From the NCBI GenBank assembly GCA_903907855.1, contig CAIVPT010000272.1, positions 1 through 47,237 of the forward strand: a stretch of 47,237 nt of DNA, in the 5' to 3' direction. The translations under genes and the position numbers were made by a program. Positions within the stretch are counted from its first letter, which is position 1. Every line of letters starts with the position of its first letter. Positions 1-47,237 of the stretch are shown one piece after another. The notes below the pieces were generated by a model. That model saw only the letters and a list, made by a program, of their open reading frames with translations, made no database searches and was not told the origin of the DNA. This DNA comes from an uncultured Synechococcaceae cyanobacterium (lineage in GTDB: Bacteria; Cyanobacteriota; Cyanobacteriia; PCC-6307; Cyanobiaceae).

Positions 1-959
1 AGTGAGGAGGTCTTCGGGATGCCCAGGAGCTTCTGGGGATTCACCGTGAGCGAATCGGCCTGCCCCAGCCCCGCGAGGGCTGCCGGCACGCGGCTGCCGA
101 GGGCGAACACCGCTCCGATCGCCCCGTCCACATGCAGCCACTGCCTGCGCTCACGGCAAAGGGCGGCCAACTCCGCCAGGGGGTCGATGGCGCCGCGCAC
201 GGTGGTGCCGGCGGTGGCCACCACCGCGATCACCGGAATGCCGCGGCGATGGAGCCCATCGAGCTCCTCGGCGACGCGCCCGCTCTCCATTCGCCCCTGG
301 GCATCGAGCGGCAGGCGCAGCAGGGATTCGGGTGGTAGGCCCATCACCATCAGCGCCTTGTCGAGAGAGACGTGGGCGTCGGCGCTGCAGAGCACGACCG
401 CATCGCTACGGCCCGCCAGGCCCCGGCAACGGCGGGCGGTGACGAGGGCCATCAGGTTGCTGAGGCTGCCCCCGGAGGCGGGCACCCCGCCCGCGCCCAC
501 CGGCATGCCCAGACTTCGGGCCAGCCAGCGGCAGAGGTCCCGCTCCAGGCGGCTGAGCCCCGGGGAGAGCTCTTCGGCCAGGAGGTTGTTGTTCAGCCCT
601 GCGCAGACCATCTCAGCGGCGATGGCGGCGGTGAGCGGGGGTGGATCGAGGTGGGCCAGCGCGCCGGGATGGCTGGGGTTGTAGGCGCCCTCCATCACCC
701 GTTGCAGATCCGCCAGGAGCTGGTGGGGGGGAAGCCCATGCTGATGCGGGGCGGGCTCCAGGGGCGGTTGGGCCAGGGGAAAGGGAGTGTTGGAGCCGGA
801 GCTCGCCAGCCAGTGGCTGAGGTCAGCAGCGGCCTCCTGGAGGAACGCCACGAGGGGCGCTTCCGCAGCCGGCAAGCCCGCGAACGGGTCGAGCAAGGGG
901 GCTCCGGCAGCAGCATCGGGGAGCCGGGCTGGGGAGAGGCGGGCCAACGGCGGCTGCAA
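1..959 (-). CDS. PLP-dependent group II decarboxylase (C-terminal part beyond the window)
   Basis: The frame encodes the N-terminal two thirds of a pyridoxal-phosphate amino-acid decarboxylase of the aspartate/diaminobutyrate/glutamate decarboxylase superfamily. Visible landmarks are a histidine in SADAHVSLDKA that should stack on the cofactor, the aspartate of LHVDGAIGAVF that should contact the pyridine nitrogen, and the Schiff-base lysine in SLTVNPQKLLG close to the left edge. The substrate cannot be told from this part. The start is uncertain: there is no in-frame ATG, the frame stays open upstream into the tadA promoter region, and I chose a TTG at 959, which has no clear ribosome binding site. 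It is divergent from tadA. The family assignment is solid; the N-terminus is not. Confidence 0.85.
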   Translation of the reverse strand, partial: MQPPLARLSPARLPDAAAGAPLLDPFAGLPAAEAPLVAFLQEAAADLSHWLASSGSNTPFPLAQPPLEPAPHQHGLPPHQLLADLQRVMEGAYNPSHPGALAHLDPPPLTAAIAAEMVCAGLNNNLLAEELSPGLSRLERDLCRWLARSLGMPVGAGGVPASGGSLSNLMALVTARRCRGLAGRSDAVVLCSADAHVSLDKALMVMGLPPESLLRLPLDAQGRMESGRVAEELDGLHRRGIPVIAVVATAGTTVRGAIDPLAELAALCRERRQWLHVDGAIGAVFALGSRVPAALAGLGQADSLTVNPQKLLGIPKTSS

Positions 960-1054
960 GACCGGTGCATTCTGCCCGCCGATGGGAGGGGAGGGTTCTG
1001 GGGAAGCGGTGCGAAGCGCGGCGGCGGCTACAAGGGGAGGGCGACCCCCACGCC

Positions 1055-1600
1055 ATGGCCAGGCTCCCGATTCCCACCACTGCTTCCGTACCGGCCGCAG
1101 CGCCCCTCGATCCCCTGCAGCGAGCGGAGCTGTGGATGGACCGCCTGTTGCGACGCGCGGCGGTGGTGGGCGAGACCGGTGAGGTGCCGGTGGCGGCGGT
1201 GGTGCTGGATCGATATGGCCGTGCGGTGGGGTGGGGCAGCAACCGCCGCCACCATGGCCACGACCCCCTGGGCCATGCCGAACTCGTGGCCCTGCGTCAG
1301 GCGGCCGCCAGCCGGGGCGACTGGCGTTTCAGCGACTGCACCTTGGTGGTGACCCTGGAACCCTGCCCGATGTGCGCCGGAGCCCTGATCCAGGCGCGCA
1401 TGGGCACGGTGGTCTTCGGCGCCGCGGATGGCAAACGGGGCGCCCTGGGGGGCTGCCTGAATCTGGCGACCGATCCAAGCGCCCACCATCACCTCACCGT
1501 GATCGCTGGGGTGCGGGCGGAGGCGGCCCGTGCCCAGCTGGAGGATTGGTTCCGCAGACGGCGCGGGGAGCGAATCGCCCGCGCCCGCCCGCAGAGCTGA
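1055..1600 (+). CDS. tadA: tRNA-specific adenosine deaminase TadA
   Basis: TadA deaminates adenosine 34 to inosine in the anticodon wobble position of tRNA-Arg(ACG). The 181-residue product has the cytidine/deoxycytidylate-deaminase zinc signature: HAE (His74, catalytic Glu76) and PCPMCAGA (Cys104 and Cys107). Length is usual for the family plus about 20 proline- and alanine-rich residues at the N-terminus. The ATG at 1055 was preferred to an in-frame ATG at 965 because homology-like sequence begins only around residue 20 and the longer version would reach into the divergent decarboxylase. The gene converges on the aminotransferase, with stops 6 bases apart. Confidence 0.93.
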   Translation: MARLPIPTTASVPAAAPLDPLQRAELWMDRLLRRAAVVGETGEVPVAAVVLDRYGRAVGWGSNRRHHGHDPLGHAELVALRQAAASRGDWRFSDCTLVVTLEPCPMCAGALIQARMGTVVFGAADGKRGALGGCLNLATDPSAHHHLTVIAGVRAEAARAQLEDWFRRRRGERIARARPQS

Positions 1601-1606
1601 TGCCCC

Positions 1607-2797
1607 TCAGGCCGCCACAGCGGCCCGGGCCGGACTGCGGAATGCAGGCAGCTCGGTCTCGAAGAGGTTCAGCAGGCGATCGACGTTTTCGGGGGTGCTG
1701 TTGTAGCCCATCAGACCGACGCGCCATACCTTGCCGGCCAGGTCCCCGAGGCCACCGCCCACCTCAATGCCGAAGCTGTTGAGCAGGTGCTGGGAGAAGG
1801 CTTTGCCGTCGACCCCCTCGGGGATGCGCACGGTGGTGAGGGTGGGAAGGCGCAACTCCTGGGGAACATGAAGCTCAAGCCCCAGCTGCTCGAGGCCCTG
1901 CCAAAGGCGCTCAGCGTTGCGGCGATGGCGGTTCCAGGCGTTGTCCAGGCCCTCCTCGGCCAGGAGTCGCAGGGCTTCCCGCAGGCCGAAGTTCATGTTC
2001 ACCGGGGCGGTGTGGTGGTACGTGCGGTCGCTGCCCCAGTACTTGTTGAGCAGGGACACGTCCAGGTACCAGTTCGGAACCTTGCCGGTGCGGGCGGCCA
2101 GCTTGGCCTCCGCCCGCGGGCCCATCGAGAAGGGACCGAGACCGGGGGGGCAGCTGAGGCCCTTCTGGCTGCAGCTGTAGGCCAGATCAACCTTCCAGGC
2201 GTCGAGGTACAGGGGCACGGCCCCCAGGGACGTGACCGTGTCGAGAAGAAGGAGGCAGTCGTGGCGGCGGCAGAGATCGCCCACCCCCTCCATCGGCTGG
2301 CAGACGCCCGTGGAGGTTTCCGCGTGCACCATCGCCAGGATTGCCGGCTTGTGGGTGCTCACCGCCTCCTCAAGCTCCGCCAGGGAGAATGCCTCACCCC
2401 AGGGCCGTTCGATCGTGACCACAGTGGCGCGGTAGCGCTGGGCCATATCCACCAAGCGCTGGCCGAAGTACCCCATCACGGCCACCAGCACGGTGTCGCC
2501 GGGCTCGATTGTGTTGGCGAGGGTGGCCTCCATGGCGGCACTTCCGGTGCCACTCATCGGCAGGGTGAGGCGGTTGTCGGTCTGCCACACGTAGCGGAGC
2601 AGCTCCTGCACCTCCGCCATCAACTCGATGTAGAGGGGATCGAGGTGACCGATCGGTGTGCGGGCGAGGGCCTCCAGCACCATCGGATGGGCATTGGAGG
2701 GGCCCGGCCCGAGCAGCAGACGGTCGGGGGTGGCAATCGGCGCCAGCCCGAGCCGGTGGGCGTCGTTCACGGGGGGCAGGGCGGAGGAAGCGGACAA
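1607..2797 (-). CDS. Alanine/serine-glyoxylate aminotransferase, class V
   Basis: A 396-residue fold-type I PLP aminotransferase of the small archaeal/eukaryotic-type class V group that uses glyoxylate as amino acceptor with alanine or serine as donor. In cyanobacteria this step recycles photorespiratory glyoxylate to glycine. Seen directly: LLGPGPSNAHP near the N-terminus, MSGTGSAAMEA (phosphate-binding region), Asp186 in LLLDTVTSLG, and the Schiff-base lysine Lys212 in SCSQKGLSCPPGLGP. The length is standard. The donor specificity (alanine versus serine) cannot be read from the sequence. It converges with tadA; apcF lies upstream on the same strand, 57 bases away. Confidence 0.92.
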   Translation of the reverse strand: MSASSALPPVNDAHRLGLAPIATPDRLLLGPGPSNAHPMVLEALARTPIGHLDPLYIELMAEVQELLRYVWQTDNRLTLPMSGTGSAAMEATLANTIEPGDTVLVAVMGYFGQRLVDMAQRYRATVVTIERPWGEAFSLAELEEAVSTHKPAILAMVHAETSTGVCQPMEGVGDLCRRHDCLLLLDTVTSLGAVPLYLDAWKVDLAYSCSQKGLSCPPGLGPFSMGPRAEAKLAARTGKVPNWYLDVSLLNKYWGSDRTYHHTAPVNMNFGLREALRLLAEEGLDNAWNRHRRNAERLWQGLEQLGLELHVPQELRLPTLTTVRIPEGVDGKAFSQHLLNSFGIEVGGGLGDLAGKVWRVGLMGYNSTPENVDRLLNLFETELPAFRSPARAAVAA

Positions 2798-2854
2798 GAC
2801 CGGGGGCAGCGGAACGGTGCGCTGAGATTAGGCAACGGAGTGGGGTTGCGGGAC

Positions 2855-3373
2855 CTAGCGGGCTCGCACGTTGCTGGCGGCCAGACCGCGGCACAGGTGG
2901 TCGAACGGAGCCCGCACGGCGGCGCTTTCGGGGAGGCCGGCAGCGCTGAGCATCTCCACCACCACATCCCGGAGCAGGGCGATGCCGCGCACGGTGGGCC
3001 CTGTGGGAACGCCAAGGCTCTTGTAGGTGTCGTCCAGGCCGTTGAGCACCCGTTCATCGAGGATGGTGACGTCGTCGGCGATCAGGGCGTAGCTGGCGTA
3101 GCGCAGGAAGTAGTCCATGTCGCGCAGGCAGGCGGCCAGACGCCTGGTGGTGTAGGCGTTGCCACCGGGGAGAATCAGCTCCGGGTTGTCCTGCCAGAGG
3201 CGCTGGGAGGCCTCGCGCACAATCGTGGTGGCCTCCCGGTTGATCAGCTCCACCGCCGCCAGGCGCAGGCTGGCCTGGGCGTAGTAGGCGTCGATCCGAT
3301 CGATCGCGGCGCGATCGAAGTAACGGCCGAGCTTGTCGTAGCGACCGATCAGGCCGCTGATGGCATCGCGCAT
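2855..3373 (-). CDS. apcF: Allophycocyanin beta-18 subunit ApcF
   Basis: ApcF is the minor beta-type allophycocyanin of the phycobilisome core, where it pairs with the core-membrane linker ApcE and helps pass excitation energy to the photosystems. The 172-residue product starts MRDAI, as beta-type allophycocyanins do, has the chromophore-binding cysteine at position 82 (AACLRDMDY) and the conserved Asn72 in PGGNAYTTRR that is methylated in beta subunits. ApcF is favoured over ApcB because of the YDKLGRYFD N-terminus and GPTVRGIALLRDVV; this is from memory of the family, not an alignment. It is divergent from glnA across a 325-base spacer. Confidence 0.88.
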   Translation of the reverse strand: MRDAISGLIGRYDKLGRYFDRAAIDRIDAYYAQASLRLAAVELINREATTIVREASQRLWQDNPELILPGGNAYTTRRLAACLRDMDYFLRYASYALIADDVTILDERVLNGLDDTYKSLGVPTGPTVRGIALLRDVVVEMLSAAGLPESAAVRAPFDHLCRGLAASNVRAR

Positions 3374-3698
3374 GGACGGGATTTCGACGCACCTGCAGCG
3401 GAAGGTAGCACTCGAAAATCCCCAAGACCCCTGTCGTGGGGCCTGGTTTCAGCAATCTGACAAGAACGGTTACGCAGGCCCGTCCGCCGTCCCCCTGTCC
3501 ACCGGCCCAGCCGCTGCGGCGAGTGGCAGAACGGGGCCGCTGCCCAGGGGCAGGACAGGGCTAGAAACCATGGCACGACACGGCGGGCGGCGAGCTTTGG
3601 TACCAACCGCTACATAGTGGGAGCGGGCCGCTGCGTACGGTCCCCCATGCCGTGCCCCGGGCCGGCTCCGAGTCCCTTTCCCAGCGTGCACCACCGCT
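3374..3698. other. Divergent intergenic region apcF/glnA
   Basis: This 325-base spacer holds the promoters of two divergent genes. The glnA side has a clear NtcA-type promoter at 3600-3641 (separate entry). No ORF with plausible composition occupies it. On the apcF side a TGCTACCTT extended -10-like stretch reads on the minus strand close to the gene, but no correctly spaced -35 was found, so I do not claim a promoter there. No riboswitch-like structure was recognised in the short glnA leader. Confidence 0.6.
3600..3641 (+). promoter_or_regulatory. NtcA-activated promoter of glnA
   Basis: GTA at 3600-3602 and TAC at 3611-3613 are separated by exactly eight bases (CCAACCGC), a perfect GTA-N8-TAC NtcA operator. 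Twenty-two bases further on lies TACGGT (3636-3641), which fits the TAN3T -10 box. This is the canonical layout of a class II NtcA-activated promoter, with the operator centred near -41.5 and no -35 needed. Transcription would start near 3648, leaving a leader of about 50 bases before the glnA ATG. NtcA senses 2-oxoglutarate and activates nitrogen-assimilation genes, so glnA is the expected target. Confidence 0.85.
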
Positions 3699-5116
3699 AT
3701 GGCCAAGACCGCTCAGGACGTTCTTCGTCAGATCAAGGATGAAGGCATCGAGCTGATCGATCTGAAATTCGTCGATCTGCACGGCAAGTGGCAGCATCTG
3801 ACGGTCTGCTCCGACCTGCTCGACGCCGATGCCTTCACGGACGGCGTGGCCTTTGACGGCTCATCCATCCGGGGTTGGAAGCCATCAATGAATCGGACAT
3901 GGCGATGGTGCCCGATCCCGAGACCGCCTGGATCGATCCTTTCTATAGCCACAAAACCCTCAGCCTGATCTGCTCGATTCAGGAGCCCCGCAGCGGCGAG
4001 CCCTATGCCCGCTGTCCCCGTGCCCTGGCCCAGAAGGCGTTGAACTACCTCGCCTCCACCGGACTGGCCGATACTGCCTATTTCGGCCCCGAGCCGGAAT
4101 TCTTCATCTTCGACGACGTTCGCTACAAGAGCAGCAACGGCAGCAGCTTCTATCAGGTGGATTCCATCGAGGCCGCCTGGAATACCGATCGTGTAGAGGA
4201 GGGCGGCAACCTCGCCTACAAGATCCTCCTCAAAGAAGGATATTTCCCGGTTGCCCCTAACGACACATTACAAGATATCCGCAGCGAGATGCTGCTGACC
4301 ATGGGCGCCCTTGGCGTGCCGATCGAGAAGCAGCACCACGAAGTCGCCACCGCCCAGCACGAGCTCGGCATCAAATTCTCGGAGCTGATCAAGGCGGCCG
4401 ATAATGTGATGATCTACAAGTACGTGGTGCGCAACATCGCCCGTAAGTACGGCAAGAGTGCCACCTTCTTGCCCAAGCCTGTCTTCGCAGACAATGGCAG
4501 TGGCATGCATGTACACCAGAGCCTCTGGAAGGGCGGCCAGCCCCTGTTCTTCGGGGAGGGCACCTACGCCAACCTTTCCCAGACCGCGCGCTGGTACATC
4601 GGCGGCCTGCTCAAGCACGCCCCCTCCTTCCTCGCCTTCACCAACCCCACCACCAACAGCTACAAACGGCTGGTGCCAGGGTTCGAGGCGCCGGTGAATC
4701 TGGTGTACTCGCAAGGCAACCGCTCCGCAGCGGTGCGGATCCCGCTGACCGGCCCGAATCCCAAGGCCAAGCGACTGGAATTCCGCTCCGGCGACGCCCT
4801 CGCCAATCCTTATATCGCTTTTGCGGCGATGTTGATGGCCGGCCTGGATGGCATCAAAAACCAGATCGACCCCGGCGACGGCACCGACGTTGATCTGTTC
4901 GAACTCTCCGCCGAGGAGCTCGCCAAGATCTCCACAGTGCCCGCCTCCCTCAACGGGGCCCTCGAAGCCCTCGATGCCGACAAGGACTACCTGCTTGCCG
5001 GTGGCGTGTTCACGGAAGACTTCATCAGCAACTGGATCGCGATGAAGTACGAGGAGGTGCAGCAGCTACGTCAGCGGCCCCATCCCCATGAGTTCGTGAT
5101 GTACTACGACGCCTGA
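3699..5116 (+). pseudogene. glnA: glnA, type I glutamine synthetase, with a one-base frameshift
   Basis: Glutamine synthetase makes glutamine from glutamate, ammonia and ATP and is the entry point of nitrogen assimilation. Residues 1-61 (ending DGSSIRGWK) read from the ATG at 3699; the rest, from [13 protein letters not shown] onward, continues in the next frame to 5116. Restoring one G after 3881 (AAGCC to AAGGCC) gives an uninterrupted protein of 472 residues, the usual GSI length. The active-site motifs are all present: [41 protein letters not shown]. The region that carries the adenylylated tyrosine in enterobacteria reads [10 protein letters not shown], with phenylalanine, in line with cyanobacterial GS being controlled by other means. 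Everything but the single base looks functional, so a sequencing or assembly error is the likelier explanation; a real mutation cannot be excluded. Confidence 0.9.
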
Positions 5117-5140
5117 TCGCGTTGGTCGGATCAGCGGCGT
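5109..5140. terminator. Hairpin across the glnA and convergent gene stops
   Basis: CTGATC (5113-5118) and GATCAG (5129-5134) form a perfect six-base stem over a ten-base loop. Beyond a two-base bulge, ACGC/GCGT (5109-5112 and 5137-5140) extends it. Both stop codons lie in the stem. There is no T-run on either side, so it is at best a U-less, possibly bidirectional, terminator. Confidence 0.4.
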
Positions 5141-5406
5141 AGCAGCCAGGCCACCATCAGGCCCAGCCCGCCCCAGCGCAGTACGCGCCAGAACTGCTCC
5201 GCTCCTCCATCCCCGGAATGCAAGCCGGGGGGGAGGGGGTCGAGCAGTCTCTGGGCCAGCGCCAGCCTCTGTCGCCGTCGTCGCATCGGGGCGCTCCCCT
5301 CACGCTCCGGCAAGCGGCGACCCGCCAGGTTGAGCAGGGCCGCAAGGTGGCGCAGCACACCCGCTCCCTGGGGGGCGCGACGCAGTCGGGGGGAAGGCAG
5401 GCCCAT
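5131..5406 (-). CDS. Small protein with C-terminal membrane segment
   Basis: A 91-residue basic protein with no family I recognise. It has an arginine-rich middle (MRRRRQRLALAQRLL) and ends in a single hydrophobic stretch, WGGLGLMVAWLL, followed by two arginines, as in a tail-anchored protein. I chose the ATG at 5406 over a GTG at 5418 four codons upstream. It ends 14 bases from the convergent glnA stop. The compact fit between neighbours and the hydrophobic tail support a real gene, but short ORFs are common in GC-rich DNA, so confidence is moderate. Confidence 0.5.
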   Translation of the reverse strand: MGLPSPRLRRAPQGAGVLRHLAALLNLAGRRLPEREGSAPMRRRRQRLALAQRLLDPLPPGLHSGDGGAEQFWRVLRWGGLGLMVAWLLRR

Positions 5407-5462
5407 CGTCGTCAGCACGGAGCGGCTGGGGTCAGGATGGGGCCCCGCCGCCCCCGCGTCCA

Positions 5463-5810
5463 GTGCAGCACCCTGAGGCCCCCCCGGCGAGCGTCACGCC
5501 CGCCACCCCAATACCCCCTTCAGCCACCGCCTGGCCGGAGGGATCCCTGGATCTCGCTGAGGCGTTGTTGCAGCGGCTGGCGATCGGGGATCGCGAATGG
5601 CATGCCGTCAAGAATCAGCCGTCTCGGCGCGCGGCCGAGCAGCTGGCGGCAGGCCTGGTGCAATTGCTCAGCGGCGAGGATCCCCGCCGCCGCGAAGCGG
5701 GCGAAGCGCGTCTGCGGGCCGTCGCCCTGGTCGAGAACGGCCTCGACTGGCTGCGCGGCAACCTCAAGGACCCGGGCTGCCCGCACCGCTCCCCCGCAGA
5801 CCAGCGTTGA
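5463..5810 (+). CDS. DUF6439-like conserved cyanobacterial protein
   Basis: A 115-residue soluble protein starting at GTG 5463. The core from about residue 26 (EGSLDLAEALLQRLAIGDREWHAVK) through SRRAAEQLAAGLVQLLSG and NLKDPGCP looks like a small helical family of unknown function found across Synechococcus and Prochlorococcus that I associate with DUF6439; that name is from memory. The first 25 residues are proline- and alanine-rich and may not be conserved. Its 3' end overlaps the end of the convergent anti-sigma-type gene by 47 bases. Confidence 0.7.
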   Translation: MQHPEAPPASVTPATPIPPSATAWPEGSLDLAEALLQRLAIGDREWHAVKNQPSRRAAEQLAAGLVQLLSGEDPRRREAGEARLRAVALVENGLDWLRGNLKDPGCPHRSPADQR

Positions 5811-6222
5811 AGCGGATCAGCGCCGTCGTCAGGCCCTGGCGACGGGCCGCCAGCTGCAAACGGTTGCCCCGGGGACTCCAGCGGACGTCGTCGAAGCAGT
5901 GATGGATCAGGAAAAGGCCGCGCCCGCTGATCGATCCGGCCTCCAGGGGCAGGTGGCGGACGCGGGACTGGGGCGGCAGGCCAGGGCCCTCATCCTGGAT
6001 CTGCCACACCAACCAGCGGGGGGTCACGATGCGCCGCACCCGCAGACACTTGGCCGGATCACATCCGTTGCCGTGTCGCACCGCATTGACCAGGGCCTCC
6101 TGCAGGCCCAGTTGCAGCTCGCCCAGGCGCGGAGCGCCCCCCACGGGTTCAAGAAGCAGTTCCAGTAACGGTGCCAGCTGCAGCGTGGAGGGCGTGATGT
6201 AATCGGCCCAGCGCACTGCCAT
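5764..6222 (-). CDS. RsbW-like anti-sigma factor / serine-protein kinase (HATPase)
   Basis: A 152-residue stand-alone GHKL ATPase of the kind that acts as anti-sigma factor or kinase in partner-switching systems. The N-box is seen in LGLQEALVNAVRHGN (Glu and Asn for Mg-ATP), the G1 box in QDEGPGLPP and the G2 box in GRGLFLIHHCFDD. There is no sensor or membrane domain. The ATG at 6222 is preferred to a TTG five codons upstream. The last residues overlap the convergent gene at 5463-5810. The natural partner would be a STAS anti-anti-sigma factor; one is encoded at 36853-37158 but not next to it. Confidence 0.82.
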   Translation of the reverse strand: MAVRWADYITPSTLQLAPLLELLLEPVGGAPRLGELQLGLQEALVNAVRHGNGCDPAKCLRVRRIVTPRWLVWQIQDEGPGLPPQSRVRHLPLEAGSISGRGLFLIHHCFDDVRWSPRGNRLQLAARRQGLTTALIRFNAGLRGSGAGSPGP

Positions 6223-6305
6223 GGAGGCGTCTGCCAACGGGGAAGGGCCTGCTCACGCTAACGCGCAGAACGGCCGGGCCCCATGGACAGCGGCCGGTGG
6301 GCGAA

Positions 6306-7040
6306 TCAAGCCGAGGCGGCCTCAATGCGCCGGGCCAGGGCCGGGTGGCGCAGCAGCGCATCCATCAGGCGCACACCGCGCAACTGGTTGACCAGCGGCA
6401 TGTGGCCTTCGGGGGCCTCGATCGACCAGGTGAACGACCCCGGGTAGCGGGTCCAGATCCCCTGGCTCTTCCAACCCAGCCGTGGCCAAAGCTTCTCCCA
6501 CTGCCCCCCGCAGGCCCGCAGCAGACGGCCCTGCACCGAGAAGCCGAAGCGACCGCGGGAATAGACAATCCAGAGCCGGTCGAGATTCTCCAGGTCGACG
6601 CCCGGAATCCGGGCCACTTCGGAGTAGTAGACGTAGCCCCGCCGCTCCGCCTCGGCACCCGCCAGCTGGCGCAGGTGGGTGGAGGTGAGGCGATCAGCCG
6701 CCTCGTAGTCCTGCTCCAGCAAGGCTTGCTGCAGGGGCCCATAGGCGAGCCCGGCGGCGCTTGGGGTGGCCAGCCAGCCCTCCGGGAAGCGGGCCCGCAG
6801 GGCGGCGCGCTCGGCGGGATCGCCGTGGCGCAGCAACCAGTGCAGCAGGGTGCCCGCCGCCCAGTCGTCGCCGGTGGCATCAAGCCGGTCAAGGCAGGCG
6901 GGGATCAGGGGAATCAGCTCGTCGGCGCGCGGCTCGAGCTGCGGGAGCAGGCTGCGCCGTTGACGGGGCGACCCGGAGAGGAAACGTTCCAGCAGCTGGT
7001 CGATCGCGACGCTGGGGGTGACCGGAGGGCCGGAGAGCAT
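6306..7040 (-). CDS. gun4: GUN4 domain protein, regulator of Mg-chelatase
   Basis: GUN4 binds protoporphyrin IX and Mg-protoporphyrin and stimulates the ChlH subunit of magnesium chelatase at the start of chlorophyll synthesis. The 244-residue product has the cyanobacterial two-part build: an N-terminal helical bundle (about 1-95, with [18 protein letters not shown]) and the GUN4 core (about 100-240). Core marks are [48 protein letters not shown] and [15 protein letters not shown]. The length fits the family. It is divergent from psb28, with which it shares a 131-base spacer. Confidence 0.93.
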
Positions 7041-7171
7041 GGACGGGTTCAGGCGGCCGTTCGGATGGGCCGGCGGTGGCGGCTGCGACCCACTTTGTCA
7101 GACCGATCCTGGGCGCGTGCGGCTGGGCAGCTGCGGCGGTGCTGCTTAGGATCAAACTTTCGCCGCATCCC

Positions 7172-7540
7172 ATGACCGCCGCGATTCAATTCTTCCGCGG
7201 AGTCGAGGAGCCGGTTGTCCCCGACATCCGCCTCACCCGCTCCCGCGACGGTCGCACCGGCCAGGCCCTGTTCGTGTTCGAGGAACCCGAGGCCCTCGCC
7301 CCGGAAAGCATGGGCGACATCACCGGCATGTTCATGGTCGATGAGGAGGGTGAGATGGTCACCCGGGAGGTCAAGGCCCGTTTCGTGAACGGACGGGCAT
7401 CGGCGATCGAGGCCACCTACACCTGGAAGACGCAGGAGGACTTCGAGCGCTTCATGCGCTTTGCCCAGCGCTATGCCGACAGCCACGAGCTGGGCTTTTC
7501 CGACTCCGCCTCAGAGGCCGAAGCGGCTGACGACGCTTGA
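7172..7540 (+). CDS. psb28: Photosystem II assembly protein Psb28
   Basis: Psb28 binds the cytoplasmic face of photosystem II assembly intermediates containing CP47 and also influences chlorophyll-protein synthesis. The 122-residue product begins [23 protein letters not shown] and contains the family segments [35 protein letters not shown] and [17 protein letters not shown]. The ATG at 7172 is the family start; the frame is open further upstream only by chance. A TAGGAT at 7147-7152 could be the -10 box. Its TGA overlaps the TTG start of the next gene, so the permease pair downstream may be translationally coupled to it. Confidence 0.93.
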
Positions 7541-8631
7541 AGTTCGGACACTGGCTGGGACTGATCGGCGTCGTCACCGCCCTGCTGCTCCTCTGGAGCC
7601 TGCGGGAGGCGATGGTGCTGCTGTTTGCTGCGGTGGTGCTGGCGATGGCCTTGTGCACCCTCGTTGGGGTGGTTCAGGAGCGCCTGGCCTGCCGTCGCGT
7701 CCTGGCCCTGGTGCTCAGCCTCCTGGGGGTGCTGCTGGTGGTCACCGTCGTGGCCACCGCGATCATTCCTCCCTTCGTCGAACAGTTCGCGGAGCTGCTG
7801 CAGAAGTTGCCGAAGGCGGCCTCCCTGCTCCTCGATCTGCTGCACCGGGGTCTCGAGAGCGCCTCGAAGATGCTCTACGGCAGCCGCGATGGCGGCTTGG
7901 CCTGGCTGAAGCAGGAGTTCGGCCAGGGGGCAGAGGGTTCCAACCCCCTCACCAGCGGCCCTCTTGCCACGGGCCTGGGCGGTGGCGTGCTGCGCCTGCT
8001 GGGCTGGACAGGCAAGTTAGGCACCGGGCTGCTGCAGACCCTGTTCGTGGTGGCGGTGGCCCTGATGATCAGCGCCCAGCCCACGGCCTACCGGGAGGTG
8101 ATGCTGCTGCTGGTTCCCTCCTTCTACCGCCGTCGCCTGCGGGAGGTGCTCACCCAGTGCGGTGATGCCCTCAGTGGCTGGATGGGGGGCGTTCTGATCA
8201 GTTCCCTCTGCGTCGGCGCCCTGGCGGCCATCGGCCTCTCTCTGCTGGGGGTGAAGTTGGTGGCGGCCAATGCCGTGCTGGCCGGTCTCCTCAACGTGAT
8301 TCCCAACATCGGCCCCACCCTGAGCACGGTCTTCCCGATGTCGGTGGCCCTGCTGGATGCCCCCTGGAAGTCGTTGGCGGTGCTCGTGCTGTACGTGGTG
8401 GTGCAGAACCTCGAGAGCTATGTGATCACCCCTTCGGTGATGCACCACCAGCTCCAGCTGCTGCCAGGCCTCACCCTCTCCGCCCAGCTCGTGTTCACCG
8501 TCCTGTTCGGGCCGCTGGGTCTGCTTCTGGCCCTGCCGATGGCCGTCTGCCTGCAGGTGATCGTGCGGGAGATCCTGATTCACGACATCCTTGACCCCTG
8601 GAAGCAACAGCGCCTGGGGCCATTGCCATGA
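7537..8631 (+). CDS. AI-2E/PerM family transporter, first paralogue
   Basis: A 364-residue integral membrane protein of the AI-2 exporter (UPF0118, PerM/YdiK) family. It has hydrophobic helices at the N-terminus ([34 protein letters not shown]), a long amphipathic middle and the family's C-terminal block: [33 protein letters not shown] and [15 protein letters not shown]. Substrates of cyanobacterial members are unknown; some relatives work as Na+/H+ antiporters. Translation would start at TTG 7537, whose TG lies in the psb28 stop. Its own TGA overlaps the ATG of the next gene, which encodes a paralogue. Confidence 0.87.
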
Positions 8632-9650
8632 ACGCCCGCACCTTGCTCGGTGGCCTGGCCCTGGTGGTCCTCGGCCTGATGGCCTGGGAGTTGCGCTGGG
8701 TGCTGCTCGTGCTCTTCGGGGCCGTGGTGCTGGCGGTTGCCCTCGATGTGCTCCTCTCGCAGCTGCGGCGGCGGCTCCCCCTGAGCCGGCCGCTGGGCCT
8801 GGCGATCGTGATGGTGCTTCTGGCGCTGGTGGGGGGACTGCTGGTGAGCCTGTTGTTGCCGGAGGTGCTCGAGCAGAGCCAGCAGCTCTCCGACCTCATC
8901 CCGGTGCTGCCCCGGAAGCTCAACGAACTTGTGACGCAGCTTCCCCTGCTCGGTCGCGCCGAGAACCTGGTGCAGAACATCAGCCTCGATCGTCTGCAGA
9001 ACCTGGCCGGCGGTGCCCTCGGCTTCGCGGGAGGGGCTGCCAACAGCACCCTTCAGCTCCTGTTGATGGCCCTATTGGCGATCCTGCTGGTCCTTGATCC
9101 CCGCAGCCACCATCGCCTGCTGATCGCCGCCACGCCCCGGTTCTACCGGCCCCGGATGCGCACGATCCTCCAGGAGTGCCGCGAAGCGCTGGGGGGCTGG
9201 CTGGCGGGCATGACGCTCTCCGCCCTGCTGGTTTTCCTCACCACCTGGGCCGCACTGGTGATGCTGCGGATGCCATTGGCCCTGTTAAGCGCCGTGGTCT
9301 GCGGCCTGCTGACCTTCGTGCCCACCATCGGCCCCACCGCAGCCACCCTGCTGCCGATGGCGGTGGCCCTGCTGCTGGTCTCCCCCGCCAAAATGGTGCA
9401 GGTGCTGATCCTGCGGTTGATCCTCCAGAACGCCGAAGCGTTTCTGCTCACCCCCTGGCTGCTCAGCCGCACTGTGAACCTTCTCCCCACCGTGGCGCTG
9501 ATTGCGCAGTTGTGTCTTGGGGTATTGCTGGGGCTGCCTGGTCTGCTGTTGGCCCTGCCCCTGGTGGTGGTGCTCCAGGTGGTCAGCCAGGAGGTGGTGG
9601 TGCACGACGTGATGGACCGCTGGGACGACGACGGCTTCCATCAGGTGTGA
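8628..9650 (+). CDS. AI-2E/PerM family transporter, second paralogue
   Basis: A 340-residue paralogue of the preceding permease with the same architecture: paired N-terminal helices (LLGGLALVVLGLMAWEL, LLVLFGAVVLAVALDVLL), a helical middle (LIPVLPRKLNELVTQLPLLGR) and a C-terminal block with GLLTFVPTIGPTAATLLPM and TPWLLSRTVNLLPTVALI. It starts at the ATG in an ATGA overlap with the upstream gene. The two proteins are clearly related but diverged, so the duplication is probably old. They may work as a hetero-oligomer; that is inference. Confidence 0.87.
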   Translation: MNARTLLGGLALVVLGLMAWELRWVLLVLFGAVVLAVALDVLLSQLRRRLPLSRPLGLAIVMVLLALVGGLLVSLLLPEVLEQSQQLSDLIPVLPRKLNELVTQLPLLGRAENLVQNISLDRLQNLAGGALGFAGGAANSTLQLLLMALLAILLVLDPRSHHRLLIAATPRFYRPRMRTILQECREALGGWLAGMTLSALLVFLTTWAALVMLRMPLALLSAVVCGLLTFVPTIGPTAATLLPMAVALLLVSPAKMVQVLILRLILQNAEAFLLTPWLLSRTVNLLPTVALIAQLCLGVLLGLPGLLLALPLVVVLQVVSQEVVVHDVMDRWDDDGFHQV

Positions 9651-9659
9651 ACCGGCCCG

Positions 9660-9890
9660 CTAGCGCGGCGGCCGCCGATACTGGCGCCAGAGTGATGGCT
9701 GGCAGACCAACACGATCACGGCGAGCCAGTGGTGGCGGATTCCGGTGAGGAGTGTGGTGAATGTGAAGCGATCGGCCAGGAGCTGGAACTCCACCCGCAG
9801 ATCCGACAGGGCGAGCACCAGGAGCAGCAATGGCACCAGGGGGAGCCGATGGCGGCGGGGGCCCTCGGACGGGCCAGGGGGATGGCTCAT
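9660..9890 (-). CDS. Small membrane protein downstream of secF
   Basis: A 76-residue protein with one clear hydrophobic segment near the N-terminus (LPLVPLLLLVLALSDL) and a second moderately hydrophobic one (HHWLAVIVLVCQPSLW), ending in arginines. I know no function. Its ATG overlaps the secF TGA (ATGA), so it is the last gene of the secD-secF transcript and likely co-translated with SecF. It converges on the second AI-2E permease, with 9 bases between the genes. Confidence 0.65.
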   Translation of the reverse strand: MSHPPGPSEGPRRHRLPLVPLLLLVLALSDLRVEFQLLADRFTFTTLLTGIRHHWLAVIVLVCQPSLWRQYRRPPR

Positions 9891-10900
9891 CGACGTGACA
9901 AGACCGGCAGAAGGGTGGGGGCCAGGCCGATGCTCGACCAGCTCCCCACGGCGATGCCCAGGCTCAGGGCCACGGCGAACCAGAAGAGGGTGCTACCGCC
10001 GAAGAAGATCAGCGCCACCAGGGGGAGAAGGGTGGTGAAGGAGGTATAAAGCGATCGGGTGAGGGTGGCATCGACGGCCACATCCACCTGCTCGCTCAGG
10101 GAGAGGCTGGCCAGCCGCTTCTTCTGCTCGCGGATCCGGTCATAGATCACCACGGTGTCGGTGACCGAATAGCCCGCCACGGTGATCAGGGCAACGGCGA
10201 AGAGGGAATCCACCTCCACGCCCGCCAGCAAACCGAGCCAGGCGAAGACCCCACAGGTGATGAGCACATCGTGGGCCAGGCAGAGCAGGGCCAGGAAGGC
10301 AAAAACGCCGCTGTACATGAAGGTGATGTAAGAGGCGATGGCGGCAAAACTCACCAACAGGGAAATAATGCTGCTGCTCAACAGCCGCGAGCCGAGGGTC
10401 GGGCCGATCGTGTTGACCGAGGTGCCAGCAGGATCCAAGGGCCCCACCGATGGCTCCAGGCCTTTGACCAGAGCCTCCCCCTGGTCAGCGCTGAGGGCGG
10501 GCAGGCGAAGCACCAGGGTGCGATTGCCATCGAGCAGCTGGATGCCGGCGCCGGCCAGGGAGGGGGGCTTCTCAGCGGCGTCGTCTGGAAGGTTTAGGGC
10601 GTTGAGCCCATCGCGCACGGCCTCTGGGGTGAGGCTGGGGCAGGTTCCGGTACAACGGCGCTCCAACTGGATCTGGGTGCCGCCCGTGAAGTCGAGACCC
10701 GGGCGAAGCGGGGCGCGGATGGCGGGATTGGTCCAGCAGAGCACCAGGCCCAGGATGCTGAGGCTGCAGGCCAGAACCGAGCCGAGCCAGGCCTGCCTGC
10801 GCCAACGGCTCACGCGAAAGCGGGGCACGGGGGGCGGCCCGGCGGCGGGATCGCCGCTGGCGGATCCGAGGGGGGTGGGGATGGAATTCGCGGCGGTCAC
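9887..10900 (-). CDS. secF: Protein translocase subunit SecF
   Basis: SecF partners SecD in the plasma and thylakoid membranes, using ion gradient energy to help pull secreted proteins through SecYEG. The 337-residue product has the N-terminal helix (WLGSVLACSLSILGLVLCW), the periplasmic domain with LDFTGGTQIQLERRC, and five further helices. Family motifs are seen in IGPTLGSRLLSSS, DVLITCGVFAWLG, LITVAGYSVTDTVVIYDRIRE and LTRSLYTSFTTLLPL. An extra N-terminal proline-rich stretch precedes the first helix. The gene lies 74 bases after secD and overlaps the small gene that follows. Confidence 0.95.
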   Translation of the reverse strand: MTAANSIPTPLGSASGDPAAGPPPVPRFRVSRWRRQAWLGSVLACSLSILGLVLCWTNPAIRAPLRPGLDFTGGTQIQLERRCTGTCPSLTPEAVRDGLNALNLPDDAAEKPPSLAGAGIQLLDGNRTLVLRLPALSADQGEALVKGLEPSVGPLDPAGTSVNTIGPTLGSRLLSSSIISLLVSFAAIASYITFMYSGVFAFLALLCLAHDVLITCGVFAWLGLLAGVEVDSLFAVALITVAGYSVTDTVVIYDRIREQKKRLASLSLSEQVDVAVDATLTRSLYTSFTTLLPLVALIFFGGSTLFWFAVALSLGIAVGSWSSIGLAPTLLPVLSRR

Positions 10901-10974
10901 AGGGGCGGGAGCAGGAGACGGAACGGCTGGGGCGAGATGGGAGGAAGGAAAACTCGCCAGGACGCAAGCGACCC

Positions 10975-12504
10975 TCAGACGGCGGGGGCACCCGGCAGAA
11001 GCCGCGCCGGCAGGAAGTAGGTGGGGCGACGGAGGGCGGGATAGCTCATCAACAATTTGAGCAGCGTGCGGGTGCAGGTGAGGGCGGTAAACAGGCTCAG
11101 GAGCAGGCCGATCGCCAGGGTCACCGCGAATCCACGCACCAGGCCGGTGCCCAGGAAGAACAGCGCCGCGCAGCTGATCAGGCCGGTGACGTGGCCATCG
11201 AAGATCGAGGAAAAGGCCAGGGAGAAGCCGCTGTCGATGGAGCGGATCAGGGTGTTGCCCGAGCGCAGCTCCTCCTTCACCCGCTCGAAGATCAGCACGT
11301 TGGCGTCGACCGCCATCCCCACCGACAGGATGAATCCGGCGATGCCCGGCAGGGTGAGGGTGACCGGGATCAGGGCATAGAGGGCCAGGTTGAACAGGGC
11401 GTAGAGGGCCAGGGCCACCACCGCCACCACACCGGCCAGGCGATAGACAACCACCATGAAGACGCCCACCAGGGCCAGGCCGGCGAGGCCGGCCACCAGG
11501 CTGGTGCGAACGTTTTCGGCGCCGAGGGAGGGGCCAATGGTGCGCACCTCGACGATCTTCACCGGCAGAGGGAGCGAACCACCGCGCAGTTGCACCTCGA
11601 GTTCTCGGGCTGTTTCGGCGGTGAAGCTGCCGCTGATCGAGGCGCTGCCCCCGGTGATACCAGCGGTGGCAAAACTGGGGCCGACGGTGGCCTCGCTGAT
11701 GGAACGGCCGTCGAGAACGATGCCCAACACCCGGCCGGTGCCCGCGATCGACTGGGTGAGCCGGGCGAACTTTTCACCGCCCTCGCGGGTGAAGTTGAGG
11801 GTCACCTCCCACTCATTGCCGTTCTGCTGCTGTTGGCGACCGGCGGTCTGCAGGTCTTTGCCGGTGAAGAGGGTGGGGCCGTACAGGGCGATCACCCGGC
11901 GATTCACCTCCTGGGCCAGGGCCTCGAGCTGCTCGATCTCGCCGCTGCCGGGGGGAACGGTGACCCCAAGGCCGCGCAGGGCCTCGGCGCGCTGCTCGTC
12001 GCTGAGGGTGGGCGGCGGCGGTTTGCCCGGGGTCTGGGTGTCAGCAGGGCGCTGGTCGGCGGGGCGGCGGGCGGCGAGCACCGTTTCGATCTGGCGCTTG
12101 AGGGGCAGCAGCCCCTGCATCTCCTTCTCGGTGCCGGGCCGCTGGGAGCGGAACTCGAGCAGGGCCGTGGTGCCCAGCACCTTGGCGGCCTGGGTGGGGT
12201 CCTGTTCCCCAGGGAGCTGGAGCACCAGCTGGTCATCGCCGATGGTCTGCAGGGTGGACTCCGCCACCCCCAGGCCGTTGACGCGCCGCTCCAGCACCTC
12301 CCGCACCGCCTCAAGCTGCTCGGGTTGCACCCGCTTGATCTCACCGGCTGGGAGCACCTGTAGCGTCAGCTGGCTGCCGCCGCGCAGGTCGAGACCCAGC
12401 TTCTGCCCCAGGGGATCGGTGGGGGTATTCCATGTGGCCAGCAATGCACCGGCGGCGATCGCCAGAGAAAGGATGAGCGCCAGCCAGCCCTGCGGTCGCG
12501 TCAT
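10975..12504 (-). CDS. secD: Protein translocase subunit SecD
   Basis: SecD is the larger RND-type partner of SecF. The 509-residue protein shows the N-terminal helix followed by LGLDLRGGSQLTLQV, the P1 head with VLERRVNGLGVAESTLQTIGDDQLVLQLPG split across the periplasmic domain, GREVLGIVLDGR-like and SGSFTAETARELEVQLRGGSLPLP segments, and the C-terminal helices with GIAGFILSVGMAVDANVLIFERVKEE. It is rather short for SecD, with a proline-rich insertion around residues 150-165 (QTPGKPPPPTL). It follows pdhB by 5 bases and precedes secF, forming one transcription unit. Confidence 0.95.
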   Translation of the reverse strand: MTRPQGWLALILSLAIAAGALLATWNTPTDPLGQKLGLDLRGGSQLTLQVLPAGEIKRVQPEQLEAVREVLERRVNGLGVAESTLQTIGDDQLVLQLPGEQDPTQAAKVLGTTALLEFRSQRPGTEKEMQGLLPLKRQIETVLAARRPADQRPADTQTPGKPPPPTLSDEQRAEALRGLGVTVPPGSGEIEQLEALAQEVNRRVIALYGPTLFTGKDLQTAGRQQQQNGNEWEVTLNFTREGGEKFARLTQSIAGTGRVLGIVLDGRSISEATVGPSFATAGITGGSASISGSFTAETARELEVQLRGGSLPLPVKIVEVRTIGPSLGAENVRTSLVAGLAGLALVGVFMVVVYRLAGVVAVVALALYALFNLALYALIPVTLTLPGIAGFILSVGMAVDANVLIFERVKEELRSGNTLIRSIDSGFSLAFSSIFDGHVTGLISCAALFFLGTGLVRGFAVTLAIGLLLSLFTALTCTRTLLKLLMSYPALRRPTYFLPARLLPGAPAV

Positions 12505-12509
12505 AGGGA

Positions 12510-13493
12510 TCAGAGTGCGCCTTGCTTGAGCTGGTGGGCCGCCGCCACGATCTGGTGGGGCTGGATGATCGTCAGGTTCTCCAGGTTGCCGTTGTAAGGC
12601 GTGGGGATGTCCTGGGAGGACAGACGCACCGGCCGGGCGTCGAGCTCATCGAAGCACTCCTCGGTGATCAGGGCGATGAGCTCGGCGCCAATGCCGCCCG
12701 TTTTCATGCACTCCTCCACGATCAGCACCCGGCGCGTCTTGCGAATGGAGCGGGCGATCGTCTCCATGTCGAAGGGCTTGAGGCTGATCAGGTCGATCAG
12801 CTCCACATCGACCCCTTCGGCCTCGAGCTGCTGCACCGCCTTGAGGCAGTGGTGGCGCATGCGCGAGTAGGTGAGGATGGTGACATCACGCCCCTCACGC
12901 ACCACATCGGCCTGGTCGAGGGCACAGATGTAGTCGCCGGTGGGAAGTTCCTCCGAGAGGTTGTAGAGCAGCACATGCTCGAAGAAGACCACCGGATTGT
13001 TGTCGCGGATCGCGGCCTTCATCAGGCCCTTCGCATTGGTGGGGGTGCTGCAGGCCACGATCTTGATGCCGGGAATGGCATGGAAGTAGGCCTCCAGCCG
13101 CTGGCTGTGCTCCGCCCCGAGCTGGCGGCCCACGCCACCCGGACCGCGCACCACCGTTGGGATTGTGTAGTTGCCGCCGCTGGTGTAGCGCAGCATCCCC
13201 ATGTTGTTGGAGATCTGGTTGAAGGCGAGCAGCAGGAAGCCCATGTTCATGCCTTCCACGATCGGCCGCAGGCCGGTCATGGCGGCGCCTACGGCCATGC
13301 CGGTGAAGCTGTTCTCCGCGATCGGCGTATCGAGCACGCGCAGCTCGCCGTACTTCTCGTAGAGATCCTTGGTGACCTTGTAGGAGCCGCCGTAGTGGCC
13401 CACGTCCTCGCCCATCACGCAGACGTGGGGGTCGCGGGCCATCTCTTCGTCGATGGCATCGCGCAGGGCATTAAAGAGAAGGGTTTCGGCCAC
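12510..13493 (-). CDS. pdhB: Pyruvate dehydrogenase E1 component, beta subunit
   Basis: PdhB forms the thiamine-diphosphate enzyme with PdhA that decarboxylates pyruvate and loads E2. The 327-residue product begins [17 protein letters not shown] and has [19 protein letters not shown] (with the glutamate that activates thiamine diphosphate), [34 protein letters not shown] and [21 protein letters not shown]. The length is standard. pdhA is not in the window, as usual in cyanobacteria, where E1 alpha and beta genes are separate. The 5-base gap to secD suggests cotranscription. Confidence 0.95.
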
Positions 13494-13569
13494 GGGGCTG
13501 GAGCCTGCCTGTGCGCGGCCAACCTATCTCAGCCGGGGGCCGGCTTCGCTGCTCCCAGCGATCCCAGCG

Positions 13570-13665
13570 TCAGCCGCCTGCCGCAAGGGTGCTCAGCAAC
13601 AGCACCGAGAGCAGCATCCCCGGCAACAGCAGGACCACGAGCAGTCCCAGATCGTGGGGGGTCAT
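13570..13665 (-). CDS. Putative 32-residue single-span membrane protein
   Basis: An ATG at 13665 opens a 31- to 32-codon ORF that starts MTPHDLGLLVVLLLPG and ends STLAAGG, then TGA at 13570. It is almost entirely one transmembrane helix with a short soluble N-terminus, like the small subunits of photosynthetic complexes. It sits in the otherwise unexplained gap between DUF3082 and pdhB on the same strand. I cannot assign it to a known small subunit. No good ribosome binding site precedes it. The composition and position are suggestive only. Confidence 0.45.
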   Translation of the reverse strand: MTPHDLGLLVVLLLPGMLLSVLLLSTLAAGG

Positions 13666-13693
13666 TCGGGGAGCCAGGGGGTGTGGTCCCAGA

Positions 13694-14029
13694 CTAGGGA
13701 GGGGATCCGGACGGCGCTGGCCAGAGGCTGCGAACAAAGGTGAGGAAGAGGCCCAGGCCGATGAACAGGAAGCTGAACGTGGCCAGGAAGCTCATCCCCA
13801 CCACCAGCGTCTTCACCGCCGTGGCGATGCTCTGGGCCACCGGCGAGCTGTAGTGGGGTGGATGGGTGGCGTACCAGGCCAGCACCCGCTGGCTCAGGCC
13901 CAGGCACAGCCAGCCCAGAAGAACGCTGGTGATGGCGCCGCTCAGAAAACTGAGGGGGCCCTTGCGCGGTGGCGGCGTGCCAGGGCCTCCGGGCCCGCTC
14001 TGGGGGGGGTCGGCGGGGCTGTCGCTCAT
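13694..14029 (-). CDS. DUF3082 family membrane protein
   Basis: A 111-residue protein with a proline- and glycine-rich N-terminus (about 35 residues) followed by two hydrophobic helices, [18 protein letters not shown] and [20 protein letters not shown], separated by a loop with [19 protein letters not shown]. This matches a small cyanobacterial and plastid family, DUF3082, of unknown function. The ATG at 14029 lies in an ATGA overlap with the ispE stop, which decides the start and argues for translational coupling. Confidence 0.82.
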
Positions 14030-14973
14030 CGCACCGTCTCGGGGCTCTCCAGGCTGGCACCGGAGTCGCGGCAACGGCAGCACCAACTCTGGAATCCCGC
14101 AGCCGAGAGGGCCTCGGCCAAGGCCTGCTCCGCCCTCCGGGCCCCCGCCAGATCGGCGAAGAGGGCAAACAGGCTGGGGCCGGAGCCGCTCATCGCCACC
14201 GCGAGGGCGCCTGGGGCGTGACGCAACAGGACCAACCCTTCCGCCACCGAGGCCACCTCCGGCTCCACGACGCCCTGCAGGTCGTTTCGCAGCGGCGGTA
14301 GATCGCCCCCAGCCCCCAGGGCCGCCAGCAGGGGCCCCTCGCGCAGGGCCTGGCGCCGCTCCTCAAACTCGCTCTCCCGCTCGAGGTAATAGTCGCCGCG
14401 CAGCTCGCGGCAGCGGCCGTAGGCCCAGGGCGTGGAGACGCTCACGCCGGGATGCTTCAGCAGCAGCACCCCCAGGGCAGGGGGCGCCAGCCCTGCGGAC
14501 TCCAGCCGTTCCCCCCGGCCGAAGCACAGCTGCGTTCCCCCCACCAGGCAGTACGGCACGTCCGAACCCAGGTCGGCGGCCAGCTCCTGCAGCGTGGCCG
14601 TATCAACTCCCAAGCCCCACAGCTCGTTGAGCCCCACCAGGGTGGCGGCGGCATCGCTGGAGCCGCCCGCCAGTCCCGCTCCGATCGGGATGCGCTTCTC
14701 CAGGGTGATGGCGGCCCCGAGCTCCGGCAGACCGGCCCGCTCCCGCAGGCGCGCGGCCGCCCGCACGATGAGGTTGTCGTCGCCCAGGGGGAGCTCCGGA
14801 ACGTCGCACAGCAGGGACAGCCGGGCATCAGCGGTGCTGCGCAGGCGCAGCCGGTCACCGAGATCGAGGCTCTGCATCAGCATCGCCAGCTCGTGGAAGC
14901 CGTCGGGCCGCAGCCCGAGCACCTCGAGATGCAGGTTGATCTTGGCGGGGGCGAAGACGCAGACCTCGGCCAT
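14026..14973 (-). CDS. ispE: 4-diphosphocytidyl-2-C-methyl-D-erythritol kinase IspE
   Basis: IspE phosphorylates CDP-methylerythritol in the MEP pathway, which supplies isoprenoids for carotenoids, phytol and quinones. The 315-residue product is a GHMP kinase: the substrate-binding N-terminus [23 protein letters not shown], the ATP loop [17 protein letters not shown] and the C-terminal glycine motif [13 protein letters not shown] are all present. The ATG at 14973 was chosen because it directly precedes the [13 protein letters not shown] block; a GTG at 15024 would add 17 unlikely residues. It follows rsmA and overlaps DUF3082 by four bases. Confidence 0.95.
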
Positions 14974-15042
14974 GGCGGAAACGGGCAGGAGAGGGAGGGG
15001 AACGGAGGGGGGAACGGTGACCACGGCGGGCGGGGCCGCGGA

Positions 15043-15861
15043 TCAGCTGGGCAAGGCCTGCGCCAGGGCGATCCAACGCTCGGGGGACAGATCCTGGGGC
15101 CGCTGGGCCAGATCCACGCCGGCCCGTGCGGCCCAGGCCAGGAGCTCTTCCGGGGGTGCCAGGCCGGCCAGGGTGTTGCGCAGCATCTTGCGCCGAGCCG
15201 CAAAGGCCTGCCGGAGCAGGGACTCCACCGCCCGGGCCAGATCGGGGGACAGGCACTGCTCCGGCGGCAGGGGATCGAGCACGATGACTTCCGAATCCAC
15301 CCGGGGCGGTGGCGCGAAGCAACGGGGCGGCACCCCACAGACGGAGCGACAGCGGGCCATCAGCTGCATCCTCACGCTCAGGGCCGAGAAGGCGCTCTCA
15401 CCGGCCCGGGCCCGGATCCGTTCGCCCACCTCACGCTGCACCAGCAGCACCAAGCGGCGGTAGGGGGGTGAGACCGGCCGATCGAGGCGTCCGATCAGCC
15501 GCTCCAACAGGGGGCCGGTGATGTTGTACGGGATGTTGGCCACCACCGCATCGGCCCGGGGCTCGCCCTCGGGCTCAAGGGCCACCTCCAGGCCATCGCC
15601 CTCGATCAGCCGGAAACGGGAATCGGCGCCGAAGCGCTTCTGCAGCCCGGTGAGCAGGTCGCGGTCGAGCTCCACCGCCACCAGCGTCCCCACCGGGGCG
15701 GCCAGCAGCCGCTCGGTGAGGGCGCCCCGCCCCGGACCGATCTCCAGCACCCGCTCGCCCGGCCGCAGCTCGGCCGCCGCCACGATGCGATCGAGCACGC
15801 CGGGATCCACCAGCCAGTGCTGGCCGAACCGTTTGCGGGGTCGGTGGCCGGCGAAGGACAT
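15043..15861 (-). CDS. rsmA: 16S rRNA (adenine1518/1519-N6)-dimethyltransferase RsmA
   Basis: RsmA (KsgA) dimethylates two adjacent adenosines near the 3' end of 16S rRNA late in 30S assembly. The 272-residue product shows RKRFGQHWLVDP at the N-terminus, the SAM loop LEIGPGRGALTERLL, the acidic VAVELDRDL, GDGLEVAL, and the catalytic NIPYNITGPLL motif IV. The ATG at 15861 is chosen because homologues start a few residues before the RKRFGQ block. It heads the minus-strand run rsmA-ispE-DUF3082. Confidence 0.95.
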   Translation of the reverse strand: MSFAGHRPRKRFGQHWLVDPGVLDRIVAAAELRPGERVLEIGPGRGALTERLLAAPVGTLVAVELDRDLLTGLQKRFGADSRFRLIEGDGLEVALEPEGEPRADAVVANIPYNITGPLLERLIGRLDRPVSPPYRRLVLLVQREVGERIRARAGESAFSALSVRMQLMARCRSVCGVPPRCFAPPPRVDSEVIVLDPLPPEQCLSPDLARAVESLLRQAFAARRKMLRNTLAGLAPPEELLAWAARAGVDLAQRPQDLSPERWIALAQALPS

Positions 15862-15936
15862 GGGCAGGGGGGCGGACCGCGGACGGAACGGGCGGGGATG
15901 GGCTACAGCTTGGAGGACCACCCTCCCCTCCGGTCC

Positions 15937-16209
15937 ATGGCGCCCCCCCGCACCCTCCCGCGCCGCCTTGTGGCGCTGACAACCCTGCTGCTGCTCAGCG
16001 CCGCCCCGGCCCAGGCCAGCAGCGTCACCGCCGATTCGATCCTCGATCAGGAGGGGGCGCGGCAGGCGGCCCTGGAGCAGGTGCCGCGCGGAGCGACCGT
16101 GACCGGCAGCCGCTGCCAGGAGATCAACGTCGGTGGAATCGACAACCCCCGCTACCGCTGCACGGTGGAGTACCGGCCCGCCGGCGAAACCAGCCAGCCT
16201 TCCCGCTGA
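15937..16209 (+). CDS. Small secreted/periplasmic protein
   Basis: A 90-residue protein with a clear Sec signal peptide: PRRLVALTTLLLLSAAPAQA, with cleavage expected after AQA. The mature part (about 65 residues) contains VTADSILDQEGARQAALEQVPRG and two cysteines, SRCQEINVGG and YRCTVEY, that could form a disulfide. I recognise no family. It is divergent from rsmA, and its stop lies 18 bases from the end of the convergent YraN-like gene. Confidence 0.7.
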   Translation: MAPPRTLPRRLVALTTLLLLSAAPAQASSVTADSILDQEGARQAALEQVPRGATVTGSRCQEINVGGIDNPRYRCTVEYRPAGETSQPSR

Positions 16210-16227
16210 AGCCGCCGCCCGATCGAC

Positions 16228-16644
16228 TCAGACCTCCAGCCGGATCCAGCGAACCCGCCCCCCAGTCGCCCCCCCGCCGGGCCGCGCAACGATGGCGCCT
16301 GGCGCCTCCGGCAGAGGCACCAGGGCCGCCACCAGCTCCACCGGCAGGAGGGCCTGCTCGGGATGAACCGCCAGCCAACAGCTCCAGGCCCGCACCAGCC
16401 GCTGCCGCTTGGGCCACCCCAGAGCCCCCCGCCCCGCCCCGTCGCGGCTGCCCGGGCGACGGCCCTTCACCTCCACCACCAGCAAACGGCCGGGCTTGGC
16501 CATCACCAGGTCCAGCTCGCCCCAACGGCAGCGCCAGTTGCGGCTCAGCAGCCACCATCCCTGCTCCCGCAGCAGAGCGAGGGCCCGTCTTTCGGCCCAG
16601 GACCCCCGCGCCAGGGCCGTGCCGTTGCTTCCCGAGCCAGGCAT
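16228..16644 (-). CDS. YraN-like (UPF0102) endonuclease-fold protein
   Basis: A 138-residue member of the UPF0102/YraN family, which has a restriction-endonuclease-like fold and no firmly known role. Visible signature: ERRALALLREQGWWLLSRNWRCRWGELDLVM and LLVVEVKGR, giving the E-D-EVK catalytic-like set, then WPKRQRLVRAWSCWL. The C-terminus is longer than usual and ends in RVRWIRLEV. The ATG at 16644 is chosen; the frame is open far upstream by chance. Confidence 0.85.
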   Translation of the reverse strand: MPGSGSNGTALARGSWAERRALALLREQGWWLLSRNWRCRWGELDLVMAKPGRLLVVEVKGRRPGSRDGAGRGALGWPKRQRLVRAWSCWLAVHPEQALLPVELVAALVPLPEAPGAIVARPGGGATGGRVRWIRLEV

Positions 16645-16720
16645 GGGGGGCTCTTGGCGACCACACAACAAGGATTCCCCCGGGCGGTCTGCGGCCCTGC
16701 AGGGGAGCGGGGATGGGCCT

Positions 16721-17788
16721 TCAGGAGGGGAGTGCGCCGCGGTCAAGCCAGAGCTCGGCGAGCATGGCCACCAGGGCCGACTCCTCAGCACGCAACTCGC
16801 TCTGGAAGCGGGGATCGCTCTCCTGTCGGACGGGCAGAGCCTCCGGATCCCACAGTCGCTGGCGCTCGGGGAAGTATTCCCCGCAGACCCAGCGCTCGGA
16901 GGCGGCGTAGTACTCCACGAAGCCATCGCGCTCCCCGGCTGTGGGGAGGTAGGTCGGGAAGCCGGCAAACGAGCGCTCCACAAACGACACCAGCTCCCTC
17001 CAGCGCCAGGCGGGTGAGCGGAGGTGAGGCGCCGGGGCCGGGGCGGCGGGCCCAGCCTGCTGCAAGCGCTGTTGCAGATGCCAGAGCATCTTGATCGCCT
17101 GATAGCTCAACGATGGATTGATGGGCCCGGGCTGGTGCAAGGCCGGGAGATCCACGATGCCGGCGCAGGCGCAGAAATCCTCGAGCAACGAGCCCCCGCG
17201 CAGCTCCGACCCATGGAACAGGCGCACCATCAGCTGCTGGCGGCCGAAGACCTCCTGCCAGCGCCGCAGGATCGGGGCGTGGTCACAGAGGAAGGCAAAA
17301 CTTTGCGGCGAAGGGAGAGTGGGCGTCACCCGACCGCCTCGGGTGCGGGTGCTCCAGGAGGAGATGGCCGCCGGCAGGGGCTGGCGCAGATACACAAGAA
17401 CGCGGATCTCCTCGAACAGCGGCTCCAGCAGACGACGCAGCCGCAGGAGATCCGCGGCCGTGAGACGGGATTGCAACTGCTCGGAGCTGATGATCCAGGT
17501 GGCACCGGCCGTGGCGGAGGCCGCCTGGTGGAGCTCCATCCGCTTGGCGGCACGGGCGTCGCGGAGCTGCTGGGGCGAGGTGTGCAGCCCCTGCCGGATC
17601 GCGAAGCCATCCACCGTGTTCTCCTCCTGGGCCAGCAAGGGGAGCCAGCGATGGTTCGGGCTGACTCCGAGAAACGACGGCACAAAGAATCCCTGGCTCT
17701 CCAGGGCCTGGCGGTTTGCGTAGAGAAAGTTCTGAATCGACGTGGTGCCGGTCTTGGCGGTGCCGATGTGCAGGATCAGGGATGGCAT
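16721..17788 (-). CDS. Sulfotransferase-like protein
   Basis: A 355-residue protein whose start, [19 protein letters not shown], is the 5'-phosphosulfate loop of PAPS-dependent sulfotransferases. Further family-like features are [28 protein letters not shown] (the 3'-phosphate-binding R-S strand and helix) and [23 protein letters not shown]. Such proteins in cyanobacteria usually act on cell-surface glycans, but the acceptor cannot be read from the sequence. The ATG at 17788 places the loop at the very N-terminus, as expected. No glycosyltransferase or polysaccharide genes lie next to it, so it looks like an isolated accessory gene. Confidence 0.78.
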
Positions 17789-17932
17789 CGGCCGCTGGTT
17801 CGGGCATCGCGGGCGTCGGCGCCCCAATCATGGATGCCTATGGCGTTCAGCCCGAGCCAGGGGTCCTCCCCGCTCCGCGTCGCCCTAGACCAGACTCGAT
17901 GCCACCCACCGGCCTGCGCGACGAAGCCCGCG

Positions 17933-18481
17933 ATGCACCTCCCACCCATGCCCCTGCATCCGCCCGCCGCCGCTCCACCAGGCCGCCACGGCTCCCTGCC
18001 AACCCGCACCAGCCTGGTGGGCCTGATGGTGGCGGCCACTCTCTGTCTTGTGCTGGCCCTGCCCGGCGTGGCCCTGGCGGCGATGGACTACGCGAAACAG
18101 GTGCTGATCGGCGCCGACTTCCACGGGGCCGACCTGCGCGGCGTCACCTTCAACCTCACGAACCTGCGCGACGCCGATCTGCACGACGCCGATCTCCGCG
18201 ACGCCAGCCTTTTTGGCGCCAAGTTGCAGGATGCCAATCTCTCCGGCACCGACCTGCGGGGCGCCACACTCGATTCGGCGATCCTGCAGGGCACGGATCT
18301 GCGCAACGCCCGGCTCGACGACGCCTTCGCCTTCAACACCCGTTTCCTCGACGTGCGCATCGAAGGAGCTGACTTCAGCGGGGTCCCCCTGCGGGGCGAT
18401 GCCCTGAAAAGCCTCTGCGCGGTGGCCTCCGGAACCAACCCCGTCAGCGGCAAGGAAACCCGTGACACATTGGACTGCTGA
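17933..18481 (+). CDS. Thylakoid-lumen type pentapeptide-repeat protein
   Basis: The product has a signal peptide ([16 protein letters not shown] then PGVALA) and a mature domain of about 20 pentapeptide repeats of the A(D/N)LXX type, for example [27 protein letters not shown] and [14 protein letters not shown], forming a right-handed beta helix. The C-terminal cap ends with [22 protein letters not shown], whose two cysteines could pair. This build matches the small lumenal pentapeptide proteins of cyanobacteria and chloroplasts, of unknown function. ATGs at 17933 and 17948 are both possible starts; I chose the first, which has GAAG upstream. Confidence 0.85.
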
Positions 18482-18496
18482 GCCCCTGCGCCGCCG

Positions 18497-18874
18497 ATGA
18501 GCCTCGATCCCCGCAGCCGCGAACGCCTGGAGGCCCTGGGCCGCCGCCTGCCCCAGCCCCTGCCGGCCCCCGTCGTGAAGCCCTCCGCCGCGCCGCGCCA
18601 TCGCCTCGAGGTGGAAGAGGACCCGGAGCAACTCTTTCGGGAACTGATGGCCGCCAGTCCGGACGGCAGCGTGCCGCCCCACCACCTGGAGCGCCTTCGC
18701 CAGCTCGAGGGGCAACGCAGCGTCCCCGCACCAGAGCCGGCGGCCCCTGGCCCAGGACCCCGGGGATCCCGTGCCCCGGGGGGCCGGCGCCCAAGCGCCG
18801 CCAGGGGCTCCGAGGACGGAGATCTCTACGCCATGTTTGCCGAGTTGCTGCTCGAGCAGGAAGGGGACGACTGA
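18497..18874 (+). CDS. Conserved-type hypothetical protein, low-complexity C-terminus
   Basis: A 125-residue soluble protein with no recognised domain. It has a basic, proline-rich N-terminus (RSRERLEALGRRLPQPLPAP), an acidic helix LEVEEDPEQLFRELMAAS, a helix PPHHLERLRQLEGQR, a glycine/arginine/proline linker and an acidic C-terminal helix DLYAMFAELLLEQEGDD. The two terminal helices look conserved and the linker does not. It lies 15 bases after the pentapeptide gene and may be cotranscribed with it. Confidence 0.65.
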   Translation: MSLDPRSRERLEALGRRLPQPLPAPVVKPSAAPRHRLEVEEDPEQLFRELMAASPDGSVPPHHLERLRQLEGQRSVPAPEPAAPGPGPRGSRAPGGRRPSAARGSEDGDLYAMFAELLLEQEGDD

Positions 18875-18898
18875 TCCCAGGGTTGGATTCTCTGCAGC

Positions 18899-19429
18899 TC
18901 AGCCGCGGCGGAAATGGCGCCGCAACTGGGCGGCCCAGTCGCCCGGGCGATCGCCCGGCCGCAGATCGGCGCGGAACATCGACGCAGCCAGCGGCCAGCC
19001 CCCGCGCCGCAGGGCCCCACCCAGGTGCAGGAGCACCGCCAGCCCCATCACCCCCCAGCCGCTCAGGTGCAGGCCGTAGACCAGCCCGCCGGTCGCCCCG
19101 TTGCGCACCTCGTCTTCCGCCATCAACAGACCGGTGCCCACGGAGAGCAACAGGGCCAGCAGGGGCAGCAGATTGGCCGTCTTACGCAGCCGCGCCCGGC
19201 CGACGGTGAGCGCGTAGGGCACGAACAGGGTGAGCAGCAACACCAGGGGCACCCCGAGGCTGCCGTGGACGTCAATCCAGTCGACGCCGCCGAAGTCGGC
19301 GGGGAGCCGGAACCAGCGCCCGTCGTGGATCCCCGCGATCACCAGGCCCGTGAGCCACAGGCCCGCCACCAGCAGGGCGGTGAGGAGGTGGAGCAGGCGC
19401 AGCAGGGACGGTTGGTAGGGACGGGCCAT
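18899..19429 (-). CDS. Cytochrome b561-type membrane protein
   Basis: A 176-residue protein with four or five hydrophobic helices and histidines placed as in diheme b561 / Ni-Fe-hydrogenase b-type cytochromes: LLRLLHLLTALLVAGLWLTG, DVHGSLGVPLVLLLTLF, LLPLLALLLSVGTGLLM and YGLHLSGWGVMGLAVLLHL. The His residues in helices one, two and four could bind two hemes. Partner and electron donor are unknown. It lies just downstream of the cation efflux gene on the same strand (34-base gap). Confidence 0.7.
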   Translation of the reverse strand: MARPYQPSLLRLLHLLTALLVAGLWLTGLVIAGIHDGRWFRLPADFGGVDWIDVHGSLGVPLVLLLTLFVPYALTVGRARLRKTANLLPLLALLLSVGTGLLMAEDEVRNGATGGLVYGLHLSGWGVMGLAVLLHLGGALRRGGWPLAASMFRADLRPGDRPGDWAAQLRRHFRRG

Positions 19430-19463
19430 GGCAGGACGGAGCGGGGGCAGGGGAGGGGCAGGC

Positions 19464-20429
19464 TCAGGGAGCGGCAGGCTCAGGGGGGGGGTCGAGCTGG
19501 ATCGTGGTGTGGGCGATTCCGAGCCGCGCCAGCCGCGCCTTGGCCTGGTGCAGCAGTTCCATGTCGTCGCGGCCGATCGGCTGCCGCTTCAGATGGGCGG
19601 TGAGGGCATTCTGGGAGGTGCTCATCGCCCAGATGTGCAGATGGTGCACATCCACCACCCCCGGCAGACTCCGTAACGCGGCTTCCACCTCGTGGGGATC
19701 GATGCCGCGGGGTACCCCGTCGAGAACAATCCTCAGGGATTCCCGCAGCAGGCTCCAGCCGCTGGCCGCCACCGCCAGTCCCACACCGATGGCGGTGAGT
19801 GCGTCGAGCGCATTCCAGCCGGTGACCCGCACCAGCACGGCGCTGGCGAGCACGGCGGCCGACACCGCGGCATCGGTGAGCAGGTGAACCACCGCCGCCC
19901 GTCGGTTGAGATCGTGGGGGTGGCCCTGGCCGAACAGCCGTGCCGACAGCAGGTTCACCACGATGCCTGCGGTGGCCGCCGCCGCCACCGGACCGCTCAC
20001 CATCGGCACCGGCTCCCGCAGCCGTTGCAGCCCCTCCACCACCAGCACGGCCGCCGCCATCAGGATCAACACCGCATTGAGCAACGAGGCCAGCTGGGTG
20101 CCACGGCCGAAGCCATAGGTGAAGCGGGGGGTGGCCGGCCGGGTGCTGAGCCGCTCGGCCCCCCAGCCCAGCAGCAGGCCGGCCACATCGCCAAGGTTGT
20201 GGATGGCGTCGCCGATCAAGGCGAGGGAGCCGAAGGCCATGCCGAAGGCCAGCTGCAGGCCAGACAGGCAGCTGTTGAGCACGATGCTCCAGCGAAACGC
20301 GGCCGGGGAACCGGCGCGATGCTCGTGCTGGTGGCGATGGGAGCGGCGCTGCTCTGCCACCGCCGGATGCTCCGGCCCCGCGAGCGGCCCGGGCGGCGGC
20401 GCGGGAGGGGACGAGGGGGGAGGCTCCAT
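19464..20429 (-). CDS. Cation diffusion facilitator (CDF) family transporter
   Basis: A 321-residue six-helix metal/proton antiporter, most likely for Zn2+ or Co2+. The cytoplasmic N-terminus has a histidine-rich HRHQHEH segment, a probable metal-sensing or chaperoning site. The transport-site motifs are visible: DAIHNLGD in helix two and HLLTDAAVS in helix five. The C-terminal domain (about 225-315) contains VPRGIDPHEVEAALRSLPGV and DVHHLHIWAMS, the usual dimerisation and sensing fold. Metal choice is not certain from sequence alone. Confidence 0.92.
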   Translation of the reverse strand: MEPPPSSPPAPPPGPLAGPEHPAVAEQRRSHRHQHEHRAGSPAAFRWSIVLNSCLSGLQLAFGMAFGSLALIGDAIHNLGDVAGLLLGWGAERLSTRPATPRFTYGFGRGTQLASLLNAVLILMAAAVLVVEGLQRLREPVPMVSGPVAAAATAGIVVNLLSARLFGQGHPHDLNRRAAVVHLLTDAAVSAAVLASAVLVRVTGWNALDALTAIGVGLAVAASGWSLLRESLRIVLDGVPRGIDPHEVEAALRSLPGVVDVHHLHIWAMSTSQNALTAHLKRQPIGRDDMELLHQAKARLARLGIAHTTIQLDPPPEPAAP

Positions 20430-20506
20430 AGACCGGAAAAAGGGGCGGTGCAGCCAAGCCGATTGTGCCCGCGACGGCGGGAGCGCCCCACACCTCCCGA
20501 AACGCT

Positions 20507-20520
20507 AGTACAGATGAACT
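20507..20520 (+). promoter_or_regulatory. LexA-like SOS box upstream of umuC
   Basis: AGTACAGATGAACT matches the cyanobacterial LexA consensus RGTACNNNDGTWCB at 13 of 14 positions (A instead of T at position 11) and is a near palindrome of AGT(A/T)C and G(A/T)ACT half-sites. It ends at a TATCCT (20520-20525) that could be the -10 box, so a bound repressor would block transcription of the UmuC-like gene starting at 20547. The assignment rests on the consensus as I recall it. Confidence 0.65.
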
Positions 20521-20546
20521 ATCCTGGGTGGTCGTACGCGCCCGCC

Positions 20547-21866
20547 ATGCCCCCCCTCGCCCCGTCCTCGCGGGCGGCCTTCGTGCTGGTCGATGCCAAC
20601 AACTTCTATGCCTCCTGCGAGGCCGTGCTCGACCCCTCCCTGCGCCGCCGCCCGCTCGTCGTTCTCTCCAACAACGACGGCTGCATCGTGGCCCGCAGCG
20701 CCGAGGCCCGGGCGCTGGGCATCGCCATGGGCACCCCTTACTTCCAGGCCCGACGCACGCTCGAACGCCACGGCGTGCAGGTGCGCAGCTCCAACTACGC
20801 CCTCTACGCCGACATGAGCCAGCGGCTGATGGCCACCCTGGAGCACTGGCTGGAGGAGCTGGAGATCTATTCGATCGACGAAGCCTTCGGCCGGCTGCAC
20901 CGCCCCCGCTCCGCCCGTGGCACCTCCGCGGATCTGAGCGCCTGGGGGGAGGCGCTGCGCGCCGCCGTGCGGCGCGACCTGGGCCTGCCGGTGGCGGTGG
21001 GGATCGCCCCCACGAAAGTGCTCGCCAAGCTGGCCAACCGCATCGCCAAGCACCATCCCGAGCGGCGGTGGCAGGGGGTCTTCGATCTGGGGGCCGTGGA
21101 CGACCCCGATCCCTGGCTGGAGGCGGTGGCGGTGGAGGAGGTCTGGGGAATCGGCCGGACGTTGGCCCGCTGGTGCCGGTTGCGGGGCGTCCGCACCGCC
21201 CGCGAACTGCGCGATCTGCCCGCCGGCGAGCTGCGCCAGCGCTGCGGCGTGGTGGGCCTGCGGCTGCAGCGGGAACTGCAGGGATGGAGCTGTCTGCCCC
21301 TGGTGCGGCTACCACCGGCCCGCCAGGAAACCTGCGTGAGCCGCAGCTTCCGCCAGCCACTGCGCAGCGCCCAGGAACTGCGCGAGGCCGTGGCCACCTA
21401 CCTCAGCCGGGCCGCCGAGAAGCTGCGCCGCCAGCGGCAGCGCGCCGGCACCGTCACCGTCTTCGTGCGCACCAGCCCCTTTGACGGCCGGCCCTTCTAC
21501 AGCAACGCCGCCACCGTGCAGCTGGCCGTGCCCAGCGACGACACCGCCGTGCTGCTGGCCGCCGCCCTGCCGTTGGTGGAGCGGCTGTTCCGCCCCCACC
21601 GCCCCCTGCAGAAGGCCGGCGTACTCCTGCAAAATCTGCAGTCACGGGAAACGCTGCAGCACCACCTGCTGGTGCCCCGCAGCGAGGCCGAGCAGCGGCG
21701 CCGCGCCGCCCTGATGGCCGTGGTCGATGCCCTCAACCATCGCTACGGCCGTGGCACGGTGCAGTGGGCGGTCTGCGGGCTGCAACCGGGGTGGACCATG
21801 CGACGCTCCCGCCTGTCGCGCTCAGCCACCACCCGGCTGGGGGAGCTGCCGGTGGCCCGCGCCTGA
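20547..21866 (+). CDS. umuC: Y-family DNA polymerase, UmuC-like
   Basis: A 439-residue translesion polymerase resembling the catalytic subunit of DNA polymerase V. Catalytic residues are visible in VDANNFYASCE (Asp16, with Phe-Tyr steric gate) and YSIDEAFG (Asp111, Glu112). LSNNDGCIVARS, GIAPTKVLAKLANR and EVWGIGRTLARWCRLRGV (helix-hairpin-helix) follow. The little-finger domain spans about 245-380, and a C-terminal DUF4113-like tail contains RYGRGTVQWAVCG and WTMRRSRLS. The ATG at 20547 is preferred because an in-frame ATG at 20514 lies inside the LexA-like box. No umuD gene is adjacent. Confidence 0.92.
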   Translation: MPPLAPSSRAAFVLVDANNFYASCEAVLDPSLRRRPLVVLSNNDGCIVARSAEARALGIAMGTPYFQARRTLERHGVQVRSSNYALYADMSQRLMATLEHWLEELEIYSIDEAFGRLHRPRSARGTSADLSAWGEALRAAVRRDLGLPVAVGIAPTKVLAKLANRIAKHHPERRWQGVFDLGAVDDPDPWLEAVAVEEVWGIGRTLARWCRLRGVRTARELRDLPAGELRQRCGVVGLRLQRELQGWSCLPLVRLPPARQETCVSRSFRQPLRSAQELREAVATYLSRAAEKLRRQRQRAGTVTVFVRTSPFDGRPFYSNAATVQLAVPSDDTAVLLAAALPLVERLFRPHRPLQKAGVLLQNLQSRETLQHHLLVPRSEAEQRRRAALMAVVDALNHRYGRGTVQWAVCGLQPGWTMRRSRLSRSATTRLGELPVARA

Positions 21867-21880
21867 GGGGGCCTCAGGCG
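21860..21880. terminator. Perfect hairpin holding the stops of umuC and the convergent gene
   Basis: CGCCTGAGG (21860-21868) and CCTCAGGCG (21872-21880) are perfect nine-base arms around a GGG loop. The umuC TGA and the stop of the convergent HpsJ-like gene both lie within it. There is no T-run on either side. It could terminate or stabilise both transcripts. Confidence 0.5.
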
Positions 21881-22731
21881 TCGTCGCCGGTACCGGCGGG
21901 GGGATCCTGGGGCGCCTCACCATCGTCCCCATCGCTGAGGGTGGTGATCCACTGCTCACTGATCGGCCCGCGTTCCCGGGAACCCTTACGGCTGCTGCTC
22001 AGGCGGTCGCGCACCTCCTCCGGAAGCCAGAGGAAGAGCTGAAGCAGCGTGGGCATGTCGTCACCGGTCCGACCGATGGCGCCGAAGCCGATGGCGTAGC
22101 CCAGGGAGGTGATGCCATCGAAGATGAAGAGCCGCAGGGCCGCCTGCAGACGGTCACTGCGTGCCTGCTGAGATCGGGTTTCCAGAGAACGCATCTGGGG
22201 GCGGATCTGGTTGAGCAGGATGGTGCGCACCTCGGAGATCGGCCGGGTGAAGTTGCCACGGAAATCGGGGGGCAGACCCGGCAACTGGGCGATGGCCTGG
22301 TTCAGGGCCTCCTGGGTCGGGGCCTTCTCGATCTCCAGGGCCACCCGCTGAATCTCGCGCAACTGGCGAGCCTCACCGCTGGTGGCCCTGCCCAGCTGGG
22401 TCATGCCGGCGCTGATCTGCAGGGGAATGAGCAGAAGAAAACCCAGGGAGGCGGCCAGGGCCAGCCGTCGCACCAACGTCAGCCGCCGATCCAGGGCCTC
22501 AGATTCGGGGTCGAAGCGTTGGGCGAAGACCAGCAACGCCGTCGCCACCAGCGGCACCGAGGCCGTACCCCGCAGGGAGTCTCCGAACTGCAGCTGCCAG
22601 GTGGGCTGCACAAGGGCGGGCGGCAGGAGCACCTTCATCTGAATCGCCAGAAACGCCACCAGCATTCCGATGGCTACCCCTTGACACACACCCGCCAGAT
22701 CGAGGTCCTCAGGGGGGAAGGACGATCGCAT
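21874..22731 (-). CDS. HpsJ-like multi-helix membrane protein
   Basis: A 285-residue membrane protein with helices near the N-terminus (VCQGVAIGMLVAFLAIQ, VPLVATALLVFAQRF, LALAASLGFLLLIPLQISAG), a coiled, charged middle of about 100 residues (LREIQRVALEIEKAPTQEAL, IRPQMRSLETRSQQARSDRL) and one more helix (LGYAIGFGAIG). The layout reminds me of the HpsJ family described in hormogonium polysaccharide loci, also widespread in unicellular cyanobacteria; this is a weak, memory-based match. ATG 22731 is preferred over a start 22 codons upstream. It ends in an acidic tail. Confidence 0.6.
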   Translation of the reverse strand: MRSSFPPEDLDLAGVCQGVAIGMLVAFLAIQMKVLLPPALVQPTWQLQFGDSLRGTASVPLVATALLVFAQRFDPESEALDRRLTLVRRLALAASLGFLLLIPLQISAGMTQLGRATSGEARQLREIQRVALEIEKAPTQEALNQAIAQLPGLPPDFRGNFTRPISEVRTILLNQIRPQMRSLETRSQQARSDRLQAALRLFIFDGITSLGYAIGFGAIGRTGDDMPTLLQLFLWLPEEVRDRLSSSRKGSRERGPISEQWITTLSDGDDGEAPQDPPAGTGDDA

Positions 22732-22846
22732 TGAACAAAAAAACGAAGCGACGCTCAGCGTGTACCAGAGGGCTGACCCGGTCGAGGCGTCGGGCACGCT
22801 TCAGGCATTGGCACAGAGAGCGCGGGGTGTGGGACGCAGGCGGTGC

Positions 22847-23842
22847 TTACAGACCGTCGAGGAGGCTGGCGATCTGGTTGCGGCCGTTGCCCTTGGCCAG
22901 CTGCAGGGCACTCTCGGCGCGCAGCAACAGATCGGTGAAGCGGCGATCGTGGGCAGCCAGGGCGCTGAGGCCCCCGCTGAGGTGGAGTTGCCAGTCGGAA
23001 TGGGTCCAGATCCCCACCATGGCGCGGGCGGCGTGGCGCAGGGCCTCCGCCTGGGCCATCGCCGCGTCCGGGTCGAGATCCACCAGCAGAAGGGCGAAGG
23101 CGCTGTCGCCAAGGCGGGCCGCGAAATCCTGCTCGCGCAGGAAGCCCCGCCCCAGACGCACCAGATCAGCAAGCAGCCGATCGCCGGCCTCATGCCCCCA
23201 GCGGCTGTTCACCTGCCGCAGGTTGTCGATGTCGAGCAGGAGCAGGGACAGGGGATGGCCTCCGGAGCGGGCACGGGCGAACTCGCGCTCACCGATCGCC
23301 AGGAAGCTCTGGCGGGTGGGAAGGCCGGTGACCGGGCAGAAACGGGCCAGACGACGCAGGTCGATTTCGCGCATCACCAACTCCGCCAGGAGCTGGAGCT
23401 GGTGGATCTGGGCCGGGTCGGGATGGTGGGACTCCTGGTCGATCACGCACAGCGTGCCGAGGTTGTGGCCATCGCTGCTGCGCAGCAGCGCCCCGGCATA
23501 AAAGCGGATATGGGGGGCGCCGGTGACCAGGGGATTGTTGGCAAAGCGCTCATCGAGCTGGGCATCGGGCACCACCAGCGGTCCGTCGCCCGCGATGGCG
23601 TGGGCGCAGAACGCCTGATCCCGGGGCGTTTCGCAGACATCCAGGCCGCGATGGCTGAGAAACCACTGGCGCTCTCCCTCCACCAGGGAGATCACGGCGA
23701 TCGGGGCATGAAAGATCGAGCGGGCCAGTTCGACGATGCGCTCAAAGTTCTCATCGCTGGCCATGCCGATCACGCCATGGCGCTCGAGATCGCGCTGCCG
23801 CTGCTCTTCATCGGCGGGAATCGGATAGGCGGGATAGGCCAC
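22847..23842 (-). CDS. GAF domain plus degenerate GGDEF domain protein
   Basis: A soluble two-domain signalling protein of about 331 residues. The N-terminal GAF domain has the lead-in YPIPADEEQRQRDLERHGVI and ISLVEGERQWFLSHRGLDVCETPRD-type residues, shown here in parts: QWFLSHRGLD and FCAHAIAGDGPLVVPDA. The GGDEF-like domain begins at FCPVTGLPTRQSFL and has LSLLLLDIDNLRQVNS, but the active-site loop reads RLGDSAFA where an active diguanylate cyclase has RxGGDEF. It is therefore probably catalytically dead. The start is uncertain: GTG 23842 was chosen because the extra residues from a TTG at 23950 look non-conserved. Confidence 0.82.
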   Translation of the reverse strand: MAYPAYPIPADEEQRQRDLERHGVIGMASDENFERIVELARSIFHAPIAVISLVEGERQWFLSHRGLDVCETPRDQAFCAHAIAGDGPLVVPDAQLDERFANNPLVTGAPHIRFYAGALLRSSDGHNLGTLCVIDQESHHPDPAQIHQLQLLAELVMREIDLRRLARFCPVTGLPTRQSFLAIGEREFARARSGGHPLSLLLLDIDNLRQVNSRWGHEAGDRLLADLVRLGRGFLREQDFAARLGDSAFALLLVDLDPDAAMAQAEALRHAARAMVGIWTHSDWQLHLSGGLSALAAHDRRFTDLLLRAESALQLAKGNGRNQIASLLDGL

Positions 23843-23980
23843 CAACGCCGGCTCAGCGGGGAAAGTGAAGCCTAGGAGCGGCAGGGCATGGAGCAGGGGT
23901 TCCCTTCCGGAATGGGGCAGCCTGGCCCACCCAACCGCTTGACGCGTCAAACCGCCCGGAGACTCACGCCGCCCGATGGT

Positions 23981-26029
23981 TCAGGCCGCCCGTTCGCCGT
24001 AGCTCGAGCAACGGCGCTGGTCAAGATCGCTGAGGTGGCGCCGCTCGGCGTAATACGACTCCTGGAAGCGCAGGGCGTCGGCGTTGAGCTGGGCGAAGAG
24101 GGCCTCGATCCGCTCCTCCATGTCGAGGGCCGCGGGCGGGGCTTCAGCAAGCTCCCCCTGCAGGAGCCGGGCGATGCAATGCTCCAGGGTGCGCAGGTTC
24201 TGGCTGCGCCACGCGTCCAGCAGGTGGCGACAGCGCTTCTCGGTGGCGAGGCGGGCCCGAAGGGCGATGGCACCGCGCAGCTGGAGCAGGGGCTGCTCCA
24301 GGGAGAGGCGCTGCAGTTCACTGGGCTGGAGCAGGGGCACGAGCCGGGCCTGCAGATCGCTCTCCTCCAGCAACAGTCGGTCGGAGAGGAGGCGGGGCAG
24401 GTCGAGATCGGCCAGTTCCGCGCCGGGATCCTCGCCGCGGTTCACAGCCTCCAGGCGGCCCACCCCGAGGTTGTCCTCCTCGATCTCACTGAGGGAGGCC
24501 CAGAGGCGCCGGTGGTGGCGCAGGGCGAAATCCTCCTGCTCCCACTCCCGCAACCAGCGGCGGATCTCGGGCCGTTGGCCGGGGCAGTGCAGGTAGAGGC
24601 GCAGCACCTCGGCCTCCGCCCGCTCCTGCACGGTGGTGGCGCCCGGAGCATCCCAGCGGGTGGCGCGGCCATGCCAGCGCTGCCCCTTCACCTGCTGGCG
24701 CAGGTCGTCCTCCAGCTGGCGGGCCAGGCGCGCCTGGCCTCCGGCGAGCCGCTCCGACACCTGCTGGAGGTAGCGACTGCGCACGGCGCTCTGGGGCAGC
24801 CGCGCCAGCAGGGCCACCAGGGCCGTGACCGCGTGCTGAAACTGGTCGGCCTGCGCCAGGTCGCGGCCGGCGAGCACCTGCTCGATCTGCCAGTCCAGCC
24901 AGAGCGGTGCCTGATCCAGCAGGGCGCGGTAGTCGCCGGGGCCGTGCTCGCGCAGGAATTCGTCGGGGTCCTTGCCGGAGGGAAGATGCAGCACCCGCAG
25001 CTCCAGCTGGCCCTGGAGTGCCAGCTGCTCCACCTCGCCGATGGCCCGCTGGGCCGCACGCACGCCAGCGCCGTCGCTGTCGAAGTTGAGGATCAACCGC
25101 CGGCTGTCGCAGCAGCGGCAGATCTGGGTGATCTGGCGGCCGCTCAACGCGGTGCCCAGGGCCGCCACCGCGTTGCCGATGCCGGCCGCGTGCAGGGCGA
25201 TCACATCGAAATACCCCTCCACCACCACGGCCCGGTCGGCGCGGCGGATGGCATCGGCGGCCCGATCGAGACCGAACAGGTGCTTGCCTTTCTCAAACAC
25301 CTCCGTTTCCGGGGAGTTGAGGTACTTGGGCTCCCCCCCATCCAGCGCCCTGCCCCCAAAGGCGATCACACGCCCCTGGCGGTCGCGGATCGGCACCATC
25401 ACACGGTGGCGGAAACGGTCGTAGAAGCCGGTTCCGCCCTTGCGGGGCACCACCAGGCCGGCGGCCTCCAGAGCCTGGGGGGCCAGCCCCTCCACCTGCT
25501 GCAGATGGCGCAGCAGGCCGTCCCAGGCCTCGGGGGCATACCCGAGGCCGAAGGCGTCGATCGTGGCCTCGCTCAGGCCCCGCGAGTCGCGCAGGTAGGC
25601 CAGGGCCGCGGCGCCCTCCGGGGCGCGGAGCTGGGCGCGGAACCAGCCGGCCGCCAGGTTGAGCACCCGGTGCAGCTGCTCGCGGCGGCTCAGCTGCTGG
25701 CGGAGGCGCTCCTGCTGCGGCCCCTCCATGGTGTCGACCGGCACCTGATAGCGGCGCGCCAGCTCCAGCACCACCTCGCTGAAGCTGGTGCGCTGCAGCT
25801 CCATCAGGAACTTGATCGCATTGCCGCCGGCGCCGCAGGAGAAGCAGTAGTAGAACTGCTTGGCCGGCGAGACCGTCATCGACGGCGAGCTGTCGTCGTG
25901 GAAGGGGCAGATGCCCACGAACTCCCGCCCCTTCTTTTTGAGCACCACGTGCTCCCCCACCACGTCGACGATGTCGGCGCGCTCCTTGACGGCCTCGATC
26001 GTGCGCGGGTGGAGACGGGGCTGGACCAA
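23981..26029 (-). CDS. dnaG: DNA primase DnaG
   Basis: DnaG makes the RNA primers for both strands at the replication fork. The 682-residue product has the CHC2 zinc finger (Cys41, His44, Cys62, Cys65 in CPFHDD and YYCFSCGAGGN), the polymerase core with GFYDRFRHRVMVPIRD and VIAFGGRALD, and the TOPRIM motifs VVVEGYFDVIAL and LNFDSDGAG. The C-terminal helicase-binding domain follows a long helical stretch. The start is a TTG at 26029 giving VQPRLHPRTIEAVKERADIV, the N-terminus usual for picocyanobacterial primases; no ATG is available. It is divergent from the DMT permease. Confidence 0.95.
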   Translation of the reverse strand: MVQPRLHPRTIEAVKERADIVDVVGEHVVLKKKGREFVGICPFHDDSSPSMTVSPAKQFYYCFSCGAGGNAIKFLMELQRTSFSEVVLELARRYQVPVDTMEGPQQERLRQQLSRREQLHRVLNLAAGWFRAQLRAPEGAAALAYLRDSRGLSEATIDAFGLGYAPEAWDGLLRHLQQVEGLAPQALEAAGLVVPRKGGTGFYDRFRHRVMVPIRDRQGRVIAFGGRALDGGEPKYLNSPETEVFEKGKHLFGLDRAADAIRRADRAVVVEGYFDVIALHAAGIGNAVAALGTALSGRQITQICRCCDSRRLILNFDSDGAGVRAAQRAIGEVEQLALQGQLELRVLHLPSGKDPDEFLREHGPGDYRALLDQAPLWLDWQIEQVLAGRDLAQADQFQHAVTALVALLARLPQSAVRSRYLQQVSERLAGGQARLARQLEDDLRQQVKGQRWHGRATRWDAPGATTVQERAEAEVLRLYLHCPGQRPEIRRWLREWEQEDFALRHHRRLWASLSEIEEDNLGVGRLEAVNRGEDPGAELADLDLPRLLSDRLLLEESDLQARLVPLLQPSELQRLSLEQPLLQLRGAIALRARLATEKRCRHLLDAWRSQNLRTLEHCIARLLQGELAEAPPAALDMEERIEALFAQLNADALRFQESYYAERRHLSDLDQRRCSSYGERAA

Positions 26030-26107
26030 AGCGAGAAGAAAGGGGTGAGGAAAGCGGCGGATGCCGGCGAAGACGGAACCCGGAGCCGACCCTATCCCTG
26101 GTGGCGT

Positions 26108-27040
26108 ATGCGGCACCATTGTGGGCCATGGCACCAGGGATGGGGCGAGGAACCCCAAGCCGTGGTGTGGATGCTCTCCAGCGCCCTCAGCTTCAGCCTG
26201 ATGGTGGTGTGCGTGCGGGCGGTGGGGCCACGCATCCCCCTGGCGGAGGTGGTGCTGGTGCGGGCGGTGGTGAGCGTGGCGCTGAGCGCAGCGCTGCTCT
26301 GGCGGGCCCGGGTGCCGCCCCTGGGTAACCGCCGCGGATTGCTGATGCTGCGGGGCACCCTGGGTACCGCTGCCCTGATCTGCGTCTATGCGGCGGTCGT
26401 CCGCCTGCCGATGGCCACCGCCACGGTCCTGCACTACCTGTACCCCCCACTCACGGCGGCGCTGGCCCTGCTGGTGCTGGGTGAGCGGGTCGGGAAAACC
26501 CTCGGCCTGGCGATGGGCTGCGGCTGGCTCGGGGTGCTGGTGATCGCCCTGCCCGGCCCCAACCCCGCCGGCGCAGCCGATCCGGTCGGGCTGGTGCTGG
26601 CCCTGGCGGGCGCGTTGCTCACCGCCCTGGCCTACATCGCCGTGCGCCAGCTGGGACGCAGCGAACACCCCCTGGTGATCGTTCTGTATTTCCCCCTGAT
26701 GGCCATTCCCCTGACCCTGCCGGCGGTGCTGTGGGCGCCGGTGTGGCCGACGGGACGGGAGGCGCTCTGGTTGCTGGGGGTGGGTCTGTTCACGCAGCTG
26801 GGGCAGATCGGCCTGACCCAGGGTCTGACGAAGCTGCCGGCGGCGCGGGCCACCGCCCTGAGCTACACCCAGGTGCTGTTCGCCGCCCTGTGGGGTTGGC
26901 TGTTCTTCGGGGAGACCCTGGCCATGCGCACGGGGATCGGCGCCGCCCTGGTGCTGGCCGCCACGGGGCTCACCCGGCCGGGGCCCCCGCCCGGGGAAGC
27001 GGGGAGCGCCGCTCGCCCGGCAAGGGGAGGGGATAGGTGA
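26108..27040 (+). CDS. EamA/DMT superfamily permease
   Basis: A 310-residue permease with ten hydrophobic helices in two EamA repeats (about 20-145 and 155-295). Typical signatures are WMLSSALSFSLMVVCVRAVG in helix one, LPMATATVLHYLYPPLTAALALLVLGE at the end of repeat one, and LTKLPAARATALSYTQVLFAALWGWLFFGE at the end of repeat two. Family members export amino acids, drugs or nucleotide metabolites; the substrate is unknown. Its 3' end overlaps the convergent lipoprotein gene by 71 bases. Confidence 0.85.
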   Translation: MRHHCGPWHQGWGEEPQAVVWMLSSALSFSLMVVCVRAVGPRIPLAEVVLVRAVVSVALSAALLWRARVPPLGNRRGLLMLRGTLGTAALICVYAAVVRLPMATATVLHYLYPPLTAALALLVLGERVGKTLGLAMGCGWLGVLVIALPGPNPAGAADPVGLVLALAGALLTALAYIAVRQLGRSEHPLVIVLYFPLMAIPLTLPAVLWAPVWPTGREALWLLGVGLFTQLGQIGLTQGLTKLPAARATALSYTQVLFAALWGWLFFGETLAMRTGIGAALVLAATGLTRPGPPPGEAGSAARPARGGDR

Positions 27041-27485
27041 ACCAGTCGGGCTCGGGGCCATCGGCGCGAGTGCTGGGCTGGGCAAGCCGCCAGCTCTCCC
27101 CCCGCTCGCCCCGCTGCAGATAGAGCGTGAAGGGGCTGTCGACGCGGATCGGGTCGCCGCTGAGCCGCCAGTCGAAGCGACCGGCGAGGCGCAAGCCGCG
27201 GGCCTCACCGATGCGCAGCGACTCCTGCTCCTCCACCCGCACCCGACTCACCTCCGGGATGCCGCCGCTGGCGAGGCCGAGGGCGCCGGCCACCTGCTCC
27301 TGGGTGAGGCGGATCTGCAACGCCAGGGCATCGAGCAGCACCCGCTGGGATGGCTGCCCCGGCCCGCCGCAGCCGCTGAGGGAGAGGGGGAGCAGCAGGG
27401 CTACCACCAGGGCCAGGGCAGCACAGGCTCGACGCAGCGGGGCCCAGCGGGGGGCCGCTGCGGGGGTTGGCAGGGGGGGCAGCAT
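26970..27485 (-). CDS. Putative lipoprotein
   Basis: A 171-residue secreted protein with an N-terminal hydrophobic helix (CAALALVVALLLPL) and a lipobox LSLSGC, with Cys39 as the likely lipid-modified residue. The mature part begins with a helix LLDALALQIRLTQEQVAGAL and a beta-rich segment (VRVEEQESLRIGEARGLRLAGRFDWRL, shown in part: LRLAGRFDWRL) that should be a small domain. No family is recognised. ATG 27485 was chosen; an ATG at 27509 would overlap the ruvA start codon head-to-head. Its 3' end overlaps the permease. Confidence 0.72.
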   Translation of the reverse strand: MLPPLPTPAAAPRWAPLRRACAALALVVALLLPLSLSGCGGPGQPSQRVLLDALALQIRLTQEQVAGALGLASGGIPEVSRVRVEEQESLRIGEARGLRLAGRFDWRLSGDPIRVDSPFTLYLQRGERGESWRLAQPSTRADGPEPDWFTYPLPLPGERRSPLPRAGAPAG

Positions 27486-27507
27486 GGGGACCGACGGAGA
27501 TGGGTCC

Positions 27508-28164
27508 ATGATCGGCTGGCTGGAGGGGCGTCTCGCCGAACCCTGGCAACAGGCGCAGCGCTGCGGGGCCCTGCTGATCTGCCACGGGGTGGGCTACGAG
27601 ATGCAGCTGAGCCTGCGGCATTGGCGCGCGCTGCCGGAGCCGGGCACCACCCTGGCCGTGTACGTGCACACCCAAGGTCGCGAAGACGGCTGGACGCTCT
27701 ACGCCTTCCCGGCCCGCTCCGAGCGCGAACTGTTCCGGGAGCTGGTGGCGGTGAGTGGGGTGGGCCCGCAGATGGCCCTGGGGCTGCTGGGGAGCATGGA
27801 ACCCGAGGAGTTGGCACGGGCGATCGTGCAGGCCGATCTGCGGCGGCTGAGCCAGGCGCCGGGGGTGGGTCGCCGCACGGCGGAACGGCTGGCGGTGGAG
27901 TTGCGCCAGAAGCTCCAGCAGCGCTTCCCGGTTCTGGTGGCTGGTCAGGACATCGGCGAGCTCCCCCAGGGGGAGGGTGACCCCCACACCGCCCTGACGG
28001 AGGGACAGCGGGAGGAGGTGCAGCTGACCCTGGCCACCCTCGGCTACGAGCCCCTGGAAATCCATCGGGCCCTGCGGGCGGTGGCCGGCGGCCTGGCGGA
28101 GGGGGCCGGCAGCGACGAATGGATCCGTGAAACGCTGCGCTGGCTGTCGCGGCCGGCGGCGTAA
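27508..28164 (+). CDS. ruvA: Holliday junction helicase subunit RuvA
   Basis: RuvA binds four-way DNA junctions as a tetramer and loads the RuvB motor for branch migration. The 218-residue product has the OB-fold domain I ([45 protein letters not shown] in part), paired helix-hairpin-helix motifs ([17 protein letters not shown] and [20 protein letters not shown]) and a domain III of about 50 residues ([23 protein letters not shown] in part) that contacts RuvB. The ATG at 27508 is fixed by the conserved MIGWLEG start. ruvB is not in the window. Confidence 0.94.
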
Positions 28165-28220
28165 TCGCCCCCCCACAGGGTAAGGTGCCTGTTTGCAAGT
28201 CCGCGCCAGGGGCGCCGTCT

Positions 28221-28490
28221 ATGTCGCTCACCACCACCAAGAAGCAGGAACTGATCAACGGGCACCAGACCCACCCCACAGACACCGGGTCCGTGGAGGT
28301 TCAGGTGGCAATGCTGAGCGAGCGCATTCAGCAGCTCAGCGGCCATCTGCAGAAGAACATCCACGACTTCTCCTCCCGCCAGGGTCTGCTGAAGATGATC
28401 GGCCGGCGCAAGCGTCTGCTCGGCTATCTGCGGGCCCAGAGCGAAGCGCGCTATGCGGGGCTGATCGAGAAGTTGGGCATCCGCGGCTGA
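28221..28490 (+). CDS. rpsO: Ribosomal protein uS15
   Basis: uS15 is a primary 16S-rRNA-binding protein of the 30S platform. The 89-residue product starts [18 protein letters not shown] and contains the signature [20 protein letters not shown] and [16 protein letters not shown]. Length is exact for the family. It lies 56 bases after ruvA. A TAAGGT at 28181-28186 could be a -10 box, but no -35 is seen. The PAM68-like gene starts 8 bases after its stop. Confidence 0.97.
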
Positions 28491-28498
28491 GGCACCCG

Positions 28499-28942
28499 AT
28501 GGGCCGTCAGGGGGATGGGAAGGGCTCCGGTGGTGCCGGGTTCCGCCAGGGCGGGCCCTCCGCCCCCAGGGGCGCCATGGGCGGCGACGCCAAGCCAGCC
28601 CGTCGTGCGTCCAGCCAGGTGATCCCCGATGCGGTGTCCAAGCGGATGGTGCGACGCATCGCCCTGGCCACCGGGATTCCCAGCGTGCTGGGCATGGCGG
28701 TGATTGTGGCCAGCTACTTGCTGGTGTCGCGCCAGATTCTGTCGATTCCCCCGGTGGTCACCCTGCTGGGCTCGGGCGCCTTCTTTCTGCTGGGCCTCGT
28801 GGGCCTGAGCTACGGGGTCGTGTCCGCCAGCTGGGAGGAGGCTCCAGGCAGTCCGCTGGGCGTGGAGCAGGTCGCCAAGAACGTGGGCCGCATCCGCGAC
28901 TCGGTGCGTGCCATGCGCGAGGGCAGCGGCGCTGGCGGCTGA
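28499..28942 (+). CDS. PAM68-like photosystem II assembly protein
   Basis: A 147-residue protein with a glycine- and basic-rich cytoplasmic N-terminus of about 50 residues and two transmembrane helices, IPSVLGMAVIVASYLLVS and VVTLLGSGAFFLLGLVGLSYG, followed by a conserved-looking tail (VSASWEE, GVEQVAKNVGRIRDSVRAMRE). This is the layout of PAM68, which helps insert chlorophyll into CP47 during photosystem II assembly. The gene is closely linked to rpsO, 8 bases apart. Confidence 0.85.
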   Translation: MGRQGDGKGSGGAGFRQGGPSAPRGAMGGDAKPARRASSQVIPDAVSKRMVRRIALATGIPSVLGMAVIVASYLLVSRQILSIPPVVTLLGSGAFFLLGLVGLSYGVVSASWEEAPGSPLGVEQVAKNVGRIRDSVRAMREGSGAGG

Positions 28943-28943
28943 A

Positions 28944-28970
28944 CGCCCAGGCCCCCCTGGCTCCTGGGCG
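28944..28970. terminator. Hairpin between the PAM68-like gene and dnaE
   Basis: CGCCCAGG (28944-28951) and CCTGGGCG (28963-28970) are perfect eight-base arms around an eleven-base loop, directly after the PAM68-like stop and facing the convergent dnaE end. No clear T-run follows, only CCCTT. It is a candidate U-poor terminator for the plus-strand transcript. Confidence 0.5.
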
Positions 28971-28990
28971 CCCTTGATAGTCCCGCTTGC

Positions 28991-29024
28991 TCAGGCCGCT
29001 TCCTGGCTCAGGCCGCTTCCTGGC
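28991..29024. repeat. 17-base tandem duplication at the dnaE stop codon
   Basis: The 17 bases TCAGGCCGCTTCCTGGC occur twice in immediate succession (28991-29007 and 29008-29024). The inner copy includes the dnaE stop and its last codons; the outer copy lies just beyond the stop. This looks like a replication-slippage duplication with no effect on the protein. Confidence 0.9.
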
Positions 29025-32000
29025 CCAGGGGGGAGCGCAAGCGGGCGGAGAAGGATGCGGAGGTGAGGGTGGCCACGGCCGCAGAGGCATCCGCCACGCA
29101 GAACTGGGGACCGAGACGAACGAACAGGCGCTGCACCCCATCGTGCAGACAAGCCACCACCGGCACCCGCACCCCCACCTCGTCCTGACCAGGCCGGTGG
29201 CGATGCAGACATTCCCGCAGCCGGTGCTGCACGGCGATGTCACCAGCCTGTTCCGGCGCCAGATCCACGAGCACCAGCTGCAGATCCTCGATGCTGCGGC
29301 AGTCCTCCACGATCAGCTGCACCCGCTCGTCGCGACGGTCCACCGTGGCCCATACCAGGAGCCGCGCGTCCACCATCAGGTGGTCGGCCAGGCGGGCATA
29401 GGCCTTGGGGAACACCACGGCCTCGCTGGAGCCGGTGAGATCCTCCAGCTGCAGCACCGCCATGCGGTCGCCCTTGCGGGTGGTCACCTGACGCAGCTCG
29501 GGCACCATCACCACCAGGGATACCTTGGCCTTATCGGCCTGCTCCTCCAGGTGGGCCAGGGAAATCGGCGAGAGCAACTTCACACGGCTCGCCAGCTGGC
29601 GCAGGGGGTGATCGGAGAGGTAGAAGCCAAGCAGCTCCTTCTCCAGCCGGAGCTTCTCATTGGACGGGTAATCGGCCACGGTGGCAGCCTTTGGCGCGGT
29701 GCTGCGATCGCCCCCCGGTGCGGCGGCGTCCTCGCCCCCGCCGCCGAGCAGATCGAAGAGATTGCCCTGACCGCTCGCCCGGTCGCGGGCCCGGGCATTC
29801 GCCCACTCCAGCACCAGATCCAGATCCGCCATCAGCTGGGCCCGGTTGGCACCGCTCTCCAGCGCATCAAGCGCACCGCAGTGGATCAGCGATTCCAGGG
29901 CGCGCCGGTTGAGCTGCTGGGAGGGCAGCCGGTCGCAGAGATCGGCCAGGGAGGAGAAGGGACCATCGCTGCGGCGCGTTTCGATCAGCAGCCGGATCGC
30001 CCCTTCACCGAGGTTGCGCACGGCGGAGAGGCCAAAAAGGATGCGGGTGCCCACCGGTGTGAAGTCGATTCCGGAGGCATTCACATCGGGCGGCAGCACC
30101 TCAATGCCCATTGCCTGGGCATTGGCGATATAACGCTGCACCTTATCGCTGGCCCCGGCATTGACGGTGAGCAACGCCGCCATGTAGGCCACGGGATAGT
30201 GGGCCTTGAGATAGGCCGTCTGGTAGGTGACGGCGCCATAGGCGGTGGAGTGACTCTTGTTGAAGCAGTATTCGGCGAACAACACCATCTGCTCGAACAA
30301 TTGTTCAGCGATTCTGGGGTCTACACCGCGCTGGGTGGCCCCCTCCACAAAGAGGCTTTGGTGTTTCTCCATCTCGCTCTTTTTCTTCTTTCCCATCGCC
30401 CGGCGCAACAGATCCGCCTCGCCCAGGGAGTAGCCCGCCAGATCCTGGGCGATCTTCATGATCTGTTCCTGGTAGACCATGATGCCGTAGGTTTCCTGCA
30501 GGATTGGCTGCAGGCGTGGGTCGGCAAAATCGATCGCCTCGCGGCCGTGTTTGCGGTGGATGAATTTCGGAATCAGCCCCGCATCAAGGGGCCCCGGGCG
30601 GTAGAGGGCCAGGATTGAGGAGATATCCTCCAGGGATGAGGGCTTGAGATCGCGAACGATCTGGCGCATACCGCTGGATTCCAACTGAAAAATGCCCTCC
30701 AGATCGCCGCGTGCCAACAGGGCAAAGGTGTCAGGATCATCACCTGGCAGGGCATCGGGATCAGGTCGCTCGCCCGTGTCTTGCTCCACCAGGGTGAGGG
30801 TCTTTTCGATCATGGTGAGGTTTTTGAGGCCAAGGAAGTCCATCTTCAGCAGCCCCATGGACTCCACGTCCTCCATGAAGTATTGGGTGATCACCTGACC
30901 GTCGTTGTTGCGCTGCAGCGGCACCAGCTCATCAAGGGGATCCGCGGCGATCACCACGCCGGCAGCGTGGACACCGAAGGTTTTGTTGGTGCCCTCGATG
31001 CGCATCGCCAGATCGACCCAGTGTTTCACCCGGGGATCATTCTCATACTTCTCGCGAAACTCCGGTGCAGGCGATTCAGCTCCGATCATCTCCTTGAGCT
31101 TCGCCGGTTTGCCCCGCACCACGGGAATCAACTTGGCGAGGCGATCAGCATCGCCATAGGGAATATCGAGCACCCGGGCCACATCCTTGAGAACGGCCTT
31201 GGAGGTCATGCGGTTGAAGGTGATGATCTGGGCCACCTTGTCTTCGCCGTAGCGACGGGTGACGTACTCGATCACCTCACCACGGCGCTCGATGCAGAAG
31301 TCGGTGTCAATATCCGGCATCGACTTGCGCTCAGGGTTGAGAAAGCGCTCAAACAGCAAGCCGGTGGTGACCGGGTCGATGTTGGTGATCCCCAGGGCGT
31401 AGGCCACCAGGGAACCGGCCGCCGAGCCCCGGCCTGGACCCACCGGGATGCCATTGTCGCGGGCGAAGCGGATGTAATCCCACACCACGAGGAAGTAGGT
31501 GGGGAAGCCCATCTGCTCCATCACCTGCAGCTCGAAGGCGAGCCGCTCGCCGTACTCGGCCGGAAACCCTTCGGAGGGATCACACTTCAGGCGCTGCGCC
31601 AGACCCTGCTCCGCCACCTCCCGCAGGTAGCTGACCGCCGTGTGCCCTTCCGGGATCGGGAAGCGGGGCATCTGATAGCGGCCAAGGATGTCATAGTCCT
31701 CCACCTTTTCAGCCACGCGGCCGGTGTTGGCGATGGCGCGCTCGATCACCTCTGGCTCAAGGTGGTCGATGAAAAGGCGCCCCATCTCCGCCTCGCTGCG
31801 GATGTACTCGGTACCCGTGTAGCGCAGTCGCTTCTCGTCGCTGATCAGCTTGCCGGTGAGAATGCAGAGCAGGGCATCATGGGCCTCCACATCGCCGCTG
31901 GTGAGGTAGTGGGCATCGTTGGTGGCGATCAATTCGATCCCCAGTTCCGCGCCGATGCGGGCGATCTCGGTGTTCACGATGCGATCCTCAAGGCCGCCGT

Positions 32001-32538
32001 GGTCTTGGATCTCCAGGTAGAAGTCGTCCCCGAACACCTCCTGATACCACCGGGCCACCTCGCGCGCGGCATCGGGGCGCCCCCGCAGGATTGCCTGGGG
32101 AATTTCACCGCCCAGGCAAGCGGTGGCCACAATCAGCCCCTCGCTGTGGCGCCGGAGCACCTCCTTGTCGATGCAGGCACGGGCGAAGATGCCACGCCCG
32201 CGCATGCCACGCAGGTGGCTGATGCTGGTGAGCTTGACGAGATTGCGATAGCCGACTGCATTTTTGGCCAGCACCACCAGGTGATAGCGGCGTTCCTTCT
32301 TGCCAGGCTGATCGTCGATCGAACCGTTGATCACATACATCTCATTGCCGATGATCGGCTTGATGCCCGCCTTGCTGCACAGCTTGAGCAGCTCGATGGC
32401 GCCGTACATCACGCCGTGGTCGGTCAGGGCGAGGGCGGGCATGCCCAGGGCCACCGCCCGCTCCACCATTGCCGGCAGCTGGCTGGCCCCATCCAGGAGG
32501 CTGTAGTCGCTGTGGTTGTGGAGGGGAACGAAGGGCAC
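29008..32538 (-). CDS. dnaE: DNA polymerase III alpha subunit DnaE
   Basis: DnaE is the replicative polymerase. The 1176-residue product has the N-terminal PHP domain ([16 protein letters not shown]), the catalytic palm with MPDIDTDFC, the region [32 protein letters not shown] and [18 protein letters not shown], an OB fold near 1000 ([13 protein letters not shown]) and a C-terminal tail. Unlike in many filamentous cyanobacteria and Synechocystis, the gene is continuous across [13 protein letters not shown], the insertion site of the split DnaE intein. The start is a GTG at 32538 giving (M)[13 protein letters not shown] 17-base direct repeat covers the stop (separate entry). Confidence 0.96.
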
Positions 32539-32668
32539 AGCGCAGCGTCGTCGGTCGAACCGCCACGTTAGGCGAGGACCCAAGGGGCAGCGCCTACCCC
32601 TCCACGAACACGGGCAGGGGCACTAGATGTGGGGGCCGGCCCACCGGCACTTAGGCGAAGGGCTCAGC

Positions 32669-32701
32669 CCTGGGGTTCAGGCCTGGGGTTCAGGCCTGGG
32701 G
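32669..32701. repeat. 13-base direct repeat upstream of dnaE
   Basis: CCTGGGGTTCAGG occurs twice in tandem with a partial third copy (32669-32681, 32682-32694, 32695-32701), in the 178-base gap between the gatA end and the dnaE start. The unit has CCTG...CAGG ends and so could form small stems. No function is evident. Confidence 0.85.
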
Positions 32702-32716
32702 CGTGGCCGCCGCTTC

Positions 32717-34177
32717 TCAGAGCGCCAGGGGAGCCTCCGGGCGCCGCTCCATCACCCGGGCGGCGACCTCGAACTGGTGGGCCACCCGCAGCAGCTTCTC
32801 CTCCTCCAGCACACCGGCGATCAGCTGCAGACCGATGGGCAGGCCGGCGTCATCAAAGCCGCAGGGAACATTGATCGCCGGCAGACCCGCCAGGTTGGCC
32901 GGGATCGTCAGCAGGTCGGCCAGATACATCGCCAGCGGATCGTCGGCATGGGCGCCGAAGCGGAAGGCGGTGGTGGGGGAGGTGGGCGAGAGGAGCACGT
33001 CCACCTCGCCGAAGGCCCGATCGAAATCACGCCGGATCAGCGTGCGCACCTGCTGGGCTTTGCGGTAAAAGGCGTCCACGTAGCCGGCGGAGAGGGCATA
33101 GGTGCCGATGAGGATGCGGCGTTGCACCTCGTCGCCGAAGCCTTCGGCCCGGCTGCGGGCTGTCATCTCAGCCAGGCTGCCGGCCCCCTCACTGCGGTAG
33201 CCGTACTTCACCCCGTCGTAGCGGGCCAGGTTGGCACTGGCCTCCGAGGGGGCGATCACGTAGTAGGTGGCGATGCCGTCGTCGAAGCGGGGGCAGTCGA
33301 CGTCGACCAGCTCACAGCCCAGGGACTGGAGCAGATCGGCAGCGGCAAGCACCGAAGCCTTCACCTGGGGGTCGAGCCCCTGCTCGTGGAAGCACTGACG
33401 GATCAGCCCCACCCGCAGGCCGGCCAGCGGCGCCTCAAGGCCCGCCACGTAATCGGGCACGGCGGCTTGAAGGCAGGTGGCATCGCGCGGGTCCGCGCCG
33501 GCAATCACCTGCAGCAGCTCGGCGGTGTCGGCGACGCTGGAGGTGAAGGGGCCCACCTGGTCGAGGGAGCTGGCGAAGGCGATCAGGCCCCAGCGGCTGA
33601 CCCGGCCGTAGGTGGGCTTGAGGCCCACCACGCCACAGAAGGCGGCGGGCTGGCGAATCGAACCGCCGGTGTCGGAGCCCAGGGCCGCCACGCACTCGCC
33701 CGCGGCCACCGCGGCGGCGCTGCCTCCGGAGCTGCCCCCGGGGACGCGCTCGGGATTCCAGGGATTGCGGCTGGGCCCGAAGGCCGAGGTCTCGGTGGAG
33801 CTGCCCATGGCGAACTCATCGAGATTGGTCTTACCCAGCAGGATCGCCCCGGCCTTCCACAGCCGCTCGGTGACGGTGGATTCGTAGGGCGGCACAAACG
33901 TCTCCAGCATGCGGCTGGAGCAGGTGGTGCGGATGCCGAGGGTGCAGAGGTTGTCCTTGATCGCCAGCGGAACGCCGGCGAGCGGAGGCAGGGCCTCGCC
34001 GGCGAGGCGGGCGGCGTCGATGCGATCGGCGTCAGCGCGGGCCCGCTCCGCGGTGACCTCCAGAAAGGCGTGAACGGTGGGATCGACAGCCTCGATCCGC
34101 GCAAGATGGCGGTCGGTGAGCTCGCGGGCGGACACCTCACCGCGCTCGAGTTGCTCGCGCCACTGGGCGATCCCCAT
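32717..34177 (-). CDS. gatA: Aspartyl/glutamyl-tRNA amidotransferase subunit A
   Basis: GatA hydrolyses glutamine and supplies ammonia to GatB for converting Glu-tRNA-Gln (and Asp-tRNA-Asn) to the correct charged tRNA. The 486-residue product is a full amidase-signature enzyme: the catalytic lysine in [10 protein letters not shown], the glycine/serine region [16 protein letters not shown] with the cis-serine, and the nucleophile serine in [39 protein letters not shown] is also typical of GatA rather than other amidases. gatB and gatC are not in the window, as usual in cyanobacteria. Confidence 0.95.
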
Positions 34178-34219
34178 CGGCCGTTTCCAGGCTGCTGGGC
34201 CGACGCTATCAGCCGGGGG

Positions 34220-34474
34220 TCAGCCCCCGGCCCCGTTGACGGTTTCGGTGAGTGGCTCGCCCCGCTGGGTGCGCAGAAGGCGATGCTCAAGGGAGGCGGG
34301 AGCCTCGGAGCGCAGGTCGTCGAGGAAGGCGGGCAGGTGGCGCTCGAGGGTGCCGCGTCGCACGAAGGGACCGAACCAGTAGACGGCATCAGGCGAACGG
34401 GTCTCGACCCTTGCCCACCAGGCCAGACCGAGCCCGTTGACGAGGCTCCGCATCGGCCAGAGCAGGGGATTCAT
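34220..34474 (-). CDS. DUF1816 domain protein
   Basis: A small protein of about 84 residues with LGLAWWARVETRSPDAVYWFGPFV and ERHLPAFLDDLRSEAP, the mark of DUF1816, a cyanobacterial family of unknown function related in fold to CpcD-like or phycobilisome-associated small domains (from memory, weak). The segment is shown in parts: LAWWARVETRSPDAVYWFG. Starts at 34474, 34492 and 34507 are all possible; I chose the ATG giving MNPLLWPMRSL. It lies 42 bases upstream of gatA on the same strand. Confidence 0.72.
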   Translation of the reverse strand: MNPLLWPMRSLVNGLGLAWWARVETRSPDAVYWFGPFVRRGTLERHLPAFLDDLRSEAPASLEHRLLRTQRGEPLTETVNGAGG

Positions 34475-34547
34475 GGGCAAGGTCGCAGACATCTCCATTC
34501 TGACCACGCCACCCGGAGGGCGGAATGCCCCCAGGCGGCCAGGGTGC

Positions 34548-36416
34548 TCAGAGGCTGATATCCCTGGAGAAGGGATCGGTCATCGGCGCGGGGAGTCCCC
34601 CTCCCGGAGCGTCCTCCAGGGACTCGGGCTCGTGGGGCTGGGACTGGGCCTCAGGGGGCGGGGTGGCAAACGCGGGAGCGGGCATCCAGGAGGGCCGATC
34701 GCCAGCCACCGCATCGAAGGTCTCCTCAGGGGCCTCCTCAGGGGCCTCCTCAGAGTCAGAGGGCTCCTCAACGTCAGAGGATTCCTCAGAATCAGAGGCC
34801 TCAACAGCGACCGGAGGGTGGGAATCCTCATCAGCCGGGAGAGGGGAATCCGCCAGAGCTGCGGTGAGTTCCTCCTGGTGGGTGGCAACCGTGGGTTCAG
34901 CCAAGGCCACGGGCCCCTCATCAGCCACAGCCGCCGGCGGAGCCGGCAGGGCGGGCCGCACGAGCCGCGGCGCTGGGGCGCTGCCGCTCAGGCCATGCAT
35001 CCAGCCGCGACGGGCCACCTCGAACAGCACCAGGGCCGTGGCCACAGCGGCGTTGAGGCTCGGGGTGGCACCCCGCAGCGGCACGCGCACCAGCTGGTCG
35101 CAGCTGCGGCGCGTGAGCATCGAGAGGCCCTCCCCCTCCGATCCGGTGACGACCACCAGAGGGCCGCTCAGATCAGCCTCCTCCAGGGTGACGCTGCCTT
35201 CCCCGGCCAGGCCCACCACCCGGTAGCCCTCCTGCTTGAGGGTGTCGAGGGCGCGATTGAGGTTCACCACCCGAGCCACGGGCAGATGTTCCAGGGCGCC
35301 GGCGGCCACCTTCGCCACCGAACCGGTGAGGCCGGCACTGCGACGCTGGGGGAGAACCATGCCGTGGGCACCGAGGGCCTCGGCGCTGCGCACGATCGAA
35401 CCCAGGTTCTGGGGGTCGGTGAGTCCGTCGAGGGCGATCAGGAGGGGAGCTTCCGCCAGTTGGCTACAGCCCTCCATCAATGTGGGGAGATCGAGACTCT
35501 CGGCGGCGGCGGGCTGGAGCACGATCCCCTGGTGCACCGCACCCCCACTGATCTGGCCCAGCCGGGCCCAGGTGACCTCCTCCACAAGCACGCCCGAGGC
35601 CTTGGCCTCGCGCAGCAACTGCAGGAAGCGGGGGCTGAAGCGCATCTCCGGGGTGCACCAGACCCGGTGCACTGGCCGACCACTCTCCAGGGCCGCCAGG
35701 GCGGTGTGACGCCCCCAGATCAGGTCGGTGGCGACATCGGGGGCATGGCTGGCGGCTTCCCCGCGCGACTCAGGTCCGCCGGCATCGGCGAAAACGGCCG
35801 GGCCGGAGCGCTCGCTGCGACGGAGGTCGGGCGGGGCGCCTTCCCGGAGGGGCCGGCGAGGGAAACGGGGCTGGGGGAAGCGGGGCTGGCGGCTGTCGGC
35901 GCCGCGCTCTCCGGAGGGGGAGGGAGAGCGATCGGGCCCGCCGAAGCGGTCCGGCCGACTGAAGCGATCGGGCCGGCCGAAGCGCTCGGGGCGGCCGGGT
36001 CTTGCCGGTCGGGGGAAGCGATCCCCGGTAGCGGGGCGCTCGCCACGGCCGAAGCGGGGCCCCCGCTCCGGGCGATCACCGCGCTCAAAACGGGGGGCAG
36101 AGCGGAAGGGGCGGTCGCCACGCTCACCGCCACGCTCGCCCCCCCGCTCGCCGGGTCGTTCGCCGGGTCGCCCACCAGGCCGCTCGGACGAGCGTGGACC
36201 GGGCCGATCAGCGGGGCGTTCAGGGGAACGCCAGGGCCGTTCGCCCGAGCGCTGCCAGGGGTTCTCACCCCCCGGCTCCCGATCGCGACGGGGGCCGGGC
36301 GGACCAAAGCGGGAGGCACCGGGACGGGGACCCCGCCGACCGGCGGGGCCGTTGCCTGGACCGGGGCGACCACGGTCCGGCCTCGGGTCGAAGCGACGAT
36401 CGGATGGGGGACTCAT
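34548..36416 (-). CDS. rlmB: 23S rRNA 2'-O-methyltransferase, RlmB/TrmH family, with long disordered tails
   Basis: The catalytic core (about residues 230-490) is a SPOUT 2'-O-ribose methyltransferase of the RlmB type, which modifies guanosine 2251 of 23S rRNA. It has the L30e-like substrate-binding part (LIWGRHTALAALESGRPVHR) and the knot motifs ALDGLTDPQNLGSIVRSAEA, VVTGSEGEGLS and VPLRGATPSLNAAVATAL. The N-terminal 230 residues are almost only R, P, G, D, E and F in RP/RFG-type repeats; the C-terminal 130 are acidic (EASDSEESSDVEEPSDSEE). Both tails are predicted disordered. At 622 residues it is more than twice the usual length. mini-RNase III, another rRNA-processing gene, lies just upstream. 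Confidence 0.9.
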   Translation of the reverse strand: MSPPSDRRFDPRPDRGRPGPGNGPAGRRGPRPGASRFGPPGPRRDREPGGENPWQRSGERPWRSPERPADRPGPRSSERPGGRPGERPGERGGERGGERGDRPFRSAPRFERGDRPERGPRFGRGERPATGDRFPRPARPGRPERFGRPDRFSRPDRFGGPDRSPSPSGERGADSRQPRFPQPRFPRRPLREGAPPDLRRSERSGPAVFADAGGPESRGEAASHAPDVATDLIWGRHTALAALESGRPVHRVWCTPEMRFSPRFLQLLREAKASGVLVEEVTWARLGQISGGAVHQGIVLQPAAAESLDLPTLMEGCSQLAEAPLLIALDGLTDPQNLGSIVRSAEALGAHGMVLPQRRSAGLTGSVAKVAAGALEHLPVARVVNLNRALDTLKQEGYRVVGLAGEGSVTLEEADLSGPLVVVTGSEGEGLSMLTRRSCDQLVRVPLRGATPSLNAAVATALVLFEVARRGWMHGLSGSAPAPRLVRPALPAPPAAVADEGPVALAEPTVATHQEELTAALADSPLPADEDSHPPVAVEASDSEESSDVEEPSDSEEAPEEAPEETFDAVAGDRPSWMPAPAFATPPPEAQSQPHEPESLEDAPGGGLPAPMTDPFSRDISL

Positions 36417-36437
36417 GGGCGGGGTGGCGTAGATCCG

Positions 36438-36887
36438 TCAGGGGCTGCTGGGTGGCTGCGGCGTCTCGAGGGCATCGAGCAGCTCGGCAAGCCGCTGCGG
36501 ATCGCGCAGAAACAGCCACCCCAGCATCGTCTCAAATCCCGTGGCCTGCCCATACAGGGCAGGATCGCCGCCCCGGGGTCCGCGGCCGGCCCGGTTGCGG
36601 CCACGCCGCACCAGATCCCGCTCGCCATCGCGCAGCAAGGGCTCGAGCCAGGCGAGGGCCTCCGCCTGGGCGGTGGCCCTCACCCGCCCCACCACGGCCC
36701 GGTGCAGGTCCTGGGGGCGGCCAGGGCGGTGGCACTCTCGGCGCCGCTGGTGCAGTTCCCAAACGGCATCCCCGAGCCAGGCGAGCTGCAGGGGGGGCAG
36801 GTCGGGTGAGGCATCGGTGGGGGCCAGACCGGCCAGCCAGGAGGCGGTGGGCTCAGGCGGCGGAGAGGCTGCCAAGGGCCGTCTCAA
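36438..36887 (-). CDS. mrnC: Mini-ribonuclease 3 (MrnC)
   Basis: MrnC is a dimeric RNase III without an RNA-binding domain; it trims 23S rRNA precursors. The product has LQLAWLGDAVWELHQRRREC (the RNase III signature with the catalytic aspartate), a basic loop DLVRRGRNRAGRGPRGGD, and YGQATGFETMLGWLFL with the second acidic residue of the metal site. The ORF starts at a TTG at 36887, overlapping the STAS stop by 35 bases; a TTG at 36875 is an alternative. Either way the start is unusual and the protein is likely translated by coupling to the STAS gene. Confidence 0.85.
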   Translation of the reverse strand: MRRPLAASPPPEPTASWLAGLAPTDASPDLPPLQLAWLGDAVWELHQRRRECHRPGRPQDLHRAVVGRVRATAQAEALAWLEPLLRDGERDLVRRGRNRAGRGPRGGDPALYGQATGFETMLGWLFLRDPQRLAELLDALETPQPPSSP

Positions 36888-37158
36888 GGTCGGGCTGGAG
36901 GTGCAGAAACTCCTCCAGCCGCACCAGTTTCACGGTCTGGATCACGCGGGCGTTGCCAACCACCTGGAACTGGGTCTTGGCGTCCTTGCACTGTTTGGCG
37001 AGCTGCACCAGGGCGCCCAGGCCGGAGGAATCGAGGAAATCGATGCGGCTGAGGTCGATCACCACCGGCAACCTGTGGGCCTGCAGGTTTTCCTCCACGA
37101 AGCTGGTGAACTGCTTGTCGGAGTAGGCGTCGAGCTGGCCGGTGAAGGCAAACAGCAC
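36853..37158 (-). CDS. STAS-domain anti-anti-sigma factor
   Basis: A 101-residue SpoIIAA-type STAS protein. The signature strand and loop read VVIDLSRIDFLDSSGLGALVQL, shown in part DFLDSSGLGALV, with Ser44 and Ser45 as candidate phosphorylation sites, followed by FQVVGNARVIQTVKLV. Such proteins release a target (sigma factor or enzyme) from an RsbW-type kinase when unphosphorylated; one such kinase is encoded at 5764-6222. The only ordinary start is GTG 37158, giving a protein that begins inside the first strand; the same frame continues upstream with plausible sequence. Confidence 0.85.
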   Translation of the reverse strand: MLFAFTGQLDAYSDKQFTSFVEENLQAHRLPVVIDLSRIDFLDSSGLGALVQLAKQCKDAKTQFQVVGNARVIQTVKLVRLEEFLHLQPDLETALGSLSAA

Positions 37159-37334
37159 GCACGCATCCTGCCGCTCGCAGCCACCCCGCAGGGAGACGGT
37201 CAGTCGCTGCAGTGGAATGGGTGGATGGGTGATGGCTCCAGCCCTCGCTTGAGGTCGTCGCGTGGAAGTGTAGGGAGGGGCTCCGGCACTGGCACGGGCG
37301 CAACGAAACCTTCCGCTGCCCTTCCAGAAGATGC

Positions 37335-38519
37335 TCAGCGACGTCGGGCGGCCATCAGGGCCACGAAGCGGGCGAAGTGGTGATCGGCATCGTGGGGGCC
37401 CGGACTGGCCTCCGGGTGGTACTGCACACCGAAGACCGGCTGGTGCCGCATTTCCAGACCCGCCACCGTGCGGTCGTTGAGGTTGTGGTGGGAGATCCGC
37501 ACCCGCTCCTGGGGCAGGGAGGCGGCATCCAGGGCAAAGCCGTGGTTCTGGCTGGTGATCTCCACGGATCCCGGGGAGCCGCAGGGATGGTTGAGGCCCC
37601 GGTGGCCATACCCGAGCTTGAAGGTGCGGCCGCCCAGGGCCAATCCAAGGATCTGGTGCCCCAGGCAGATCCCGAACAGCGGCAGATTGCCCTGATCGAT
37701 GAGATCGACCGCCAGGGCGATGCCGCTGTGCACCGCCGACGGATCTCCGGGGCCGTTGGAGAGAAAAACCCCTTCCGGCTCCTGACGGAGCACGTCCTGG
37801 AGGTCGCTGCCGGCCGGCAGCACGGTGACCTCACAGCCGTGGGCCACCAACCGCTCAAGAATCGCCCGCTTGATGCCGAAATCAATGGCGACCACGCGAT
37901 AGGGACGCTGCGGTTGGGCCTGGGGCCTGGCGTCAAAGTCGGCCGGGCAGAGGGAGGTCCAGCGGTAGGGCTCGGCGGTGCTGACCCCCTCCGCCAGGTT
38001 GAGGCCATCCATGGACGGGGCGGAGCGCACACGCTCCAGCAGGGCCGCCGGGGTGGTGCCGTCGCTGGCGATGGCCCCATTCATGGCGCCTCCCTCCCGC
38101 AGGTGGCGCACCAGGGCCCGGGTGTCGATCCCCTCGATCCCCACCACGCCATGGCGCTGCAGCCAGGGCTCGAACTCCTCCTCGCTGCGCCAGCTGCTGG
38201 CCACCGGCGACAGCCGCCGGGCGATCAGGCCGCGGGCGTGGGGTGCGTTGGCTTCCTGGTCCTGGCTGTTGACGCCGGTGTTTCCGAGCTCGGGATAGGT
38301 GAAGGTGACGAGCTGACCGGCGTAGCTGGGGTCGGTGAGCACCTCCTGGTAACCGGTCATCCCTGTGTTGAAGACCACCTCGCCGAGGGCGACACCACGG
38401 GCACCGCAGGGGCGGCCCCGCAGCACCAGGCCATCGGCGAGCACCAGCACGGCCTCCGCCGCAGGATCGGGGTGGGGGGAATTCGGGGTCAACGGCGCTG
38501 GATCACCTGGGGGGATCAT
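37335..38519 (-). CDS. carA: Carbamoyl-phosphate synthase small subunit
   Basis: CarA hydrolyses glutamine and channels ammonia to CarB for carbamoyl phosphate, used in arginine and pyrimidine synthesis. The 394-residue product has the N-terminal CPSase small domain ([36 protein letters not shown]) and a class I glutamine amidotransferase domain with the nucleophile in [13 protein letters not shown] and the His/Glu pair in [13 protein letters not shown]. The ATG lies in an ATGA overlap with the trpD stop. The first 20 residues are a proline-rich extension. carB is not in the window. Confidence 0.96.
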
Positions 38520-39598
38520 CCCGCAGCACCCGATCCCGCCGGGGCCGCGGCGCTGTCATCGGCCCGCAGGAAGCTGGCTAGCCCGTTCAGCCGTTGCCAG
38601 GGGAGCCCCTGGGCCAGGGCCTCGCGGGCCTGGGCCAGCCCCTCGGCCACAGAGCCCGCCCGCCCGGCCACCCAGAGCACCAGGGCGCTGTTGAGCGCCA
38701 CCACATCGCGCTGGGGATCGGTGCCCCCCCCCTGCAACACCGCCTCGAGGATGGCGCGGTTCTCCGCGAGCCCGCCTCCGCAGATCGCCTCCATCGGCGC
38801 CGGCTGCAGGCCGAGGGCCCAGGGGTCGAGCACCTCGCGCCGCAGGCTGCCGTTCTCGAGCACCCGCAGCTCGCTGGGGCCGGAGAGGGTGGCCTCATCG
38901 AGGCCCCCATGGCCATGGACCACCACCGCGCGCCCCTGATCCAGCCGACAGAGGGCCTCCGCCATCGGATCGAGCAGGTCGGGGCGGGCCACGCCGAGCA
39001 CATGGCTCTCAGGCCGCAGGGGGTTCACCAGCGGACCCAGCAGGTTGAACACGGTGCGCACTCCAAGGGTGCGGCGCACCGGCGCCAGCCCCGCGAGGGC
39101 GGGATGCCAGCCCGGGGCAAAGAGAAAGGTGACCCCCACCGCCGGCAGGGCCGCCAGGGCGCGGGCGGTGGGGGCCTGCAGGTCGACCCCGAGGGCTTCG
39201 AGGACATCGGCCGAGCCGACGCGGCCGCTGGCGCTGCGGTTCCCGTGCTTGGCCACCGTGGCCCCGCAGGCGGCGGCGGTGAAGGCCACGGCGGTGCTGA
39301 TGTTGAAGCTGTCCACCCCCGCGCCACCGGTGCCGCAGGTATCCACCAGCGGCAGGGGAGGCCGCTCCCCGGGCAGGGCGCAGGCCTGGCGAAGCTCGGC
39401 GGCCATCGCCGCCAGCTCCTCGCCGTTGACACCCTTGCAGCGCAGGGCGGTGAGCAGGGCGGCGGTGAGCAGGGGATCCACCTCCCCCGCCAGCCAGGCG
39501 CGCATCAGGGCGCCGGCGCTGGCGGTGTCGAGGGGGTGGCCCTGGATGAGCGGCTCCAGCAGCGCGGGGCCGGAGAGGGGGAAAGCGGAGGAGCTCAT
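38516..39598 (-). CDS. trpD: Anthranilate phosphoribosyltransferase TrpD
   Basis: TrpD joins anthranilate to PRPP in tryptophan synthesis. The 360-residue product shows [26 protein letters not shown] (PRPP binding, shown in part as [17 protein letters not shown]), [24 protein letters not shown]-type residues ([20 protein letters not shown]), [10 protein letters not shown] and [15 protein letters not shown]. The length is usual with a short C-terminal tail. It overlaps carA by four bases. A strong terminator-like hairpin lies 28 bases upstream of its ATG. Confidence 0.96.
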
Positions 39599-39625
39599 CG
39601 GGGCAGACGGGCCGAAAGCGGGCAG

Positions 39626-39655
39626 AAAAAAGCCCGGGTGCAGGGCACGCCGGGC
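39626..39655 (-). terminator. Intrinsic terminator just upstream of trpD
   Basis: Read on the minus strand, GCCCGG and CCGGGC form a six-base stem, continued past one bulged base by GTGC/GCAC around a CCT loop; six U residues follow directly (A-run at 39626-39631). It ends the transcript of the DUF3288 gene or works as an attenuator of trpD-carA. Confidence 0.8.
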
Positions 39656-39656
39656 C

Positions 39657-39685
39657 GGGTGATGGGGACCTGTCCACTATCACCC
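39657..39685. repeat. Inverted repeat preceding the terminator
   Basis: GGGTGAT (39657-39663) and ATCACCC (39679-39685) are perfect seven-base arms; after one bulged base and one mismatch a further GGA/TCC stretch pairs inside, leaving a four-base loop. It lies one base upstream (minus strand) of the terminator and could be a second hairpin of a leader. Confidence 0.75.
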
Positions 39686-39723
39686 GAAGCGGGCCGATCT
39701 GGCGATCCCCGGTGAGGGGTTGC

Positions 39724-40053
39724 TCAGGGCGTTTCTTCGCCAGCCGTGTCGAAACCCGAGCCCACCGCCTCCGCCGCCGCCGCCTGACCGGGGCGGAAAC
39801 CGGCCGCCCAGAGGGAGCGGGTGCGCTGCTGGAGCGTGGGGCGATCGACGTGCCAAAGGCGCAGCACCCGCTCCAGGTCGTCGCGCAGGTCGCTGGCGCC
39901 GGGGAAGCCGTCGTAGCGGTGCAGCAGGCGGGCGGCATCGACCAGGTGCTGGTCGCCAGGGCTCTCGGTGGCGAGCAATCCGTCGATCACGAGCCGGTCG
40001 CTGGCATGCAGGGGATGGCTCTGCTCCGGCGGGCTCTCGGGCATCGGGGGCAT
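39724..40053 (-). CDS. DUF3288 family protein
   Basis: A 109-residue soluble protein with the marks of DUF3288, a cyanobacterial family of unknown function: QSHPLHASDRLVIDGLLA, DQHLVDAARLLHRYDGFPGA and DLRDDLERVLRLWHVDRPTLQQRTR, shown in parts. The C-terminal 20 residues are alanine-rich. The ATG at 40053 is used; a second ATG is three codons inside. It is divergent from the ABC exporter (47-base gap) and is followed by the terminator at 39626-39655. Confidence 0.82.
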   Translation of the reverse strand: MPPMPESPPEQSHPLHASDRLVIDGLLATESPGDQHLVDAARLLHRYDGFPGASDLRDDLERVLRLWHVDRPTLQQRTRSLWAAGFRPGQAAAAEAVGSGFDTAGEETP

Positions 40054-40100
40054 TGTGCTGCGGCGTAGGTTAAGCGCGCCCTGCCACCGGCTCTCCCGCC

Positions 40101-41846
40101 ATGAGCGCCCTGCGGCTCGACCTGATCCGGCGCTACCTCCGGCCCCACCGCCGTGCCGTGATCCTCGGGGTTGTGGCCCTGGTAGTGGTCAACCTGCTCG
40201 GGGTCGCGATCCCGCTGCTGGTGGAACGGGTGATCAATGAGCTCCGGCCGGGCTTCTCCCTGCGCACCGTGCTGAGCCAGGGGTTGGTGCTGGTGGTCCT
40301 GGCCACGGTGATGGGGGCGGTGCGGCTGGGCTCCCGCATGCTCGTGTTTGGCGTGGGCCGGCAGGTGGAGGCCGATCTCAAGCAGAAGATCTTCGACCAC
40401 CTCCTCGGCCAGGAGCCGGGTTGGGTGCAAACCATGGGCAGCGGCGAGGTGATCAGCCGCGCCACCAGCGACGTGGAGCAGGTGCGGCGGCTGATGGGCT
40501 TCGCCGTGCTCAGCCTCACGAACACCGTGCTGGCCTACGCCCTCACCCTGCCCGCGATGCTCTGGATCGACCCGGGCCTGACGGTGGCGGCGCTGGCGCT
40601 CTACCCGGTGATGCTCGTGGTGGTGCGTCTGTTCGGCGGGCGGATGATGCGCCAGCAACGGCGCCAGCAGGAGGCCCTGGCCTCCCTGAGCGACCTGGTG
40701 CAGGAAGATCTCTCGGGCATCGGCGCCATCAAGATCTACGGCCAGGAGAGCACGGAGGAGTCGGCCTTCGCCGCCCTCAACCGCGGCTACCGCGACACCG
40801 CCCTGCAACTGGCCCGTACCCGCAGCAGCCTCTTCCCCCTTCTCGAGGGCATCTCCTCGATGAGCCTGCTGGTGCTGCTTGCGATGGGGGCCGGGCAGAT
40901 CGAAGCGGGTCGCCTGAGCATCGGCGGGCTTGTGGCCCTGATCCTTTACGTGGAGCGGCTGGTGTTCCCCACCGCCCTGCTCGGCTTCACCCTCAACACC
41001 TTCCAAACGGGCCAGGTGAGCCTGGAGCGGGTGGAGCAGCTCCTGAGCCGTCGCCCCCTGATCGTCTCGCCACCCCATCCCGTTGCCCCAGCGGCCCGTC
41101 CCCGTGGTGCGGTGGAGGCCGTTGGCCTCACGGTTCAGTACCCGGGGGCCCGGCGCCCCTCCCTCGACGGCCTGCGCTTTCGCCTCGAACCTGGGGAACT
41201 GGTGGCGGTGGTGGGTCCGGTGGGTTGCGGCAAGACCACCCTGGCCCGGGCCCTGGGTCGGATGGTGGAGGTGCCCCCCGGGCAACTGCTGATCGATGGC
41301 GTTGATGTAACGGCGATGGGGCTGGAGGACCTGCGCCGCCAGGTGGCCCTGGTGCCCCAGGAGGGCTATCTCTTCACCGCCACCCTGGCGGACAACCTGC
41401 GCTACGGGGATCCCGGCGCCCCGATGGAGCGGGTGGAGGAGGCCGCACGGCAGGCCCGGCTCGAGGGCGACATCCGCGGCTTTCCCGAGGGTTACGGCAC
41501 CCTGGTGGGCGAACGGGGCATCACCCTCAGCGGCGGGCAGCGCCAGCGCGCCGCCCTCGGGCGGGCCCTGCTGGTGGAGGCGCCGCTGCTGGTGCTCGAC
41601 GATGCCCTGGCCAGCGTGGACAACGCCACGGCGGCGGCCATCCTGCGTACGGTGCGCGATCAAGGGGAGCGTTCGGTGCTGATGATCAGCCACCAGCTCT
41701 CCGCTGCCGCCGCCTGCGATCGCATCCTGGTGCTGGAGAACGGGCGGCTGGTGCAGCAAGGCCACCACAACGAACTGGTGCGGCAGGAGGGTGCCTACCG
41801 GCGCCTGTGGGAGCGGGAGGAAGCTAAGCGCCTGCAGACGGCCTGA
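40101..41846 (+). CDS. ABC exporter, fused permease and ATPase (type IV/MDR-like)
   Basis: A 581-residue half-transporter that works as a dimer. Six helices occupy about 1-320 (VILGVVALVVVNLLGVAIPLLV, MLWIDPGLTVAALALYPVML in part), with the coupling segment YGQESTEESAF. The ATPase domain has Walker A GPVGCGKTT, the Q-loop LVPQEGYLF, the signature LSGGQRQR, Walker B LLVLDDALASVD and the H-loop ISHQLS. The residue after the Walker B aspartate is Asp instead of the usual catalytic Glu, as in one half of some heterodimeric exporters such as MdlA/B types. That hints at a partner encoded elsewhere. Substrate unknown. Confidence 0.92.
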   Translation: MSALRLDLIRRYLRPHRRAVILGVVALVVVNLLGVAIPLLVERVINELRPGFSLRTVLSQGLVLVVLATVMGAVRLGSRMLVFGVGRQVEADLKQKIFDHLLGQEPGWVQTMGSGEVISRATSDVEQVRRLMGFAVLSLTNTVLAYALTLPAMLWIDPGLTVAALALYPVMLVVVRLFGGRMMRQQRRQQEALASLSDLVQEDLSGIGAIKIYGQESTEESAFAALNRGYRDTALQLARTRSSLFPLLEGISSMSLLVLLAMGAGQIEAGRLSIGGLVALILYVERLVFPTALLGFTLNTFQTGQVSLERVEQLLSRRPLIVSPPHPVAPAARPRGAVEAVGLTVQYPGARRPSLDGLRFRLEPGELVAVVGPVGCGKTTLARALGRMVEVPPGQLLIDGVDVTAMGLEDLRRQVALVPQEGYLFTATLADNLRYGDPGAPMERVEEAARQARLEGDIRGFPEGYGTLVGERGITLSGGQRQRAALGRALLVEAPLLVLDDALASVDNATAAAILRTVRDQGERSVLMISHQLSAAAACDRILVLENGRLVQQGHHNELVRQEGAYRRLWEREEAKRLQTA

Positions 41847-41945
41847 ATAATGTTGCGGGATCGCTCCGATTCCCCGCCAGCGGCCGTCGCCCGGGCTTAG
41901 CTGAGGGCACTGCATGCCCGCGGCTTCGCTCCGCGTTGTTGCTCC

Positions 41946-42209
41946 ATGGAAGCCGGCAAGCCCTACAACCTGCGCTGCACTCTCACCTTCGGCGATATCT
42001 ACGGCCAGATCCTGATCTGGATGCTCGTGATCTTTGTCAGCCTGGCGGCCGGCCTGGCGCTGATGGGGGCCAGCAAACCCATGTTCGCCCTGGTGGGGGT
42101 GGGGTTGATCCTGGTGCTCTCGCTTCCCTTCCTCCTTTTTGCCTTCACCACCACCCTGCTGAACCACATCGCCCTGGTGCCGGGCTCGGAGTCGGAGCGG
42201 ACTGCCTAG
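41946..42209 (+). CDS. Small two-helix membrane protein
   Basis: An 87-residue protein with a polar N-terminus (MEAGKPYNLRCTLTFGDIYGQ) shown in part, and two hydrophobic helices, ILIWMLVIFVSLAAGLALM and LVGVGLILVLSLPFLLFAF. I recall similar small proteins in other Synechococcus but no function. The clear membrane topology and an ATG start support a real gene. msrA starts 12 bases downstream, so the two may be cotranscribed. Confidence 0.7.
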   Translation: MEAGKPYNLRCTLTFGDIYGQILIWMLVIFVSLAAGLALMGASKPMFALVGVGLILVLSLPFLLFAFTTTLLNHIALVPGSESERTA

Positions 42210-42221
42210 GCTCCGGCCCAG

Positions 42222-42950
42222 TTGCCGTCGACCGCGGTGTTCGGACGATTCCAGACAGGCGCCCCGGCGCTGCGCGATCCCGCCTCCCTAACCCACGTGG
42301 TGCTCGGCACCCCTCTGCTGGCGCTCCCCGGCCCCGGACAGGCTGAGGTGCTCTTCGGATGCGGTTGCTTCTGGGGTGCGGAGAAGGGCTTCTGGCGGTT
42401 ACCGGGTGTGGTCACCACAGCGGTGGGCTACGCGGGCGGAACGATGGCCGATCCCTCCTACGAGCAGGTCTGCAGCGGTCGTACAGGGCACTCCGAGGTG
42501 GTGCGTGTGGTGTGGGACACCGCCCGCGTCTCGTTCGGCGAGCTTCTCAAGCTTTTCTGGGAGTGCCACGACCCCACCCAGGGGGATCGTCAGGGCAACG
42601 ATCGCGGCAGCCAGTACCGCTCGGCGATCTTCGTGAACGAGGCCTCGCTTCTGCGCGACGCCGAGCGCAGCCGCGAGGCTTACCAACTGGTCCTGCAGGG
42701 GCGGGGATTCGGGCCGATCACCACCGAGATCGCCCAGGGGCGCCCCTTCTTCGCCGCCGAGCCGTACCACCAGCAGTACCTGGCCAAACCAGGAAGCCGG
42801 CCCTACTGTTCTGCCCAGCCCACCGGCGTGCCCCTGCCGGAGATCGAGGGATTCGCCCCGCTGCTGCCTGCCTCCGTCTGGGATGCCTACGACTGGTCGA
42901 TTCCGCACTGCATTCTCCGGGGTGACAACGGCCCGATCCCGTTGCCCTGA
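42222..42950 (+). CDS. msrA: Peptide-methionine (S)-S-oxide reductase MsrA
   Basis: MsrA repairs oxidised methionine using thioredoxin. The 242-residue product has the catalytic motif FGCGCFWGAEKGF (normally GCFWG), then YAGGTMADPSYEQVCSGRTGHSE, FWECHDPTQGDRQGNDRGSQYRS (shown in part: HDPTQGDRQGNDRGSQYRS), and AEPYHQQYL. The N-terminal 40 residues are a variable extension. The likely start is TTG 42222; no ATG is available in frame. The C-terminal part (FAPLLPASVWDAYDWSIPH) is longer than in short MsrA forms. Confidence 0.92.
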   Translation: MPSTAVFGRFQTGAPALRDPASLTHVVLGTPLLALPGPGQAEVLFGCGCFWGAEKGFWRLPGVVTTAVGYAGGTMADPSYEQVCSGRTGHSEVVRVVWDTARVSFGELLKLFWECHDPTQGDRQGNDRGSQYRSAIFVNEASLLRDAERSREAYQLVLQGRGFGPITTEIAQGRPFFAAEPYHQQYLAKPGSRPYCSAQPTGVPLPEIEGFAPLLPASVWDAYDWSIPHCILRGDNGPIPLP

Positions 42951-42975
42951 GCTCCGCTCTCCTGGCGCGGCCCTG

Positions 42976-43302
42976 ATGGTGCTTGCCACCACCCTGACCA
43001 CGGCGCTGCCGTCCTCGGCCATCGCCTGGCCCACCACGGCGATGGGCTCCCCCTGGTGGGAGAACTACGAACGGCGCGATACCTTCCGCTGCCCCGACCA
43101 GCGAACCCTGGTGCTGGAGCGAAACGACAGCCAGGCCTCTCTCCTGAGCGGTCGGGTGCGCTCCACCTTCTTTCGCGAGCCCAGCGACGCGCCAGGGCTC
43201 CGCTATCAGAGCGGGCGCCTGCGGCTGATCCTGGAGGGCGATGCCCTCACCCTGGAAGAATTGCCCCAACGCCTGACCTGCGTCCGCACGGAGGAGGTAT
43301 GA
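42976..43302 (+). CDS. Secreted protein of unknown function
   Basis: A 108-residue protein starting at ATG 42976 with a weak signal peptide (VLATTLTTALPSSAIA) and a mature part containing MGSPWWENYERRDTFRCPDQ, SLLSGRVRSTFF and GLRYQSGRLRLILEGDALTLEEL. Two cysteines (FRCPDQ, LTCVR) could form a disulfide. The pattern resembles a small beta-barrel lipocalin-like or MliC-like periplasmic domain, but this is only impression. It overlaps the next gene by ATGA. Confidence 0.65.
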   Translation: MVLATTLTTALPSSAIAWPTTAMGSPWWENYERRDTFRCPDQRTLVLERNDSQASLLSGRVRSTFFREPSDAPGLRYQSGRLRLILEGDALTLEELPQRLTCVRTEEV

Positions 43303-43478
43303 ATCCACTCTCTGATCGCACCGTCGTGGTCGCCCTGCTCGGCACCGTGGCCCTGGTGTTCGCGTTGATCTTCTGGACGGTGCGCATGGCCCCGCCCGAG
43401 CCGGCGCTGCGCTGGCGCGAGGCGGCTCCCCAGGTCCGTCCGGCGCCGTCATCCACCGCCCCGGGCACCCTGCTCTGA
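43299..43478 (+). CDS. Small single-span membrane protein
   Basis: A 59-residue protein with one N-terminal helix (VVVALLGTVALVFALIFWTV) and a short proline-rich tail (APPEPALRWREAAPQVRPAP). Its ATG lies in the stop codon of the preceding gene, and its TGA shares one base with the next ATG (TGATG). This tight packing is good evidence of real translation. Function unknown. Confidence 0.7.
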   Translation: MNPLSDRTVVVALLGTVALVFALIFWTVRMAPPEPALRWREAAPQVRPAPSSTAPGTLL

Positions 43479-43930
43479 TGGAGCCGCCGCCCTCCACGCC
43501 GCGGAGTGAAGGGTCCGCCGCGCCTTCGGTCGCCCCTGGAGCCCTGGAGATCGGGGGTGGGGATGGCGATCCCAGCGTGGAAGGAGCGATCGAGGAGCAC
43601 GCCCGCCGCCAACTTCACCCCCTTCCTCCGGGGCTGGTGGAGCTCTATGGCCTGCTGGCGGTGCTTTTTGTGCTCGTCCCGGAATGGATGGCGGGTGGGG
43701 CGCTGCTGGGGCTGCGCCTGGGCAGCCCCAACGAAGCCGACCTGCCCATGGCCTCCTCGGCCTGGCAACGGCTGCCCGAGCTGCGCCTGGCCACCCTCAA
43801 CCTGGCCCAGCTGCGCCTGCTGGCGCGCAAGGAGGGGATCTCCGGCTACGCGAGGCTGGAGCGCGAAGCGCTCTCCCAGAGGCTGCTGGCCCGGCTACGC
43901 CGTCACCGCGACGCCACCAAGACGCTGTGA
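43478..43930 (+). CDS. Membrane protein with C-terminal Rho-N/SAP-like helix pair
   Basis: A 150-residue protein. Residues 1-45 are low-complexity. A hydrophobic segment follows (LPPGLVELYGLLAVLFVLVPEWM, shown in part LYGLLAVLFVLVPEWM). The C-terminal third, LATLNLAQLRLLARKEGISGYARLEREALSQRLLARL in part LNLAQLRLLARKEGISGY, has the helix-extended loop-helix pattern of the Rho N-terminal/SAP fold that binds nucleic acids. It overlaps the previous gene by one base. A tRNA gene follows on the same strand. Function unknown. Confidence 0.68.
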   Translation: MEPPPSTPRSEGSAAPSVAPGALEIGGGDGDPSVEGAIEEHARRQLHPLPPGLVELYGLLAVLFVLVPEWMAGGALLGLRLGSPNEADLPMASSAWQRLPELRLATLNLAQLRLLARKEGISGYARLEREALSQRLLARLRRHRDATKTL

Positions 43931-43954
43931 TAACTTGCTTTTGCCGGCTTCCAC

Positions 43955-44028
43955 CGGGGCGTAGCGCAGCTTGGTAGCGCACCACTTTGGGGTAGTGGGG
44001 GTCGTGGGTTCAAATCCCGCCGCTCCGA
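43955..44028 (+). tRNA. tRNA-Pro(GGG)
   Basis: All arms can be drawn: acceptor CGGGGCG/CGCTCCG (one G-T pair), D stem GCGC/GCGC, anticodon stem CCACT/AGTGG with loop TTGGGGT (anticodon GGG at 43989-43991), and T stem GTGGG/CCCGC (one T-G pair) with loop TTCAAAT. The discriminator is A and CCA is not encoded. It is 74 bases long and starts 24 bases after the preceding stop. Confidence 0.95.
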
Positions 44029-44065
44029 TTCCGAAGCCGGCCCAGTCTCCCTCCAAGGGGCCTTG

Positions 44066-44091
44066 AACCGTCTCTCCGAGGCGGTTTTTTT
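44066..44091 (+). terminator. Rho-independent terminator after tRNA-Pro
   Basis: AACCG and CGGTT, then a T-G pair and CTC/GAG, make a nine-pair stem around a TCC loop, directly followed by a run of T (seven in a row counting the end of the stem). It is 38 bases after the tRNA and would end its transcript. Confidence 0.9.
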
Positions 44092-44103
44092 GTGGGCGCG
44101 CCC

Positions 44104-44412
44104 TCAGTGCAGGCGAGTTCCAGCGTGGAAGCGCTGCAGCCAGCGGTTCACCCGGCCCCGCTGGCGCCGCGGCACCTCCTGGTTGAGGCCCATCAACTCC
44201 TGGGCCGCCAAGCGACGCAACACCCGCACATCCACCCGCCAGAGGGCTTCGGCCTCCCGGATCAGCCGGGCCCAGGTGCGGGCGGTCTGCCAGCGTCGCA
44301 ACGGCGCCAGCAGGGGTTCCACCGAACTGGGCAGCCGGGGCGGCCTGAGGATCATGGCTGCCTGAACGGTCTCGGATGCCCCCAGGGTGGCCAAGCGCTC
44401 CGGCGGGTCCAT
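44104..44412 (-). CDS. Hypothetical helical protein
   Basis: A 102-residue, highly basic protein rich in arginine and leucine (TWARLIREAEALWRVDVRVLRRLA, shown in part LIREAEALWRVDVRVLRRL) with no recognised domain or signal. A methionine at residue 20 is an alternative start. It sits between the tRNA-Pro terminator and the exonuclease gene on the minus strand. No family assigned; its length and composition would also fit a chance ORF. Confidence 0.45.
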   Translation of the reverse strand: MDPPERLATLGASETVQAAMILRPPRLPSSVEPLLAPLRRWQTARTWARLIREAEALWRVDVRVLRRLAAQELMGLNQEVPRRQRGRVNRWLQRFHAGTRLH

Positions 44413-44478
44413 GGATCTGCCGAAGTGCTTTCGGATTCAGGAAGAATTCTGTCGAAACGGAGGGCTTCGGCCCCGTGC

Positions 44479-45444
44479 TCAGGCGCTGCGGGGGAGGGAA
44501 ACCACGGAAGCGGCCGCAGGCCGATCCTCACGGATGAGCTCCACGGGGAAGGGGAGCGCCTCCACCTCCCGCTGGCTGAGTCGGCGGCTCCAGGCACCGC
44601 TCACCGGCTCGTTCCAACGGAAGCCGGCCTCCCGGGCCCGATGCCGCTCGGCGTAGGAGAGGCAGGCGCGGTAAAGCTGGCGCGGCTCCAGGGCCGCCTG
44701 CAGCAGAGCCTCAAGATCAGCACAGCGCTCGAACACCTGGACGAGATAGGTGCAATCGGTGAGCGCCCGGTGGGCGGCCCAGACCGGAACCCCATAGGCC
44801 AGGGCCAGATCGCGCACGGAGGGGGTGGCCCGCAGGTGGCGATCGCTGGGCCATCGGATCTCCTCCATCGAGCAGATCCAGGGTTTCCCGAGGAAGGGCA
44901 GGGCGCCGTGGCCAAACCACTGGCGATCAAAAGCTGCGTTGTGGGCGAGCAGGGCATCGGCGGCGGCAACCATCGCCTCGAAGCAGGTCAGGCCGGCCTG
45001 CCACGGCTGCGGCAGCTGGGTGGCGGCGGCGGGGATGCCGTTGATCGCCTCCGCCGGATTGCTGGGGGCTGGCAGCAGGAAGGAGATCTGCGAGAGCACC
45101 GTGCGACTGGGCACATGGAACAGCACGGCGCCCACCTCCAGGCACTGGCCCTCGGTGGGGGACAGGGCGGTGGTCTCGGTGTCGAGAATCAGCAGCCGTT
45201 CCGGGGCCGGCGGCAAGCCCCGGGACGGGACGGTGGGCAATTCCGGCAGGGAAACGGGCGCCGGCACTGGGCTGGGGGGGGCGGGGGCTGGCGCTGGGCT
45301 GGGGAGGGCGGGGGCTGGCGCTGGGCTGGGGAGGGCGGATGCAGGCGCTGGGATGGGTGGGGCGGGCCGCTCGAGGGGCTTGGAGACTTCGGAAGGGGCG
45401 CCGAGCAGGTTGGGCTGCTCCCACAGACTCGCTTGCTCGTGCAT
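44479..45444 (-). CDS. 3'-5' exonuclease, DnaQ-like fold
   Basis: A 321-residue protein. After an N-terminal linker of about 75 residues made of proline/alanine repeats, a DEDDh exonuclease domain follows: Exo I LILDTETTALSPTEGQCLEVG, shown in part LILDTETT, Exo II LLAHNAAFDRQWF, and Exo III WAAHRALTDCTYLVQVF. The C-terminal 80 residues (YRACLSYAERHRAREAGFRWNE) look like the accessory domain seen in cyanobacterial homologues. ATG 45444 was chosen; the frame is open upstream by chance. It is divergent from the peroxiredoxin gene. Confidence 0.88.
   Translation of the reverse strand: MHEQASLWEQPNLLGAPSEVSKPLERPAPPIPAPASALPSPAPAPALPSPAPAPAPPSPVPAPVSLPELPTVPSRGLPPAPERLLILDTETTALSPTEGQCLEVGAVLFHVPSRTVLSQISFLLPAPSNPAEAINGIPAAATQLPQPWQAGLTCFEAMVAAADALLAHNAAFDRQWFGHGALPFLGKPWICSMEEIRWPSDRHLRATPSVRDLALAYGVPVWAAHRALTDCTYLVQVFERCADLEALLQAALEPRQLYRACLSYAERHRAREAGFRWNEPVSGAWSRRLSQREVEALPFPVELIREDRPAAASVVSLPRSA
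45265..45355. repeat. 30-base tandem repeats coding for a Pro/Ala linker
   Basis: About three near-identical 30-base units (containing GCTGGGGAGGGCGGGGGCTG) encode LPSPAPAPA-type decapeptides in the exonuclease linker. The unit length is a multiple of three, so copy number can vary without changing the frame. Confidence 0.85.
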
Positions 45445-45574
45445 CGCCGTCAGGTTCCCCGGACCATTCGCACCATCGTCGCAAGCCGGGCAAGGGTCCT
45501 CGCCGGGACGGTCTCCCGCACCGGTGGGGGAGGGGGCTCTGCCTAGGGTTGCAGCCAACTCCATCCCCCCTGCC

Positions 45575-46039
45575 GTGGCTCCGCCCCTCGTTGCCGGCGA
45601 TCGCGCCCCCCTGATCGCCCTGCCGGACGGCGATGGCGTCGAGCGCCGCAGCGACGGCCTGGGGGGGCGGCCCCTGGTGCTGTTTTTCTATCCCAAGGAC
45701 GACACGCCCGGCTGCACGGCAGAGGCCTGCGCCTTCCGCGACAGTTTCGCCGACCTCCAGGCGCTCGGCGCTGAGGTCTGGGGCGTCAGCGGCGACGATG
45801 CCGCCAGCCATCAGCGCTTCGCCAGCCGCCACCAATTGCCCTTCCCCCTGCTGGTGGACCAAGGCAACAGCCTGCGCCGCGCCTTTGGGGTGCCCTCGGT
45901 GCTCGGCCTGCTGCCGGGCCGCGTCACCTACGTGATCGACGGCGACGGCGTTATCCGCCACGTGTTCAACAATCTGCTCGACGGGCCCGCCCACCGGCGC
46001 GAGGCGATCGAGGCGCTCCGCCGTCTGGGCGCGGCCTGA
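45575..46039 (+). CDS. Peroxiredoxin, BCP/PrxQ type
   Basis: A 154-residue thiol peroxidase of the bacterioferritin-comigratory/PrxQ group. The peroxidatic cysteine lies in KDDTPGCTAEACAFRD, with a second cysteine five residues later, the PrxQ resolving position. FFYPKDDTPG, VWGVSGDDAASHQRFA and GRVTYVIDGDGVIRHVFNN complete the fold. Cyanobacterial PrxQ proteins use thioredoxin to reduce hydroperoxides. The start is a GTG at 45575. The next gene starts one base after its stop. Confidence 0.93.
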   Translation: MAPPLVAGDRAPLIALPDGDGVERRSDGLGGRPLVLFFYPKDDTPGCTAEACAFRDSFADLQALGAEVWGVSGDDAASHQRFASRHQLPFPLLVDQGNSLRRAFGVPSVLGLLPGRVTYVIDGDGVIRHVFNNLLDGPAHRREAIEALRRLGAA

Positions 46040-46040
46040 G

Positions 46041-46823
46041 GTGGCACCCCCCTGGCGCCAGCGGGGGCCCCTGTGGACCCTGGAGCCCCCTGGGGGCTCC
46101 GAAGCAGATGCGGTGCCACTGGTGGAGTTCATCGGGGGCAGTTACCTGGCGGCCACCCCGCAGCTGAGCTACCGCCGGCTGCTGGAGGCCCTGGCGCGGC
46201 AGGGCCTGGCGGTGCACGCCTGGAGCTACGTGCCGGGCTTCGATCACCAGAGCCAGGCCAACGAAGCCTGGCGCGCCTTCCGCCAACGACGCCACGACCT
46301 CAGCCGGGCCGCTGGGGATCCCGAGAGTCGGCGGCCCGTGCTGCGCCTTGGCCACAGCCTGGGCTGCAAGCTGCACCTGCTGGCCCCCGATGGTGGCCGC
46401 GCCTGCCGGGGCCTGGCAGCGCTGAGCTTCAACAACTTCTCCGCCGAACGCTCGGTGCCACTTCTGGCGGAGATGGGCCAGCAGCTGGGCTTTCGTACTG
46501 AGTTCAGCCCCTCCCCCCAGCAAACCCTGCGGCAGGTGAGCGACAGCTACCGCCAGAACCGCAACCTGCTGGTGCGCTTCCGCCGCGACGAGCTCGACCA
46601 GAGCGGTCGTCTGCTGGCGGCCCTGCGGGAGCGGCCGGAGGACCGGAGCGAGCTGCTGGAGCTACCCGGTGACCACCTCACCCCGGCCAGCGCCGGTCTG
46701 CGCCGCAACCTGCTGGGCGACTGGGCCGACGATCCGGCCCGCCAGCGGCAGATCGAAACCCTGGCGGAGCGCCTCAGCAGCTGGTTCGCCCCTGCAGAAG
46801 CCCTGCGGGGGGATCAGACCTGA
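46041..46823 (+). CDS. DUF1350 alpha/beta-hydrolase-like protein
   Basis: A 260-residue protein of the DUF1350 family, found in cyanobacteria and plastids. It has VPLVEFIGGSYLAATPQLSYRRLLEAL in part EFIGGSYLAATPQLSYRRLL, AVHAWSYVPGFDHQSQANEA in part, and RLGHSLGCKLHLL with the nucleophile-elbow serine of an alpha/beta hydrolase, plus the conserved SFNNFSAERSVPLL. Later GDHLTPA could supply the catalytic histidine. The substrate is unknown. It starts at a GTG one base after the peroxiredoxin stop, so the two are likely cotranscribed. Confidence 0.85.
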   Translation: MAPPWRQRGPLWTLEPPGGSEADAVPLVEFIGGSYLAATPQLSYRRLLEALARQGLAVHAWSYVPGFDHQSQANEAWRAFRQRRHDLSRAAGDPESRRPVLRLGHSLGCKLHLLAPDGGRACRGLAALSFNNFSAERSVPLLAEMGQQLGFRTEFSPSPQQTLRQVSDSYRQNRNLLVRFRRDELDQSGRLLAALRERPEDRSELLELPGDHLTPASAGLRRNLLGDWADDPARQRQIETLAERLSSWFAPAEALRGDQT

Positions 46824-46872
46824 CGAGGTTTGGCGCAACGGCCTCCTCGGGGTGGATGGTGGCGGTTACTAA

Positions 46873-47237
46873 GGAAGCTCTGGGCAACAGGGGCATGAGC
46901 CACCTCGGAGGCAGGCAAGATGTCCTTGGTCCTGGAATGGTCTCTGAGGTCATCTCGTGATGGCTCTAAAGGCCTTTTTCTGCATCATCTGGATGGTTTT
47001 AGGAGCTGATTCGAGGTGTTCGGGCACACCATTCCCATGCTCAGGCTGCCGCGAGTAACTGGCGTCGGGCCAGGAACAGATTCGTCAACGCTGCCAGCAC
47101 ATTGATCTTGCAGCGGTTCTTGGCCAGGCCATGCAGTCGGGTCTTCTGGAAGCCGAACTGCTGCTTAATCACCCTGAATGGGTGCTCCACCTTCGAGCGG
47201 ATGTGGGCCTTGGCGGTTTCGACCAGATCCTCCAACC
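46873..47237 (-). mobile_element. Right end of an IS5-family insertion sequence (cut by the window)
   Basis: The inverted-repeat-like end GGAAGCTCTGGGCAAC starts at 46873, preceded by CTAA (46869-46872), which matches the YTAR target duplication of the IS5 group. The transposase C-terminus is encoded on the minus strand from 47041. The other end lies past the right edge, so the matching inverted repeat could not be seen. It inserted about 50 bases after the DUF1350 stop and disrupts no gene here. Confidence 0.75.
47041..47237 (-). CDS. IS5-family transposase, C-terminal fragment
   Basis: The frame reads into the window from the right and ends at 47041. It encodes the end of a DDE transposase: RSKVEHPFRVIKQQFGF, with the third catalytic acid in VEHPF, GLAKNRCKINVLAALTNL and ARRQLL. 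This pattern is the hallmark of IS5-group transposases. Whether the element is intact cannot be told from this part. Confidence 0.88.
   Translation of the reverse strand, partial: LEDLVETAKAHIRSKVEHPFRVIKQQFGFQKTRLHGLAKNRCKINVLAALTNLFLARRQLLAAA

What the first reader, a model, noticed from the sequence alone, without database searches (positions are those of the whole stretch)
3876..3886. One-base deletion splits an otherwise intact glnA
Upstream codons end at SIRGWK (Lys61) and downstream sequence resumes as [10 protein letters not shown] one frame over. Adding one G to AAGCC restores a 472-residue type I glutamine synthetase with all active-site motifs. GlnA is normally indispensable, and no decay is visible elsewhere in the gene. 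So it is either a sequencing error, a recent loss covered by another GS (for example GlnN), or programmed frameshifting. No slippery heptamer is visible at the site.
Basis: partly seen in the sequence, partly recalled or inferred. Interest (0 to 1): 0.7.

Follow-up and report, generated by a model that had tools for sequence, protein, structure and literature searches.

The report
Broken glnA, probably a sequencing error
A nitrogen-assimilation gene (glnA) in a draft cyanobacterial genome is one letter short, most likely a reading error though a very recent real loss is almost as likely, and in many relatives the gene has given way to an apparently dead but preserved version of the enzyme.

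Summary
In detail: glnA is one base short at codon 61 (window 3879-3881). Otherwise the two halves give a 472-codon type I glutamine synthetase with the active-site motifs intact. The closest held relative, G033, is intact.

I judge it an assembly or sequencing deletion (0.55) or a very young real null (0.43). Programmed frameshifting is rejected. For error: selection shows no sign of having relaxed (85 synonymous, 3 replacement changes against G033), and two other conserved genes here carry clean one-base deletions in 260 kb of alignment, none accepted in G033. For real loss: an intact GSIII gene, glnN; glnA mutants with glnN are viable in print; relatives have lost glnA.

More interesting, 17 of 42 genomes of the genus carry a divergent, open GlnA in place of the canonical one. 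In the three read in full it sits at the glnA locus, with metal and substrate residues replaced yet under selection: an apparent pseudoenzyme. glnN is present in all 17.

The parts
3699..3968 (+). Upstream reading frame of glnA: residues 1-61 of GlnA, then 28 out-of-frame codons to a stop; 89 aa
   Evidence: PF03951 positions 2-46
3879..3883 (+). Site of the one-base deletion at codons 61-62; the exact base within 3879-3881 cannot be placed
   Evidence: alignment to G033; Lys61 uninterrupted in 24 of 24 relative loci shown
3875..5116 (+). Downstream reading frame of glnA, 413 aa: second half of the beta-grasp domain and the catalytic domain
   Evidence: TIGR00653 590.8 bits
2858..3376 (-). Phycobilisome-family gene (apcD-like by my reading) upstream of glnA; this flank is shared with the divergent glnA of L269, L271, L272
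   Evidence: PF00502 177 bits; blastn synteny
5767..6237 (-). HATPase_c_2 gene downstream of glnA; this flank is shared with L269, L271, L272
   Evidence: synteny

Best explanation
The missing base is most likely absent only from the assembly: a one-base deletion made in sequencing or consensus building of a 320-contig draft genome, in an otherwise normal and selected glnA. Shown: the deletion is in the held sequence, the gene is otherwise intact and conserved, and two other conserved genes in the sampled part of the same genome are split in the same way. Inferred: that these are errors and not mutations.
For: Against G033, glnA has 85 synonymous and 3 replacement differences (dN/dS 0.009). 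By the majority of 18 other same-genus loci only one replacement (residue 258) is private to this genome. If selection had been off for a fraction f of this genome's branch, about 140 f replacements would be expected, so f is below about 3% (my estimate; equal rates and an even split assumed). In 260 kb of alignment to G033, three clean one-base deletions split conserved frames here: glnA, an MBL-rhodanese gene (C18:11247) and a kinase-like gene in a run of G (C32:13572); gene labels by my reading. I accepted none the other way. The kinase-like gene is matched in one frame in the other 9 of 10 genomes searched (in G030 and G035 with one TGA inside the match) and split only here. None of the three lies near a contig end. 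Split genes also occur in other drafts of the genus: G007 glnN, G031 MBL-rhodanese.
Against: Three against none is a small sample (a fair coin gives it 1 time in 8), and rows were accepted by eye. An intrinsic frameshift scan did not separate the genomes: 14 candidates in 637 kb here, 19 in 1,178 kb of G033, and its last filter lost two of the three known cases. Small indels are balanced (89 deletions, 81 insertions of 1-2 nt). All three split genes could be dispensable (glnN backs glnA; C250 has a 73% paralogue of the rhodanese gene). The glnA deletion is not in a long homopolymer. A relative with glnN, G036, has a different glnA lesion.
Confidence: 0.55

Rival explanations
1. A real, very recent loss of glnA. 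The cell makes a useless 89-residue peptide and assimilates ammonium through GSIII (GlnN) alone, as glnA mutants in the laboratory do.
For: Intact glnN (722 aa) is the only other PF00120 match in the genome. glnA mutants of PCC 7002 and PCC 6803 are reported to grow without glutamine, and a cited title calls GSIII the only glutamine synthetase of Pseudanabaena PCC 6903 (PMC6316151, passages and reference list). glnA is reported missing from freshwater SC5.3 strains (PMC9361551, passages). Of 18 family genomes looked at closely, 6 that are at least 96% complete (G095, G100, G111, G114, G139, G142) have no GlnA over the TIGR00653 cut-off but have glnN; G114 shows glnA in three pieces while its genus-mate G146 is intact. 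G036 lacks 217 bases covering the glnA start and codons 1-72. 17 of 42 genomes of the genus have a divergent GlnA instead.
Against: No trace of relaxed selection, so the break would have to be caught within about the last 3% of the branch. Two further clean one-base deletions in the same genome suggest a common technical cause. G036 is a 78%-complete draft and may itself be an artefact. The TIGR00653 cut-off is also missed by 1 of 14 control genomes, so falling below it is not proof of loss.
Confidence: 0.43
2. Programmed -1 frameshifting, or reinitiation at TTG 3875, yields a working enzyme from the interrupted gene.
For: The downstream ORF has a TTG at its start, and the frame is clean on both sides.
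Against: Zero-frame codons GGT TGG AAG CCA hold no slippery heptamer (my reading). Downstream RNA is no more stable than shuffles (z 0.55, 139 of 200 shuffles at least as stable). 24 of 24 relative loci shown have no shift. A protein begun at 3875 lacks the D50/S53 loop that completes the neighbouring subunit's active site (established GS structure, recalled), and I see no ribosome-binding site spaced for it.
Confidence: 0.02

Closest known systems
Cyanobacterial glnA mutants kept alive by glnN (Synechocystis PCC 6803, Synechococcus PCC 7002)
   Same: glnA not functional, GSIII gene intact in the same genome
   Different: Those are made mutants; here the break is one base in a draft assembly and may not be real
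Pseudanabaena PCC 6903 and freshwater SC5.3 picocyanobacteria, reported without GSI
   Same: GSIII as the remaining glutamine synthetase
   Different: There glnA is reported absent; here it is whole but for one base
Gene-fragmenting indel errors in draft assemblies
   Same: single-base indel, reading frame clean on both sides, no other decay
   Different: Sequencing method of this genome is unknown, so the error type cannot be matched

Membership tests
Type I glutamine synthetase (GlnA, TIGR00653) | Score over the family cut-off (429 bits) | tested here: met
   downstream piece alone 590.8 bits
Type I glutamine synthetase (GlnA, TIGR00653) | Metal and substrate residues (E129, E131, E212, E220, H269, R344, E357; numbering recalled) | tested here: met
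   motifs identical to G033
Type I glutamine synthetase (GlnA, TIGR00653) | One uninterrupted reading frame of about 470 codons | tested here: not met
   broken at codon 61
Programmed -1 frameshift gene | Slippery heptamer with a stimulating structure | tested here: not met
   no heptamer by reading the sequence; fold z 0.55
Programmed -1 frameshift gene | Shift conserved in relatives | tested here: not met
   0 of 24 relative loci shown
True pseudogene | Further lesions or relaxed selection | tested here: not met
   no other stop; dN/dS 0.009
Sequencing or assembly error | Base present in raw reads | not testable with these tools
   no reads available
GSIII backup (GlnN, PF12437) | Intact gene in the same genome | tested here: met
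   C217, 722 aa, PF12437 241.3 bits

The most novel reading that the evidence does not exclude
In part of this genus the glnA locus has been turned into a gene for a GlnA-derived pseudoenzyme. 17 of 42 genomes lack canonical GlnA and carry an open, divergent GlnA (G003's and 16 others 58-80% identical to it). In the three read in full (G003, G012, G028) it sits between the same neighbours as glnA. E131, E212, E220, H269, R344 and E357 are replaced, a stretch of over 20 residues is missing in the two aligned, and selection still acts (dN/dS 0.34-0.46, against 0.04-0.06 in two canonical pairs). GSIII would make the glutamine, and the dead GlnA would keep a structural or regulatory task such as nitrogen sensing or binding a GS partner (task inferred). 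The broken glnA of the window would then be an early step of the same escape from GSI.
Probability: 0.7. Interest if true: 0.65.

Novelty: not a real feature. Interest (0 to 1): 0.42.

Why it matters
For the window: do not count this genome as a natural GlnA-null, nor as an error, until reads are seen. For biology: GSI is widely treated as the indispensable entry of ammonium into metabolism. Here is a bacterial family in which it seems to have been lost or disarmed more than once with GSIII present, and in which its own locus can hold a preserved but apparently inactive GlnA. That makes two questions testable: what GSI does besides catalysis, and why GSIII can replace it.

Tried and rejected
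Programmed frameshifting and TTG reinitiation: rejected. A second glnA copy in the genome: none found. The same deletion in viral contigs: 0 matches, uninformative. An intrinsic codon-usage frameshift scan: not discriminating. Other apparent frame changes in the survey were set aside after inspection: C19:8344 (upstream of an era-like start), C32:6655 (upstream of a thiC-like start), C41:3723 (5' end of a folC-like gene); window 44462 and C18:9279 (not clean coding); window 45551 (a cluster of indels); window 6266 and 13563 and C4:4191 (taken to be between genes). The remaining rows failed on identity or third-position mismatches by eye. These were judgements, not a formal test. In one search the own glnA was read one base out of register; its 'own' numbers are void and one search replaces them. 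One search used 24 of 29 loci (L020, L021, L025, L027, L028 were missed by my start-codon search); one search covers all 29. Whether the 17 divergent-GlnA genomes form one clade was not tested.

Full report
What is there. The window is contig C272 of a 3.0 Mb, 320-contig genome. At 3699 a glnA begins ([11 protein letters not shown]...); its frame is right up to Lys61 and then wrong, ending at a stop at 3966-3968. The rest of GlnA is open in the next frame, 3875-5116. Pfam divides the beta-grasp domain between the pieces at profile position 46/47. The closest relative by GlnA among the 60 searched, G033, is 91% identical in DNA over the window and has the gene intact. Relatives spell Lys61 AAA or AAG, so which base is missing cannot be told.

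How unusual it is. 79 read residues 5 or less to 465 or more in one frame. The exception is G036, a 78%-complete draft, in which 217 bases from the start to codon 72 are missing between well-conserved flanks.

State of the gene. Against G033 there are 85 synonymous and 3 replacement differences, dN/dS 0.009. By the majority of 18 other same-genus loci, two of the three replacements lie on the G033 side and one (residue 258) is private to this genome. If selection had ceased for a fraction f of the branch, about 140 f replacements would be expected, so f is below about 3% (my estimate). The break is therefore either not real or very young.

Is the assembly to blame? I held 637 kb of this genome and 1,178 kb of G033; they gave 260 kb of alignment. 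After inspection, three one-base deletions split a conserved frame in this genome: glnA, an MBL-rhodanese gene (C18:11247) and a kinase-like gene in a run of G (C32:13572); the last two labels are my reading of the sequence. I accepted none in G033. The kinase-like gene is matched in one frame in the other 9 of 10 genomes searched, in G030 and G035 with one TGA inside the match. The rhodanese gene is in one frame in 7 of 10 genomes, split here and in G031, only weakly matched in G034, and has a paralogue in this genome at C250. An intrinsic scan did not distinguish the two genomes (14 candidates in 637 kb, 19 in 1,178 kb) and its last filter lost two of the three cases. Indels of 1-2 bases are balanced (89 to 81). 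So a technical cause is favoured but not proven.

Could it be real? Yes. The only other PF00120 match of the genome is an intact 722-aa GSIII, GlnN. Passages of PMC6316151 say that glnA mutants of PCC 7002 and PCC 6803 grow without glutamine, and a title in its reference list calls GSIII the only glutamine synthetase of Pseudanabaena PCC 6903. [quoted passage not shown]

Relatives. In the 42 genomes of the genus that were held, 25 (this one included) have canonical GlnA and 17 have instead a divergent GlnA: that of G003 and 16 others 58-80% identical to it, none with a stop inside. No genome is listed with both. For 14 of the 17 the lack of canonical GlnA was also seen with TIGR00653 and with DNA; for G060-G062 it rests. 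glnN is present in all 17 and in 39 of the 42 (not found in G034, G063, G064). The three divergent genes that I could read (L269, L271, L272) have the flanks of the canonical glnA locus. At E131, E212, E220, H269, R344 and E357 (Salmonella numbering, recalled) all three are changed; R359 and R321 stay, and E129 stays in two. L271 and L272 lack a stretch of over 20 residues. dN/dS among the three is 0.34-0.46; in two canonical pairs it is 0.037 and 0.058. Pfam still recognises both GS domains, but TIGR00653 gives L271's protein 315.7 bits, under its 429 cut-off. I read this as a GlnA-derived pseudoenzyme kept for another task. If strains of this kind were among those of PMC9361551, they may have been counted there as having glnA (inference).

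The wider family. In an even draw of 151 genomes of the family, matches of the divergent kind (E below 1e-150) occurred only in this genus, in 5 of the 7 members drawn; 25 of the 151 had no match at E 1e-60. I looked closer at 18 of the 151: 13 of those 25, plus G164, G086, G131, G145 and G146. Five of the 18 are over the TIGR00653 cut-off. Six that are at least 96% complete (G095, G100, G111, G114, G139, G142) are not, and have glnN. G114 has glnA in three pieces with a stop, while its genus-mate G146 is intact. G147, G158, G076 and G077 lack glnN and a whole GlnA, but they are 82-93% complete and say little. The cut-off is also missed by 1 of 14 control genomes.

Verdict. Error 0.55, recent real loss 0.43, recoding 0.02. 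I saw no paper on a catalytically dead GlnA in cyanobacteria in the listings of searches, which cover open-licence papers only; I read passages of four papers (PMC6316151, PMC4923085, PMC9361551, PMC5478717) and none in full.

Noticed in passing
L271:1012-2340 (G003), L272:1486-2811 - strand (G028), L269 within 1486-2871 - strand (G012); 17 of 42 genus genomes: Divergent GlnA at the canonical glnA locus with metal and substrate residues replaced, open and under selection: an apparent GS pseudoenzyme. It stands in for canonical GlnA; no genome is listed with both.
   Followed up: partly
L025 (G036:C101): Canonical glnA lacking 217 bases from the start to codon 72, flanks conserved; a second possible glnA null in the genus, in a 78%-complete draft.
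   Followed up: partly
G114:C2:33440-34646: glnA matched in three pieces with a stop and different open frames, the end unmatched: a decaying pseudogene, glnN intact; genus-mate G146 has intact glnA.
   Followed up: partly
G095, G100, G111, G139, G142: Family members at least 96% complete without GlnA over the TIGR00653 cut-off but with glnN.
   Followed up: partly
G000:C18:11247 and G000:C32:13572: Two more one-base deletions splitting conserved genes (MBL-rhodanese; kinase-like, in a run of G; labels by my reading) in the window's genome.
   Followed up: yes
G007:C54:14430-14914: glnN of G007 is matched in two adjacent pieces with different open frames, while its glnA is matched in one frame.
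   Followed up: no
G086 and G131 (one other genus of the family): GlnA over the cut-off but at only about 500 bits, more divergent than usual; possibly an intermediate state.
   Followed up: no
window 34587-34928 and 45260-45365: Stretches that differ in length from G033 by many bases while their flanks align well; low-complexity or repetitive by eye.
   Followed up: no
window 19692-21863: 724-aa ORF with a UmuC-type polymerase (IMS, IMS_C, DUF4113) whose first domain begins at residue 300; a 626-aa ORF overlaps it on the other strand.
   Followed up: no
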